Assembly (NCBI RefSeq): GCF_016107525.1
Contig: NZ_JABASR010000005.1
Coordinates: 1 to 64,000, forward strand
Direction of reading: 5' to 3'
Origin: Psychrobacter aquimaris
Lineage (GTDB): Bacteria; Pseudomonadota; Gammaproteobacteria; Pseudomonadales; Moraxellaceae
DNA length: 64,000 bases
Shown here: one piece after another, positions 1 to 64,000 of the stretch
Layout: each line of letters starts with the position of its first letter
How positions within the stretch are numbered: the first letter of the stretch is position 1
The notes under the pieces: model-generated
Told to the model about the DNA's origin: nothing
Databases searched by the model: none
The model's input: the letters and a program-made list of their open reading frames with translations, nothing else
Program-made: the position numbers and the translations under genes

Positions 1-34
1 AGGCGCTGGTGTTGTTGCTAACGTATTGAACTAA
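1..34 (+). CDS. tuf: Elongation factor Tu, last codons (partial)
   Basis: Only the last ten codons and the TAA stop are in the window. They read GAGVVANVLN, which matches the conserved EF-Tu C-terminus (VGAGVVAKVLG in E. coli). The position just upstream of tRNA-Trp, secE and nusG is the usual place for a tuf copy in gammaproteobacteria. A strong terminator follows 38 bases later. Too short for more detail, but the tail plus context makes the call fairly safe. Confidence 0.85.
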   Translation, partial: GAGVVANVLN

Positions 35-72
35 TCCATAAGTCTCAGTAATGAGATTATGAGTTAGTCATG

Positions 73-106
73 AAAAAGCCATCCTTGTAAAAGGGTGGCT
101 TTTTTT
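73..106 (+). terminator. Rho-independent terminator of tuf
   Basis: Stem AAAGCCATCCTT / AAGGGTGGCTTT with one G-U pair and a GTAA loop, followed by a T run. It lies directly after the tuf stop codon. Confidence 0.85.
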
Positions 107-303
107 ATTAATAGTTTAATAAGTCAGAGCAATGCTTATCAAGTCAGTGGTTATTCAAATACTAGCTGTATGCTTTAAACTATTAAAGCAGTAACTTCTG
201 TTAGATTTTGGCTTTCATATGTGATTCTAAATAGAGTTTTCTGATTTTTTATCACTAAAAAAGCGATTTATTAAATTATCCATATAAAATATCATCTTAA
301 AAC

Positions 304-331
304 TTGCATTCTCATTAAAATCTTGTATAAT
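304..331 (+). promoter_or_regulatory. Sigma70-type promoter of tRNA-Trp (and probably secE-nusG)
   Basis: TTGCAT (304-309), a 16-bp spacer and a perfect TATAAT (326-331). The predicted start is about 12 bases before the tRNA. The rest of the 35-350 gap is AT-rich and shows no gene, only the tuf terminator and this promoter. No terminator separates the tRNA from secE, so readthrough into secE-nusG is likely. Confidence 0.75.
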
Positions 332-350
332 TATCAGCCTTAACACCCAT

Positions 351-426
351 AGGCGATTGGCTCAATTGGTAGAGCATCGGTCTCCAAAACCGAGGGTTGT
401 AGGTTCGAGTCCTACATCGCCTGCCA
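351..426 (+). tRNA. trpT: tRNA-Trp (anticodon CCA)
   Basis: Full cloverleaf. The acceptor arms AGGCGAT (351-357) and ATCGCCT (416-422) pair. The D arm carries GCTC...GAGC, the anticodon loop is CTCCAAA with CCA, and the T arm is GTAGGTTCGAGTCCTAC. G discriminator and encoded CCA at 424-426. The sequence is close to E. coli tRNA-Trp, and the location between tuf and secE is conserved in gammaproteobacteria. Confidence 0.97.
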
Positions 427-477
427 TCTTCTTATCACATCTTTGTTATACCTCACCATCTCCGAAGCGAGTTCTTT

Positions 478-966
478 ATGAGCAATGATCAAGATAACCT
501 CGAGACTAAGTTATCTGATGCCAAGGCCGGTGCTGGTGGAATGCTGTCTAAAGGTAAGCACATCTCAGCGGGCAATCAAACAACTGCTGTTGAAGTGGCT
601 AAAACAGGTTCAATAAAAGATGTGGTATTGTGGCTACTTGCCGCAGCAGTATTGATCGGGGCGACGTTAGTTAATCAATATTTACCTGGCTATTGGCAAC
701 CTGCTAATGATGTTTGGGTACGTATTGGTATTATCGTTGCCCTTATTGTATTCGCCTTAGTATGCTTGGCATTAACGCATCAGGGTCGCGCTTTTAAAAT
801 ATTATTAAAAGACGCTGCTGTTGAATTGCGCCGAGTGACATGGCCAGGTAAAGATGAAACATTTCAATATACCTGGCAAGTCATTGTCATGATTGCCATT
901 GTTGGGTTTCTAGTTTGGCTATTAGATAACTTTTTCAATTGGTTCGTTGGCATCTTTATTGGTTAG
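478..966 (+). CDS. secE: Preprotein translocase subunit SecE
   Basis: SecE is the small essential subunit that clamps SecY in the SecYEG inner-membrane protein channel. At 162 residues it is longer than E. coli SecE (127) because of a polar, glycine-rich N-terminal tail of about 40 residues. Three hydrophobic segments are visible, roughly at residues 47-65, 81-99 and 133-158. The conserved amphipathic region before the last one reads ELRRVTWPGKDET, the SecE signature. The ATG start has only a weak GCGAG ribosome site. nusG follows after 57 bases, the standard secE-nusG pair. The fold type (three-TM, E. coli-like) and neighbours make the call secure. Confidence 0.97.
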   Translation: MSNDQDNLETKLSDAKAGAGGMLSKGKHISAGNQTTAVEVAKTGSIKDVVLWLLAAAVLIGATLVNQYLPGYWQPANDVWVRIGIIVALIVFALVCLALTHQGRAFKILLKDAAVELRRVTWPGKDETFQYTWQVIVMIAIVGFLVWLLDNFFNWFVGIFIG

Positions 967-1023
967 TCGCACGTATTAGTGAGACTTAATCTAAAACTTA
1001 CTTATAATGATCAGGAGCGTGAT

Positions 1024-1554
1024 ATGCGTTGGTATATTGTCCAAGCGTTTTCAGGATATGAAAAGCAAGTACAGCGTTCATTAACTGATCGTATTAATCG
1101 TAGTGAATTTGCGGATTCTTTCGGTGACGTATTGGTTCCTACTGAAGAAGTCGTCGAAATGAAAGACGGCAAAAAGCGTAAGAGTGAGCGTAAGTTCTTT
1201 CCAGGTTATGTATTGATCCAGATGGAAATGAACGACAATACTTGGCATATCGTTAAAGATTGTCCACGTATTATGGGTTTCATCGGTGGTACACCTGAAA
1301 CACCAGCGCCCATTACCCAAGTAGAAGCAGATCGTATTTTAAACCGTTTGAATCAGACTGAAACTGATCCACGTCCTAAGACTCTATTTGAGCCGGGCGA
1401 AGAGTTATTGGTTATCGACGGCCCATTTACTGACTTTAAAGGGTTGGTTGAAAAAGTGGATTATGAAAAGTCTAAGCTACATTTAACGGTAAACGTATTT
1501 AATCGTCCGACTCAGGTCGAGCTTGAGTTTAGTAAAGTTGAAAAGCTAGACTAA
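1024..1554 (+). CDS. nusG: Transcription termination/antitermination factor NusG
   Basis: NusG binds RNA polymerase, suppresses pausing, and links it to Rho or to ribosomal protein S10. I choose ATG 1024 (176 residues, start [17 protein letters not shown]), because AGGAG sits 6 bases upstream and this matches the family N-terminus. An in-frame GTG at 979 would add 15 residues with no family match. The N-terminal NGN domain occupies roughly residues 1-115. The C-terminal KOW domain is about 120-176, with [16 protein letters not shown] and the end [12 protein letters not shown]. Next comes the rplK leader. Confidence 0.97.
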
Positions 1555-1571
1555 ATCAGCAAAAAATTCAT

Positions 1572-1640
1572 CAACCGGGGAGCTGTTAGTCAACGAAGAT
1601 TATATTACGTTGATTTGGCGCTATTACCCATTTAGGAGAG
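1572..1640 (+). promoter_or_regulatory. Candidate L1-binding leader of rplK-rplA
   Basis: In E. coli, ribosomal protein L1 represses rplKA by binding the mRNA leader in front of rplK. Here the nusG-rplK gap holds a G-rich CCGGGGAGC element (about 1575-1583) and a small hairpin with arms TCAACG (1590-1595) and CGTTGA (1608-1613). Then comes the ribosome site TAGGAGAG before ATG 1645. Position fits; the structure was not folded, so this is tentative. Confidence 0.35.
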
Positions 1641-1644
1641 TATC

Positions 1645-2076
1645 ATGGCTAAGAAGATTGATGGTTACATCAAACTGCAAGTGCCTGCAGGCAAAGCAAA
1701 TCCTTCACCACCGATTGGTCCAGCATTGGGTCAAAAAGGCGTGAACATCATGGCGTTCTGTAAAGAATTCAACGCTGCGACCTCAAACCAAGAGCCGGGT
1801 CTACCGATTCCTACTGAGATCACTGTATACAGCGATAAGTCTTTTACCTTCATCATGAAGTCACCACCAGCTGCATACTTACTACGTAAGGCTGCTGGTA
1901 TTGCTAAAGGTTCTGGTACACCTAACACCGCTAAAGTCGGTAAAGTTGACCGTGCACAACTAGAAGACATCGTTAAGACCAAAGATGCAGATTTAACTGC
2001 TGCTGATCTTGATGCTGCTGTTCGTACCATCGCTGGTACTGCACGTTCAATGGGTATTACCGTGGAGGGTGTATAA
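1645..2076 (+). CDS. rplK: 50S ribosomal protein L11
   Basis: L11 binds the GTPase-associated region of 23S rRNA, and is needed for stringent-response activation of RelA on stalled ribosomes. The 143 residues match the family length. The N-terminal domain begins [20 protein letters not shown], with [22 protein letters not shown], the L11 signature. The C-terminal rRNA-binding domain ends in [18 protein letters not shown] sits just upstream of the ATG. Its TAA overlaps the rplA ATG by one base (TAATG), so the two genes are translationally coupled. Confidence 0.98.
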
Positions 2077-2777
2077 TGTCTAAGCTAACCAAACGTCAAA
2101 AAGAAATCAATAGCCGTATTGAGCACGAAAAACAATACACTATCGAAGAAGCGGTTCAAATCCTAAACGATTTGCCACCTCTTAAGTTTAAAGAATCAAT
2201 TGATATCGCAGTAAACTTGGGCGTTGACCCACGTAAATCTGATCAAGTGGTTCGTGGCGCTACCAACCTACCTGCTGGTACTGGTAAAACCAAACGCGTT
2301 GCTGTATTTGCTCAAGGTGCTGCTGCTGAAGCCGCCAAAGAAGCTGGTGCAGATATCGTTGGTTTTGAAGACCTAGCAGAATCAATCAAAGCCGGTAACA
2401 TGGACTTTGATATCGTTATTGCTGCTCCTGATGCAATGCGTGTTGTTGGTCAACTAGGTACTATCCTAGGTCCACGTGGTCTAATGCCTAACCCTAAAGT
2501 CGGTACGGTTACGCCTAACGTTGCTGAAGCGGTTACTAACGCTAAAGCCGGTCAAGCACAGTATCGTGTAGACAAAGCAGGTATTATCCACACGACTATC
2601 GGTCAAATTGGTTTTACTGCTGAGCAAGTAATCCAAAATGCTGAAGCACTCATTACAGATCTAAAACGTGCTAAACCTGCTACTTCTAAAGGTACTTTCA
2701 TCAAGAAAATTACCTTGTCTAGCACGATGGGCCCTGGTCTAAGTATTGATCCAGTTCCATATCGCACAGCAAAATAG
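2076..2777 (+). CDS. rplA: 50S ribosomal protein L1
   Basis: L1 forms the mobile stalk near the ribosomal E site, and in E. coli is also the repressor of its own operon. The 233 residues equal the usual length. It carries the family motifs [32 protein letters not shown] and the C-terminal [13 protein letters not shown]. The start codon shares a base with the rplK stop. A perfect 11-bp hairpin and the L10 leader follow. Confidence 0.98.
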
Positions 2778-2788
2778 TTAAATATGTG

Positions 2789-2815
2789 CCTTTATTTAAC
2801 GATTTTAAATAAAGG
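2789..2815 (+). other. Perfect AT-rich hairpin just after rplA
   Basis: CCTTTATTTAA (2789-2799) and its exact reverse complement TTAAATAAAGG (2805-2815) flank a 5-base loop. No T run follows, so it is not a classic terminator. It may protect the 3' end of the rplKA message or be an RNase processing site between the rplKA and rplJL parts of the transcript. That role is inference. Confidence 0.6.
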
Positions 2816-2854
2816 ACGCAAAAATATTTTAAAGAATTAGGTCAGCGTAGCAAA

Positions 2855-3000
2855 CGCTATGCTGTCTAAGACCGTAGGTAGAGGGTGGTTTTGCGTTATA
2901 GTTAATAATTTTTAAATTATTAGTAATGATAATGAGCTGCTTTTGTTAATCGACGACAGATGAAAATCTTAGTTGTCCTACGCAGACGGTGACCCACCCA
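2855..3000 (+). ncRNA. Ribosomal L10 leader (autoregulatory mRNA leader of rplJL)
   Basis: The 435-base gap between rplA and rplJ contains the core of the L10 leader that I recall from E. coli: AGACCGTAGGT (2869-2879) and CCTACGCAGACGGTGAC (2977-2993). CGTAGG and CCTACG can pair. In E. coli the L10-L7/L12 complex binds this RNA and represses rplJL translation. Boundaries are approximate. The rest of the gap (3001-3212) is probably leader too and shows no gene. Confidence 0.8.
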
Positions 3001-3212
3001 GTTGTTGATAAGAGCCGATAGGGCAACCTATCACTTGATGTCATTCTGATAACGGTGCCGTAATCAGTCGTTATGAGTAAAGTTTATTTTTATAAGGTTT
3101 ACGAATAACGTGTCGTATCAAGTCGGTCTAAGCCAGTCGTTTAATAATTAAGAACTTCGGTTTTTAAGTATTGAAATACTGAGCAGATTGATAAGATTAA
3201 AGGAGTCAACTT

Positions 3213-3740
3213 ATGGCATTAACGCTAGAGCAAAAACAACAAGTTGTGGCTGAAGTGTCTGAAGTTGCTGCTAATGCTTACTCAGCAGTAGCTGCCGAAT
3301 ATCATGGTATTGGTGTTGCAAAGCTTACTAAGCTGCGCGAACAAGCCCGTGAAAAAGGCGTCGTTTTGAAAGTGGTAAAAAATACCCTAGCAAAACGCGC
3401 TTTTGAAGGCACTAAGTTTGAGAGCATGTCAGACCGTATGACTGGTCCACTACTTTTGGCTTTCTCTATGGAAGATTTGGGATCTGCTGCTCGAGTCGTT
3501 TTCGACTTCAGCAAAGATAACAAAGCTTTAGAGACCAAATTGGTATCAGTTGGTGGTGTGGTTTATGGTCCAGAAGAGCTAGAGCGCGTATCGAAGCTAC
3601 CAACTCGCGACGAAGCAATCTCTATCTTGATGGCTACTATGAATGCACCAGTGACCAAGCTTGTCCAGACTATGAACGCAGTTCCTGGCAAGTTCGTTCG
3701 CACTGTTGCAGCAATCAAAGACGCAAAAGAAGCTGCTTAA
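3213..3740 (+). CDS. rplJ: 50S ribosomal protein L10
   Basis: L10 is the base of the ribosomal stalk; it anchors the L7/L12 dimers and contacts L11. The length is 175 residues. The N-terminal rRNA-binding domain (MALTLEQKQQVVAEVSEVA...) has the conserved segment LRVVKNTLAKRA-like 'LKVVKNTLAKRAFEGT'. The C-terminal helix that carries L7/L12 ends in KDAKEAA. AAGGAG precedes the ATG. Expression is probably controlled through the L10 leader upstream. rplL follows after 126 bases. Confidence 0.98.
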   Translation: MALTLEQKQQVVAEVSEVAANAYSAVAAEYHGIGVAKLTKLREQAREKGVVLKVVKNTLAKRAFEGTKFESMSDRMTGPLLLAFSMEDLGSAARVVFDFSKDNKALETKLVSVGGVVYGPEELERVSKLPTRDEAISILMATMNAPVTKLVQTMNAVPGKFVRTVAAIKDAKEAA

Positions 3741-3866
3741 TTGCTTGTTTTAACGTAACTTTGACATCGCCGATTGCACTTTATTGCCAACACTATTTGA
3801 AAATTTGGCAAGCAATCCAAGCGATATTAAAATCAATTAATTTTTATCAGATAACGGAGAGTTCTC

Positions 3867-4238
3867 ATGGCACTATCTAAAGATGACGTGTTAAACGCAA
3901 TCGCTGAAATGTCAGTAATGGATATCGTTGAATTAATCAGCGCTATGGAAGAAAAATTCGGCGTAACAGCTGCTGTTGCTGCTGCACCTGCTGCTGCTGG
4001 TCCTGCTGCTGCTGCTGCTGAAGAAAAAGACGAGTTTGACGTAGTTCTTGCCAGCTTTGGCGAGAAGAAAGTTGGCGTAATTAAAGCCGTACGTGAAGCT
4101 ACTGGTCTTGGCTTGAAAGAAGCGAAAGATTTGGTTGAAAGCGCTCCAGCTCCAATCAAAGAAGGCGTTAACAAAGCTGAAGCTGAAGAGTTGAAAAAGA
4201 AACTTGAAGAAGCTGGTGCAACTGTTGAACTAAAATAG
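3867..4238 (+). CDS. rplL: 50S ribosomal protein L7/L12
   Basis: L7/L12 forms the multicopy stalk that recruits translation factors. The product is 123 residues. The N-terminal dimerisation domain covers residues 1 to about 33. A flexible Ala/Gly/Pro hinge follows, encoded by a run of GCT codons (about 3970-4020). The C-terminal factor-binding domain contains [18 protein letters not shown] and [12 protein letters not shown]. The repeated GCT triplets are slippage-prone but the frame is intact. A terminator starts 14 bases after the stop. Confidence 0.98.
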
Positions 4239-4252
4239 TTTAACTGCTGTAC

Positions 4253-4292
4253 AAAAAAAGCTGGTAATGCCTTGCATTGCCAGCTTTTTTTT
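4253..4292 (+). terminator. Terminator/attenuator after rplL
   Basis: Stem AAAAAGCTGGTAATGC / GCATTGCCAGCTTTTT with one G-U pair and a tiny loop, followed by eight T. In E. coli a partial attenuator stands at this place and sets the ratio of ribosomal protein to RNA polymerase synthesis. This hairpin looks stronger. Its loop-side 3' arm doubles as a promoter -35 box. Confidence 0.85.
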
Positions 4293-4300
4293 ACTATAAT
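4272..4300 (+). promoter_or_regulatory. Promoter overlapping the rplL terminator, reading toward rpoB
   Basis: TTGCAT (4272-4277), a 17-bp spacer and a perfect TATAAT (4295-4300). The -35 box is the same hexamer as in the tRNA-Trp promoter of this window. It lies in the terminator 3' arm and the T run forms the spacer. Transcription would begin near 4307, leaving a leader of about 710 bases before rpoB. Sequence match is good, activity is unproven. Confidence 0.6.
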
Positions 4301-5019
4301 TCGTAGCTTGACCTTTTGTGTCTGCCAACATACGTATGCAACATCACGGTGGATACCCATCAAAAGGACAGACGATATACATGCAAGCACACATGCCAGT
4401 TTTTGAAATCAGTTGATATGAGCTAAACGTCCATAGATGTTTGGCATTTTTTTGTGTCTGCATGCTTTCCCATTAACACTATAGTTTATACTGATTCTAA
4501 AAGTTATAGTTACCCCGATTATTATTAATTCTGAAAAGCTATTAAGCTTAGGTTGTCCGTTTCGTATGGTTTTACTGTCAGTAGTTAGGCTTATAGACGG
4601 TACATATCAACGACGATATTAGTTTTTATAGAGTTGTTGGTTTTGATAGAGCCATTGTTTTGAAAGAAAATTGCCTAAATATAACCAGTTTTGATAGCAG
4701 ATAACTTAGAAATACCCTTAAGTAAGTCATTTTTCCTTACCTTTACGAGTAAGTTTTGCCTCAAAAGCAATATGTTTTTGATGATATGATATTGAATTTA
4801 ATAGTCTGAGTGGTCATATAGACTGACTTAGATACTGATTATAAAATTAAGGTAAGGGTGCTAAGCAAGCACTGATAGCAGAAGTAGTAATTGACAAAAG
4901 ATATAAACCGAACACGATCACCTGTTTTATATTATCGTTTACGTCGCCAAGTTTGCATCGTATTTATGTACGCTGGCCACGCTTTTAATTTGTTTCCACG
5001 TTTACTGTAAGGACTCTCG
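4301..5019 (+). other. Gene-free rpoB leader region
   Basis: Some 720 AT-rich bases with no convincing ORF. A weak hairpin AAACGTC/GATGTTT (4425-4442) followed by GGCA and seven T could attenuate. TTGACA at 4891-4896 has no good -10 partner. A short TAAGGA site precedes rpoB. E. coli has roughly 0.3 kb here, so this leader is long. Confidence 0.5.
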
Positions 5020-8000
5020 ATGGCATATTCTTATACTGAAAAAAAGCGTATTCGCAAAAGTTTTGCTGAATTGCCCACTGTGATGGACATTCCCTATTTA
5101 CTGTCTATTCAAGTAGATTCTTACGAGCAATTTTTGCAAGAGCACAAAAAGCCAAAAGCTCGTGAGAATACTGGTTTGCAAGCTGCGTATTCCTCTATTT
5201 TCCCAATTGAGAGTCACTCTGGTAACGCAGAGCTACAATTCGTTGAATATTATTTAGGTACGCCTGAGTTTGATGAGCGTGAGTGTATCTTACGTGGCTC
5301 AACGTTTGCTGCACCGATGCGTGTCAAAATTCGCTTGATTATCAAAGATAAAGACAGCAAAGACAAAGACAGCAAAGCGGCAATCAAAGATATCCGTGAG
5401 CAAAGCGTTTATATGGGCGAGATGCCTTTGATGACGGCTAACGGTACTTTCATTATCAATGGTACTGAGCGTGTTATCGTATCTCAGCTACATCGTTCAC
5501 CTGGTGTGTTCTTTGATCATGATAAAGGTAAGTCGCATTCAAGTGGTAAAGTGCTTTATAACGCACGTATCATCCCTTACCGTGGCTCATGGTTAGACTT
5601 TGAATTTGATGCAAAAGATTTAGTTTTTGCTCGTATTGACCGTCGTCGTAAGTTACTGGCGTCAATCATTCTACGTGCGCTTGGGTTAACAACTTCTGAA
5701 ATCTTAGATTTGTTCTTTGATAAAGTGGCTGTTTATAAAGGCGAAGAGCAGTTTGAAATTGACTTAGTAGCTGATCGCCTACGTGGTGAGATGGCTCAGT
5801 TTGATATCGTATCACCAGAAGGTGATGTCATTGTAGAGCAGGGCAAGCGTATTAATGCGCGCCGTATCCGTCAGCTTGAAGAAGCAGGTATGACGAAAAT
5901 TGCGGTGCCTGATGAATATCTCTATGAGCGTATTTTAGCTGAAGATATCGTCGTAAATGATGAAGTTATCGCTAAAGCTAATACTTTGATTGACCATGAA
6001 TTATTGGTTAAATTAAGCGCATTTGAAGCCAGCGAGTCTATCAAAGAATTCAGCATTCTATTCACCAACGATATCGATCAGGGTAGTTATATTGCTGACA
6101 CGCTACGTGCAGATAGCACCTCAAGCCGTGAAGAAGCATTGATTGAAATCTATAAAGTCATGCGTCCAGGTGAGCCACCAACCGTTGAGACTGCTGAAAA
6201 ACTGTTTGACAGCATGTTCTTTAACGCTGATCGTTATGACTTGTCAAATGTCGGTCGTATGAAATTCAACCGTCGTCTCGGTTTAGAATTTGATAACACT
6301 GATGATCCAGATATTCAACGCGCTCGTAGCGTATTGACCAATGAAGATATCGTTAACGTTCTAAAAGAGCTGATCGAAATCCGTAACGGTCGCGGCGAAG
6401 TCGATGATATTGACCATTTAGGTAACCGTCGTATTCGTTCAGTAGGCGAGATGGCAGAAAATCAATTCCGTGTTGGTCTAGTACGTGTTGAGCGTGCAGT
6501 CAAAGAGCGTTTAAGCTCAGCGGAATCTGATAACTTGTCACCACAAGATTTGATTAACTCAAAACCTGTTGCTGCTGCAGTTAAAGAGTTCTTTGGTTCA
6601 AGCCAGTTGTCACAGTTTATGGATCAGAACAACCCATTGTCGGAAGTTACCCATAAACGCCGTGTATCAGCATTAGGACCGGGTGGTTTGACCCGTGAAC
6701 GTGCAGGCTTTGAAGTACGTGACGTACATGATACCCATTATGGCCGTGTATGTCCGATTGAGACTCCTGAAGGTCCAAACATTGGTCTGATCAACTCACT
6801 AGCTACGTTTGCAAAAACTAACAGCTTTGGCTTCCTAGAAACGCCGTATCGTCGTGTGGTTGATGGTAAAGTAACAGACGTTATTGAGTATCTATCAGCA
6901 ATCGAAGAAGTAGGTACGGTCATTGCACAGGCTGATTCACCAGTAACTGCAGAAGGCGCGTTATCTGATGAAATGGTCAGTGTGCGTAGCTATGGTGAAT
7001 TCGTCCGTATGCCGCCAGAAAAAGTGACGCATATGGATGTGTCGCCAAGTCAGGTAGTATCGGTCGCAGCAGGTCTGATTCCATTCCTAGAGCATGATGA
7101 TGCTAACCGTGCCTTGATGGGCTCGAACATGCAGCGTCAGGCGGTTCCTACGTTACGTGCTGATAAGCCGTTAGTAGGTACTGGTATGGAGCGTCACGTT
7201 GCTCGTGACTCTGGTGTTTGTGTAATCGCCAAGCGTGGCGGTGTGATTGAAGATGTTGATGCATCACGTATCGTTGTTCGTGTAAACGAAGAAGAAATGG
7301 TCGCTGGTGAAGCGGGTATTGATATCTATAACTTGATCAAATACACACGCTCTAACCAGAACACCTGTATTAACCAACGTATCATTGTTAACCAAGGTGA
7401 TGAGATCGCTTTGGGTGATATCTTGGCTGATGGTCCATCAACGGATCTTGGCGAGCTAGCACTCGGTCAGAACATTCGCATCGCATTTATGCCTTGGAAT
7501 GGTTACAACTTCGAAGATTCAATCTTGCTATCTGAAAAAGTGGTTAAAGAAGATCGTTTCACCACTATTCATATTCAAGAATTGACCTGTGTGGCACGTG
7601 ACACCAAGCTAGGTACAGAAGAGATCACGGCTGATATTCCAAACGTTGGCGAAGCAGCATTATCAAGTCTCGATGAAGCTGGTATCGTTTATATCGGTGC
7701 TGAAGTTGATGCTGGTGATATTCTAGTTGGTAAAGTTACGCCAAAAGGTGAGACGCAACTAACGCCAGAAGAGAAACTACTACGGGCTATCTTTGGTGAA
7801 AAAGCGGCTGATGTGAAAGACACGTCTTTGCGTGTTCCAACATCAAGCAAAGGTACGGTTATTGACGTTCAAGTCTTTACCCGTGATGGCGTCGAAAAAG
7901 ATGCGCGTGCAAGAGCGATTGAAAAATCACAGCTTGATAGCTACCGTAAAGATTTAAAAGAAGAGCTACGTATCTTTGAAGAAGCCGCTCGTGGTCGTAT

Positions 8001-9138
8001 TGGTAATCTATTAGATGGCCAAAAAGTCAGCGGCGGTTCTGGTCTCAAAGCCGGTACGGTTATGGCATTGGCTGATATGAAAGATATGAGCCTTGAGACT
8101 TTGCTTGATATTCAGCCAGTTGAAGAAGAAATCTCTGAGCGTTTAACGCAAATCGCTGAGTATTTGGTTGATAAGCAAAAAGACATCGATGTGAAGTTTG
8201 CTGAGAAAAAACGCAAATTAACCGCTGGTGATGACTTACAACATGGCGTACAAAAAATCGTTAAGGTATATCTAGCGGTTAAGCGTCGTATTCAGCCTGG
8301 TGATAAAATGGCTGGTCGTCATGGTAACAAAGGTGTTGTATCGCGCATTATGCCAGTCGAAGATATGCCTTATGATGAGAATGGTAATACCGTTGACATC
8401 GTATTGAACCCACTTGGTGTACCATCTCGTATGAACATCGGTCAGGTACTAGAGACGCATTTGGGCATGGCAGCGAAAGGTTTGGGCGAGAAGATTGATG
8501 GTATGCTCAAATCTCAAGCAGCGATCAAAGAGCTGCGTGATTTCTTGGACAAAATCTATAACCAAGTCGGCGGTGAACAAGTTGATCTTGATAGCTTGAG
8601 TGATGATGATATCATGGCGCTAGCAGATAACTTGCGTGCTGGTGTACCAATGGGCACAGCAGTGTTTGACGGCGCAAGAGAAAGCCAAGTTAAAGATTTG
8701 CTTGAGCTTGCTGGTATGGATCGTGATGGTCAGCAGACATTGTATGATGGTCGTACCGGTCAGAAGTTTGACCGCAAAGTGACCGTTGGCTACATGTATA
8801 TGCTCAAACTTAACCATTTGGTTGATGACAAAATGCATGCGCGTTCAACAGGTTCTTACTCTCTAGTAACACAGCAGCCATTGGGCGGTAAAGCTCAGTT
8901 TGGTGGTCAGCGCTTCGGTGAGATGGAAGTATGGGCACTAGAAGCATATGGTGCGACTTACACGTTGCAAGAAATGCTAACTGTGAAGTCGGATGATGTT
9001 GAAGGCCGTACTCGTATGTACAAAAACATCGTTGATGGTGAGCAGTACATGGACCCAGGTATGCCTGAGTCATTCAACGTACTGACCAAAGAAATCAAAT
9101 CACTGGGTATTAATATTGAGTTAAAGCAAACCCATTAA
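5020..9138 (+). CDS. rpoB: DNA-directed RNA polymerase subunit beta
   Basis: RpoB is one of the two large catalytic subunits of RNA polymerase. The 1372 residues compare with 1342 in E. coli. The rifampicin pocket (about residues 520-550) reads [17 protein letters not shown] and then [14 protein letters not shown]. The residues equivalent to E. coli D516, H526 and S531 are present, so no classic resistance change is visible. Other landmarks are [18 protein letters not shown] and the C-terminal [21 protein letters not shown] small direct repeat [11 protein letters not shown] (about residue 110) sits where E. coli has KDSSEA. The ATG has TAAGGA upstream. rpoC follows after 188 bases, probably cotranscribed. 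Confidence 0.99.
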
Positions 9139-9326
9139 GCACGGCTGACTGAGGCTACCTTTAACATGGTCTTAGTCAATTATTATCCTTAGTGGTCAAT
9201 CTAAAAGCAGTATGCGCATCGCTGCTGCTTTTAGTGATTTGTCTCAACCCTGTTCATTGCCTTCATTCATCTTAGCTGCGTCAATGGTACGCTGTCAGAT
9301 GATTATAAAGATAACGGAGAAGCAAC

Positions 9327-12300
9327 TTGAAAGATTTACTCGATATCATGCAAAGCCCTACCGGCAACGGTAACCAAGAGTTTGATAGCATTCAAATTAC
9401 TTTAGCCTCACCTGATGTGATCAAATCATGGTCACACGGTGAAGTAAAAAAACCTGAAACTATTAACTATCGTACGTTCAAACCTGAGCGTGATGGTCTT
9501 TTTTGTGCCAAAATCTTTGGCCCAGTAAAAGATTTTGAATGTTTATGTGGTAAATATAAACGCCGTAAGTTCCAAGGCGTTATCTGTGAAAAATGTGGTG
9601 TTGAAGTTACCACTGCTAAAGTCCGTCGTGACCGCATGGGTCACATCGACCTAGCCAGTCCTGTGGCACATATTTGGTTCCTAAAATCATTACCAAGCCG
9701 CATCGGTCTGTTGCTAGACATGACATTGCGTGACATTGAGCGCGTTTTATATTTTGAAAGCTACATCGTGACTGAGCCTGGTCTAACTAGCTTAGAAAAG
9801 TACCAGTTGCTTGATGATGAAGATTACTACAAAGCGCTTGAAGAGTTTGGCGATGAATTCACTGCCAAAATGGGTGCTGAAGCCGTTCAAGACTTATTAA
9901 AAGACATCGATATCGATATCGAAATTGATGAGCTACGCGAAGCAATTCCGCAAACAGGTTCTGAGACTAAGCTTAAGAAGATGTCTAAGCGTCTTAAATT
10001 ATTAGAAGCATTCCGTGATTCTAATAACAAGCCTGAGTGGATGGTAATGAACATCTTGCCAGTACTACCACCAGATTTGCGCCCGCTAGTACCACTAGAA
10101 GGCGGCCGTTTTGCGACGTCTGATCTAAACGATCTATATCGCCGTGTGATTAACCGTAACAACCGTTTAAAGCGTCTGCTTGAGCTAAGCGCACCTGACA
10201 TCATCGTACGTAACGAAAAACGTATGTTGCAAGAGTCAGTGGATGCGTTGCTTGATAACGGTCGTCGCGGTCGTGCGATTACTGGTAGTAACAAGCGCCC
10301 ATTGAAATCTTTGGCTGATATGATCAAAGGTAAGCAAGGTCGTTTCCGTCAGAACTTGCTAGGTAAACGTGTTGATTATTCTGGTCGTTCGGTCATCGTT
10401 GTAGGCCCAACACTACGTCTACATCAGTGTGGTCTACCAAAGAAAATGGCACTAGAACTATTTAAGCCATTTACTTATAACAAACTATTGTCTCATGGTT
10501 TAGCAACGACGATTAAAGCTGCTAAAAAGATGGTAGAACGTGAAGAGCCGCAAGTGTGGGATATGCTGGCCATGGTTATCCGTGAGCATCCAGTACTTCT
10601 TAACCGTGCGCCAACACTTCACCGTTTGGGCCTGCAGGCATTTGAACCAGTATTAATCGAAGGTAAAGCAATCCAGTTGCATCCGCTCGTTTGTACTGCG
10701 TTTAACGCCGATTTTGATGGTGACCAAATGGCCGTTCACGTGCCATTGACGCTAGAAGCACAGCTTGAATCACGTGCCTTGATGATGTCTACCAACAACA
10801 TCTTGTCACCAGCCAACGGCGATCCGATCATCGTACCATCACAGGATGTTGTACTGGGTCTATATTACATCAGTCGTTCATCTATTAATGCCAAAGGCGA
10901 AGGCATGATTTTTGCCACCGTTAATGAAGCATTGCGTGCGATTGGTTCAAACGATTTACATGTAAACGCTAAAATCAAAGTGCGTGTCACCGAGACGCAT
11001 ATTGATGAAGACGGTAACGAAACCAAAGAAATTAGCATTAAAGATACGGTTGCTGGTCGCTTACTTATCTGGAACATCATGCCTAAAGGTATGTCGTTTG
11101 ATGAGTGTAACCAAGAGATGACGAAGAAAAACATCTCTCGTTTGATCAACTCTTGCTACCGTAAAGTAGGTGTTAAAGAAAGCGTCATGTTTGCTGACCA
11201 ATTGATGTATCTTGGTTTTGCTCAAGCAACGTTATCAGGCGTGTCTATCGGTATCGACGACATGGTCATTCCACCACTGAAAAAGCAAATCATCGAAGTG
11301 GCAGAAGGCGAAGTTCGTGAGATCGAAGATCAATTCGAGCAAGGTTTTGTGACAGCTGGTGAGCGCTATAACAAAGTGGTTGATATCTGGTCACGTACCA
11401 ATGACAAAGTCGCTAAAGCGATGATGGACAACTTGGCTACTGATAAAATCATGAATGCCAAAGGCATTGAAGAAGAGCAGAAGTCATTTAACTCTATCTT
11501 TATCATGTCAGATTCTGGTGCTCGTGGTAGTGCTGCTCAGATTCGTCAGTTGGCTGGTATGCGTGGTTTGATGGCTAAGCCAGATGGCTCAATCATTGAG
11601 ACGCCAATTAAAGCAAACTTCCGCGAAGGTTTGACGGTACTACAGTACTTCATCTCAACTCACGGTGCACGTAAAGGTCTAGCGGATACGGCACTGAAAA
11701 CGGCTAACTCGGGTTACCTAACTCGTCGTTTGGTTGATGTGGCGCAAGATTTAGTTATCACTAGTGATGATTGTGGTACTGAAGAAGGCCTACTCATGAA
11801 GCCACATATTCAAGGTGGTGAAATCATTGAGAAGTTAGGTGAGCTAGTACTTGGTCGTGTGACGGCTCGTGATGTGACTTATAACGATGATGCCGATAAG
11901 GTATTGATTCCAGCAGGTACTTTGATCGACGAGCATTGGGTAAACGTGCTTGATAACAATGCGATTGATGATATCTGGGTACGCTCAGTTATTACTTGTA
12001 ATGTTGAGCATGGTGTTTGTTCACAGTGTTATGGTCGTGATTTGGCTCGTGGTCATAAAGTGAACATTGGCGAGTCAGTCGGTGTTATGGCGGCTCAGTC
12101 TATCGGTGAACCAGGTACTCAGTTAACGATGCGTACATTCCACGTGGGCGGGGCAGCAAGCTCAGCATCAGTGGATAACAGCATCTCAGTTCGTAGTGCT
12201 GGCCAAGCGCATTTCGAAAACATGAAAACGGTTCAACATACCGATGGTCACTTAGTCATCGTATCGCGTTCAGCTGAAATCGCCTTGACCGATGAGCTTG

Positions 12301-13559
12301 GTCGTGAGCGTGAACGTTATAAAGTGCCTTATGGTTCTAGCGTGCTTGTGAAACACGAAGATCAGGTTGATGCTGGTCAAACCATCGCTAAATGGGATCC
12401 GCACACGCATCCTATTATCACAGAATTTGCTGGTACTGCACGCTTCAGTGACATCACTGATGGCTTAACTGCTACCGTAAAAGTTGATGATGCGACTGGT
12501 ATGAGCTCATTTGAGATTCTTGCTACTCGTGACCGTTCAAGTTCAGCAAAAGACTTACGTCCTGCGATTATCTTGAACACTGATGAAGGTAAAGAAGTGG
12601 TTTACTTCTTACCAGCTGAAACCATCATTCGCGTCAGCGATGGTGAAAAAGTAGCAGCCGGTTCGATTTTGGGTCGTGTACCACAAGCCTCTTCAGGTAC
12701 CAAAGATATTACCGGTGGTCTACCGCGTGTTGCTGACTTGTTCGAAGCACGTCGTCCGAAAGATCATGCTATCATGGCAGAAATGACAGGTGTGGTTAGC
12801 TTTGGTAAAGAGACCAAAGGTAAAAACCGCTTCATTATCACCAATGAAGATGGTGAGATTCATGAAGAGCTAATACCGAAATGGCGTCAAATCAACGTCT
12901 TTGAAAACGAAACGGTAGCACGTGGTGAAGTAATCGCTGATGGTCCACAGAATCCACATGATATCTTACGTTTGAAAGGTCAGACTGCACTTGCTGATTA
13001 CATCGTTAACGAAGTACAGGACGTTTATCGCTTGCAGGGTGTAAAAATCAACGATAAACACATCGAAGTGATTATTCGTCAGATGCTGCGTAAAGTTGAG
13101 ATTACCGATGGCGGCGATTCAAACCACTTCAAAGGCGATCAAGCAGAGTACTCTGATATCAAAGCATTGAATGCGAAGCTGGAAGCGGAAGATAAATTCC
13201 CAGTACAGTTCGAGCGTCAATTACTAGGTATCACCAAAGCAAGTCTGGCAACAGAAAGCTTTATCTCAGCAGCATCGTTCCAGGAGACGACCCGTGTACT
13301 AACTGCGGCTGCCGTGACTGGTAAAGTGGATGAACTACGTGGTCTGAAAGAGAACGTCGTTGTTGGTCGCTTGATTCCTGCTGGTACGGGTCTTGCTTAT
13401 CATAAAGCACGCAAAGAGAAAGCGGAGCAAAAACTGCTAGATAAAGATCTTAAAGCAGGGTTTGACAATGCAGCATTTGATATGTCAGCGAGCACGGATA
13501 GTAAAGACTTTGCAAGCTTTGATGAAGCCTTTGCACAAGAGCTTAATCAGGATAATTAA
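9327..13559 (+). CDS. rpoC: DNA-directed RNA polymerase subunit beta'
   Basis: RpoC carries the active-site Mg of RNA polymerase. The length, 1410 residues, is close to E. coli (1407). It starts at TTG 9327 (MKDLLDIM, matching E. coli MKDLLKF) behind AACGGAG; no nearby ATG fits the family, so TTG is the real start. The zinc-binding N-terminus is [20 protein letters not shown]. The catalytic motif [13 protein letters not shown] is near residue 460. A second zinc site has cysteines in SDDCGTEEG and [19 protein letters not shown] terminator follows 36 bases after the stop. Confidence 0.99.
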
Positions 13560-13595
13560 TAGTATTAAGCGTCTTTGATTTATTGTTAATTTGAT

Positions 13596-13625
13596 AAAAA
13601 GCCAGCCTAAGTTGCTGGCTTTTTT
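13596..13625 (+). terminator. Terminator of the rpoBC operon
   Basis: Perfect 11-bp stem AAAAAGCCAGC / GCTGGCTTTTT with a 7-base loop and T run, directly after rpoC. Confidence 0.9.
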
Positions 13626-13726
13626 GTGTGTGCAATAAAGTGAGAAATGCATGGTACTGTTATCTAAAAAAATAGTACACTGGAAAATATGCCCTAATTT
13701 ACACTTCATATAAGGATAAGTCGCAA

Positions 13727-14248
13727 ATGGCAGGTAAAACCCGCGTTGCCAAATATCAAGCAGATCGAACCAATCAAAAACTGTATTTCTGTCGTCTATC
13801 CTGCCAAGCAGCGGGGAATACCGATGATAAGCAGCTATATCAATCACATTGTGAAACCGCTATTTTTCATCTATACGGTGCTTTTCTTGCATTTACCCAA
13901 GAGCTGGGTCATTTTTATAGTTTGAACATGACAGCACCAACGTTATCAGAGATTGAGAAAGCATTAAGCGAGCGTACCCAAGTATCGCCTGAAATTCAGC
14001 GTTTACAGCAATTACAACAGCAGGGCTTTTTGGCTAATATAGAGCGTGCCTATCAGCGTTGTCTATACGCCGTACCGCCAGATACCATTGTAGATCAAAC
14101 ACCAAGCGATGCTGCCTCACCTGATCTTATTGTTAACGTTGTGACCTTGTCGAATCAATGGCTGCCAGATGAGACGACAATACGAGAGTGGCGTCAGCAG
14201 TTTTTAGAGCTGATTGAGCAACTACGTGCTGGTATGGTTGAGTTCTAG
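13727..14248 (+). CDS. Uncharacterised protein, DUF6586-like
   Basis: A 173-residue soluble protein of unknown function. The N-terminal half reads RTNQKLYFCRLSCQAA and, later, ETAIFHLYGAFLAFTQELGHFY. I recall this pattern from a family of small helical proteins in Pseudomonas and relatives (DUF6586). The middle is Gln-rich (RLQQLQQQGF), the C-terminal part ends in a helical WRQQFLELIEQLRAGMVEF. No signal peptide, membrane segment or catalytic motif is visible. AAGGATAAG precedes the ATG. It is flanked by the rpoBC terminator and a bidirectional terminator, so it is transcribed alone. Gene call is firm, family assignment moderate, function unknown. Confidence 0.75.
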   Translation: MAGKTRVAKYQADRTNQKLYFCRLSCQAAGNTDDKQLYQSHCETAIFHLYGAFLAFTQELGHFYSLNMTAPTLSEIEKALSERTQVSPEIQRLQQLQQQGFLANIERAYQRCLYAVPPDTIVDQTPSDAASPDLIVNVVTLSNQWLPDETTIREWRQQFLELIEQLRAGMVEF

Positions 14249-14356
14249 AAATAGTTATTAAAAATTTTGTACTTCGAATAATATTAGATGGATGTATTAA
14301 TTGACTAACTAACGACTATTCTTTAATAGAATGGTATAGATCAAAGTATTAAGTAT

Positions 14357-14397
14357 AAAAAAGGCTTATGTAGCGAGTGCTAAATAAGCCTTTTTTT
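14357..14397. terminator. Bidirectional terminator between converging genes
   Basis: AAAAAAGGCTTAT and ATAAGCCTTTTTTT flank a 13-base loop. The A run gives a T run on the other strand, so the hairpin can end both the upstream small gene (+) and ponA (-). Confidence 0.85.
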
Positions 14398-14428
14398 GCG
14401 TTATAAGTTTACATTCTTGAGTTTCTAT

Positions 14429-17077
14429 TTACTCCGGCATCGGTGGCATGCGTTCAACGGGTGTTACTGATAATGGGTTTTGCGGCACGCTATCATTATC
14501 ACGACTGTTACTGGGTTTGGTGGCTTGAGAGCTACTTTGTTCTTCAGCAGGCTCAGCCGGTGGTGATTTTCGCTGTTGTGTTTGAGTCTTGACCGGTTTT
14601 TCTGATTCGCTGCTATCCGTATCTTCATCGGTAGTAAGGATGCCGTCGTCAGTCATTTCTATAATTCTTTGCTTTTGTTTTTTCGATTTGGCACGGTTAT
14701 TGATAGATACCCATTGATGAGGCGTGTCTTTAAGTTGAGCCTTCATAAAATCCATCCAAACGGGTAGGGCTGCCACACCACCATATTCACGACGGCCCAT
14801 GGTTGATGGTTGATCAAATCCCATCCATACTACAGTTGCATTAGTAGGATGAAAACCCGCAAACCAAGCATCTTTTGCTTCGTTGGTGGTACCCGTCTTG
14901 CCACCGATATCGTCACGTCCTAGGGCCTTTGCTCTCCGTGCAGTACCAAGTTGTACGACATCACGCAATATATCTGCCATCTCGAAAGCAACTCGAGGTT
15001 TTAGGATTCGCGGTGCTTGCTTTGCCATTGCATATTGAACCGCAGGCGCTTTCAAGCGATCGGCCTGTGGACTAGCATCATACAGATTTAAATTAAGCGC
15101 TTTATCGTTTTGTTCACTATTATCACTGTTCTCTAAGGTTTGTGCCTTAACCGTCACCTCATCGTTGATAGGACTGTCTTCATTCTCAATTGATTTCTTA
15201 TAATTCTCAATGAGATTCTTATTAAGGTCTTCAAGTTTTTCGTTGAAGCAGGTAGCACACGCTTGGCGTGGGTTTGCTTGAAAGAGTAAGTTGTTATCAT
15301 AATTATAAATTTGTTCGATAAAGTACGGCTGCACACGATGACCACCATTGGCAAACGTGGCATAAGCTGTTGCCATTTGTAACGGTGTTGCTTGCCCTGC
15401 ACCTAGTGCTAAGGACAAAGTCGTCGGTAGCTTTTCTTTATCAAGACCGAATTCATCTAATAGGTCGCGTGTATCAGAGATACCAATTGCTTGTAAGAGA
15501 CGAATAGAGACTAAGTTACGAGATAAATACAGTCCACGGCGTAAAGTGATGTCACCTAAAAAACGTTGATCAGAATTTTTAGGTTTCCAGTCACCTACTT
15601 GAATCGGTCGATCCGAAACAATACTATCTGGCCGATAGCCTTTTTCTAGGGCAGCGGTATAGACAAGTGGTTTAATAGTTGAGCCGGGCTGACGCCAGCC
15701 TTGTAGGGCACGATTGAATTTACTGTGATTAAAGTCAAAGCCACCGACCAACGCATTAACGGCACCAGTTTCTGGATTCAAGGAGACCAAACTCCCTTGT
15801 AGCTTGGGAATTTGTCCCAATTGCCAATTGCCGTTCGCCGTAGGTATTAAACGAACGATATCGTTTTTAGTGACAATTTGGCGGGCGTTATTAGGGAAGT
15901 AACCGATACGATCGGCAGAAATATACTTACGTGCCCAGCTCATACCTGACCAACCAACGGTCACATTTTCACCAGAGGACATTGTCGCCTCAAAACTGCG
16001 AGCATTAACTTTGGTAACTTTGGCAGGAGACATATTACTATAGCGACGGAAATTTTCTAACGGCTCATCATTTGCTTCTGCACCGCGCCAGCCATGACGA
16101 TGTTCGTAAGCCACCAAACCGGTCAGTACCGCCGCTTCCGCATCTGTCTGTGCTTTACTATCAACCGTAAGGCGTACTCGCCAACCACTATGCATCACTT
16201 GCTCGCCATAGCGATCAACCAAAGTAGAGCGTGTCATTTCTGCCAAATAAGGCATATTGACGTCAAGCTTCTCTTTATAGAGGTTAATGCCTACTGGCGA
16301 GCTGATCGCTTCATCGCGTTGTGCTTTGCTGATATAGCCCAACTCATGCATGCGGCCAATAATCCAGTTGCGGCGAGTCAGCGCGCGACTAGGGTTGGCA
16401 ACAGGGTTGTATTTAGAGGGGGCTTTTGGCAGGCCTGCCAACATTGCAGTTTCGGCAATAGTGAGGTTTTCTAGTGACTTACTGTAATATTTTTTGGCAG
16501 CGGCGCGGATACCATAAGCACCTTCGCCTAGATAGATTTTGTTGACATAAAGCGTCAAGATATCATTTTTGCTAAGCTCATCTTCTATTTTACGTGCTAA
16601 AAACAGCTCGACCAATTTTCGATTTAAGGTGCGTTCTGGACTTAAGAAGTAGTTTTTGGCAACCTGCATGGTAATGGTAGAGCCACCGGTTTGGCTGTCG
16701 TCGTCAGTCACTACTTCTGTGACTGCACGACCAAGACCTTTAATACTAATACCGCTGTGCTGAAAAAAGGACGCATCCTCTGCTGCTAAAAAGGCATGAG
16801 TCAAATTTTCAGGAATATCTTCAAAAGTAATTGGTAAAGACAAACGGTTGCCATATTGGCCAATGAGTTTGTCATCACTACTATATATCTGTAATGGCAT
16901 CTCTAGATTTGCTGTTTTAATCTCTTGAATGCTAGGCAGGGTAGGCGATAAATACATCGCCATCCCATAAAAACCAATGGGCACAGCAAGTGCTAGGATC
17001 ACTGCCAATGCTAAGCAGGCGATAACAAGCCCCACCAAAAAGTGAATGAGACGGGCGGTAGCATTTTTTTTGGTCAT
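14429..17077 (-). CDS. ponA: Penicillin-binding protein 1a, bifunctional transglycosylase/transpeptidase
   Basis: PBP1a polymerises and cross-links peptidoglycan in the periplasm. From ATG 17077 it has 882 residues. The ORF can be extended 5 codons to a TTG at 17092, but that has no better ribosome site. A membrane anchor lies at about residues 12-40. The GT51 glycosyltransferase shows AAEDASFFQHSGI and TGGSTITMQVAKN. The transpeptidase has the SxxK serine in QPGSTIKPLVY (about residue 466), SRN in LSRNLVSIRLL and the KTGTT box (about 728). A low-complexity Pro/Ser/Gln/Glu tail of about 85 residues ends the protein. It is divergent from pilM, the gammaproteobacterial arrangement (mrcA-pilM/hofM). 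Confidence 0.96.
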   Translation of the reverse strand: MTKKNATARLIHFLVGLVIACLALAVILALAVPIGFYGMAMYLSPTLPSIQEIKTANLEMPLQIYSSDDKLIGQYGNRLSLPITFEDIPENLTHAFLAAEDASFFQHSGISIKGLGRAVTEVVTDDDSQTGGSTITMQVAKNYFLSPERTLNRKLVELFLARKIEDELSKNDILTLYVNKIYLGEGAYGIRAAAKKYYSKSLENLTIAETAMLAGLPKAPSKYNPVANPSRALTRRNWIIGRMHELGYISKAQRDEAISSPVGINLYKEKLDVNMPYLAEMTRSTLVDRYGEQVMHSGWRVRLTVDSKAQTDAEAAVLTGLVAYEHRHGWRGAEANDEPLENFRRYSNMSPAKVTKVNARSFEATMSSGENVTVGWSGMSWARKYISADRIGYFPNNARQIVTKNDIVRLIPTANGNWQLGQIPKLQGSLVSLNPETGAVNALVGGFDFNHSKFNRALQGWRQPGSTIKPLVYTAALEKGYRPDSIVSDRPIQVGDWKPKNSDQRFLGDITLRRGLYLSRNLVSIRLLQAIGISDTRDLLDEFGLDKEKLPTTLSLALGAGQATPLQMATAYATFANGGHRVQPYFIEQIYNYDNNLLFQANPRQACATCFNEKLEDLNKNLIENYKKSIENEDSPINDEVTVKAQTLENSDNSEQNDKALNLNLYDASPQADRLKAPAVQYAMAKQAPRILKPRVAFEMADILRDVVQLGTARRAKALGRDDIGGKTGTTNEAKDAWFAGFHPTNATVVWMGFDQPSTMGRREYGGVAALPVWMDFMKAQLKDTPHQWVSINNRAKSKKQKQRIIEMTDDGILTTDEDTDSSESEKPVKTQTQQRKSPPAEPAEEQSSSQATKPSNSRDNDSVPQNPLSVTPVERMPPMPE

Positions 17078-17115
17078 AAGAAAACTTATCAATTAAAATT
17101 TGCAACAGATAATGT

Positions 17116-17145
17116 ATTATACCTTGAACAAAATCAGCAGGTCAT
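17116..17145 (-). promoter_or_regulatory. Candidate promoter of ponA
   Basis: On the minus strand a perfect TATAAT (17121-17116) stands 18 bases after ATGACC (17145-17140), a 4/6 match to the -35 consensus. The predicted RNA start is some 30 bases before ATG 17077. The rest of the 17093-17270 divergent region must also hold the pil promoter, which I could not fix. Confidence 0.45.
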
Positions 17146-17270
17146 AATAAATGTGTAAGTTGACCTTAATAGCCTGTTTAAATGCTTGAATCTATCTGTT
17201 AAGTAAAGTATTGTACTAAATTATTACAAATAACTATCAGATTGTACACTTAATATAAGGTATAGAGGTT

Positions 17271-18326
17271 GTGAGGCTATTTACTTCAAAAAGTCGACAT
17301 TTGATTGGTATGGATATCTGTGCCACTTCAGTAAAGTTGGTTGACATACAGCACCAACAGGGCATGTTTCATCTAAAATCTTATGGCATTGAAAGACTGC
17401 CAGAAGGTATAGTCGTCGATAAACTTCTTGTAGATACTGAAGCGGTTGGTCATATTATTGCTAACCTAGCTAAACGCTGTCATGTCGCTGGTAGTAGTGC
17501 TGCAACAGCCGTTTCAGGGTCAGCAGTAATCACTAAAATTATTGATATGGATGCTGCGTTAAGTGATGTTGAGCGTGAAGCACAAATACGTCTAGATGCC
17601 GATCAATATATCCCCTATCCATTAGAAGACGTTAACTTAGACTTTGAAGTTCTAGGTCCTTCTTTAGTAAGCGATGATATGGTGCAAGTATTACTTGCCG
17701 CATCACGCTCGGAAAATGTCGACCAACGAGTTGATGCGCTAACTTTCGGCGGTCTACAGACCAAGGTTATGGATATCGAATCCCATGCTATAGAGCGCGC
17801 TTTTGGACTCATGGTAGATAACTTGCCAAACGCCCCAGAATTGGTAGCTTTGATAGATATCGGTCACAATCAAACGACTTTATATATTGCTAAGAATGGT
17901 GAGTTTATATATAGCCGCGAACAGCTATTTGGTGGTGTTCAATTAACAGAAGCGATACAAAACCGTTATGGACTATCTGCTGAAGAGGCATCTATCAGTA
18001 AGCGTGAGCGTACCTTACCAGATGACTACTACCTTGATGTATTGACGCCTTTTATTGAGAATACCATTCAACAAATTACTCGATCATTGCAATTTTATTT
18101 TTCTTCAAGCCAATACAGTAGTATCGATCATGTGGTCCTTGCTGGTGGTAGTAGCTCTATTGCTGGTCTTGCTGGTATGGCACAACAAAAACTTGGGGTG
18201 ACTGTCAGTATTGCCAACCCTTTTACCAATATGACCATTGCACCAAATATCGATAATGAGCAACTGGCCATTGATGCACCAAGCTTAATGGCTGCATGCG
18301 GTCTTGCGTTAAGGAGCTTCGACTAA
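17271..18326 (+). CDS. pilM: Type IV pilus assembly protein PilM
   Basis: PilM is a cytoplasmic actin-like ATPase-fold protein that binds the PilN N-terminus and links the alignment subcomplex to the pilus motor. The 351 residues fit the family. It begins at GTG 17271 (LFTSKSRHLIGMDICATSVK), with the nucleotide-binding segments DICATSVKLVDI and IDIGHNQTTLYIA and a glycine-rich loop VVLAGGSSSIAGL. The GTG start follows a GGTATAGAGG stretch. It is the first of five tightly packed pil genes; its stop overlaps the pilN start (TAATG). Confidence 0.95.
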   Translation: MRLFTSKSRHLIGMDICATSVKLVDIQHQQGMFHLKSYGIERLPEGIVVDKLLVDTEAVGHIIANLAKRCHVAGSSAATAVSGSAVITKIIDMDAALSDVEREAQIRLDADQYIPYPLEDVNLDFEVLGPSLVSDDMVQVLLAASRSENVDQRVDALTFGGLQTKVMDIESHAIERAFGLMVDNLPNAPELVALIDIGHNQTTLYIAKNGEFIYSREQLFGGVQLTEAIQNRYGLSAEEASISKRERTLPDDYYLDVLTPFIENTIQQITRSLQFYFSSSQYSSIDHVVLAGGSSSIAGLAGMAQQKLGVTVSIANPFTNMTIAPNIDNEQLAIDAPSLMAACGLALRSFD

Positions 18327-18979
18327 TGGCTCGTATTAACCTATTACCTTGGCGCCAAGAAGAGCGCGAACGTCGCAATAAAGAATTTCTTACCTTAGTA
18401 GTGGCCGTGACTTTGCTCACTTTATTGGTTGCATTTGCTTCATGGAGCTACTTCAATAACGAGCTTGACGAGCAACTTGATGCAAACGCATTGATTGAAA
18501 AAGAGAATGCTCGTTTAGATACAGCTTTGACTGAAATTGACAGTCTAGAGCAGCGCCGTGACGATATCATTTCACGTATGCAAGTCATTCAAGATTTGCA
18601 GGGTCGACGTCCTGTGCCTGTGCGTTTATGGGACGATCTTGCTAAAGCCATCCCGCCAGCACTCTATTTGAATAATCTCAAACGCGAGGGCGATATTTTA
18701 ACGTTGACAGGTCTGGCTGATAATCCAAATATTGTATCAAGTTTGATTCGTAATCTTGATGATAGTAAATGGATGGGTGATTCAGCAGTTAGTAATATCC
18801 AACAAAATATCAGTGCTTATGAATCTGCACCAGCGCTTAATAATACGGTCGCCGCTGGTGAACAGCCGCGTCCCGTTTATCCTGAAGACAGTTATGTTCA
18901 GTTCGTGGTAACGACTAAAGTTAAATCAGAGACAGTCACACCTGATGACGCTAGTACTGGGCTTGGAGGTGAGTTATGA
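18326..18979 (+). CDS. pilN: Type IV pilus assembly protein PilN
   Basis: PilN is a bitopic inner-membrane protein whose short cytoplasmic tail binds PilM and whose periplasmic domain pairs with PilO. I choose ATG 18326 (217 residues), which shares a base with the pilM stop and has AAGGAG 10 bases upstream; an upstream in-frame ATG adds an unrelated 10 residues. The start ARINLLPWRQEERERR is the conserved PilM-binding INLLPWR motif. A membrane helix follows at about 22-42, then a coiled coil and a ferredoxin-like periplasmic domain. The stop overlaps pilO by four bases (ATGA). Confidence 0.96.
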   Translation: MARINLLPWRQEERERRNKEFLTLVVAVTLLTLLVAFASWSYFNNELDEQLDANALIEKENARLDTALTEIDSLEQRRDDIISRMQVIQDLQGRRPVPVRLWDDLAKAIPPALYLNNLKREGDILTLTGLADNPNIVSSLIRNLDDSKWMGDSAVSNIQQNISAYESAPALNNTVAAGEQPRPVYPEDSYVQFVVTTKVKSETVTPDDASTGLGGEL

Positions 18980-19701
18980 AGCTTAACCGTAAAAAGAGCC
19001 TGATCAAAACCAAAAAAACAACCTTAAAACCAAAGCAACAGTTTGATTTTCAGGAGTTTCGCCGCAGTTTTGAATCGTTAGATTCTGAAAACTATGGCAG
19101 CTGGCCATTACCAGTAAAGGTCACTGTCATTGGGCTTATTATCACGCTCATCGCAGCGTTGGCATGGGCTTTACCGATTAGTAGTAAAATTGACGAGATC
19201 AATGCTGCTGAAAGTCAGCAACAAACTCTGCTTGATAGCTATCGTGAAAAAGAATCACGGGCGCGTCATTTAAAAGCTTATCAAGAGCAAGTTGTCCAAA
19301 TGGAAGCCGAGTTCAATACCTTACTCGATCAGCTACCAAAAGATACTCGTGTATCAGAGCTGGTAGAGGGCATTAACATGACGGGCGTTGGCAGCAATAT
19401 ACGTTTTCAAGATATTTCAGTAGAGCCTGAGATTGAAAATGAGTTTTTTATTGAGCAACCTATCCGCATTGCTGCTTTGGGCGAATATCATCAGTTTGGT
19501 AGCTTTATTAGTGGTCTTGCCGCCTTACCACGAATCATTACTATGCATGATTTTGAGGTCAGCAATCCGCAACCGACATTGGATGTTTTGCCAGAGCTTA
19601 ATCTGGTATTACAAACCAAAACGTACCGTTCAAAAGAAGCTGATCCTGAAGCCGTCGCGACTAATGCTACCGCTACAACTGATGCTGCAGGAGGCAACTA
19701 A
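18976..19701 (+). CDS. pilO: Type IV pilus assembly protein PilO
   Basis: PilO is the partner of PilN in the periplasmic alignment complex that connects the inner membrane to the PilQ secretin. It has 241 residues. A basic Lys-rich N-terminus (MKLNRKKSLIKTKK) precedes a membrane helix at about residues 48-68. A coiled coil around AAESQQQTLLDSYREKES and the PilO domain with LLDQLPKDTRVSELVEGIN follow. GGAGGT precedes the ATG, which overlaps the pilN stop. The TAA overlaps the pilP ATG. Confidence 0.95.
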   Translation: MKLNRKKSLIKTKKTTLKPKQQFDFQEFRRSFESLDSENYGSWPLPVKVTVIGLIITLIAALAWALPISSKIDEINAAESQQQTLLDSYREKESRARHLKAYQEQVVQMEAEFNTLLDQLPKDTRVSELVEGINMTGVGSNIRFQDISVEPEIENEFFIEQPIRIAALGEYHQFGSFISGLAALPRIITMHDFEVSNPQPTLDVLPELNLVLQTKTYRSKEADPEAVATNATATTDAAGGN

Positions 19702-20234
19702 TGAGTATCCAAAAACTGCCTACGCTCTTGGTTTTAAGCATTGCTGTATTGTCAATGACAGGGTGTACCGATCGCATTGGTATGGCAGAGCAATCAATGG
19801 CTGATATACGCAATCAACCCGCTCAGCCTATTGAACCACCGCCTAAAGCTGAACTTGTAGAAGACTTTGTTTATAGTGCCAGTGCGCAGCGCAGCCCATT
19901 CTTACCACCGAGTTTAGTCAATGTACAAGGTCCTACCACCTCTATTGATGGTGTGCGTCCTGACATTACCAGAGTGAAAGAACCTCTTGAACAATATGAG
20001 CTATCGCAACTGATTTTTCGTGGTGTCGTAATTTCACCTGAAGGTCAGCGATATGCATTGGTACAACGCCCTGATGGTTCAGTCGCGAGTGTCAAAGTAG
20101 GTGGTTATCTTGGACTAAATGACGGCCGTATTGTTGAAATCACGCCGACCCAGATTAATTTGATTGAAATTGTGCCAGACAGCCGCGCTGGGTTTGTTGA
20201 AAAACCCCAGTCGTTGGTTTCACCCATAAGCTAA
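19701..20234 (+). CDS. pilP: Type IV pilus lipoprotein PilP
   Basis: PilP is an inner-membrane lipoprotein that bridges PilNO and the N0 domain of PilQ. The 177 residues start with a lipoprotein signal peptide, MSIQKLPTLLVLSIAVLSM, followed by TGC at about residue 22, the lipid-carrying Cys. A disordered Pro-rich linker follows (PAQPIEPPPKAELVEDFVYS). The beta-sandwich domain contains RSPFLPP and LSQLIFRGVVISPEGQRYAL, typical of PilP. AGGAGG lies just upstream and the ATG overlaps the pilO stop. Confidence 0.95.
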   Translation: MSIQKLPTLLVLSIAVLSMTGCTDRIGMAEQSMADIRNQPAQPIEPPPKAELVEDFVYSASAQRSPFLPPSLVNVQGPTTSIDGVRPDITRVKEPLEQYELSQLIFRGVVISPEGQRYALVQRPDGSVASVKVGGYLGLNDGRIVEITPTQINLIEIVPDSRAGFVEKPQSLVSPIS

Positions 20235-20261
20235 GTCGGCAGATTTTTTGAGGAATAAATA

Positions 20262-22601
20262 ATGACAGTACGCAATAACAAGGTAATGATGATGAGCAAC
20301 CGCGTATCTTCTGCTTTTGCTATTTCAGCATTGGCAATCAGCATGGTAGCAGTAAGTAATAGTGCCTATGCCGCACAGCGCATTAACAAGGTTTCTGTAG
20401 TACAAACTGCGCCAGCAGTGACGCAAATGCGCTTGGGATTTGAAGGTTTACCAGTGTTACCTGCTGCTTATCAACTTGATAATCCTAGTCGTTTGGTACT
20501 AGATTTTGAACAAGTGCAAAATGGACTTGCTAGTCGCTTTAATGAATACAATATTGGTATGATTGATCAGGTCACGACGTTAAATAGTGACAGTACCACC
20601 CGCCTGATTGTTGAGCTAAAACAGGCAGGTAACTATACGACGTCGATTGAAGGTAACGATTTACTATTAACCATTACGGATCCTAATCGCCCAGTAATGA
20701 CCAATGACCCGATCCAAGACGTGCTTAATGATAATAATGCGATCACGACGACAGCAGTTGTTACACCGATTGTAGAAACCAGCAGTGCACCGGCAGTCAT
20801 TATAACCAGTGAAAATGTGGTTAAAAGTCAAGTGCCTGCTGATACGATGGTCGTCAGAGTTAACCCATTATTAAGCCCACAACTTGCTGCGTCGCAAGTG
20901 AGTAAGCAATATAGCTACGATGGTCTGAGTGCGGTCAATTTTGCCGCAGGAAATGATGGTGGTGGCAACGTCAGTATCGCACTTACCAATGAAGCCATTC
21001 CAGTTGATGTACAACGTCAAGGCAACAAGTTAGTCGTACGCTTAACGGGTAGCACCGTGCCAAGAAATTTATTGCGCCGTTTGAATATTAATAGTGGTCT
21101 GGTTGATAGCATTGATACTAAAAACCAAGGTCAAAATGGTGTGATTACTATTAATGTCAAAGAGGATTATGAGTATCAGGCTTATCAATCAGGCAATCAG
21201 CTGAATATTAATATCAGAAAGCCTGAGCTACTACGTGAGCCAACACTTGAAGAAAAAGTCTATAGCGGTGAAGCATTATCTATGGAGTTTCAAGATGTTG
21301 AGATTCGCAGTGTCTTAGATATCCTAGCGCAGTTTACGGACATGAATATTGTGGCCAGTGATTCAGTCGCGGGCAATATCACCTTACGCCTTATTAATGT
21401 CCCATGGGATCAGGCGCTGGATATTATTCTAAAGAGTAAGAATCTTGGCAAGCGTGAAAATGGCAATGTTATTTTGGTTGCACCTTCCACCGAACTTGCT
21501 GAGCAGGAAGCACGTGAGCTTGAAGCACAGCAAGCGGTTGAGTCTTTTGCGCCATTACGTACCGAATACATTCGCTTAAGCTATGCAAAAGCGCCAGATG
21601 TTTTGACGCTTATTTCTCAAGGTAGTGGTTCATCGGGTGGCAGCAATTCAAATTCTGCTGATAACAACACCTTATTGTCCAACCGTGGAACGGTAACGGT
21701 GGATGAGCGTACCAATACTTTAATTATTAAAGATGTGGCTGAAAGTATTGAAAATATCCATAAGTTGATTGGTAAAATTGATATTCCAGTCCGTCAGGTC
21801 ATGATTGAAGCGCGTATTGTGAGTGCCACCGATAGCTTTAGTAAAGAGATTGGGGTTCGTTGGGGTATCTTGTCAAATGGTGCAGCCAATAATCGTAATT
21901 TATTGGTTGGTGGTAGTAATCAAACGCTATGGGATTTAAAAGACTTTGATGTAGAAACGACGACGGTAAATGGTCAAACGGTTTCTTATCCTTCATACGA
22001 TATTACTCGTCCTGATAACTTAAACGTTGATTTGGGTGTGGCAAACCCCGCTGGCAGTATTGCTTTTGGCCTACTTAGTATGTCAGATGTGATGCTAGAT
22101 CTTGAATTGTCAGCACTGCAAGCAGATAATCGTGGTGAAGTTATTTCTACGCCGAAGATTTTGACAGCAGACAAGCAAACGGCAAAAGTTTCTTCAGGAA
22201 CACAGATTCCTTATCAAGAAGCATCTGCCAGTGGTGCCACGACGACCAGCTTTAAAGAGGCGGCATTGAGTTTAGAGGCAACGCCAAATATCACCCCAGA
22301 TGGTAAAATTGGTTTGCAATTGTTGATTACTAACGGCACACCGACCATTATTAATAATCAGGTTGCTATTGCTGAAGATTCTATTTCAACCAATGTTATT
22401 GTTGAAGATGGTCAAACAGTTGTGTTGGGCGGTGTCTTCAAAAATCGTACCAACAATGGTGTCGATAAGGTACCTTTCTTAGGAGACCTCCCTTATATTG
22501 GTCGAGCTTTCCGTAAAGATGTGCGTAGTAATTCTAAAGAAGAGTTATTGATATTTGTGACGCCAAAATTAATTAATGACGGTATCAGCCGCTTGGATTA
22601 A
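20262..22601 (+). CDS. pilQ: Type IV pilus secretin PilQ
   Basis: PilQ forms the outer-membrane channel through which the pilus extends. The length is 779 residues. A signal peptide with predicted cleavage after AYA (residue 37) opens the protein. Two AMIN domains, probably peptidoglycan-binding, lie at about 43-145 and 205-315. The secretin N0 domain starts near 335 (GEALSMEFQDVEIRSVLDIL), then an N1 domain with a Ser/Gly/Asn-rich loop. The C-terminal secretin pore has VPFLGDLPYIGRAFR and LLIFVTPKLI. GAGGAA precedes the ATG. A strong terminator ends the operon 24 bases later. Confidence 0.97.
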   Translation: MTVRNNKVMMMSNRVSSAFAISALAISMVAVSNSAYAAQRINKVSVVQTAPAVTQMRLGFEGLPVLPAAYQLDNPSRLVLDFEQVQNGLASRFNEYNIGMIDQVTTLNSDSTTRLIVELKQAGNYTTSIEGNDLLLTITDPNRPVMTNDPIQDVLNDNNAITTTAVVTPIVETSSAPAVIITSENVVKSQVPADTMVVRVNPLLSPQLAASQVSKQYSYDGLSAVNFAAGNDGGGNVSIALTNEAIPVDVQRQGNKLVVRLTGSTVPRNLLRRLNINSGLVDSIDTKNQGQNGVITINVKEDYEYQAYQSGNQLNINIRKPELLREPTLEEKVYSGEALSMEFQDVEIRSVLDILAQFTDMNIVASDSVAGNITLRLINVPWDQALDIILKSKNLGKRENGNVILVAPSTELAEQEARELEAQQAVESFAPLRTEYIRLSYAKAPDVLTLISQGSGSSGGSNSNSADNNTLLSNRGTVTVDERTNTLIIKDVAESIENIHKLIGKIDIPVRQVMIEARIVSATDSFSKEIGVRWGILSNGAANNRNLLVGGSNQTLWDLKDFDVETTTVNGQTVSYPSYDITRPDNLNVDLGVANPAGSIAFGLLSMSDVMLDLELSALQADNRGEVISTPKILTADKQTAKVSSGTQIPYQEASASGATTTSFKEAALSLEATPNITPDGKIGLQLLITNGTPTIINNQVAIAEDSISTNVIVEDGQTVVLGGVFKNRTNNGVDKVPFLGDLPYIGRAFRKDVRSNSKEELLIFVTPKLINDGISRLD

Positions 22602-22625
22602 TCCTTTATTGATTGGTTTTCGCTT

Positions 22626-22657
22626 AAAAAAAGCAAGCATCAACGCTTGCTTTTTTT
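22626..22657 (+). terminator. Terminator of the pilMNOPQ operon
   Basis: Perfect stem AAAAAAAGCAAGC / GCTTGCTTTTTTT with a 6-base loop and T run. Confidence 0.9.
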
Positions 22658-22755
22658 GTGGGAAAATTTTGAGATTTACTAACAATAATCAACGCTCATT
22701 ACTAGCCAGAATATCAATGACGTTGTATCATAGGTAATTTAGCTGAGTAAGTGTT

Positions 22756-23316
22756 ATGGTGGAGGAATTGCCGTCGGTATTTTTAGTAGGGCCGATGGGA
22801 GCAGGGAAGACGACAATCGGTAAACTGCTGGCTAAGCAGTTGGGTCGCACCTTTGTAGACAGCGATTGGTACATTGAATCGCAGACAGGGGCTGACATTG
22901 CTTGGATATTCGCTAAAGAAGGTGAAGCGGGCTTCCGTGAGCGTGAAACGCGCGCCATCGATGAGTTGACTCAAAAAGACCAAATCGTCTTAGCGACCGG
23001 TGGTGGCGCTGTGATGTGTGCTGAAAACAGAGCGTTTTTGCAGCAGCGCGGTATCGTTGTTTATTTGAATGCTCCAGTTGATGTGCAAATGGCTCGCACG
23101 GCTAAAGACAAATCACGACCACTATTACAACAGCCAAATCCTAGAAAAATCTTGCAAGATTTATATAGCACCCGTGATCCCTTATATCGCCAAGTCGCCC
23201 ATATCATCATGCCCACCGGTCATACTTACCCCCGTCATATGGTTAATCAGCTTTTACAGCAATTAGAGACGTTGACTGACAGCACTGCCACAGCAGCAGA
23301 ACATAAAGAAAATTAA
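22756..23316 (+). CDS. aroK: Shikimate kinase
   Basis: AroK phosphorylates shikimate at the 3-hydroxyl with ATP in the cytoplasmic chorismate pathway. It has 186 residues. The P-loop GPMGAGKTTIGK lies at residues 12-23. The shikimate-binding region shows DSDWYIE and FRERETRAIDEL, and the conserved ATGGGAVM follows. LID region: RTAKDKSRPLL. The ATG at 22756 has only a weak site, GAGTAAG. aroB is next, 123 bases on, as in most gammaproteobacteria. A C-terminal tail of about 15 polar residues is not part of the fold. Confidence 0.96.
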   Translation: MVEELPSVFLVGPMGAGKTTIGKLLAKQLGRTFVDSDWYIESQTGADIAWIFAKEGEAGFRERETRAIDELTQKDQIVLATGGGAVMCAENRAFLQQRGIVVYLNAPVDVQMARTAKDKSRPLLQQPNPRKILQDLYSTRDPLYRQVAHIIMPTGHTYPRHMVNQLLQQLETLTDSTATAAEHKEN

Positions 23317-23439
23317 CCTTAAATAATGAAAAATTCTATTAGCGCATGTCTTCATTGTAAACATGGCGATAAAAATCAGGACATGCCCTAGTTACGCTTA
23401 GCTACTGTTATCTCATTCAAAATGCTTAGGGAGTATTTA

Positions 23440-24549
23440 ATGGCAACGCCACTGTTTCATGACGGTTTAACGGTTCATACGCAAAGTCATGACTATCCAA
23501 TCGTCATTACTGAGAAAACAGCGATAGAGCACAACAGTATGGCAAAGCAGGTCGCACCCTATATTCGTGGTCGCCAAGTATTGATTGTCACTAACGATAC
23601 TGTTGCGCCTTTATACCTAAGCGCTTTAGAGAAAGAGTTAACAGAGCAGTTCACTGTGCACGTTTGCGTATTGCCAGATGGTGAACAATATAAAAACCAG
23701 AGCAGTATCAATAAAATTTATGATGTATTGATGGCCGAACATTTCAATCGTGATGTCACGCTTATAGCCTTGGGTGGCGGCGTTGTGGGCGATATGACGG
23801 GCTTTGCTGCAGCAAGCTTTATGCGTGGTGTGAATTTTATTCAGATTCCAACCACGCTACTGTCGCAAGTGGATTCGAGCGTTGGTGGTAAGACGGGTAT
23901 CAACCACCCTCAAGGTAAAAATATGATTGGCGCTTTTTGGCAGCCACAAATGGTCCTTGCAGACATGAGTACCCTCAATACTTTGCCAGCGCGTGAATTG
24001 TCAGCAGGGTTAGCTGAGGTCATTAAATACGCGCTCATTATGGATATCACGTTTTTAGATTGGCTAGAGGTCAATCTGCCGGCGATGATGGATTTGGATT
24101 TGGCGGTACTTGGTGATGCCGTAAAACGCTGCTGTCAGTATAAAGCTGATATCGTTGCGCAAGATGAAAGAGAGTCAGGCATGCGAGCATTGTTAAACTT
24201 CGGTCATACTTTCGGCCATGTCATTGAGACACATGAAGGCTATGGTAATTGGTTACACGGTGAGGCAGTCGCTGCTGGTATGGTACAAGCGGCAGAGTTA
24301 TCACAAAAAATGGGTTGGCTAACGGTCGAGGACGTTGCTCGTATTAAACGTATTTTAACCTTGGCAAATTTGCCTATCACACCGCCACGCATTGATACAC
24401 AAACGGCGCTGAGCTTGATGGGACATGATAAAAAAGTCAAACACGGACAAATCCGCCTTATTTTGTTAAAATCGCTGGGTCAGGCCGTATTGACCAATGA
24501 TTTTGATGACGAGCTTTTGCATGCGGTATTGTCAGAGCACAGCGTATAA
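23440..24549 (+). CDS. aroB: 3-dehydroquinate synthase
   Basis: AroB converts DAHP to 3-dehydroquinate using NAD and a metal ion. I choose ATG 23440 (369 residues) because TAGGGAG lies 6 bases before it. An ATG at 23422 would add six residues that encode this very ribosome site. The NAD-binding segment is [17 protein letters not shown]. The substrate and metal residues lie in [38 protein letters not shown] and [11 protein letters not shown]. Probably cotranscribed with aroK. A SPOR-domain gene follows. Confidence 0.96.
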
Positions 24550-24679
24550 TGTCTCAAAGCTTTAGCGCTCAAGAATGCTCACTGAACTCAATGGTTTAAA
24601 GCAGACTGGCTCGTCGCAATTTTACTTGACTGCGCATCTCTTGAATGCGGTCAACTTTATTTTTACCAAGGATACTTCC

Positions 24680-25753
24680 ATGGCAGCTTCAAGATCAACG
24701 CCGCGTACCGCTAGCCAATCATATCGCCGTCAAGCATTGATTTGGCTGATAATGACCTTGCTGTTGGGTGTGGTTACGGCTCTGATTTGGATGTTTAGTC
24801 AAACACCAGCGATGGGTGCAAAAATTGAAAATGCCCCAATATCGCCACCGCAAACCATAAGTACTGTGCTTGAACAGCCCTTGAAAATTGAGTCGTTACA
24901 CGAGCTTGATACCGACGTGCAGCCTATTAGTTTTGATACGACGGTGCGTGATTTGCGAAATTATCCGGCTGAGTTTAAAGACAAACGTTATTTGTTAGCG
25001 AACAAAGGCAAATGGACAGTGCAGGTTATGAATGTCGCTGAAAATGATGTAATTGCCAGTTATCTAGAAGGCCGCGCCGACCGCGATAAATTTGCTTATT
25101 TCCGTTATCTTGACGATGAAAACCAAGTACGTTATATGCTGACTTATGGCATCATGAGCAGCCCACAAGAAGCTGTCGGCGCAGCAAAACTGATAGACTT
25201 TAAGTTGCCTAATAATGTGCGTGTGTTACCAGAAGAGATCAATCGCTATGTCGCTATTATCGATAACTATGAACGCCCTGATCCGGTTAAAGATTTGAGC
25301 ACCAGACGTACACGTTCTGTTGATTTAAAACCGACTAAGCGCGAAGTGCCAGTACGCCAGACACTGCCAGAAGCTGACAGTACTGACCGCGGTAGCCAAG
25401 AAACTGCCAGTAACCGCGACAGTGAAAGTATTCGTCAGTTAGCGGATACCTCTGCTACGTTATCGGTGACTGAAGAACGGATCGTTGGCAATGAAGAGCA
25501 AGTCTCATCTGCTACAGCTTCTAAAAATGATGGTAGCGCGAGTAAACCTGAGCAAGATAATAAAAAATCAGCGACATCAGGTACTGAGAACGGCATTAAA
25601 AGCCCTCCCGTAGTCCCAACACCCAAGCCGCCAAGTAGTAGTACCAGTAGCACAAATTCTGGCGCAAACGCTACTAGCAAGAATGCCAATAGCAATCCTC
25701 CTAAGAGCAACAACGACAGCATAAAAACGCTGATAGAAGACAAAAGTAATTAG
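24680..25753 (+). CDS. SPOR-domain-like membrane protein (DamX-type position)
   Basis: A bitopic membrane protein of 357 residues from ATG 24680, which has AAGGA upstream; the open frame extends 35 codons further up without a ribosome site or family match. A short basic cytoplasmic head, one membrane helix at about 18-38 and a periplasmic region follow. Residues of about 108-185 (GKWTVQVMNVAENDVIASYL ... then RYMLTYGIMSSPQEA) look like a SPOR domain, which binds denuded glycan strands at the division septum. The last 140 residues are low-complexity Ser/Asn/Lys. In enterobacteria the SPOR protein DamX also follows aroKB, which supports a cell-division role. SPOR assignment is by eye. Confidence 0.7.
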   Translation: MAASRSTPRTASQSYRRQALIWLIMTLLLGVVTALIWMFSQTPAMGAKIENAPISPPQTISTVLEQPLKIESLHELDTDVQPISFDTTVRDLRNYPAEFKDKRYLLANKGKWTVQVMNVAENDVIASYLEGRADRDKFAYFRYLDDENQVRYMLTYGIMSSPQEAVGAAKLIDFKLPNNVRVLPEEINRYVAIIDNYERPDPVKDLSTRRTRSVDLKPTKREVPVRQTLPEADSTDRGSQETASNRDSESIRQLADTSATLSVTEERIVGNEEQVSSATASKNDGSASKPEQDNKKSATSGTENGIKSPPVVPTPKPPSSSTSSTNSGANATSKNANSNPPKSNNDSIKTLIEDKSN

Positions 25754-25819
25754 AGCGTGTTTGCTCTTCGACCATATCATTGATGGTTGTGATGAGCTCG
25801 TTACCACTATGATTGACAG

Positions 25820-25853
25820 AAACCCACTAACAAGCTGGTTGGTGGGTTTTTTT
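25820..25853 (+). terminator. Terminator of the aroKB-SPOR unit
   Basis: AACCCACTAAC and GTTGGTGGGTT pair with one G-U, then a T run. A short loop AAGCTG separates them. Confidence 0.85.
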
Positions 25854-26655
25854 GTGGGGCATCATAAAGTAGGTTGTTAGCGCCAAAAATATATATTCAG
25901 ACGGAGCGAACCTTGATCAATCCTCTTAATTAAGCCTTGTCATCAATACTATGTATCAAAATTTGCATAAAATATTTAGTCATCCTATAACCAATAGTAA
26001 TAAGTTCTCTTACAAAATATGGTTGATGAATCGATAGAAAAGACTAGATTTTTTGCCCATCATTAACTAATATAACTGTGGGCGACGTTCTGTATAGTTA
26101 TCGTAAAAACTGTTTTTCAACGATAAATTGGTAAGCTTTTATCATTTAAAAGATACATTACTAAAACTTATTTTCTTAAGCGCGGCCAGTTGTCATGTAT
26201 AGTTAAGCTATCGCAAGTGGCGCAACCTCTCTTATTATTGCTCTCTTTAGAGTGAATGAAGCGCTTGAGTACAGAGCGTCAGATATTCAAAGTTAATCAA
26301 ATGCAAGATTATTAAATGCTTAATCAATCAGCCCTAATTGCTAGGTATGGTTTGATAACAAGCGACACTCAAGATAGCGACATTGCGTTATTGATAGTGG
26401 GCATACAGGGCCGTATGTCATTGCCAAGGGCAACCGCTTACTGTCTGTTAATATATTAATGATCTGTTAAGACATCATCCAATGACTGGGAGGGTCAGGA
26501 TTTCACCTTACTCTCAAAGTATGATGTCTATGAGCCTCACGCCATTTATTAATTCGGATATACGAATATTAATTATCAGCCCGTTCTGCTTACGGTCTTC
26601 AGTTTATGATCTGCATTGGATGCATAAATTGCCCGTTCACTTAAAAGGACTAGCC
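25854..26655 (+). other. Long non-coding region before gltB
   Basis: About 800 AT-rich bases with no convincing gene. A 47-codon ORF at 26316 has no ribosome site. A weak promoter-like pair TTGATA (26391) - 17 bases - TATGTC (26414) and an imperfect AT-rich inverted repeat around ATTCG/CGAAT (26547-26575) are the only signals seen. A long leader, nitrogen-responsive operators or a small RNA could hide here. Confidence 0.4.
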
Positions 26656-29600
26656 ATGTCAATGATTTCCTCGCAAACCCACCTGGCCACGCCAGATGAC
26701 TTTTCTGATAATTGTGGTTTTGGTTTGATCGCTCATATTGAGGGACAAGCCAGCCATGATTTGGTAAAAACTGCTATTCATAGTCTAAGCTGTATGACCC
26801 ATCGCGGCGGTGTTGCTGCTGACGGTAGAACGGGTGATGGTTGTGGTCTACTACTGGCGACGCCTATTGAGTTTTTCAGAAATATTGCTGCTGAGCAAGG
26901 GTTCGCTATTGCTGACAACTTTGCGGTTGGTATGGTCTTTGTCAATGTAGATGAAACAAAAGCCCGTGATAGCCAGCAAGTGCTAAGCGATGAGATTGTC
27001 GCCCAAGGATTAGAAGTTGCTGGTTGGCGTGATGTACCGCTTGATTTGAGCATCGTTGGTGACATTGGCCGTGAGACCTTACCTGACTTTAAGCAAGTGT
27101 TTGTCAACGCACCTGATGATTTGGCAGCGGACGACTTTAACCGTAAACTGTTTGTCGCACGCAAAAAAGCAGAGCAGCGCTTGGCTGATGATGAGCTGTT
27201 TTATGTGTGCTCATTGAGCTGTCAGACGATTATTTATAAAGGTTTGGTGATGCCATCAGACTTACCAGCATTTTTCTTAGATTTACAAGATGAGCGTTTG
27301 GCATCGCATATCGTGGTATTTCATCAGCGTTTCTCCACCAATACCTTGCCGCGCTGGCCATTGGCACAGCCGTTTCGTTATCTTGCCCACAATGGCGAGC
27401 TGAATACCATCACAGGCAATCGCAATTGGTCTGAAGCACGGACGCCAAAACTAAAATCAGACAAACTGCCCAATCTGAATGAATTAACGCCATTGGTTAA
27501 CAGTACTGGCTCTGACTCATCAAGCCTAGATAATATGTTAGAAGTCCTCATGTCCGGCGGTATGAATCTATTCCATGCGATGTCGATTCTCGTGCCACCC
27601 GCTTGGCAGAATGTCGATAGCATGGATATGGATTTACGCGCTTTTTATGAGTTTTATTCGCAGCACATGGAAGCGTGGGACGGACCAGCAGGTTTGGTGA
27701 TTCAAGATGGACGCTATGCAGTCTGTATGCTTGATCGCAATGGTCTGCGCCCATCGCGTTGGGTAACCACTAAAAACGGCTATATAACCGTTGCCTCTGA
27801 AGTTGGGGTGTGGGATTACGAGCCACAAGATGTATTGGCGAAAGGTCGCGTTGGGCCTGGTCAGATGCTGGTGATTGATACGTTGACCGGCCAAATTCTA
27901 GATACTACTGCCATTGCAACCTTACTGAAAACAGCTCATCCATATCGCAAATGGTTACGTGAAGAAGCCACTCGTATCCGTGACAATGAGCGCTTAGAAG
28001 AGACTCTAGCAACGCAAGCTTGCCGCGGCGATAAGCTCAAAGCATTGCAAAAAATGTATCATATTACCAATGAAGAACGTACTGAGATTATCCGCCCCAA
28101 TGCCGAAAATGGTCAAGAGCCCGTTGGTTCAATGGGTGATGATACGCCCATGGCAGTGCTATCGCAGCAAATCCGCCATGTCGGCGACTTTTTCCGTCAG
28201 CAGTTTGCACAGGTGACCAATCCACCGATTGATCCATTGCGTGAATCTATCGTGATGTCATTGCAGACCTGCCTCGGCGCTGAAACTAACGTGTTTGCGC
28301 CATCAGCGCGCGATGCACACCGTATTATTTTGTCATCGCCCGTACTGTCAGCCAGCAAGATGCAGCAGCTTGAGACCTTGGGTGATCCAGCCTTTAAGAT
28401 GGCACGTATTGATTTAAACTATGAGCGCAGCCTTGAGTTGTCAGAAGCCATCAGTGCTATCTGCGAGCAAGTGGCTAACAGCATCCGAGCTGGTCACACT
28501 TTGATTGTGTTGTCTGATAAAGACATCGATGCCGATAAAGTACCAGCCAATGCCATCATGGTAACAGGTGCGGTGCATCATTATTTAATTGGTCAAGGCA
28601 TTCGTACCGATGCTAATTTGATCATTGAGACTGGTTTGGCACGCGATTCGCATCAAGTGGCAGTATTGATTGGCTTTGGTGCGACCTGTGTTTATCCCTA
28701 CTTGGCTTATGATGTTATTGATGATTTGGTCGCGACTGGTGAGCTGCTTGGTGATCCGATCCAAGCACGGGTTAATTTCCGTAAAGGCTTAGACAAAGGG
28801 TTGCTAAAAATCTTATCAAAAATGGGCATATCGACTATTGTCTCTTATCGCGGCGCCCAGTTGTTTGAAGCAGTGGGTCTCTCTGAAGAAGTGGTGAGCC
28901 TGTGTTTCAAAGGCGTGCAGAGTCGTATTAAAGGTGCTACCTTTGCAGACTTAGCTGCCGATCAAGCACAATTAGCGGCGAATGCCTTCAAGCGCCGCGC
29001 ACCACTAGATCAAGGTGGCTTGCTGAAATTTGTCTTTAATAAAGAATATCATGCCTTTAATCCAGACGTGATCAACAGCTTGCATACCGCCGTACGCACG
29101 GGCGATTATGATAATTATCGTAATTATGCCAACTTAGTGAATAGCCGTCCGGTTGCCACCTTGCGTGACTTATTGCAATTAAAAACAGATAATCCGATTG
29201 ATGTTAATGACGTAGAGGATATCTCAGCAATTTTGAAGCGCTTTGACTCGGCGGGCATGTCGTTAGGGGCATTGTCACCCGAAGCCCATGAAGCGATTGC
29301 CATGGCGATGAATACCATCGGCGGGCGTTCAAACTCTGGTGAAGGCGGGGAAGATCCAGTACGTTATGGCACGCTGCGCAACTCGAAAATTAAGCAAATT
29401 GCCTCGGGTCGTTTTGGCGTAACACCTGCGTATCTTCGCTCGGCCGAAGTGATGCAGATTAAAGTCGCACAGGGTGCCAAGCCAGGTGAGGGTGGTCAGC
29501 TGCCGGGTGGTAAGGTCAATGCTTTGATTGCGCGCTTACGTTATTCGGTACCGGGTGTGACGTTGATTTCACCGCCACCGCATCATGATATTTATTCTAT

Positions 29601-31119
29601 CGAAGATTTAGCACAGCTGATTTTTGATTTAAAGCAGGTCAATCCTGATGCCTTGGTATCGGTAAAACTGGTATCACGTCCGGGCGTTGGTACTATCGCG
29701 ACCGGCGTGGCAAAAGCTTATGCCGACTTAATCACTATCTCAGGCTATGATGGTGGTACAGCAGCCTCTCCGCTGTCCTCTATCCATCATGCAGGCTCAC
29801 CATGGGAGCTAGGACTTGCTGAAACCCATCAATCGCTACGAGTGAATGGACTGCGTGATAAAGTACGAGTGCAAACTGATGGCGGTTTAAAGACTGGTCT
29901 TGATGTGGTTAAAGCCGCTATCCTTGGGGCAGAAAGCTTTGGCTTTGGTACCACGCCGATGATTGCGGTTGGTTGTAAATACCTACGTATTTGCCATCTT
30001 AATAATTGCCCGACTGGGGTTGCGACGCAAAAAGCCAAGCTACGTGATGAGCATTTCATTGGCGAAGCGGAGATGTTGATTAACTTCTTCAAATTTGTAG
30101 CAACTGAAACACGCGAATGGCTCGCCGCCCTTGGTGTGCGTAGTATGGAAGAGTTGGTCGGACGTACTGACTTGCTTGAAGTATTAGAAGGCAACACGGA
30201 TAAACAGCGTCATTTGGATTTAACGCCATTATTATTTAGCCATCCTGCCAGTAGTGGTAAAGCCCAAACCTGTCAGGTAGAGCGTAATGAGCCGTTTGAT
30301 AAAGGCTTGCTCGCTGAACAGATGATTAGTGATATGCTGCTCAATATTCGTCAAGGCAATGGCGGTGATTATAGCTATTATGTCGGTAACTGTGATCGCT
30401 CTATCGGCGCGCGTATCTCTGGTGAGATTGCACAAGTATGGGGCAACCTTGGCATGAGTGATATGCCAATTAAGCTGCATCTGACTGGTACTGCTGGGCA
30501 GAGTTTAGGCGTCTGGAATGCAGGTGGTCTAAATATTGAGCTAGAAGGCGATGCCAATGATTATGTCGGTAAAGGCATGGCTGGCGGTGAGATTGTCATT
30601 TATCCACCAAAAGACTCAAGCTTTACGGCGCAAGAGACAGCCATCATTGGTAATACCTGCTTATATGGCGCAACGGGTGGTAAATTGTATGCAGCTGGTA
30701 CCGCTGGCGAGCGCTTTGGGGTGCGTAACTCTGGCGCGCACGCAGTCATCGAAGGCACAGGCGATCATTGCTGTGAATATATGACAGGCGGTATTGTCAC
30801 TATTCTTGGACGTACGGGCCTCAACTTTGGCGCAGGCATGACAGGTGGTTTCGCTTATGTACTTGATATGGAAGGTGATTTCTTTGACCGTTGTAACCAT
30901 GAGCTGATCGATCTTAACCGTATCTCAAGTGAGCAAACTGAGGAACACCGTATTCATTTGCAGCAAGTGATTGAAGCGCATGTTAATAAAACAGGCAGCG
31001 CATGGGGTCAAACGATATTGGCTGACTTTGAACACTATGTTCGTAAGTTTTACTTGGTGAAGCCTAAAGCGGCAAACATTGCGAGCCTTCTCAAAACCAC
31101 CATGGCTGACCCACAATAG
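26656..31119 (+). CDS. gltB: Glutamate synthase (NADPH) large subunit
   Basis: GltB makes two glutamates from glutamine and 2-oxoglutarate, taking electrons from GltD. I start it at ATG 26656 (1487 residues) behind AAAAGGAC; the open frame runs 58 codons further up without support. The nucleophile is Cys20 in [10 protein letters not shown], so a 19-residue propeptide would be removed. The amidotransferase domain has [17 protein letters not shown]. The FMN/synthase domain contains [20 protein letters not shown]. The 3Fe-4S cysteines are in [19 protein letters not shown] (about residue 1105). The C-terminal beta-helix (GXXG repeats) follows. gltD comes 179 bases later. Confidence 0.98.
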
Positions 31120-31286
31120 CTTTGCTTGGATTATCCAATGTTCCGCTTTTAAAAACCTTTTAACTCAGAGGTTTTCAGCAGGTAAGTGACAGCAATGAAT
31201 GAATCTCTTAATTTTGCGATACAAGAGACATCGTTGACTGTCACCGCCCACTTTAAAAAAGCTTGATATAAAAAGCCTCATATTAA

Positions 31287-32720
<1,434 letters not shown>

Positions 32721-32760
32721 TTGGTTTATATCCAGTTATTAACAGTCCTATTTCAATCTC

Positions 32761-32801
32761 AAACGTCTTTTGCCTTGTAACAGGCAAGAGACGTTTTTTT
32801 T
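32761..32801 (+). terminator. Terminator of gltBD
   Basis: 15-bp stem AAACGTCTTTTGCCT / AGGCAAGAGACGTTT with one G-U pair, 6-base loop and T run. Its central 30 bases align without gaps to the terminator in front of the second FUSC gene (23 of 30 identical). Confidence 0.9.
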
Positions 32802-32939
32802 AATAGCTGGCTATTTTTAGCCCATTTAGTTGCTTTCGTTCAGATTTAGGACGCGCCCTAAGAAACCGTTAGTATTTTACATCTACCATATTATCTATAT
32901 GCTTTAATGCTATTATTCAATTAAAAAGAGTATCTATGC

Positions 32940-34178
32940 GTGAAACCAAAAACTTGGCAACGATTTACCGCACCATTCATTGAGCCTTATGCGCGCTATC
33001 AGCATGCTGATATCTTGCATGCCATACGTATAGGTGCAGCTATCATGCTTGCCCTATTAGCAAATCAAATTAGCCATTTTCCACATGGGGAATGGACGAC
33101 TATTACCGTCTTTATTATTCTAGGATTGCTACAGTATCAAGGCGCTATTTATACCAAGGCCAAAGAGCGAGTATTGGGCACGGTTTTGGGTATTGTCGTG
33201 GCATTTGCGATCTTATGGTTCAATAAAGAGACTGGTGCTTGGTTAGGGACAGAGTATCTGCTTATTGGTATCATCAGTGGGATTATTGGTTATTTTTCGG
33301 TCAGGCGGCTAGGGTATACTGGGTTACTCACTGGTATTACTATGCTGATGATAGTTTCTAATTTAAATCAAGTTAATATGGCGCAAGATGGTGTCTATCG
33401 CGCACTCAATATCTTAATCGGTACGGGTATTGCTGTTATGGTGACAGTGGTCTTACCTCTCAAATCTACCTTGATGTGGCGCTTTTTATTGGCAAATAAT
33501 TTAGAAGCCTGTAGTACTATTTATGCTGGTGTCGGGCATCATATCGATGCTGAAATAATGGCTCCCAAGTCGCTTGTCTATACTAAGGCGACAAGCTCAG
33601 CCAGCCTGACTTATCCTAAAAATAATAGCGCTATGCCAGATATGCCTGTCAATAAAGCGTTGATAAAATCGCTGCAGCAAATAAACAAGCGACTACTCGC
33701 AGTACGTCCACATATTGCTGCGACAGCAAGTGAATCTGGTATTGATAAAGAAACCATAGAAACCATTCAGCGAACCCATCGTAATATCATCGGCACCATC
33801 GATTTATTGTTAAGTGCGGCGCCGCGTTTGGTAAATATCGATATCGATGATGATAACCATACGCTACTGATTCACTATCAACACGAGCTCACCCAAGCAA
33901 TGCAACACATCGCGGCAGTGCTACGCAGCCCAAGCGATCAAACTTTTCGACCCATTACGCGCATTGCGCTATCAGAATATCCTAGCGTACAGTATGCAAC
34001 GTTTGAGTGGCAAGGGTATTTTTGGTTAACGCAAACGTTGCAAGCACAACTGCAACAGTTAAGTGATCTGCTACAAACGACCAAACCGCAGTGGTATGCT
34101 GCTTCTGGTCTTCGATATCAACGGCGTGAGCAGCGTAGAATGAAAGAGCAGGGGGGCGAGTCCGACTTACACTTGTAA
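32940..34178 (+). CDS. FUSC-family inner-membrane protein, copy 1
   Basis: Predicted inner-membrane protein of the FUSC (fusaric acid resistance-like/aromatic acid exporter) group, 412 residues. It starts at GTG 32940 (MKPKTWQRFTAPFIEPYARY); both copies start at a GTG in the context GCGTGAAA. About five to six hydrophobic segments lie in residues 28-175 (for example ITVFIILGLLQYQGAIY). The second half is soluble and helical, and begins after STLMWRFLLANNLEACS. FUSC proteins are thought to export aromatic or hydrophobic acids, but no substrate can be read here. By eye about three quarters of residues are identical with the next gene. Expression is probably separate, since a terminator lies between the copies. 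Confidence 0.8.
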   Translation: MKPKTWQRFTAPFIEPYARYQHADILHAIRIGAAIMLALLANQISHFPHGEWTTITVFIILGLLQYQGAIYTKAKERVLGTVLGIVVAFAILWFNKETGAWLGTEYLLIGIISGIIGYFSVRRLGYTGLLTGITMLMIVSNLNQVNMAQDGVYRALNILIGTGIAVMVTVVLPLKSTLMWRFLLANNLEACSTIYAGVGHHIDAEIMAPKSLVYTKATSSASLTYPKNNSAMPDMPVNKALIKSLQQINKRLLAVRPHIAATASESGIDKETIETIQRTHRNIIGTIDLLLSAAPRLVNIDIDDDNHTLLIHYQHELTQAMQHIAAVLRSPSDQTFRPITRIALSEYPSVQYATFEWQGYFWLTQTLQAQLQQLSDLLQTTKPQWYAASGLRYQRREQRRMKEQGGESDLHL

Positions 34179-34291
34179 ATACACGGAATGTTGGCAAGTA
34201 TTTGTCAGCGTCTTTTAGCTATTACCAATAGCCAAATGCTATGTTCTTAGGGTGTTTTTTTGTTGTTATGTGCTAGCATGTTTTGACCTTC

Positions 34292-34332
34292 AGCGTCTTT
34301 TATCTTTTAATAGGTAAAAGGCGTTATTTTTT
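34292..34332 (+). terminator. Terminator between the two FUSC genes
   Basis: 11-bp stem CGTCTTTTATC / GGTAAAAGGCG (two G-U pairs), loop TTTTAATA, then GTTATTTTTT. The 30-base core (34294-34323) resembles the gltD terminator core (32764-32793). Confidence 0.8.
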
Positions 34333-34411
34333 ATCATTACTTTATGTATGGTTAAGCCAGTAGCTAGGATTTAATCGCTTTTTTATTCATTCATTATAAG
34401 AGATACCCTGC

Positions 34412-35647
34412 GTGAAATCGACTTTTTGGCAGCGACTTACCGCCCCGTTTGTAGAGCCTTATGCCCGCTACCAGCATGCGGATGTTTTGCATGCTATACG
34501 TTTGGGAGTAGCGGTTGTCACTGCGCTATTACTTAATAAAGTCACTCATCTGCCGCATGGCGAGTGGACGACCATTACCGTGTTTGTCATATTGGGTTTG
34601 TTGCAATATCAGGGAGCGATTTATACCAAGGCTAAAGAGCGGATCTTGGGTACCTTGCTTGGGGTGGTGGTGGGGCTTAGCTTTTTATGGCTGATTAAAG
34701 ATATCGGTGGCTGGTTGTGGCTATATTATGCACTGATTGGCATTATCAGTGGCATCATCGGTTATGTGGCGGTCAAGCAATTGGGTTATATCGGTCTATT
34801 GACAGGCATCACCATGCTCATGATTGTATCGAGTCCTGACCATAGCAATATCGTCCAAGATGGCTTATATCGCGCGTTCAATATTTTGCTTGGCGCAGGG
34901 GTTGCAGTGGCAGCAACGCTAATTTTACCGCTTAAATCGACATTGATGTGGCGGTTTTTGTTGGCCAGTAATCTTGAGGCATGCAGTAATTTGTATGCAG
35001 GGGTTGGCAATCATATTGATGCAGAAGTTCTAGTGCCCAAGCCGTTTAAATATAGTAAGGCGACCAGTTCAGCCAGCATTATTTATCCGTCGAGCAGTTC
35101 TATACCAGATACGCCAGTCAATAAATCCTTGGTGAAAGCGCTACAAAAAATTAATAAGCGCTTGCTTGCCGTGCGTCCGCATATCGCAGCGACAGCAAGT
35201 GAATCAGGGATTAAAAAAGAAACGCTAGAGACCATCCAGCGTACTCACCGTAATATTATTGGTACGATTGATTTATTGTTAAGCGCGGCACCGCGTTTGG
35301 CAAATATTGAGATTGACGATGAAAATCATATTTTGCTCATCCACTATCAGCACGAATTGACGCAGGCGATGCAGCATATGGCAGCGGTATTACGTAGCCC
35401 AAACGATGAAGTGTTTCGCCCTATTACGCGCATCGCCGTATCAGAATATCCAAGCGTAGAAAATTTAGGCTTTGAGTGGCAAGGCTATTTTTGGCTGACC
35501 CAAACTCTGCAAGTACAATTGCAGCGTCTCAGTGATTTGCTGCAAACTACTAAGCCGCAATGGTTCGCTGCCTCTGGTCTGCGCTATCAACGCCGTGAGC
35601 AGCGCCGTATTGAACATAAAGGCAGTGAAACCGATTTGCACTTATAA
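34412..35647 (+). CDS. FUSC-family inner-membrane protein, copy 2
   Basis: Tandem paralogue of the preceding gene, 411 residues, starting at GTG 34412 (MKSTFWQRLTAPFVEPYARY). The architecture is the same: a hydrophobic N-terminal half (to about residue 175) and a soluble helical C-terminal half. The two copies differ most in the membrane segments and least in the C-terminal half, where long blocks such as HIAATASESGI and RTHRNIIGTIDLLLSAAPRL are identical. That pattern suggests the membrane part may have adapted to another substrate while the soluble part keeps a shared role. This is inference. A perfect terminator follows. Confidence 0.8.
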   Translation: MKSTFWQRLTAPFVEPYARYQHADVLHAIRLGVAVVTALLLNKVTHLPHGEWTTITVFVILGLLQYQGAIYTKAKERILGTLLGVVVGLSFLWLIKDIGGWLWLYYALIGIISGIIGYVAVKQLGYIGLLTGITMLMIVSSPDHSNIVQDGLYRAFNILLGAGVAVAATLILPLKSTLMWRFLLASNLEACSNLYAGVGNHIDAEVLVPKPFKYSKATSSASIIYPSSSSIPDTPVNKSLVKALQKINKRLLAVRPHIAATASESGIKKETLETIQRTHRNIIGTIDLLLSAAPRLANIEIDDENHILLIHYQHELTQAMQHMAAVLRSPNDEVFRPITRIAVSEYPSVENLGFEWQGYFWLTQTLQVQLQRLSDLLQTTKPQWFAASGLRYQRREQRRIEHKGSETDLHL

Positions 35648-35660
35648 ATGAGACACAAAT

Positions 35661-35696
35661 AAAAAACGCTGACTCTGTAAAGTCAGCGTTTTTTTT
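35661..35696. terminator. Bidirectional terminator, FUSC copy 2 / potD
   Basis: Perfect 14-bp stem AAAAAACGCTGACT / AGTCAGCGTTTTTT with 6-base loop and eight T. The A run makes it usable for potD on the minus strand too. Confidence 0.9.
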
Positions 35697-35788
35697 CGGT
35701 CAAAATTATTAAAAGCCATTCTTAAAAAAAGCTATTAAAAATGGTGATTAAAAACGGCTATAAACAATCAGCTGTTAACAAACAATGC

Positions 35789-36922
35789 TTAACGACCCGT
35801 TTTTAGCTTATCCCAATACTGCTGATACACTTGCAATGCTTCATCGCCCACATCTTCTTGGAACTCAGCTTTTGCTAGCACTTCTTTGCTAGGATAAATG
35901 GTCGGATTGTTACGTACATCTTCATCCATCAATTCGCGAGCCGCCATATTTGGTGACGCATAACCAATCTCTTCACTGACGATTTTAGAGTTCTCTGGAC
36001 GCAGCAAGTAGTCAATAAACTTGTGCGCTGCATCGACTTGTTTGGCGTTTTTCGGAATGACAAAGTTATCCATCCACAAGATAGCGCCTTCAGTTGGATA
36101 TTTATAAACCAAGCTGGTCAAGCCTTCGTTATTGGCGATAATTGCCTCCCCATTCCAACTCATACCAACCGTGGTTTCACCTTCCATATAAGGCATGCGC
36201 GAAGCATCCGAGTTAAAGGTTTTTACATTTGGCATTAAGGTGGTCAGCTTCTCATAAGCGGCTTTGATTTCATCAGGATTTTTACTATTACCTGAATGCC
36301 CAAGGGTCAATAGCGCCATGCCAAACACTTCACGCATATCGTTCATCAGCATCACTTGACCTTTATACTCAGGACGCCATAAGTCATTCCAGCTATTTAC
36401 TGTCGCAGGATCGACCGCATCACCATTGATGGCAAGACCAGTGCTACCCCACATGTAAGGAATCGAATATTTGTTTTCTGGATCAACCTTGGTGTTGGTA
36501 AAAGACGTATCCAGGTTTTTAAAGTTGCTCAATTTGGATTTATCGAGCTCTTGCAACAACCCTTCTTTGGCCATTTTTTCGACATAATACGTCGATGGGA
36601 TGGCTAAGTCATATTGGCTAGAATCGTCGAGCAGCTTGAGCTTGGCATACATGGCTTCATTAGAATCAAAGGTGGTGTAATTGACCTGAATGCCTGTTTC
36701 TTCGGTAAAGCCGTCGAGGATTTCTTGTGGCATATACTCTGACCAGTTATACAAATTTAGCGTTTCAGCACTGGCAGTGGTTCCATCAGCAGCCGTATTA
36801 TCTGACTTGCTACAGCTAGCAAGTGCTAGACCAACAGCCACTGCTAATAGGGCTTTTGGAAGTATATGAGCGCTACGAGCAACGCTATGGGCGACAGGGT
36901 GAGACGATGATAAATGGGTCAA
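35789..36922 (-). CDS. potD: Spermidine/putrescine-binding periplasmic lipoprotein
   Basis: PotD-type solute-binding protein that captures polyamines for an ABC importer. It has 377 residues. The start is TTG 36922 with AGGAGAG six bases upstream. No in-frame ATG lies before the signal peptide, so TTG is needed. The lipobox is LASC (Cys at about residue 37). The mature protein follows E. coli PotD closely: LYNWSEYMPQEILDGFTEET, VPSTYYV-like IPSTYYVEKM, then GDAVDPATVNSWNDLWRPEY, MPYMEGETTVGMSWNGEA and LLRPENSKIVSEEIGYASPN. Lipid anchoring differs from soluble E. coli PotD. No potABC genes are nearby, so it must work with permease genes elsewhere. Confidence 0.92.
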   Translation of the reverse strand: MTHLSSSHPVAHSVARSAHILPKALLAVAVGLALASCSKSDNTAADGTTASAETLNLYNWSEYMPQEILDGFTEETGIQVNYTTFDSNEAMYAKLKLLDDSSQYDLAIPSTYYVEKMAKEGLLQELDKSKLSNFKNLDTSFTNTKVDPENKYSIPYMWGSTGLAINGDAVDPATVNSWNDLWRPEYKGQVMLMNDMREVFGMALLTLGHSGNSKNPDEIKAAYEKLTTLMPNVKTFNSDASRMPYMEGETTVGMSWNGEAIIANNEGLTSLVYKYPTEGAILWMDNFVIPKNAKQVDAAHKFIDYLLRPENSKIVSEEIGYASPNMAARELMDEDVRNNPTIYPSKEVLAKAEFQEDVGDEALQVYQQYWDKLKTGR

Positions 36923-37276
36923 AACAACTCTCCTAAATAAAAATGATACAAATGAATAAAAACCAGGTGATAGATAATGAATGCTAAGTGTTAAAGAAAA
37001 GGTATCGAGCCAATTGTGGAACCATTATGGCTATGATTGTTAGTAATTTAAAGGGCAAAGGTGAATACCGTTCTTCAGACCATCATTAAAGATAGCGCTG
37101 ATAACTGGTTAAGTGGTCGTCAGAAATAGGGAATTGCCGCTGAATTTCAGCAAAAGAATAAGCGCAAATAATCGTGCTATGATGAGCATTGGTTTGTTTT
37201 TTAGTCATCACTCAGCAACACAGTTTGTACAAAACAAATAGATCAACCATAACATAATAATAAAGGATGCAGCATC
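36923..37276. other. Divergent intergenic region potD / SDR
   Basis: 354 AT-rich bases between two divergent genes, so it should hold both promoters. I see only a weak pair TTGTAC (37225) - 17 bases - CATAAC for the SDR gene, and no clear operator. Confidence 0.4.
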
Positions 37277-38074
37277 ATGACCCAGAGTCACTCACCGATT
37301 CCAGCGTTATTACCAGAGAAAGTTGGCATCGTCACTGGCGCTAGTCGCGGACTTGGTGCCCAGATTGCTAAGCAAATGGCAGCAGCAGGCGCACTCGTCT
37401 GCGTCAATTATCTGAATAGTAAGGAGGCCGCCGACCAAGTGGTTGCTGATATTATAGCAGCAGGTGGCAAGGCATTTTCTTATCAAGCTGATGTGACTGA
37501 ACTTGAGCAAGTACAGGCGCTGGTGGCTGAAGTGGTTACGCGTTATGGTCGTATTGATATATTGGTCAATAACGCTTTGCCAAGCTATCAGTTTAATCCC
37601 AGTGCTGAATATACCAGTATTGAAACCGTCAAATGGCGGCATTTTTCAAAGCAAATTGATGGTATCGTTAAAGGCGCAGTAAACACCGTTCAAGCGGTAT
37701 TGCCACAGATGAAAGCGCAGAAAACAGGCAAGATTATCAATATCTCAACCAATCTTGTTTATAATCCAGTGGTCACTTATTATGACTATACTACGGCTAA
37801 GTCTGCATTGATTGGGCTCACGCGCAACTTGGCTTCTGAGCTTGGACAATATGGGATACGAGTGAACTTGCTAGCAGGTGGGCTGCTAAAAACCACAGAT
37901 GCGAGCAGTCTCACCACCGAAGAGGTGTTTGATTATATTGCAACCACGACACCACTACGCCAAGCGACCTCGGTAGCTGACTTTGCCAATTCAGTGCTGC
38001 TTATGGCATCAGATTTGAGTTCGGCGATTACTGGGCAGTCAATCGCTGTCGATGGTGGCTTGACCATGCCTTGA
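37277..38074 (+). CDS. Short-chain dehydrogenase/reductase (FabG-like)
   Basis: NAD(P)-dependent oxidoreductase of the classical SDR family, 265 residues, cytosolic. The cofactor motif is GIVTGASRGLGAQIA (about residues 18-32). The structural NNAG motif is NNAL here. The catalytic Ser lies in IINISTNLVY and the YxxxK pair in YYDYTTAKSALIG. The C-terminus SAITGQSIAVDGGLTMP is typical of FabG-like reductases. AAAGGA precedes the ATG. It stands apart from fatty-acid synthesis genes, so it is more likely a specialised reductase than the essential FabG. The substrate cannot be read. Confidence 0.85.
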   Translation: MTQSHSPIPALLPEKVGIVTGASRGLGAQIAKQMAAAGALVCVNYLNSKEAADQVVADIIAAGGKAFSYQADVTELEQVQALVAEVVTRYGRIDILVNNALPSYQFNPSAEYTSIETVKWRHFSKQIDGIVKGAVNTVQAVLPQMKAQKTGKIINISTNLVYNPVVTYYDYTTAKSALIGLTRNLASELGQYGIRVNLLAGGLLKTTDASSLTTEEVFDYIATTTPLRQATSVADFANSVLLMASDLSSAITGQSIAVDGGLTMP

Positions 38075-38188
38075 GGCCGTAATCCCTAAACGTTAATGAA
38101 AAAAGCAATGTGCAATAAATAGTAAAACGACATAAAAAAATAAGCGAAGTCCTAATCATATTGATTGAATGAGATATAAGGAAATAAG

Positions 38189-38452
38189 ATGAACAACCGT
38201 AAACGCGCTGGACTGATTACTGCTGTGCTTGGCATCGTCGCTTTTATGACCATGTTTAACGCTGGCTCACCGACACCTATTATTAATTGGCCAGTTGAGA
38301 CCTATCTGGGTCTGGCATTTACGATTGGCTGGCTGAGCAGTGCACCCATTTGGTTGGCTTATGTATTAGCGGCTGTGGTAATCATTTTGATTATTGTCGG
38401 ATTTTATAAAATCGGTGGTTGGATTTATGGGTTGCTAGCGAAGCGTCATTAA
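38189..38452 (+). CDS. Small membrane protein, unknown function
   Basis: An 87-residue protein with two or three hydrophobic segments: about 7-25 (GLITAVLGIVAFMTMF), 38-55 and a strong one at 57-78 (LAYVLAAVVIILIIVGFYKI). It ends in the basic LLAKRH. ATAAGGAAA lies 7 bases before the ATG, so translation is likely. I do not recognise the family. The next gene converges on it with a gap of 35 bases and no obvious terminator. Confidence 0.65.
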   Translation: MNNRKRAGLITAVLGIVAFMTMFNAGSPTPIINWPVETYLGLAFTIGWLSSAPIWLAYVLAAVVIILIIVGFYKIGGWIYGLLAKRH

Positions 38453-38487
38453 GTTTTTGCTGGATAACTCACTTCAAATTCCAATTA

Positions 38488-39318
38488 TCAAGACGCAATA
38501 TGAAACTGCTCAAGTACGGCTTGTATGCCGTGCTCTTCAATCGTTCCAGTGACAAAATCCGCCCGCGCGATCAATTCTTGCTTTGCGTCACCCATTGCTA
38601 CCGCATAGCCGACCAAGTCAAACATTTCTAAATCATTCATCCCATCACCAAATGCCATGCAATCCTTTGCATCAATATCGTAATGCAGGCATAAATCTAT
38701 GATACCTCGTGCTTTAGACGCTTCTGCGGGTAAGATATCTGCGCCAATATGATGCCAATGAACCAGTTTTAAATCATCCTGAGCAAAATCTACATCTTGC
38801 ATCTTCTCTTCTTGATTGTTAAAAAATACCGAACACTGATAAACCGTATTTGCCTTATAGTAATCTGGGTCAAGTATAGAGTTTGGCGTGATGGCATTGT
38901 ATTCACGCAGGCGCTCATTCTCATCTGACCATGCAATATGAGTCGCTGAGTCAAATTTATGAATAAGTTCACTTTTTTGGCACAACAGTACAATCTTGTT
39001 AGTCTGCGTATCTGTTAATGGATAATGACTAATTATGCCCTCTTTATTAAAGCTGTATTGCCCATTCATACAAATAATCGCATCTAAGACATCAGCTTCG
39101 AGCAAGGCTAAAATATCCTCAGGTAAGATGGCTTTGGAGCGTCCCGTTGAAATCACTAGCTTGATATCAGTTTTGGCAAGCGCTTCAAGCGTGGCTTGGT
39201 TGTGTTCGGCGATAATACCGTTACGGCTCAAGGTATCATCGATGTCAAAAAAGATAATCTTAGGTGCGGGGATTTTATTATCCATAGTGGCGGCAGCGGC
39301 CTTATCTACAATAAACAT
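38488..39318 (-). CDS. HAD-superfamily hydrolase, Cof type
   Basis: Probable sugar-phosphate or nucleotide phosphatase of the Cof/YbiV-like HAD group, 276 residues, cytosolic. Motif I is FFDIDDTLSRNG, with the nucleophilic first Asp. Motif II is LVISTGRSK. The type IIB cap fills the middle. Motif III Lys is in PAEASKARGI and motif IV is MAFGDGMNDLEMFDLVGYAV. AAGGACAACC precedes the ATG (on the minus strand). An in-frame Met 12 residues further in could also serve. Many family members have broad substrate range, so a precise function is not assigned. Confidence 0.88.
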   Translation of the reverse strand: MFIVDKAAAATMDNKIPAPKIIFFDIDDTLSRNGIIAEHNQATLEALAKTDIKLVISTGRSKAILPEDILALLEADVLDAIICMNGQYSFNKEGIISHYPLTDTQTNKIVLLCQKSELIHKFDSATHIAWSDENERLREYNAITPNSILDPDYYKANTVYQCSVFFNNQEEKMQDVDFAQDDLKLVHWHHIGADILPAEASKARGIIDLCLHYDIDAKDCMAFGDGMNDLEMFDLVGYAVAMGDAKQELIARADFVTGTIEEHGIQAVLEQFHIAS

Positions 39319-39705
39319 GGTTGTCCTTTGTGGTTTGTTCCTTAGGGTAAAGAGTCGCTCACTATCGCTTGGCGATATAAGATAAAGCCAATGTTGTCGT
39401 TAGTTATTATGCGTTTTATCCTACAGGCACATAAGCTAAAAATGATAGGATTTTGGCGGTTTTGTGTAACACAATAATTGAGTTTTGGTTATTATTTCTT
39501 GTGATTATAAAATGGATAAATAAAAAGTTGATTTTTCAGCGAAAAGCTATATATAACCTAAATAATTAGCTTATATATTTTAGTTTCGCTAATCAATAAC
39601 TTTTTACCGATTTCAATTTTATACTTTTCAGTAAACTATACTCATAGATGGTGGTATGAAAGCGGAAAAATCGCCTGAGCGCAAATGAATTATAAGGACA
39701 ACACC
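39319..39705. other. Intergenic region before the hemerythrin-like gene
   Basis: 387 AT-rich bases between divergent genes. A TATACT box (39637-39642) has no good -35 partner. Nothing else seen. Confidence 0.4.
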
Positions 39706-40296
39706 ATGGCTGCTTCTAATCACAATGTGACCTCTCAAGACCTACCAAATGGTGCGTCTGGTCTATCGCCGCGTCATCCTGACAGTCGACTTGAGACGGA
39801 TTGGCTATTTTTGTATGACCAGTTGCCACCTACTGATTGGTTCAAAGCCGATTATGTCTATAAGACCTCAGGCTGGCTTAATATACATGCTGACATACGC
39901 CAACGTCAGCGTATTCTGATTGAAATTAGTGGCGCTTATCGAATGAATAATTTGGAATGGTCAGCGTACCGTACTCAAACCTTACCACGGATTAATCAGT
40001 ATATTCTTAAACTGCATCACCATCACAATATTGAAGATCAAGCCTACTTCCCAACCTTCATTCGTATGTATCCTCAGCTAAAAGCAGGTTTCGAAATACT
40101 AGATCGTGATCATGTGCACTTGGATGCGTTATTGAATGAGCTGCAAGCGTTAAATGGTCACTTAGCGAAAAGTGACGTTGAAGACAAAGCACTCACTGAA
40201 CAACTGCATCAGACCTTAGTCAACGTGAGTGTGTTACTCTCACAGCATTTGACCGATGAAGAGGATTTAGTTATTCCTATTTTGGGGTTAAATTAA
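39706..40296 (+). CDS. Hemerythrin-like (HHE) domain protein
   Basis: A 196-residue protein from ATG 39706, which has TAAGGACA upstream; an ATG 21 bases earlier lies before this site. A four-helix hemerythrin fold is suggested by iron-ligand motifs in order: His in LNIHADIRQRQ, H-x3-E in LHHHHNIEDQAYFP, His in DRDHVHLDALL and H-x3-E in LLSQHLTDEEDLVIP. Such proteins bind a non-haem di-iron centre and sense or store O2 or NO, or repair iron-sulfur clusters. About 55 residues before the first ligand are polar and unassigned. The three BLUF genes follow on the same strand, 129 bases on. A functional link through oxygen or redox control is possible but unproven. Confidence 0.8.
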   Translation: MAASNHNVTSQDLPNGASGLSPRHPDSRLETDWLFLYDQLPPTDWFKADYVYKTSGWLNIHADIRQRQRILIEISGAYRMNNLEWSAYRTQTLPRINQYILKLHHHHNIEDQAYFPTFIRMYPQLKAGFEILDRDHVHLDALLNELQALNGHLAKSDVEDKALTEQLHQTLVNVSVLLSQHLTDEEDLVIPILGLN

Positions 40297-40424
40297 AGTC
40301 ATATTTTCACCTATCAATAGGTAGCGATTACAAAATGAATAGCAAAATACCAAAAATCATTATTGAGTAAAGTTCATTTAAAATAGTATATTAATGAAAA
40401 AATTTTTTATTAATTGGAATTTTT

Positions 40425-40934
40425 ATGTATAAAATTATTGATTACCTCATAGAAAAGAGTAGTGGCACGCCTGAAGAGAGGAATAAAGACGGCGAATCCA
40501 TTCTTGTTAATCTGACGTACATTGGTAAAAACAGCAAAGAAAATTCAGGAATATTTTTGGCTCGTACTTTTGAAAAAGCGAAAAGAAATAACGAGAACAG
40601 TAACATAACCTCAGCGCTTGTCATTAATGATGATTATTTTATTCAAAATCTCGAAGGCTCAAGATATGATATCAATGAGTTTTTGGCAAGAGTGATTAAT
40701 GAGCGTCCACACCTTGCACTTCAGGTGATAGATGTTGGAGAATTAGATTCACGTCGATGGAAAGGATTCTTGATCAAATATTTAACCTTAAACGCCCAAG
40801 ACGATGAGAATATGCTTAAGAGTTTGTCAGTAGGGGCTGATTTCAATCCTTATTTAATGAGTCAGACCCAAATTGCACACTTCATAACTTTGGTCTTTGA
40901 AGAGAATGCATTTGATAAAAACCAATTAAGCTGA
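40425..40934 (+). CDS. BLUF-domain blue-light photoreceptor, copy 1
   Basis: Single-domain BLUF (blue light using FAD) protein, 169 residues. With AppA numbering, Y21, N45 and Q63 correspond to Tyr32 (NLTYIG), Asn56 and Gln74 (YFIQNLEGS). The Tyr-to-Gln spacing of 42 is exactly canonical. The Asn pair Asn55-Asn56 is intact. At the Trp104/Met106 positions stand Phe115 and Ile117, with Trp112 three residues earlier. The C-terminal extension FNPYLMSQTQI resembles that of Acinetobacter BlsA. There is no output enzyme domain, so it should act through protein partners. GGA in ATTGGAATTTTT serves as ribosome site. This is the most canonical of the three copies. Confidence 0.88.
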   Translation: MYKIIDYLIEKSSGTPEERNKDGESILVNLTYIGKNSKENSGIFLARTFEKAKRNNENSNITSALVINDDYFIQNLEGSRYDINEFLARVINERPHLALQVIDVGELDSRRWKGFLIKYLTLNAQDDENMLKSLSVGADFNPYLMSQTQIAHFITLVFEENAFDKNQLS

Positions 40935-41075
40935 TTTCAAAGTAATCAACTCTGAAAAGTGCTTTTTTGGTGGTTGAATAAGTCAGATTTTTAATGACTA
41001 ATTGTGAAAAGCTTTGGGCAGATATTTTCTAAGTAATATTTTTAGTTAAAACAAATTTTATTTATCGGAATCTTT

Positions 41076-41558
41076 ATGCAGAATAAAACAAACTGTATTT
41101 CAATGACCAACAAAGACGGTGAAAATGCGCTTATAAGCTTAACGTATATCGGTAATAACAAAGGAAAAGATGACGGTATCGAGTTGATTCGTACGCTTGA
41201 AAAATGGCGAGTAAGCAACAAAGAAACGGATGTCACTTCAGCACTTGCGATTAATGATACTTATTTTATTCAAAATCTTGAAGGTTCAAGATTGATCATT
41301 AATGAAGTTCTAGCCAAATTGACTAAGGAGTACCCGCGTATTTTACTTCATGTTGTTGAGGTGAAGGAAATAGAGAGTCGTAGATGGAATGGCTTTTTAA
41401 TCAAGTATCTAACGTCAAACGACCAAGACACGGAAAATACACTCAAAAGTTTTTTGGCAGGTACTGAATTCAATCCTTATTTGATGAGACAAACGCAGAT
41501 CACAAGTTTGATAAAGGCACTATTTGAAGAGAGAAAGGTTAACTCAACATCAAATTAA
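41076..41558 (+). CDS. BLUF-domain protein, copy 2
   Basis: Tandem paralogue, 160 residues. Tyr24 (LTYIG) and Gln66 (YFIQNLEGS) keep the canonical spacing of 42. The first position of the flavin-contacting Asn pair is Ser47, the second is Asn48. Phe107 and Ile109 stand at the AppA Trp104/Met106 positions. The C-terminus again has FNPYLMRQTQI. Flavin binding is plausible, since other BLUF proteins tolerate a change at the first Asn position. A leader similar to that of the third copy (AGTTAAAACA and then a GGA site) precedes it. Probably transcribed with or like its neighbours. Confidence 0.85.
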   Translation: MQNKTNCISMTNKDGENALISLTYIGNNKGKDDGIELIRTLEKWRVSNKETDVTSALAINDTYFIQNLEGSRLIINEVLAKLTKEYPRILLHVVEVKEIESRRWNGFLIKYLTSNDQDTENTLKSFLAGTEFNPYLMRQTQITSLIKALFEERKVNSTSN

Positions 41559-41844
41559 CGTGCCAGTAATCGCCAGCCTTCGTTACTTTTAGTGGATTAT
41601 TTGGTAAGCAGTTTCATAATATTATGACTGACATCACTAATCTGCACTCTTAACGCTTGATCTATGTATCAGGTTTATTTCTATTTCGAGGTTAAATAGA
41701 GGCTGAATGTGAGTATTATTTAAGTTCTAGCCAATTATTATTAGAGATTACAGAGAGATAGAAAAATATGAAAAATATCGTTGAATAGATTGTTTTTTAA
41801 GTGCTATCTTAAGTTAAAACATATCGTTGTTAATTGGATTGATT

Positions 41845-42324
41845 ATGCAAGCAGCTACAGATTTTGAACCAGAAACGAGGAATAGAAGCGGCGAGCATAT
41901 TCTCATTAGTCTAACGTATATCGCCAAAAAAACCGAAGTAAATTCAGGAATGGAATTGACGCGTGCTCTTGAGCACTGGCGAAGATATTTCGAAGAAAGC
42001 GGTATAAGTTCAGCCCTTGTATTTAACGAGAACTATTTCATTCAGAATGTTCAAGGCTCAAGACCGGCTGTCAACCATGCTTTGGCGAAAATAGTTAGTG
42101 AATATTTGGATATATTACCCAATGTTATTGGGGTAGAGGAAATAGTAGTGCGTCGGTGGGATGGATTTTTGATCAAGTATTTAACGTCAAGTATTGAAGA
42201 TGAAGAATATGCATTAAAAAGCTTTTCAGCAGGTTCTGACTTCAATCCCTATCTCATGAAAAACTCTCAAATTGCCAGCTTTTTGAAGGCGGTTTTTGCA
42301 GATGAGCAGATTAACAAGATTTAA
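41845..42324 (+). CDS. BLUF-domain protein, copy 3, altered flavin pocket
   Basis: Tandem paralogue, 159 residues from ATG 41845, which has GGA upstream. An in-frame TTG 18 bases earlier is less likely. Tyr25 (LTYIA) and Gln67 (YFIQNVQGS) are present at spacing 42. Both flavin-contacting Asn positions are lost, to Tyr48 and Phe49. Phe108 and Ile110 replace the Trp/Met pair. The gene is intact, with the C-terminal FNPYLMKNSQI conserved, so it is not a pseudogene. It may bind flavin differently, be light-insensitive, or act as a partner for the other two. That is inference. Confidence 0.8.
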   Translation: MQAATDFEPETRNRSGEHILISLTYIAKKTEVNSGMELTRALEHWRRYFEESGISSALVFNENYFIQNVQGSRPAVNHALAKIVSEYLDILPNVIGVEEIVVRRWDGFLIKYLTSSIEDEEYALKSFSAGSDFNPYLMKNSQIASFLKAVFADEQINKI

Positions 42325-42378
42325 ATTGAGAGTATTCGTTCGTCACAATAGTTTCTTGTCTTAATATTCAGCATGGCC

Positions 42379-42443
42379 AGCTACCACCCATGAAAAAGCC
42401 GTCTATACACACTGTATAGACGGCTTTTTCATGGGTGGTAGCT
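42379..42443. terminator. Perfect 30-bp inverted repeat, bidirectional terminator
   Basis: The arms 42379-42408 and 42414-42443 are exact reverse complements around a 5-base loop ACACT. The inner part (AAAAAGCCGTCTATAC and its mirror) is a classic bidirectional terminator for the converging BLUF copy 3 and parC. The outer 12 bp (CTACCACCCATG / CATGGGTGGTAG) extends beyond what termination needs. Confidence 0.85.
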
Positions 42444-42483
42444 AGGTTTTTAACCCAGCTTACTCAAAATTAAGAAACCCAAA

Positions 42484-44790
42484 TCAGCCAACCTCAACAC
42501 TTGTCACATTCTGAAAGCCTCGTGGCAACTGCCCACCACGATTACCACGAGTGCCTGTGTAGTTGGCCAAATCATTGGGCTTTAGCGTCACATGACGTTT
42601 GCCAGCAGTAATGACAAGGCTGTCTTGCTGATTGAGTGGTGTGATAGCGAGCACTTCTTCATTCTCTTTCAATTTAATTAGTTTATTACCTTTACCGCGA
42701 GCCTGTTCAGGCAAATCAGCAAGCGCGAATATCAGTAAATATCCCGCATTGGTCACAACAGCGACATGGTCAGGTGCCACGCGTGTGCTGCTATTCTCAC
42801 CTTCAGTATTGGCTGTCACATTTACAGGTGAATCGATACGTGCAACAGGGAGTAAGTGACTATCAGCGGCTAAGTTGATGATGTTTTTCCCCGCTTTTTG
42901 ATTGCTATCGAGATTGCCAAGCGTATTGATAAAACCATAACCTGCGGAGCTAGCGAGGATGATGCGCTGATCGTTATCACCCGTTAATAACTGTTCAAAG
43001 CTGGCACCTGCTGGCGGCTTTAATACGCTGGTCAATGGATCACCTTGACCACGTGCCGAGGCAAGGTTGTGCGCATCGATACTATAGCTGCGTCCGGTAC
43101 TGTCGAGCACGTAGATTTTTTCATTGGACTTACCGCGCACGTGCGCTTGATAGCTGTCACCTGAGCGATAGCTCATACCAGCAGCATCGACGTCATGACC
43201 TTTGGCAGCACGAATCCAACCTGCCTTTGATAGGATGGCAGTGATAGGCTCGCTCGGTACGAGGTCAGACTCTTTTAATGCTTGCGCTTCTTCACGTTCT
43301 GCCAGTGGTGATACGCGCTCGTTGCCGTGTTCTTTCATATCAGCGGTGAGCTCATCGATCATCAAATTGGTCAGACTGTCTGGATTGTCCAAATACTCTT
43401 GAATAATGGCGCGTTCGGCAGCTAGTTCGTCTTGCTCACGGCGCAGCTCAATCTCTTCGAGCTTTGCTAGCTGACGCAGACGAATGTCCAAAATAGCATT
43501 GGCTTGAATGTCAGTCAGATCATAATCCTGCATCAACGATAATTTTGGATCGTCTTCTTCACGAATGATGCGAATGACTTCATCAATATTAAGATAAGCA
43601 ATCAGCAAACCTGCGAGGATGTGCAAGCGCTTATCGATTTTATCAAGGCGATATTGCAAGCGGCGCGTGACCACTGAGCGGCGACAGACGAGCCACTCTT
43701 CTAATATTTCTTTTAGGTTTTTGACCTGCGGTTTACCGTTCAGCCCAATCATATTCATATTGACACGGTAATTGCTTTCTAGATCAGTGCTGGCAAACAA
43801 ATGACTCATGACACGTTCAACATCGACTCGCGTTGAGCGCAGCTCAAGCACGATACGGCAAGCGTTTTCGTGGTCTGATTCATCGTGAATGTCGGTAATC
43901 CAAGGCAGCTTTTTGTCAGTCATGAGCTTGGCGATTTGCTCTTGAATTTTATTGCCTGAGACTTGGTAAGGCAGCGCATCGATAATGACTAAATTTTTCT
44001 CTTTGGGGTCAATATGAAAAGTCGCGCGCATCTTATAGCTGCCGCGTCCAGTCTCGTACATCGCCTGCAAGTCTTTTTTACTGGTAATGATTTCAGCAGG
44101 CGTTGGCAAATCTGGCGCTGGTATTGATTGGGTTAATTGCTTAACCGATAGCTCTGGATTTTTAAGCAAGCGAATTGCTGCGCGTACCACTTCGTTGAGG
44201 TTATGTGGCGGGATATCCGTTGCCATACCGACTGCGATACCAGTCGTACCGTTTAATAAAATATTAGGGAGGCGGGCAGGTAGGGTCGTTGGTTCCTGCA
44301 TCGTACCATCAAAGTTATCTTGCCAATCGACTGTGCCTTGACCTAACTCTGCGAGCAAAGTATTGGCATAAGCAGACATTTTGGCTTCGGTATAACGCAT
44401 GGCGGCAAAGGATTTAGGATCATCAGGGCTACCCCAGTTACCTTGACCAGTAATAAGCGGATAGCGATAGCTGAATGGCTGTGCCATTAATACCATCGCT
44501 TCGTAACATGCGCTATCGCCATGTGGATGGTATTTACCCAACACATCACCGACCGTACGCGCAGACTTTTTGGCCTTGGCAGTCGACTTTAGCCCAAGCT
44601 CGCTCATGGCGTAGACGATGCGGCGTTGTACAGGTTTTAGACCGTCGGCAATATTTGGCAGCGCCCGATCCATGATGACGTACATGGCATAATTGAGATA
44701 GGCCTGCTCAGTGAACTCCGCAACTGAGCGAGTATCCATCGGCTCATTAGGAATGATTGGGGCAATGGTAGGATCAATAACATCGGACAT
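42484..44790 (-). CDS. parC: DNA topoisomerase IV subunit A
   Basis: ParC cuts and rejoins DNA to unlink daughter chromosomes, with ParE. I start it at 44790 (768 residues; E. coli 752), where [11 protein letters not shown] leads into [20 protein letters not shown]. The ORF continues 61 codons up with no family match. The quinolone region [14 protein letters not shown] has the wild-type Ser and Glu (E. coli S80 and E84). The catalytic Tyr is in [11 protein letters not shown]. The C-terminal domain is a beta-pinwheel with degenerate repeats. No clear ribosome site is visible. parE is not in the window. Confidence 0.96.
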
Positions 44791-45300
44791 AAAATAGGAT
44801 TCACTTATCAGTTTTAATAGGTATAAATAATTGGTGCAAGCGTACAAATAGGATAGCGCTATCGTAAAGGATATTGGCAAAATTAAAAAGGCATAAGTCA
44901 GAATAGACGACAGATCGTGACGTGCTGGACGTGCGTGTTGCTTGCGCTTTGGCTCATAGCTTTTATACAACAAGAATTGATGAATTAATATTCGCTAGTA
45001 AATCACTGAAAAACTACTGATTATAGCTGTTAAGATTTTGATAGCTATGAAATTGTTGCCCGTCAAGACAGTTTGCGAACTCAAGTAGCAATCTTTTATA
45101 TTGAGTAGTCTGTATAAAGTGTGTATGTTAATGAACAGAGGGTTATTTACCGCTATATTGTTTGCTCATCACCATATCATTGCCTCACAGACGCGCTTGC
45201 CATTATGATGACAAGTCTGCGCTCTGAGTTTTGGTATTTTTATCACACTGTGATTCGCATGGGTTGACGGTAGCGTACTATTACTAGGAGAGAAAAGATT
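44791..45300. other. Divergent intergenic region parC / fadD1
   Basis: 510 bases that must hold both promoters. The first 180 bases are open in the parC frame but look non-coding. No promoter pair with both boxes was found; TTGACG at 45264 lacks a -10. CTAGGAGAG (45284-45292) is the fadD1 ribosome site. Confidence 0.4.
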
Positions 45301-47028
45301 ATGGAAAATCACGGTAACCTAATTCGTCGTAACGATAAAGTATGGGTTAAAACTTACGAAAAGCTTGGTATAAAGTACGACATTGATATGCCAGCTGCCA
45401 ATACCTCGTTAATTGACATACTTGAGCAGAATTTTATCAATCATGCTGGCAAAACAGCGTTTGTCTGTATGGATGTCAAACTTTCTTATGAAGAATTGGA
45501 CCGTTATAGCAAACAAATTGCTGCCTACTTGCAATCACTTGGTCTAAAAAAGGGCGATAAAGTCGGCGTCATGATGCCAAATATTTTGCAGCTACCCGTT
45601 GCGGTATTGGGTGTGCTGCGTGCTGGCATGACCTTGGTTAATGTTAATCCACTTTATACCTCAAAAGAGCTTGAGCATCAACTAACAGACTCTGACACTA
45701 AGGCGTTATTTATTTTAGAGAACTTCGCCAAAACGTATGAAGACATTGGTAAAGACTTGGTTGACCATGTTGTCGTGACGTCGATGGGTGATTTGATGAG
45801 TCCATTAAAAGGCTTTATTGTTAATATGGTCGTGCGTCACGTGAAGAAGCTTGTACCTGACTATAACCTTAAAACCAGCACCAACTTCAAAACAGCACTA
45901 AATCGCTTTTCTGCCAAAAAATATAAGCGTCCTGAAAATATTGGGCTTGATGATGTGGCGGTACTTCAGTATACCGGCGGTACAACGGGTGTGGCAAAAG
46001 GCGCGATGCTTACCCATGGCAATCTAGTCGCTAACTTGATTCAGTGTGATACTTACCTTGGTGATGCTTTTGATAAGTTTGAAAAAATGAATGAGCAGCC
46101 GGTTATCATGACTGCCTTGCCGCTGTACCATATTTTCTCATTTACCGTTTGTGGTATGTATGGTTTATATCGTGGCTGTATTGGGCTGCTCGTGCCGAAT
46201 CCGCGTGATGGTGCAAGCTTAATCAAAGCTTATAAAGACTACCCACCAGCGTTTTTCCCAGCAGTTAATACGCTGTTTAATGCGTTGGCAAATAGTGATG
46301 CATTTAAAGCCTTAGATCATAGCAAGCTTGAGATGTCGATGGGCGGTGGTATGGCGGTATTAAAAGATACCGCGACGCAGTGGCAAAAAATAACAGGCAA
46401 TATTATCGTACAGGGTTATGGCTTGTCAGAGACGTCTCCCGTTGCGTCCGCCAATCCACATGGTACGGGCGAATTTTCCGGTAATATTGGTCTACCAATG
46501 CCAGCTACTGACATGGCTATTTTGGATGAAGAAGGCAATGAAGTAGCACTAGGTGAGCGTGGCGAGATTTGTGTTCGTGGTCCGCAGGTTATGAAAGGCT
46601 ATTGGAAGCGTGACGATGCTACCGCTGAGGTCATGACCGATGATGGTTATTTCCGTACTGGTGATATCGGCGTGATGGATGAAGAAGGCTACTTTAAAAT
46701 CGTTGATCGCAAAAAGAATATGATTCTGGTATCAGGCTTCAACGTTTATCCGAACGAAGTCGAAGATGTGATGTCAGGTCATCCAAAGATTTTAGAATGT
46801 GGCGTCATTGGTATCGATGATGAAAAGAGCGGCGAAGTGCCGAAGATTTATGTCGTGCGTAGTGATGACAGTTTGACTAAAGAAGACGTGCTTGCTTATA
46901 GCAAAGAAAATTTAACCGGTTATAAGCGTCCTCGTTATGTTGAGTTCATCGCTGAGTTGCCAAAGTCAAACGTCGGTAAAATTTTACATAAAGATTTGCG
47001 CGTGCTGGAAGAAAAGAACCACGGTTAA
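45301..47028 (+). CDS. fadD: Long-chain acyl-CoA synthetase, copy 1
   Basis: FadD-type ligase that activates fatty acids to acyl-CoA through an acyl-adenylate, at the inner face of the inner membrane. The length is 575 residues (E. coli FadD 561). The ATP/AMP signature is LQYTGGTTGVAKGAML (about 222-237). Other motifs are TALPLYHIFSFTVC, VQGYGLSETSPVAS and the fatty-acyl signature VDRKKNMILVSGFNVYPNEV. The C-terminal catalytic Lys is in PKSNVGKILHKDLR. AGGAGAG precedes the ATG. A second copy follows after 566 bases, with its own presumed promoter. Confidence 0.93.
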   Translation: MENHGNLIRRNDKVWVKTYEKLGIKYDIDMPAANTSLIDILEQNFINHAGKTAFVCMDVKLSYEELDRYSKQIAAYLQSLGLKKGDKVGVMMPNILQLPVAVLGVLRAGMTLVNVNPLYTSKELEHQLTDSDTKALFILENFAKTYEDIGKDLVDHVVVTSMGDLMSPLKGFIVNMVVRHVKKLVPDYNLKTSTNFKTALNRFSAKKYKRPENIGLDDVAVLQYTGGTTGVAKGAMLTHGNLVANLIQCDTYLGDAFDKFEKMNEQPVIMTALPLYHIFSFTVCGMYGLYRGCIGLLVPNPRDGASLIKAYKDYPPAFFPAVNTLFNALANSDAFKALDHSKLEMSMGGGMAVLKDTATQWQKITGNIIVQGYGLSETSPVASANPHGTGEFSGNIGLPMPATDMAILDEEGNEVALGERGEICVRGPQVMKGYWKRDDATAEVMTDDGYFRTGDIGVMDEEGYFKIVDRKKNMILVSGFNVYPNEVEDVMSGHPKILECGVIGIDDEKSGEVPKIYVVRSDDSLTKEDVLAYSKENLTGYKRPRYVEFIAELPKSNVGKILHKDLRVLEEKNHG

Positions 47029-47102
47029 TCAGCCAATCTTTAGCGCCAGAGCATTTTTATGAGTGTCTGTCACGGTTAGGCACTCGTAAAGTCATCACGA
47101 TA

Positions 47103-47128
47103 CTGAAGCTACAAACTGAAGCTACAAA
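47103..47128 (+). repeat. 13-base tandem duplication
   Basis: CTGAAGCTACAAA occurs twice head to tail in the non-coding gap 47029-47594. Probably a slippage product. No function seen. Confidence 0.8.
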
Positions 47129-47190
47129 AAGCGGTCAGGATACTAAAGTTGTCGTGATAGTGGTTGTCGTAGTACCGGGTGTCGTGATCC

Positions 47191-47231
47191 AAAAATGGTA
47201 AGGTTGCTGGTATGCTGCCTTATCATTTTTT
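47191..47231 (+). terminator. Terminator of fadD1
   Basis: AAAAATGGTAAGG and CCTTATCATTTTT pair with one G-U, loop 14 bases, then a T run. It stands some 160 bases after the stop, so the transcript has a long 3' end. Confidence 0.7.
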
Positions 47232-47456
47232 GTATTTATTGCTTTTTTTGTCCCGATGACCGAGTCAGTAGAGATAGAGAATTTTTAGCAAAACTGCTAT
47301 AGTGCTCACCGACATATTTTTATATTTTTCGACGAGATGACGTCAGTTTTGCTCTATATGTCTGATAAAACCATCAGAGCGAAAGTAGTTTTTAATTCGG
47401 CTATGCTGAGTTATTATGCTATTTATTAAGGACTTAACGTTGCGCTTTGATTGACA

Positions 47457-47510
47457 AAGCTTGTGAATGACAAACCTTTTTTTGTTACCACGTTTTTTAT
47501 TCACAAGCTT
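47457..47510. promoter_or_regulatory. Inverted repeat in front of fadD2, possible operator
   Basis: AAGCTTGTGAAT (47457-47468) and its exact reverse complement ATTCACAAGCTT (47499-47510) flank 30 bases. TTGACA (47451-47456) touches the left arm but lacks a clear -10. The spacing fits two operator half-sites or a long stem-loop. Regulator unknown. The rest of the 47029-47594 gap shows a small tandem repeat and the fadD1 terminator. Confidence 0.5.
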
Positions 47511-47594
47511 ATGCTGTCATTGATCAATCACAAAAAATAATGGTGTTTTCATTAGATTATTCTACGTTTTTAACGGTAACATTTAGGGAAAATT

Positions 47595-49367
47595 ATGACC
47601 GACAGTATCAATAAAGAGACCACAAACGATAATGCTGCAATAAATAATAAAGACAGCATATTTCCTACTATGCCAACGATATCTAGTGATAATCCATGGT
47701 TGAACACTTATGAGCGTTACGGCATTGCCGCGACTATCGATATGCCTGATGACAATACCTCTTTACTTGATGTGTTTGAGCGTAATTTTAGCCTTTATGG
47801 GAAAAAAACTGCTTATATCTGCATGGGTGCTTCAATTAGCTATAAGCAACTAGATATATATAGTCGCCAGATTGCCAGTTACTTACAGTCATTAGGCTTG
47901 GTAAAGGGCGATAAAGTTGGGGTGATGATGCCCAATCTTTTGCAGTATCCCGTGGTCGCCTTGGGGATTATCCGTGCAGGCATGGTACTGGTCAACGTCA
48001 ACCCTTTATATACCAGCCGAGAGTTATCGCATCAGCTGCATGACAGTGGCACCAAAGCTCTATTCATCGTAGAAAACTTTGCGAAGACCTATCAAGAAGC
48101 AGAAGACAAAGGTCAGGTTGAGCATGTCATCGTTTGTAAGATTGGCGATATGCTAGGGACAGTGAAGGGAGCCGTCGTTAACCTGGTTGCGCGTCACATT
48201 AAAAAAATGATTCCTGCTTATAGCCTGCCAAACAGTGTGAGTTTCAAGCACGCTTTAAATGCGGTATCAGCCAGCAAATATAAGCGTCCTGATTTGAATT
48301 TAAGCGACGTGGCATTATTGCAATATACTGGCGGTACGACAGGGGTTGCCAAAGGCGCGATGCTGTCTCACGGTAACTTAGTTGCTAATATGCTACAGAT
48401 TAGTGCACTGATGGACAGCGCATTTGATGATGACGTTGATGCCAACGATGTCATCCTGACTGCACTACCGCTATATCATGTATTCTCATTTATGGTCTGC
48501 GGTATGTATGGTATGTACCGAGGTTATGCTGGCTTGCTTATCCCGAACCCTCGTGATCTTGATGGTCTGATTAAAGAGATGGCCAAATACAAACCCGCCT
48601 TTATCCCTGCGGTGAATACCTTGTTTAACGGTCTGGTACATAAAGATGGCTTTGCAGACTTAGATTTCTCTAACCTAAAAGCCTCTATCGGTGGCGGTAT
48701 GTCCGTCTTACCTAGTGTCGCAAAAGAATGGCATAAAATCACTGGCTTGCCTATCGTTGAAGGCTATGGTTTATCAGAAACCTCACCAGTGGCTGCTTTT
48801 AACCCGATGACCATTGCTGAATTCACAGGTAAAATTGGTATTCCTGCTTCTAGCACCGATATAATACTGATCGATGATGATGAAAATGAAGTCACATTGG
48901 GTGATCGCGGTGAGATCTGCGTGAAAGGCCCGCAAGTGATGATAGGTTATCAAAATCGTCCAGAAGAAACGGCTGAAACTTTTACCGCCAATGGCTTCTT
49001 AAAAACTGGTGATATCGGTATCATGGACGAAAAAGGTTTTATCAAAATCGTTGATCGCAAAAAAGACATGATTTTGGTTTCTGGTTTTAATGTTTATCCA
49101 AACGAAATCGAAGAAGCCATGAGTGAGCACCCTGCTGTGGCAGAATGCGGCGCTATCGGTATTCCAAACGATGACCGCGGCGAAGAGCCAAAGTTGTTTG
49201 TGGTCAAAAAAGGCGATGTGACCGAGCAAGAGTTGCTAGATTTTGGCAAAAAGCAACTGACTGGCTACAAGCGTCCGCGCCACATACAGTTCGTTGATGA
49301 ATTACCAAAATCAAACGTGGGTAAAATCCTGCGTAAAGAATTGCGTAAGATGGAAGGGTTAGAATAA
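47595..49367 (+). CDS. fadD: Long-chain acyl-CoA synthetase, copy 2
   Basis: Second FadD-type ligase, 590 residues. Its N-terminus is some 23 residues longer and polar (Asn/Asp/Thr-rich, residues 1-30). The motifs match copy 1: LQYTGGTTGVAKGAML, TALPLYHVFSFMVCG, VEGYGLSETSPVAA, VDRKKDMILVSGFNVYPNEI and PKSNVGKILRKELR. By eye the two are well over half identical. Residues lining the acyl tunnel differ, so chain-length preference may too. AGGGAA precedes the ATG. Pseudomonas also has tandem fadD1-fadD2, a known precedent for specialised copies. Confidence 0.93.
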   Translation: MTDSINKETTNDNAAINNKDSIFPTMPTISSDNPWLNTYERYGIAATIDMPDDNTSLLDVFERNFSLYGKKTAYICMGASISYKQLDIYSRQIASYLQSLGLVKGDKVGVMMPNLLQYPVVALGIIRAGMVLVNVNPLYTSRELSHQLHDSGTKALFIVENFAKTYQEAEDKGQVEHVIVCKIGDMLGTVKGAVVNLVARHIKKMIPAYSLPNSVSFKHALNAVSASKYKRPDLNLSDVALLQYTGGTTGVAKGAMLSHGNLVANMLQISALMDSAFDDDVDANDVILTALPLYHVFSFMVCGMYGMYRGYAGLLIPNPRDLDGLIKEMAKYKPAFIPAVNTLFNGLVHKDGFADLDFSNLKASIGGGMSVLPSVAKEWHKITGLPIVEGYGLSETSPVAAFNPMTIAEFTGKIGIPASSTDIILIDDDENEVTLGDRGEICVKGPQVMIGYQNRPEETAETFTANGFLKTGDIGIMDEKGFIKIVDRKKDMILVSGFNVYPNEIEEAMSEHPAVAECGAIGIPNDDRGEEPKLFVVKKGDVTEQELLDFGKKQLTGYKRPRHIQFVDELPKSNVGKILRKELRKMEGLE

Positions 49368-49409
49368 AGTTGGCGCTATTTCTTTGTTAAGCCCATGACT
49401 TGCTAAAGT

Positions 49410-49450
49410 AGCGGCGCAATAGCTTGAGCGAATCTTGCTATTGCGCCGCT
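49410..49450. other. GC-rich perfect hairpin after fadD2
   Basis: AGCGGCGCAATAGC (49410-49423) and GCTATTGCGCCGCT (49437-49450) are exact complements around 13 bases. No T run follows, so it is an mRNA-end stabiliser or a non-classical terminator. The arms are far richer in GC than the flanks. Nothing else is visible in 49368-49615 apart from the rph ribosome site. Confidence 0.7.
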
Positions 49451-49615
49451 GCCACGTTAGGATATCTTAATATTTGGCTTGGCTCAGGCATTCAGTGGTC
49501 TTTGTCTTTTACTTGATTATATAAAGACAGCGCTAACTAAAACGCAAGTGGCCAGCTAACACTATATTTATTATTTTTATGACATTGCTTTTATAACATC
49601 GTACTAGGGATTTTT

Positions 49616-50332
49616 ATGCGTATTGACAATCGTGAGCTTGACCAACTTCGCTCGATCAGCTTTGAGCGCCATTATACTAAGCATGCCGAAGGGTCAGTAT
49701 TAGTCAGCTTTGGCGATACCAAAGTATTGTGTACTGCTAGTGTTGAATCTGGTGTTCCGCGTTGGCTCAAAGGTAAAGGCAAAGGCTGGATCACTGCTGA
49801 GTATGGCATGTTGCCACGCGCGACCAATACCCGTAACCAACGTGAAGCGGCACGCGGTAAACAATCAGGCCGCACCCAAGAAATCCAGCGTTTGATTGGT
49901 CGTAGCTTACGGGCGATGATTGACTTGAGTAAGCTGGGTGAAAATACCATTTATCTTGATTGTGATGTCTTGCAAGCCGATGGTGGTACACGTACTGCTA
50001 GTGTAACTGGGGCGGCTATTGCGCTTATCGATGCATTAGAGAGTATCCAAAAAAGCAAAAAACTCAAGGCAGATCCACTGATTGGTTTGGTCGCTGCAGT
50101 CTCTGTTGGTATGAAAGATGGCAAAGCGTATCTAGATCTAAACTACGAAGAAGATGCCAGCTGTGATACCGATTTGAATGTGGTTATGACTCAAAAAGGC
50201 GAATTTATTGAGCTACAAGGAACGGCAGAAGAAAAGCCATTTACCCGTGCTCAAGCCGACGATATGCTGATTCTTGCCGAAAAAGGCATCGCTGAGCTGA
50301 TTGCCATGCAAAAAACAGCCTTGGGTTGGTAG
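49616..50332 (+). CDS. rph: Ribonuclease PH
   Basis: RNase PH is a phosphate-dependent 3'-5' exonuclease that trims tRNA 3' ends, and works as a hexamer. The 238 residues match the family (E. coli 238). It begins [20 protein letters not shown]. The conserved segments are [57 protein letters not shown] and [19 protein letters not shown], with the catalytic Asp region. The end is intact, unlike the frameshifted E. coli K-12 allele. AGGGA precedes the ATG. Confidence 0.97.
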
Positions 50333-50409
50333 TCCTATTGATGAGTGCTTGCTCATCGTATTTTCATTAAAGTTTTATTCTCTCATTACTCTGTAACAGG
50401 TAGTCATGC

Positions 50410-50901
50410 ATGCTCAAGCTGACCGACAATGGTGCCAAAATCACGCTACAAGATCAGCCAAAAACGACTGATGATGGCATGTTTTGGTTTGGGTCTGCAT
50501 TACTTATCGGCGCGGTGGCGGTTGCTTTGGCAATGAGTCTGCTGCCTGAACGCTTGGCTATAGGCGCATTGGCGCTACTGATTATTGGTAGTTTTATGTT
50601 TAACCGAAAACGCCAACAACAGAAAAAAGCCATGGCTGGCGCTATCAGTAGCGGCATCTTATGGCTGCGTGCTGGTGAGCTGGTGCATGACAATCAAGGT
50701 AAGCGTGAGCATATTCAGTTGACCGACGGTGATAAAATCATGCTTATTGGTGAGCAGTTACAGATTGTTGATTGTGATGATATACGCAAATACCATATTA
50801 GCGGCTTTGATAGTATCCAAGAGGCAACCGCTGCCAAAGCTATTTTGCAGGGTCAAGCATTGGGCAAGCGGCATGTGAATATCAAAATGAGTAACGATTA
50901 A
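50410..50901 (+). CDS. Small inner-membrane protein, unknown function
   Basis: A 163-residue protein with two adjacent hydrophobic segments, about 25-45 (FWFGSALLIGAVAVALAM) and 49-65, joined by a short loop LLPERLA. A basic stretch NRKRQQQKK follows, then a soluble C-terminal domain of about 95 residues (LTDGDKIMLIGEQLQIVDC). The topology suggests a cytoplasmic C-terminus. I do not recognise the family. The ATG at 50410 follows CAGGTAG. It may be cotranscribed with rph, with only a weak hairpin GATGAG/CTCATC at 50340-50357 between them. Confidence 0.65.
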   Translation: MLKLTDNGAKITLQDQPKTTDDGMFWFGSALLIGAVAVALAMSLLPERLAIGALALLIIGSFMFNRKRQQQKKAMAGAISSGILWLRAGELVHDNQGKREHIQLTDGDKIMLIGEQLQIVDCDDIRKYHISGFDSIQEATAAKAILQGQALGKRHVNIKMSND

Positions 50902-51217
50902 CTTATTTCTTAGCCAATCACCTACTGGATTGAGCTATGAAATCCTAAGTGACTTTATCTAAGTAATATTTTATCTACGCAGTATTTAATCTAAACACTG
51001 CTTATTTCACTTCCTTTTTATTTAGCACCAGCTCTCTATCGTTCTTCTACGTGTTCCTCTTATCCTAACCATTAGTCTGTATTTTTATACCTTTTATCGG
51101 TCATTTGAGCCGAATAATGCTTGCAGCGTCATGTCTAAATGGTTTATAAGTAAGATTAGAAAGTCCTATTATTATAGTTTATGTTGTCATTTATATTTTA
51201 TTGACAAGGAGTTGGTC
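50902..51217 (+). other. Intergenic region, nothing recognised
   Basis: 316 AT-rich bases. A small GCAGT/ACTGC hairpin around 50978-51001 and the AAGGAG ribosome site of the next gene (51206-51211) are all that I see. Confidence 0.4.
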
Positions 51218-51982
51218 ATGTCGCGTTTGCCTGTGTCTATGTCGTCGTCGGTTACAGCGTCGTGCAGTCTTTTATTGTTTACCGTTGGCCTAGTAGGTCA
51301 AGCCCATGCAGATAGTATGAGTGCGCTGATCGCCCAAAAATCTGTGCAACCTGATTTCAGTACACGCTATACACCATCATACTCTTCCGTGCCCTCTGCC
51401 AAAGTCAGCACTCGTTCCACCATTCAACGTGCAGCAACTTATCGCTCAAATACTTCCAGTATTCCACCAGCGACTCAGACATCCTATCGTTATCCTGAAG
51501 TAGCGCGTCAAGCACCTGCGGTACTCCCTGCATTTTTATCGGGTAATTATGATAATGTCGATAGCGAGTATTTACCGTTACTAAGCAGTGCGGAGATGCA
51601 AAGCAGTCTGGCCGCCCGTGAAGTGGTTAGTACAGCACGCAAGATGGCGCTGAACGAGCGCGCGATTATTCAAGGTGGCTGCTGGGACTATCTGAATGCC
51701 GTGTTTAAACGCGCCGGGGTGACACGCGATACTATTCATAAAGGTACTTATGGTCAAGGCCCGTATGCCAATAGTGGCGAGATTGAAGTCGGGGATTGGC
51801 TCTATTATATCAACCATGGCTACAATGGCGTCGAGCATAGTGGACTGTTTGTCGGCTGGGTTGATGAGCGCGCAAAGCAAGCACTGATCCTCAGCTATGC
51901 GGGCGAAAACCGCCGCGAACCTGCGCGTTACCGTGTTTATGATTTGAGTAATGTCTATCAAATCATGCGCCCTAGTGTTTAA
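51218..51982 (+). CDS. Secreted putative cysteine hydrolase (NlpC/P60- or CHAP-like)
   Basis: A 254-residue exported protein from ATG 51218, with AAGGAG 7 bases upstream; the ORF extends 29 codons up without support. A signal peptide ends at about AHA-DS (residue 32). A Ser/Thr/Pro-rich linker of about 80 residues follows. The C-terminal domain has a candidate catalytic Cys in IQGGCWDYLNAVFKRAGV, a GDWLYY strand and a candidate His in VEHSGLFVGW. This order (Cys at a helix start, His on a strand with a hydrophobic patch) is that of papain-like cell-wall amidases. Substrate unknown; peptidoglycan is the best guess. Flanked by its own terminator. Confidence 0.6.
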   Translation: MSRLPVSMSSSVTASCSLLLFTVGLVGQAHADSMSALIAQKSVQPDFSTRYTPSYSSVPSAKVSTRSTIQRAATYRSNTSSIPPATQTSYRYPEVARQAPAVLPAFLSGNYDNVDSEYLPLLSSAEMQSSLAAREVVSTARKMALNERAIIQGGCWDYLNAVFKRAGVTRDTIHKGTYGQGPYANSGEIEVGDWLYYINHGYNGVEHSGLFVGWVDERAKQALILSYAGENRREPARYRVYDLSNVYQIMRPSV

Positions 51983-52004
51983 GGTTTCATCTTCATTATG
52001 TCCT

Positions 52005-52045
52005 AAAAAAAGCGTCCGTTACTTTAATGAGTAACGGACGCTTTT
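52005..52045. terminator. Bidirectional terminator
   Basis: Perfect 16-bp stem AAAAGCGTCCGTTACT / AGTAACGGACGCTTTT with a 6-base loop. The A run upstream gives a longer T run on the minus strand. It separates the converging hydrolase gene and hemJ. Confidence 0.85.
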
Positions 52046-52097
52046 AGTTTAGAGGTGTTCAGATCTAAAAATCAGTTATTAGCATGTTTACTGAATT

Positions 52098-52532
52098 TTA
52101 GAAGGGCTTGACCACTACTAAGATGACGATAATGACCAAAGCAAACACTGGTACTTCGTTAAACCAACGCCAGAATTTATGCGTCTTATAATGTGGATTA
52201 TCTATCAGCTTTTTACGATAAAATCCACAAGCACCGTGATAGCCAGAGAGTAATACCACTAATAAGAGCTTGACGTGTAACCAGCCTTGGGTCTTATATA
52301 CATCCCAGCCTAGCCCCAACATCCATAGACCAAAGACCCATGTTGCTATCATCGATGGCGTCATAATACCGCGATAGAGCTTACGCTCCATAATAGCAAA
52401 GCGTTCGTGGCTGATGCTGTCGTCACTCATCGCATGATAGACAAACAAGCGTGGCAAATAAAATATCGCAGCAAACCAGCAGACCATCGATATAATATGC
52501 GCCGCTTTAATCCAATTAAAATAATCTGCCAT
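52098..52532 (-). CDS. hemJ: Protoporphyrinogen oxidase HemJ family protein
   Basis: HemJ oxidises protoporphyrinogen IX to protoporphyrin IX in haem synthesis, and is the usual enzyme in gammaproteobacteria without hemG or hemY. It is a 144-residue integral membrane protein. The first helix reads WIKAAHIISMVCWFAAIFYL, with the conserved His, then PRLFVYH. LYRGIMTPSMIATWVFGLWM and GWLHVKLLLVVLLSGYHGA follow, with the conserved Lys. Four hydrophobic segments are visible. I take ATG 52532 with AGAGAG upstream; a GTG one codon earlier is the other option. It stands alone on its strand. Confidence 0.9.
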   Translation of the reverse strand: MADYFNWIKAAHIISMVCWFAAIFYLPRLFVYHAMSDDSISHERFAIMERKLYRGIMTPSMIATWVFGLWMLGLGWDVYKTQGWLHVKLLLVVLLSGYHGACGFYRKKLIDNPHYKTHKFWRWFNEVPVFALVIIVILVVVKPF

Positions 52533-52621
52533 CACATTCTCTCTTACGATTTAATATTTTATCATCAATAATGTCGGCAAGCTTAGCGCAGATTATCCAA
52601 TAATGGTAGCGATAAAAAACG

Positions 52622-53800
52622 CTACTCTGCCATTACCACTTGCGATTGATGACCACTCATCGCATCCATCACAGGCAATACTTTGGGTGCTCTTGGTGCG
52701 GCAAATTGCTTTGTTAAGCCAAGCTCACGCATGAGTCTGTCATCGCCTGATTGGCTTGCATTGCCAGTAGTCAGCAGTTTATCGCCATAAAAGAATGAGT
52801 TGGCACCTGCCATAAAGGCCAAGGCTTGCTCAGAGTCGGATAGGCTTTCGCGGCCAGCAGACAGACGCACATAGCTGGTCGGGCAGCAAATACGTGCTAC
52901 GGCAATAGTACGAATCCACTCAATCACTGACAGTTGACCTTCTGCCAAGACTTTGTCGCCAATTGGTGTGCCTTTAATGGGCACAAGCAAGTTGACCGGA
53001 ATTGACTCTGGCGCTTTGGGCATTTTTAGCAGCTCATGTACCCAATCGATACGGTCGTCACGGCTTTCACCCATGCCGACGATATTGCCGCTACAGACAT
53101 TGATGCCTGAGTTGCGCACGTTATCTATCGTATCTAAGCGCTCATCATAGCTACGCGTGCTGACGACTTGCTCATAATAGCTGCGCGAGGTATCTAGGTT
53201 ATGATTGTAATAATCCAGTCCAGCATCCGCCAGTTGCGTTGCTTGATTGGTATCTAGCATACCAAGGGTCATACAGGTCTCAAGTCCCAAGGCCTTGACT
53301 TCTTTGATCAGCTCAACCACATAGGGCATGTCTTTGGCGCTTGGATGTTTCCATGCCGCACCCATACAGAACCGTGACGAGCCACTGGCTTTGGCACGTT
53401 TGGCAGCGGCAATGACTTTATCGACTTCTATGCGCTTCTCTGCTTGTAGTTTGGTGGTATCGCGATGATGACCTGATTGCGAGCAGTAGCCGCAATCTTC
53501 GGGGCAGTTACCTGTTTTGATCGATAACAAAGTACTGATTTGTACTTCATTGGCAGTGAAGTGTGCTCGATGTATCGTTTGTGCTTGCAATAACAAATCC
53601 ATCAAAGGCAGGTCAAACAGTTCGGCGATTTCTTCGCGGTTATGCTTACGGGCAATTGGTTGATTGGCTTTGGTGGCATCCGTTGTTAAGTTGTTTAAAA
53701 AGTCATTGTTCAAGCCGTTGTGGCTGTTATTTTGATTATTGAACGTGTCAGTGGGGCTACTGGCATTAGGCTCTGAGATGTTAAGTAATCCTGCCATCAT
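52622..53800 (-). CDS. bioB: Biotin synthase
   Basis: BioB is a radical-SAM enzyme that inserts sulfur into dethiobiotin. The 4Fe-4S cysteines are in [16 protein letters not shown] (about residues 98-113). The auxiliary cluster ligands follow in [10 protein letters not shown] and [11 protein letters not shown], with the conserved Arg in AGRESLS. The length is 392 residues against 346 in E. coli. The excess is an Asn/Ser/Thr-rich N-terminal stretch of about 50 residues and a short C-terminal tail. AAGGAATT precedes the ATG at 53800. The rest of the bio operon is not nearby. Confidence 0.97.
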
Positions 53801-53892
53801 ATAATTCCTTTTATAATAGTTTTTGAAACAATCGTTTTTAAGAGAGTAGGGTTTAAAGTAGTTATGTATAAAGCCATAAGGTTTTAGATAAT

Positions 53893-53928
53893 AAAAAAGG
53901 CTGCGATATAGTATACCGCAACCTTTTT
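53893..53928 (-). terminator. Terminator of the SCP2 gene
   Basis: AAAAAGG-TGCG pairs with CGCA-CCTTTTT, with a single mismatch and an inner AT-rich stem. On the minus strand it follows the SCP2 stop by about 90 bases and ends in a T run. Confidence 0.7.
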
Positions 53929-54018
53929 AGAAAATCAGAACACTGCTAAAGAGTAAAGTAACTGAGATATAAATAGTCGTTATCTGTTTTCTTTATTTAC
54001 GTCGCTAGATTTACGTCA

Positions 54019-54525
54019 TTATTTGCCAAGTTTGTGCTTAGCAACCCCAATCCAATGATTGGCAAATTGCTGAGCTTTATAAGCATAAGGTTTGGCTTTT
54101 TGGACGTACGGTTTGTATTCCTCTGGAATGGCGGGCACGATATGCTTAGCAAGCTTATTGAACCACATCATGAGACTATAGTCACCTTCAATGCTGAGGT
54201 TGCCTTCTTGCACGGCAGTCATAAAGGCAGGTAGATTTCCTTTGGTCAAAAGCTTAACGCCCGTCATCGAATCCTTGAAGTTGATGGTGAGGTCTGCTTT
54301 TTTAGCATGGCCACTGTATTGGCTGAAATGTCCATTATCAAAGACAAAATAACGGGCGATATCCGCTTCGGCGCTGGCAAGCTCAATCGTAACATTACGA
54401 TCAGCAAATAACGCTTTCACATCTTCGTTATCACTATCAGCAAGCATGGACAAACGATAGCCAATCACAGCCAACAGCACATCTAACGGATCAGATTTAA
54501 TATCTAATACAGGAACAGTAAACAT
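54019..54525 (-). CDS. SCP2 sterol-binding domain protein
   Basis: A 168-residue soluble protein with an SCP2-like fold, a hydrophobic-ligand cavity. The pattern runs from FVFDNGHFSQYSGHAKKADL to LTINFKDSMTGVKLLTKGNL and the typical VQEGNLSIEGDYSLMMWFNK. In other bacteria such proteins (for example UbiJ and UbiT) assist ubiquinone synthesis, binding isoprenoid intermediates, but I cannot tell whether this is one of them. AGGAG lies 7 bases before the ATG. The basic C-terminal tail (YVQKAKPYAYKAQQFANHW) may touch membranes. Confidence 0.8.
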   Translation of the reverse strand: MFTVPVLDIKSDPLDVLLAVIGYRLSMLADSDNEDVKALFADRNVTIELASAEADIARYFVFDNGHFSQYSGHAKKADLTINFKDSMTGVKLLTKGNLPAFMTAVQEGNLSIEGDYSLMMWFNKLAKHIVPAIPEEYKPYVQKAKPYAYKAQQFANHWIGVAKHKLGK

Positions 54526-54912
54526 AATCGAACTCCTAAAAAATGAGACGCAAAATAATGCGTACTTTATAACAATTTTTGCGACAAATATATAACTAGA
54601 TTATAAACGATGGAGAGGTTGCTATTCTTTAGGAGTTACGTAGAGAGCGTTAAGTATCTTGTAACATTCAATGACGTTACCTTAGTTGAAACAAGTTGAT
54701 ATCATTTATAAAAATGAGAGTAGCAGCGAAAATGAATGCTAGCAATACCTATGCTAGATTAAGCGATTTTGACGCGGCTAATCGTACTTTTTGGGTGAGA
54801 TACAGTCGGATAAAAATAATTTAGATACAGGTTAGGCATCAGGAAGGCAAGTACCGCAAATAGTGAATGAGGTAGCCGGACAGCGTATCTGATTGATATA
54901 GGCGCGACTCTA
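54526..54912. other. Intergenic region, nothing recognised
   Basis: 387 AT-rich bases upstream of the SCP2 gene and downstream of the next minus-strand gene. A reverse-strand ORF at 54759-55016 overlaps the neighbour out of frame and is probably chance. No terminator seen. Confidence 0.4.
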
Positions 54913-55314
54913 TCAGTGGAAGCGCGGTTGGTAGTCGTCATCATCATAAACAGGTGTATGCTCGATATAGCGTGCCGCTTCCAATTTACGCTGCTGCTGA
55001 ACCGATTGACTGACATCCTCGTAACGTAACGCCCGATACAGTACCCAGCCTGCTAAAGGCAACCAACTGATGCCCATGGCGATGATATAGCTGTGCAACT
55101 CTGACAGCTCTGATAGCATAGGACGACCCGCCAAAATACTCTGTATTCCCTCAACCGCCAGCCAATATGCCATACCACCAAATAGATACCACAGCAGCCA
55201 GCGCTGTGAGGATAAGGCAAGCACCAAAATCAAGCCTGCTAGCAAGCTATAACCAAGCAGTGCTGCCGTGCTCCACGTTTCTATACCAATAACCGCAAAT
55301 ATAGTCAGTAACAT
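54913..55314 (-). CDS. Membrane protein, unknown function
   Basis: A 133-residue protein with about four hydrophobic segments: 2-18, 20-36 (LLGYSLLAGLILVLAL), 41-55 and 75-92 (IIAMGISWLPLAGWVLYRAL). A polar tail of 40 residues follows, with an Asp cluster PVYDDDDYQPRFH at the very end. The start at 55314 has a weak GAG site. No family recognised. The gap to the next gene (55315-55553) is 239 bases, without a visible terminator. Confidence 0.6.
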   Translation of the reverse strand: MLLTIFAVIGIETWSTAALLGYSLLAGLILVLALSSQRWLLWYLFGGMAYWLAVEGIQSILAGRPMLSELSELHSYIIAMGISWLPLAGWVLYRALRYEDVSQSVQQQRKLEAARYIEHTPVYDDDDYQPRFH

Positions 55315-55553
55315 TATTCATCTCGCTATTCATAAGGTGAATTCCAATGAGGTCATTATGAAAGTTTGAGCAACAAAGCTAAAGAGGGCACAGGCGACTT
55401 TGCGACAACCGTTGACGTTTGGTTTTTTAGCACGTTTTGATGGTTTTGTATGGCAGAATTTGAGCTTAAGCGCCGCAAGGTTGGGCGCTTATTGTTAAGA
55501 GTAGAGAGAGTTTTCTGGTTTTAAAAACAGCCTGATGCAGGGATGAGGTAGGG

Positions 55554-56549
55554 TTAAGCGCGATTGGTACGAGTGCCCCACCAAGATAACAATGATACCA
55601 AAATCGCGCCTAGTAGCATCAATCCTACAGTGGTTAGCCAATGTGGACCGGTAGGATACTGCCATGGCATCACGTTGTTTATCGCGTCACTATTAAGCGT
55701 GCCTACGGCATCGACTTTCCATGGCCATACCTTTACCAGAGAGCCTGCAATAAAACCTGTCAGTAGTGCTAACGTTGCTTGATAGTAGCGCGATAATAGC
55801 CATTTAAGTGCGCGAGTAAATAATAACAATCCCGTTGCCATGCCCGCAATGACCGTGAAGATTACCGTAAAATTAAGGGTATGTACGGCCTCCAATACGG
55901 TGTCATAAGCACCTAATAATAATAATATAAAAGACCCTGATATACCGGGCAATATCATGGCGCAAATAGCAACCGCCCCTGCAAAAAATAAATACGGCAG
56001 GCTTGGCGTTGCCGTGAGTAGTGGCATACTACTGATTACCACAGCGGCAATTAGTCCGGCAGCAAACAATGCCACGCGCCCTATATTCCAGCGCTTAATT
56101 TCACTTAATAAGATAAATACCGTTGCGATAACCAGTCCAAAAAAGAATGACCAAATAAATAAGGGCTGGTTGTCCAGTAGGTGCTTAATGATACCGGCTA
56201 AAGTAGCAAAACTGGTGGCGATTCCCAATAACAAAAATAATAAAAAAGTCGCATCAACTTGTCGCCATACCGCAACCAAACCTTTGATCCCGCCTTCCTG
56301 TCGAAATATCTGCCAGAGATTGGGGCCGATGCTACTAAGCGAATTAATCAAGCGCTCATAAATACCTGCAATCAGCGCAATGGTACCGCCAGAGACACCT
56401 GGTACGATATCCGCTGCGCCCATGGCCATTCCTCTGATATAAACCCCGAATAGTTGCTTTGAACTATTGGAGGAGGAGGCAGTGCTGCTCTTATCCAGTG
56501 GTTGTGGCGCTGACGGCTCATTTTGCCGTGGTGATGGTGATGCCGTCAT
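55554..56549 (-). CDS. DUF368 family, putative undecaprenyl phosphate translocase
   Basis: A polytopic inner-membrane protein of 331 residues from ATG 56549, which has AAGGA 6 bases upstream; a TTG two codons earlier is less likely. After a polar Ser/Pro-rich tail of about 32 residues it shows the DUF368 start, RGMAMGAADIVPGVSGGTIA. The repeated AMILPGISGSFILLLLGAYD is the second half of this inverted-repeat fold. Eight or nine hydrophobic segments are visible. Family members (PopT) were recently shown to return undecaprenyl phosphate across the inner membrane for peptidoglycan and polymer synthesis. Function here is inferred from the family. Confidence 0.85.
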   Translation of the reverse strand: MTASPSPRQNEPSAPQPLDKSSTASSSNSSKQLFGVYIRGMAMGAADIVPGVSGGTIALIAGIYERLINSLSSIGPNLWQIFRQEGGIKGLVAVWRQVDATFLLFLLLGIATSFATLAGIIKHLLDNQPLFIWSFFFGLVIATVFILLSEIKRWNIGRVALFAAGLIAAVVISSMPLLTATPSLPYLFFAGAVAICAMILPGISGSFILLLLGAYDTVLEAVHTLNFTVIFTVIAGMATGLLLFTRALKWLLSRYYQATLALLTGFIAGSLVKVWPWKVDAVGTLNSDAINNVMPWQYPTGPHWLTTVGLMLLGAILVSLLSWWGTRTNRA

Positions 56550-56714
56550 GAACAATCCTTCATTATCTAAAAGTAAGTGTTATCTAAAAATAAGTATCAG
56601 AGGTTGGTACTACTAAACATACTAGAGCACCTGAAAAGTGTGCTAACGTATAAAAGCTGGATTAATGATAAAGGCATCAACCCAGCTTATTTGATAATCT
56701 AAAGTATTTAGCGA

Positions 56715-57905
56715 TTACTCAGCAGGTGCGAATGCTGGATAACCTAAGGCATAAAGTGTGCCTTCAAGCCCCGTGACATTAATCGCGGCATCAGCGCGTG
56801 CTTGGACAATGGGTTTGGCATGATAAGCGATGCCTAAATCTGCAATGGACATCATCGGTAAATCATTGGCACCATCGCCGATGCAGACCACTTGTGACAT
56901 CTCGATGCCTAAACGTTCAGCAGTATGTTCGACGATAGAGGCTTTTTTGGCACCATTAACGATGGGTAGTTGCACATGACCGGTGACTTCACCTTCTTCG
57001 ATGTCTAGCGCGTTGGCATGAACCTCATCAATGCCCAATTGCTCAGCGATATAGCGGGCAAAGTAGGTAAAACCACCTGATACCAATACCGTATGATAGC
57101 CCAGTGCTTTTAACGCACTGATGGTGGTCCGCGCACCGACCGATAACGTCAAGCGGCTGCAAATATCATCAAGCACATCGGTAGAGATGCCTTTTAATAA
57201 TGCCACACGCTGGGCAAAAGATTCATCAAAGTCAATTTCACCGCGCATTGCAGCTTCAGTAATGGCTTCGACTTCTGCACCAATGCCAGCAGTTTTTGCC
57301 AGCTCTACGATGACTTCTTGTTCGATCAAGGTCGAGTCCATATCAAAGCAGGCAAGCTTGTGGGTACGCAGCATATGACCGACAGATAATATATGACAAT
57401 CGACGACGTTTAGATTATCTGCACTGCCCGCACGACGGGTGTTGTTATATTCTTCAGTCAAGTCATGATGCAAGCGCGTGGTTAGCTGATCATCAATGAT
57501 GTGAGCTGCTGCGGTCTTTTTGCCAGGATGCATGAGGGTGTCAGTGACTGGAACCAACAAATAGCGAAATACTTGTGCTTGGGTAAAGGGTAAGCGCTGT
57601 GCGTTTGCTGCCGTTGGCTCTGTATCAGAGACGGTGATATTGACAAAACTGGCATCAGTATCTTCAGCGACGGTGACCAAATGCCAGCTTGGCTGTTCAT
57701 CCACCCATGATTGCACATACTGATGAATATCAAGCGTCGATACTTTGGTTGGTAGCACGACGATAAGCGCAAAAACAGGCAGGGACTGTAGCGCATCAAA
57801 ATCTTGTAAGTTCGTGTTATCTGGTAACAGTGACGCAATAGAGTCGACGGCTTGTTGCCATGCTTTGCTGTCTTTTGGTAACGAGTAAGATGTATTGTGT
57901 GGCAT
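56715..57905 (-). CDS. serB: Phosphoserine phosphatase
   Basis: SerB removes phosphate from L-phosphoserine in the last step of serine synthesis. It has 396 residues, longer than E. coli (322), mainly because of a larger ACT-like N-terminal region. HAD motif I is LACFDMDSTLIEQEVI (about residues 185-200). Motif II lies in TVLVSGGFTYFARYIAEQLG. Motif III Lys is in VNGAKKASIV and motif IV is VVCIGDGANDLPMMSIADLG. The ATG at 57905 has a weak AAGGGA site. The divergent neighbour is a YtjB-like protein, as in other gammaproteobacteria. Confidence 0.95.
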   Translation of the reverse strand: MPHNTSYSLPKDSKAWQQAVDSIASLLPDNTNLQDFDALQSLPVFALIVVLPTKVSTLDIHQYVQSWVDEQPSWHLVTVAEDTDASFVNITVSDTEPTAANAQRLPFTQAQVFRYLLVPVTDTLMHPGKKTAAAHIIDDQLTTRLHHDLTEEYNNTRRAGSADNLNVVDCHILSVGHMLRTHKLACFDMDSTLIEQEVIVELAKTAGIGAEVEAITEAAMRGEIDFDESFAQRVALLKGISTDVLDDICSRLTLSVGARTTISALKALGYHTVLVSGGFTYFARYIAEQLGIDEVHANALDIEEGEVTGHVQLPIVNGAKKASIVEHTAERLGIEMSQVVCIGDGANDLPMMSIADLGIAYHAKPIVQARADAAINVTGLEGTLYALGYPAFAPAE

Positions 57906-58397
57906 GGCTCAATGGTCCCTTGTATGCTCATATAAGATTGGGAATAATAGCAGCTTTACTCGGCAGCGCCTATAGATGACGCGCAAAGTATCACCGTCGA
58001 TTAAAGATGGTAGCGATCGTTGAAAAATCATTTGAAATTGAATGTAATTATTATGATAAATTTATAAATCTGCTAACGCTATAAGACTTATTATGGTGAT
58101 ATAGTAGATAAGATAAGCGGATTGTATTCATGATAATATTCACGACAATGCTTTCATTCGCCGCTTACCAAATGTGCAGTAGATTATCCTGAGTTATAGC
58201 ATTTTAGACAGCAGTTTTTAAGTAACGAAATCTTGTTGTCAGTCTTATTTTAGGCAACAACAGACATGTCACAGCATGGTGCTGACATTCAATAAATGCT
58301 TATTAAGATACGTACTGTACAGTTTTTTTAAATTCGCCAAAAAATGAGCGATAGCCTTGTTTTTTAATTTCTCTTCTCCAAAAAAGTTTACCATATC
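57906..58397. other. Divergent intergenic region serB / YtjB-like gene
   Basis: 492 AT-rich bases that should hold both promoters. The only structured site seen is a 10-bp palindrome ACTGTACAGT (58314-58323). Nothing coding. Confidence 0.4.
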
Positions 58398-59852
58398 ATG
58401 ACGTATTTAGCGCCGCGGCAAGGGTTGTTTGCCATTATTCTTCTGGTTAGTTTTTGTTTACAGACGTTGTTATTGGTCATCAGCACCGATCAACAACTGA
58501 GCAAAAGTCGTGCGTTAAAAGGCGAGCAAATGGTCGCCCAGCTGATTGATGAAGCAAGGTTGTCTTTAGAAAATAAAGACCGTGTCAGCTTAAGCGTCAT
58601 TGCCAATCGCTATACCAGCGAGCAAGACGTGACACGCATATTGATTAAAGACAATAACGACGATATCTTGGTGCCTGTTGGCAATGCGCCCATGCAGCAA
58701 GGTGATACCATTCGTCAGATTGCCACCAATGGCGATTCGGTAATTGGCAGTGTGTCGTTGACGTTAAAAGATATTAGCAAAGGCGAGATTATCGCTATGC
58801 AATGGCCATTCGTCATCGGTACGATGCTGCTGCATTTGTTGCTTTGGCTGGTTTATGGTTATCTTGCCCGTCCGACCAAAGAGCAGATCAATGCGCTTAG
58901 CCGTGATATTCAAGATTTGCATCGTGAGCAGTATATGCAAATCGATCAGCGCAATTATGATCGTGAGCTTGAACGTCGTACCACGGATTCTGATAGAGAA
59001 ACTTCGGAGTATTCTGTAGAGAGTGCAACGGATGGGCAGCCAACCAGTGCACGCAAATTGGATGTGCATAGTGAAGTAAATCAGTATTTAAGAACGCAAC
59101 AAAATCAAGACGCGACAGGTTCTAATAATCAGCCTATCAATGATACAACTGAAGAGCGGACAGAGCATGACGCAGCAGATGGTGCTCAAACTGATATAAG
59201 CAGCGCTCATAAATCTGGCAGCGCCTCTCGGTTGTCTGCCACCCGCTCATTTGATAGTGTGAGAGTGCAGATTGTATTTCATGACGAGTTCAATATGCTT
59301 GAGCGTCTTGCGCCGGCTCAGCGTTTACCTTATTTAGCATTATGTACGCAGCTATTGAACCAAGCAGTGACTGAGTTGCTTAAGCAGCCTTTATTATTAG
59401 GTGTCAGCGCGATGAATGAGCCACGTTTCGATGACACGGGTGCTAGTGTGTTGTTAAAGGCGGACAATAGCCATGCCAAAGTGGCGTTAGCAGGCGTGAT
59501 GCTTGGCAAGCTGTATTTGATGCTCAATAAAATCATCCATGACAAGCACATTGAGCTAAGCCGCTTTGCGCTACCCGCTAAAGCAGGTGTCAGCGATGAT
59601 GCGCAGGCGCAAGCAATGACGCAATTATTACACAGTGTTGGCAAAAAAGAGCAAATGCTGATTTTGTTACCCAATGCAGGTCTCAAGCAAATCAGCCACC
59701 ATGTACAGGTACAGAGTATCATGCGCCCAACAACGGTTTATGAGCGTGAATGTGCCGTGTTTGATGGTGGCAATGATTCGATGATCCAACGCTTAGCGGA
59801 TGTGCGTAATGCGGTATTGATGATTGAAAGCGCAGATGAGTCGGCTATTTAA
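58398..59852 (+). CDS. YtjB/AhpA (Smp)-like membrane protein
   Basis: A 484-residue bitopic or two-TM inner-membrane protein. A first hydrophobic segment (LFAIILLVSFCLQTLLLVI, about 10-29) precedes a periplasmic region of about 100 residues. A second segment is at about 137-155 (IGTMLLHLLLWLVYGYLA). A cytoplasmic part follows, with a low-complexity Thr/Asp/Glu-rich stretch (about 195-285) and a conserved C-terminal block (about 290-480). In E. coli smp/ytjB also lies divergent from serB, and the layout matches this family, so the call rests on synteny and topology. Function unknown. The ATG at 58398 has no strong ribosome site. Confidence 0.65.
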   Translation: MTYLAPRQGLFAIILLVSFCLQTLLLVISTDQQLSKSRALKGEQMVAQLIDEARLSLENKDRVSLSVIANRYTSEQDVTRILIKDNNDDILVPVGNAPMQQGDTIRQIATNGDSVIGSVSLTLKDISKGEIIAMQWPFVIGTMLLHLLLWLVYGYLARPTKEQINALSRDIQDLHREQYMQIDQRNYDRELERRTTDSDRETSEYSVESATDGQPTSARKLDVHSEVNQYLRTQQNQDATGSNNQPINDTTEERTEHDAADGAQTDISSAHKSGSASRLSATRSFDSVRVQIVFHDEFNMLERLAPAQRLPYLALCTQLLNQAVTELLKQPLLLGVSAMNEPRFDDTGASVLLKADNSHAKVALAGVMLGKLYLMLNKIIHDKHIELSRFALPAKAGVSDDAQAQAMTQLLHSVGKKEQMLILLPNAGLKQISHHVQVQSIMRPTTVYERECAVFDGGNDSMIQRLADVRNAVLMIESADESAI

Positions 59853-60036
59853 TGCTACTTATCTTCGCTGATTAATATACAATTGTCTGCGATATTATCT
59901 TTATCTTTATCTTTATATCGCCTAAAAATAGGGCGGTAATAATAAAAAGCATTGACAACATGAAGTAGAGACTTTATAAGGCATATATATATTAATGTAT
60001 TCTTAATACCCTTGCTAAAAATGATAGGAGTTTGTC

Positions 60037-60273
60037 ATGAGTGACGCTGATATTGACGATGATTTTGATGATGATTTTGTCGACGATGATGATGCAAAGA
60101 TGGTGGAAGAGGCCGAGACGAGCGTGCGTACGCGCTTAAGCAGTCTTGAGAAGCGTCGACTAATCGATAATCTGCTAGAAGAAAAGCGTTTGGCTAAAGA
60201 GCTAAAGGATGATCTAGACGATATAGACAATTTCGATGAAGATGGCGATGACTGGGATGATGACGATCTTTAG
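60037..60273 (+). CDS. Small acidic protein, PA3496-like
   Basis: A 78-residue, very acidic protein. Both ends are Asp-rich (DIDDDFDDDFVDDDD and DEDGDDWDDDDL). The middle is a basic amphipathic helix, RRLIDNLLEEKRLAKELKDD. The helix resembles that of the small PA3496 family of Pseudomonas, annotated as a putative envelope integrity protein. TAGGAG lies 7 bases before the ATG, so translation is likely. The family link is recalled, not searched. Confidence 0.6.
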   Translation: MSDADIDDDFDDDFVDDDDAKMVEEAETSVRTRLSSLEKRRLIDNLLEEKRLAKELKDDLDDIDNFDEDGDDWDDDDL

Positions 60274-60556
60274 TCTTTAAACTTAAGTCATAGCTTAATG
60301 TGAAAGTGCCCAGTCATTTAAGCCGACTAAAGCCTCTTAATAATGGCGTATTAGCTGATACTGTCAAGCCAATGACATCTCGTTCGTTACTTTTCGACGG
60401 TTGCTAGCAACCCGCTCTATACAATGATTCTTACTTTATAAAGGTGGTTTGGGTGCTTTACCGAAACTACCTTTACCTTCAAATTATCCGCTATTCTGCA
60501 CTTAACCGATCGTTTATGGCATCAGCCGCACTCTATCTTTCAAGGACAATTACATC

Positions 60557-61114
60557 ATGAGTAACCAACTAAGCTTCGATGAATTATTAGACTATTTGGA
60601 CAACCAAGAGAGCCAGTTTGTGCTTGATAGTGTCGCCGCACATGGTTTTTTGACAGCGACAGTCATTGGCCGTCCATTACCGAACTGGCTGGATGCACTG
60701 TTTGAAGGGCATGTCAGTGAAATCCCAGAAAACGTCATCGATGGTATCCAGCGCTGGCGCGACTCTATTATCGCTGAGCTAAAAAACGAGACGCCGATTG
60801 AGTTACCGTTTGGTGAAGATGCGGGTGATGAAGAAGTGGCTGTTGATTTTTCAGATGAGTCAGATATCGTTGCTTGGTCAATTGGCTTTGTCGATGCGAT
60901 GTATGGTGATGAAGCCAGTGATTGGTTTGAAGATGAAGAAACGGCAGAAGATGTGGCCGTCTTGACCTTACCAATGATTTTGCTAAGCGGTATCGATGAT
61001 GAAGATCCAGAGCTTGCAGAGATGCGTAAAGATGAAGACAAGCTGGCACAAATGGCCAATAGCATCGAAGGCAATTTGACCGAATTATTTTTATTGTTCC
61101 ATACCAACGATTAG
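60557..61114 (+). CDS. YgfB/UPF0149 (YecA-type) family protein
   Basis: A 185-residue acidic cytosolic protein. The N-terminal part carries the family motif AAHGFLTATVIGRPLPNWLD (about 25-45). The middle has WSIGFVDAMYGDEASDWFED and the end LTELFLLFHTND. These proteins are helical. In Pseudomonas YgfB represses expression of a beta-lactamase-related pathway, but in most bacteria the role is unknown. AAGGACA precedes the ATG. A purely acidic linker (DAGDEEVAVDFSDESD) splits two helical parts. Not linked to a particular pathway here. Confidence 0.75.
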   Translation: MSNQLSFDELLDYLDNQESQFVLDSVAAHGFLTATVIGRPLPNWLDALFEGHVSEIPENVIDGIQRWRDSIIAELKNETPIELPFGEDAGDEEVAVDFSDESDIVAWSIGFVDAMYGDEASDWFEDEETAEDVAVLTLPMILLSGIDDEDPELAEMRKDEDKLAQMANSIEGNLTELFLLFHTND

Positions 61115-61198
61115 CCTTTTTATCAATATACGGGCAGCGTGGTTTGGTCTATATCCAAGTTGACGCTGTCTATATAACGTCATCGATAAGGTCGTACT

Positions 61199-61645
61199 AT
61201 GACTGTGCAACTCTCCAATCTTGAGCATTTGCCCAACTATCAGATCACTGAGCGTTTAGATGTGGTGTACGGCAGCACCGTGCGCTCAAAACATGTCGGC
61301 AAAGACTTGTTTGCTGGACTTAAGAACATCGTCGGTGGTGAGTTAACGGCTTATACCGAGCTGTTAGAAGAGTCACGCCAAGAGGCGATAGATCGGATGA
61401 TTGTCAAGGCAGAAGCCTTGGGTGCAGATGCGGTTGTGGGGTTGCGTTTTTCAACCTCTAGCATCGCGCAGGGAGCCTCTGAATTGTTTGTCTATGGCAC
61501 CGCTGTCAAAGCCATACCGATGCCGCAGCAAGTCTATCAAACCCCACCAAGTGACTCTCATCATCAGCCTGGTCAGCAGCCAAATCTACAAAATTCTGCA
61601 CCGACAGCAACCGATGACTTGCCACGTTTCAACCCTTTTGGTTAG
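61199..61645 (+). CDS. YbjQ (UPF0145) family protein, soluble copy
   Basis: A 148-residue protein. Residues 1-105 form a YbjQ fold: LDVVYGSTVRSKHVGKDLFA, IVGGELTAYTELLEESRQEA and EALGADAVVGLRFSTSSI are the family landmarks. These small pentamer-forming proteins are annotated as heavy-metal-binding, with little proof. The C-terminal 40 residues are Gln/Pro-rich and disordered. AAGGT precedes the ATG. A membrane-anchored paralogue is 60 bases downstream, so the two are probably one operon. Confidence 0.85.
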   Translation: MTVQLSNLEHLPNYQITERLDVVYGSTVRSKHVGKDLFAGLKNIVGGELTAYTELLEESRQEAIDRMIVKAEALGADAVVGLRFSTSSIAQGASELFVYGTAVKAIPMPQQVYQTPPSDSHHQPGQQPNLQNSAPTATDDLPRFNPFG

Positions 61646-61705
61646 CTAACCAAATCTTAAAGCATCGATGCTTTTTTATGATAAGTTTATGACAAGAGAC
61701 GTGCC

Positions 61706-62209
61706 ATGAATAACTCCCTTACCCAAATGCTTATCAATTATGCACCGTTTATTTTACTATTCGCCGCTGGTTGGTTTTTTGGGTCGCGTCATGAGCGCCA
61801 ACATCTCGCGCAGTTAAGCATTGCAGAGCAAGAATTAAGCCATATTATGGTCTCAAGTGAGCGCTTTTATGTGCCGAAACTTGCTGCCAATACTGAAGGT
61901 GAGCTGGTGCTTGGCAGCGTGGTCATTGCCCAAGATTATTTCAAAATGATTATCGCTCGGGTATTGAGTATCTTTGGTAAAAACTTGACCACTTACGAGA
62001 CCTTGCTCGACCGTGCCCGCCGCGAGGCTATTGTACGGATGCGCACTGAAGCGAAGGCCAAAGGCTATAACCATATTTATGGATTACGCCTTGAAGTCAG
62101 CAATATCAATCAATTGGGCAGCATGGTCGAAGCCATTGCCTATGGTACAGCGGTTATCAGTATCGATAATACCAGTCATGCGACTACTGCTCTTCAATTC
62201 TCTATCTAA
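61706..62209 (+). CDS. YbjQ-family protein, membrane-anchored copy
   Basis: A 167-residue protein with one hydrophobic segment near the N-terminus (YAPFILLFAAGWFFG, about 12-26). A short basic coiled stretch follows, then a YbjQ-like domain from about residue 58. The match includes GSVVIAQDYFKMIIARVLSI, LTTYETLLDRARREAIVRM and AKAKGYNHIYGLRLEVSNI. The second copy lacks several Gly residues of the first. N-terminal anchoring with the same fold suggests that the pair acts partly at the membrane. The ATG follows GACAAGAGACG. Function unknown. Confidence 0.78.
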   Translation: MNNSLTQMLINYAPFILLFAAGWFFGSRHERQHLAQLSIAEQELSHIMVSSERFYVPKLAANTEGELVLGSVVIAQDYFKMIIARVLSIFGKNLTTYETLLDRARREAIVRMRTEAKAKGYNHIYGLRLEVSNINQLGSMVEAIAYGTAVISIDNTSHATTALQFSI

Positions 62210-62283
62210 ACGACGCCTGTCACCCAATCATTTATTCCATAACCTGCTTAAATACTCTTTAATTCGATTGTATTGGACAACAG

Positions 62284-63360
62284 CTAAAAGCGACGACCGT
62301 TTATTTTTTTTCTGGCATCTGCTCTGTCATTGGCGGTTTGTTCTTTTACTTTTTCGACATCGAATAAAAACGTACGATTTTTTAGTACCGCGACAAACAC
62401 CACGCCACCGACGGTATTGCCCACCAATATCACCACTAAAAACAGCAAGTAATTCCATAAGCTGACGGTATTTCCATATAACAAAGCAGAAAATATCTCG
62501 ATATTGCCAACGATACTGTGATGCAATCCTAAAAATCCGATGCTACCAGTGATAATAGAGACTAAGACAATACGGCTAAGTGTGTCGCGTGCTGAGGTAA
62601 CAAGCCATGCGGTCATTCCCATCATCCAACCCGCTAATACCGCACTACCAAAGATAACCCACCACTCAAACCCCAAAATATGCTCAGCATAAGCGTCAAT
62701 ATTACTCACACTAAACAGCTGCATATTTAAGCCCAAACCAATCATTAAGGCGGCAAACAAACAACCACCAACGATGTTGCCAGCGATCACAATGCCCCAA
62801 AGGCGTAGCAGTTTGGTTAATGGCTCTATACCATTGAGGACAGGAAGGCTTAAAAGAGAGGTTTGCTCGGTAAATAATAGCGACTGACCAATGACCACGA
62901 TAATAAAGCCGATTGGGTAAAGTAGGGAGGCGAGCACAATCGCATAGTGACTGGGTAACACGCCACTGAGCAGCGCGAAAGCGGATAAAATCATAAAAAA
63001 ACTGATGCCAATCTCAAGTCCAGCGGTAAAAGCACTGGTAAATAGTGAGCCAAGTGAGCGCTCAAAGGTTTCTTTGGCATCCATTGCTTGCTCTACTAAA
63101 ATGCTGGCGTGGCTTTTTGCCTGACTCAAATTGTCATCATTGGCGACTTTTTTGATGGTTTCTTTGTCTTCTTCGCTAATATCCTCAGAAAAATCTTCGT
63201 CTTCCAAACTTTCTGTCGCATCGGTATCATCTGGCATCTCAGTCTTGCTAACGTCTTTATCTTCAGCAATAGATGGTTGATTAACACTATTATCAGTCAA
63301 GCGCTTATCGGCTATTTTGTCAGCTTCAGAGTTGCTTTTATGCTCGGTATCTTGGGACAA
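62284..63360 (-). CDS. Formate/nitrite transporter (FNT) family protein, YfdC-like
   Basis: A 358-residue protein. The first 110 residues are polar and very acidic (SLEDEDFSEDISEEDKETIK). The rest is a polytopic FNT-type channel with about six segments: FTAGLEIGISFFMILSAF, LYPIGFIIVVIGQSLLFTEQ, IVIAGNIVGGCLFAALMIGL, IFGSAVLAGWMMGMTAWLV and GFLGLHHSIVGNIEIF, where the family has its central His. The start is uncertain. TTG 63360 has only a weak site. An ATG at residue 42 would remove part of the acidic tail. FNT channels carry formate, nitrite, lactate or hydrosulfide; YfdC-type members lack a known substrate. Confidence 0.8.
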   Translation of the reverse strand: MSQDTEHKSNSEADKIADKRLTDNSVNQPSIAEDKDVSKTEMPDDTDATESLEDEDFSEDISEEDKETIKKVANDDNLSQAKSHASILVEQAMDAKETFERSLGSLFTSAFTAGLEIGISFFMILSAFALLSGVLPSHYAIVLASLLYPIGFIIVVIGQSLLFTEQTSLLSLPVLNGIEPLTKLLRLWGIVIAGNIVGGCLFAALMIGLGLNMQLFSVSNIDAYAEHILGFEWWVIFGSAVLAGWMMGMTAWLVTSARDTLSRIVLVSIITGSIGFLGLHHSIVGNIEIFSALLYGNTVSLWNYLLFLVVILVGNTVGGVVFVAVLKNRTFLFDVEKVKEQTANDRADARKKINGRRF

Positions 63361-63653
63361 GGTCGGCTCACTATTGATTAGATAACGTTTTTAGTATTTT
63401 TTAATATAAAGATATCAGTGCTATTTTAGCGCATGACAGTGGCGGGTTCTGTTGAGCATTTAACCGATTGGGGTTATTAATTGTTCAATAACGTCATTAA
63501 AAACTACCTTCAGGCTTTATAAATTGCCTTACCATCTAACAAAATCTGCCTATCTGCGTTAAAATCACTCTATCAATGATATTTCCTGTTTTTATAGTGT
63601 TTACGCTATCTCATTTTGACCACATTCATTATCAACAATAAGATCACCCTATT

Positions 63654-64000
63654 ATGAGCAATCCTAATACCGATACCAGCATTGATAGCAATGCTAAGAC
63701 CAACCTGACCCAATCAATCCAAGCTGCGCTAAGCCAGTTAGAAAATGCGTACAATCCTGCACAAGTCGAAGCAGGTATGTATCAAGGCTGGGAAGAAAGC
63801 GGCTATTTTCAGCCGACTTTTGACAAAGACGAGTCATTTTCTATCGCACTACCACCGCCGAACGTCACTGGCTCGCTACACATGGGACATGGTTTTAACA
63901 ATGCAATCATGGATGCGCTCACACGTTATCATCGTATGGATGGTGACAATACGCTTTGGCAGCCAGGTACGGATCATGCAGGTATCGCGACCCAAATGGT
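63654..64000 (+). CDS. valS: Valyl-tRNA synthetase (5' part)
   Basis: ValS charges tRNA-Val with valine and edits mischarged threonine. The first 115 codons are in the window. They read [20 protein letters not shown], then [20 protein letters not shown] and [20 protein letters not shown], with the class I HIGH-type motif HMGH, and end in [14 protein letters not shown]. All are conserved ValS landmarks. The N-terminal 25 residues are a polar extension rich in Asn/Thr/Ser. The ATG at 63654 follows no strong ribosome site. The 63361-63653 gap upstream shows nothing recognisable. Confidence 0.96.

Follow-up and report, generated by a model that had tools for sequence, protein, structure and literature searches.

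In the short cyanobacterial BLUF protein PixD (Slr1694) the flavin C4=O is bound by Asn32 and Gln50, and Tyr8 is bound by Gln50. Work on PixD also describes several single changes to this pocket: photoactivity survived replacement of the Asn by itself, the W91F protein still cycled with a 50-fold slower recovery, and M93A kept the red shift and was apparently locked in the signalling state (PMC5899715). PixD is oligomeric in the dark and light breaks the oligomer up (PMC5899715). Simulations of the AppA BLUF domain found that the contacts of Arg84, Asp82 and His85 shift on activation (PMC10278134), and the short BLUF proteins of Acinetobacter (BlsA and others) are reported to cluster separately from the Psychrobacter homologue, one P. 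cryohalolentis BLUF protein being mentioned in that report (PMC3554667). No publication on the Psychrobacter proteins described below, or on naturally occurring BLUF proteins that lack the Asn, was found within the literature and terms searched. PixD numbering is used here for pocket positions; we take AppA Arg84, Asp82 and His85 to be PixD positions 71, 69 and 72 and AppA N45, R84, H85, W104 and M106 to be the equivalents of the pocket positions that are lost or changed at the Psychrobacter locus.

The window, which is the whole 64,000-nucleotide stretch of Psychrobacter aquimaris DNA that was analysed, carries three intact BLUF-like open reading frames in tandem on the + strand (Table 1), as a sequence-only reading of the same DNA had proposed. 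All three exceed the Pfam BLUF (PF04940) cut-off of 25 bits (52.7, 39.6 and 29.9 bits for copies 1, 2 and 3) and belong to the BLUF domain family, and no further Pfam or NCBIfam domain was found in them at its cut-off, supporting the earlier claim that they have no output domain. They are short proteins of the PixD type, copy 3 being modelled with C-terminal helices past the BLUF domain, although their identity to PixD and TePixD (Tll0078) is only ~20% and, compared to PixD, the Psychrobacter locus is a genus-specific tandem. The genome holds nine BLUF genes in total, these three and six others; by eye, three of the six (L003, L004 and L005, on contigs C33, C12 and C11 of G000) end in or near a hydrophobic, membrane-anchor-like stretch. 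The topoisomerase IV/gyrase subunit A-type gene that converges on copy 3 is a housekeeping gene and serves as a marker of the locus, and the long inverted repeat between the two genes, with arms of ~29 bases, is likely to be a two-way terminator. The hemerythrin HHE-domain gene upstream was considered as a fixed partner of the BLUF genes and rejected, as it is patchy in the genus (40/105 genomes have a match at E 1e-20) and has no match in BLUF-locus genomes such as G007, G008 and G009.

Table 1. Features of the BLUF-like locus and its surroundings in the window
Feature	Length	Position	Strand	Codons of photoactive Tyr, positions 31-32 and photoactive Gln	Basis
Hemerythrin HHE-domain protein, upstream neighbour	203 aa	39685..40296	+		Pfam
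Copy 1, BLUF-like ORF, N-type	169 aa	40425..40934	+	Tyr32 40518-40520; Asn55-Asn56 40587-40592; Gln74 40644-40646	ORF scan, Pfam, alignment
Copy 2, BLUF-like ORF, N-type variant	160 aa	41076..41558	+	Tyr24 41145-41147; Ser47-Asn48 41214-41219; Gln66 41271-41273	ORF scan, Pfam, alignment
Copy 3, BLUF-like ORF, YF-type	159 aa from ATG 41845 (165 aa from alternative start TTG 41827)	41845..42324	+	Tyr25 41917-41919; Tyr48-Phe49 41986-41991; Gln67 42043-42045	ORF scan, Pfam, alignment, model
Long inverted repeat between copy 3 and the convergent gene		42380-42442			by eye
Topoisomerase IV / gyrase subunit A-type protein, convergent downstream neighbour	829 aa	42484..44973	-		Pfam

The photoactive Tyr and Gln are present in all three copies, 42 residues apart in each (Tyr32/Gln74, Tyr24/Gln66 and Tyr25/Gln67), and alignment placed NN, SN and YF at positions 31-32 of copies 1, 2 and 3; in both respects the earlier reading was correct. 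It overlooked that the equivalents of Arg71, Trp91, Met93, Ser10, Gly39 and Asp69 are also missing from each of the three, even from the NN copy. The strand-5 Trp91 and Met93 are replaced by Phe and Ile throughout, and the D.RH motif after helix 2 (PixD D69, R71 and H72) is missing, with Pro, Pro and Leu at position 71 in copies 1, 2 and 3. Copy 1 retains the small Ala28, Asn32 and His72; copy 2 retains Asn32, with Trp28 and Arg for His72; and copy 3 has Trp28, Phe32, Asp for His72 and Gln for Glu53, so that it lacks all five of Asn32, Arg71, His72, Trp91 and Met93 found in PixD.

These positions were compared between 100 intact locus copies from the genus (at least 140 aa, aligned) and 83 unique BLUF ORFs (88 with identical ones counted once) drawn from the six further BLUF genes of this genome, from elsewhere in the genus and from the class. 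As the comparison set is made up mostly of best-scoring matches, with a few of lower score, divergent BLUF proteins are under-sampled in it. Ser10, Gly39 and Trp91 occur in 0/100 locus copies and 83/83 others, Arg71 in 0/100 against 80/83 and Met93 in 0/100 against 77/83; Asp69 (5/100 against 82/83), His72 (13/100 against 81/83) and Glu53 (33/100 against 82/83) are retained by a minority, and the small residue at 28, present in 83/83 others, remains in 5/100, the other 95 having Trp. Asn32, the strictly conserved contact to the flavin C4=O, is present in 29/100 locus copies and 83/83 others, and so the change in copy 3 is more than chance variation. By comparison, Tyr8 is found in 100/100 locus copies (83/83 others) and Gln50 in 99/100 (82/83 others). 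Conservation is 95% or higher among the 83 others at twelve positions (8, 10, 32, 39, 41, 50, 53, 54, 69, 71, 72 and 91), of which the locus family keeps 8, 41, 50 and 54 throughout (with few exceptions at each) and its N-type copies also 32 and 53; a hypergeometric estimate by hand that both photoactive residues would fall among four kept of 12 is ~0.09, too weak for use. Since Trp91, Arg71, Gly39, Ser10 and Met93 are absent from every locus copy, whether NN or not, copy 1 cannot serve as a normal reference photoreceptor; judged by its residues it is less altered, yet not normal. The earlier picture of a loss confined to one copy of an otherwise normal set is therefore not supported.

Ordinary Psychrobacter BLUF paralogues, such as a pair on contig C33 of G000, keep Asn32, Arg71, His72, Trp91 and Met93, unlike the locus proteins, and in a phylogenetic tree they are the rows that lie closest to the locus clade. 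The 100 locus copies form a single clade (support 100/100), within which a clade of 68 rows (100/99) gathers every YF copy plus a single YL copy; copy 3 clusters there with its YF counterparts from G002 and G088 (99/94), and so its Asn residues were not lost in this genome. The age of this clade also speaks against a loss in one copy. Copy 1 falls in a five-row group (99/85) that is the first to split and consists of the rows that carry Ala or Ser at position 28, the branch that sets apart the other 95 rows having support of only 92/82. A small YL clade (three rows, three genomes) lies outside the YF clade, and two changes of Asn32 are required on the tree from which the trait columns were left out; a single clade with one such change was not rejected by an AU test (p 0.463), and in a tree built with the trait columns position 32 shows three changes in total among F, L and N states. 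Over 94 sites on the tree, 10 are unchanged, including Tyr8, and 19 show at most one change, including Gln50, so the conservation of this pair is high, not unique.

A search of 105 genus genomes with copy 3 as the query found copies or pieces of the locus family in at least 54, the window's own included. Matches at E 1e-6 or better were obtained in 73 genomes; the 51 counted as lacking the locus comprise 32 with no match and 19 with weaker matches only (E 1e-13 to 7e-35), of which the two that were opened (G064 and G072) hold ordinary BLUF genes, and the rest could hide short pieces. N-type locus copies score E 7e-43 or better among the matches listed, and so loci with N-type copies only should have shown up. 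All 27 named loci with close relatives of copy 3 are from Psychrobacter, and a search of 348 Moraxellaceae genomes (the genus included) with copy 3 gave matches in just two genomes outside the genus at E 1e-8, of 32% and 26% identity, both of which by eye retain the W.M and D.RH motifs; the locus family is thus genus-specific in this sample. We regard it, on the residues of its members, as a conserved BLUF subfamily with an apparently rebuilt pocket, which roughly half of the 105 genomes carry. Two small Psychrobacter plasmids typed as mobilizable, NZ_MN657122.1 (7,038 bp) and NZ_CP012532.1 (9,708 bp), carry BLUF genes ~40% identical to copy 3. A BLUF triplet is also present in a distant gammaproteobacterium (L178, contig C7 of G371, 109989-111647); this stretch contributes to the comparison set, where 83/83 have Asn32.

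Positions 31-32 of the 100 intact copies read YF in 67, NN in 27, YL in four, DN in one and SN in one, so that YF and YL together make up the majority (71/100). All 53 genomes that hold an intact copy have a YF or YL copy, 27 of these having both types and 26 YF/YL only, and none of the 53 has N-type copies only. The 13 pieces shorter than 140 aa, which do not enter the residue counts, come from eight genomes (six with apparently broken copies and two with pieces at contig edges), and the 46 genomes free of such pieces are arranged as YF alone (20), YL alone (one), YF-YF (three), YF-YF-NN (13) and other mixtures (nine). YF copies therefore form the core of the locus, to which N-type copies are accessory, and copy 3 is a member of an old, conserved core type. 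The NN-SN-YF order of the window occurs just once among the 46 genomes, and YF is the commonest state of the locus in the genus.

In the earlier reading copy 3 would be a decoy, a dark-state partner or part of a heteromeric complex. Such a division of labour within the tandem, in which N-type proteins would be the light sensors and YF proteins dark-state partners, decoys or subunits of heteromers, would fit the presence of intact copies of both types in 27/54 genomes and the light-sensitive dark-state oligomer described for PixD (PMC5899715). Against it, N-type copies themselves lack Arg71, Trp91 and Met93, and 24 of the 46 genomes hold only YF or YL copies, 21 of them a single one, while none is N-only. 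A tandem NN partner cannot then be needed, and we consider this division of labour improbable; a BLUF partner of copy 3 may be encoded elsewhere in the genome.

Pairwise dN/dS (Nei-Gojobori, on related pairs with dS of 0.1-1.5 only) had a median of 0.17 for the YF/YL copies (1829 pairs among 71 copies, maximum 0.60), 0.20 for the N-type copies (239 pairs) and 0.19 for the 21 YF/YL genes that stand alone (114 pairs). The YF/YL genes are under purifying selection and the genes of the locus are maintained, which supports the earlier view, in that the copy 3 type is not decaying. Copy 3 and its two nearest relatives gave dN of 0.18 and 0.20 with dS of 1.5 and 2.0, beyond the dS limit. A relaxed constraint, under which the locus would be decaying after light sensing was lost, could account for the broken-looking copies in 6/54 genomes (G034, G036, G040, G041, G048 and G060; both types are affected and part of them are perhaps assembly errors), for the 51/105 genus genomes without a copy 3 match better than E 7e-35 and for the single YF/YL pairs that reach 0.60. 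With dN/dS medians of 0.17-0.20, 100 intact copies of at least 140 aa and YF/YL retained in 53/53 genomes with an intact copy, we disfavour decay as very improbable. Disabling frameshifts in relatives, which the sequence-only reading had named as a sign against itself, apparently occur in these few genomes, but an intact frame is the dominant pattern.

A model of copy 3 has a PixD-like fold, residues 17-153 aligning with PixD and helices at 117-125 and 140-151; mean pLDDT was above 70 in two of five models of this protein and 50-53 in the other three, and the model of copy 1 (mean pLDDT 59) was too poor for use. We propose, with a probability of a little under one half (about 0.47), that the locus encodes a Psychrobacter-specific clade of short PixD-fold signalling proteins in which the flavin pocket has been rebuilt and no longer holds flavin in the canonical way. 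The pattern of which copies share which residues suggests a stepwise order, in which the common ancestor would have changed Trp91 to Phe and Met93 to Ile and lost Arg71, Ser10 and Gly39, most copies would then have gained Trp in place of the small residue at 28, and lastly the YF type would have exchanged Asn31-Asn32 for Tyr-Phe (Leu in a few) and Glu53 for Gln. The aromatics at 28 and 32 would lie one turn apart on helix 1, position 32 being a flavin contact, and bulky residues at both, with the loss of Asn32, Arg71 and His72, suggest that a YF protein would not bind FAD canonically. Copy 3 is then probably no ordinary BLUF photoreceptor, as the earlier reading had suspected, and in the YF type we think loss of canonical flavin binding more likely than its retention. 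The YF protein would then most likely be a conserved PixD-like regulator acting by protein-protein contact, either fixed in one signalling state or set by an input other than the usual flavin photocycle, in which the retained Tyr-Gln pair would form a hydrogen-bonded element buried in the protein. Such a protein may once have sensed light and since have taken on a new role. Taken as a whole, the interpretation in the sequence-only reading is partly supported.

The near-invariance of Tyr8 and Gln50 is odd if flavin chemistry has gone, and by analogy with PixD the single Asn, W91F and M93A changes would each be expected to leave photoactivity in place (PMC5899715). The proteins could still bind flavin and keep the Tyr-Gln photoswitch, forming a tuned set of photoreceptors in which the altered pocket adjusts kinetics or affinity, for example by giving a long-lived signalling state in the cold. 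Both residues are kept in 71/71 YF/YL copies, the 50-fold slower recovery of W91F shows the kind of effect that one substitution can have (PMC5899715), and Trp28 together with the loss of Trp91 could be a compensating swap of Trp; the near-unbroken pair keeps this possibility strong. Against it, the combined changes at 10, 32, 39, 69, 71, 72, 91 and 93 exceed those of any single mutant that we found described, the YF type adding a change at 53 and Trp28, Phe32 beside Trp28 should crowd the isoalloxazine site, and one N-type copy has Lys for Gln50 (the first copy of L080 in G025, which keeps NN and is the sole such case among the 100). We give photoactivity tentative credence, short of an even chance. 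A variant of the rebuilt-pocket proposal that we consider unlikely is that YF is a BLUF-fold regulator without a canonical photocycle whose Tyr-Gln switch would be worked by another ligand, temperature or a partner protein, so that in this genus the fold of a light sensor would answer to a new signal, N-type copies being preserved intermediates.

Starting with a canonical BLUF relative, passing through N-type copies in which the Trp, Met and Arg are gone and ending with YF copies in which the Asn is gone as well, the locus provides a natural series in which 99 of 100 copies retain both the Tyr and the Gln. Such a series makes it possible to ask, with natural proteins, how far flavin binding, photochemistry and signalling each depend on the different parts of the pocket and, if YF proteins bind no flavin, a BLUF annotation at this locus would not equate to light sensing.

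An operator-like palindrome, TATACTTTATCTTAAAGTATA and near variants of it, was seen upstream of many YF genes (for example those of G065, G063 and G022, loci L105, L104 and L079), beginning mostly ~60 (up to 76) bases ahead of the start codon. Palindromes with 8-9 of 9 arm matches were present in 43 of 93 distinct upstream stretches, which are mutually related, compared to ~12 in mononucleotide shuffles; 27 of these 43 best palindromes are of the TATACTTTATCTTAAAGTATA type, and the three copies in the window score 7, 7 and 6.
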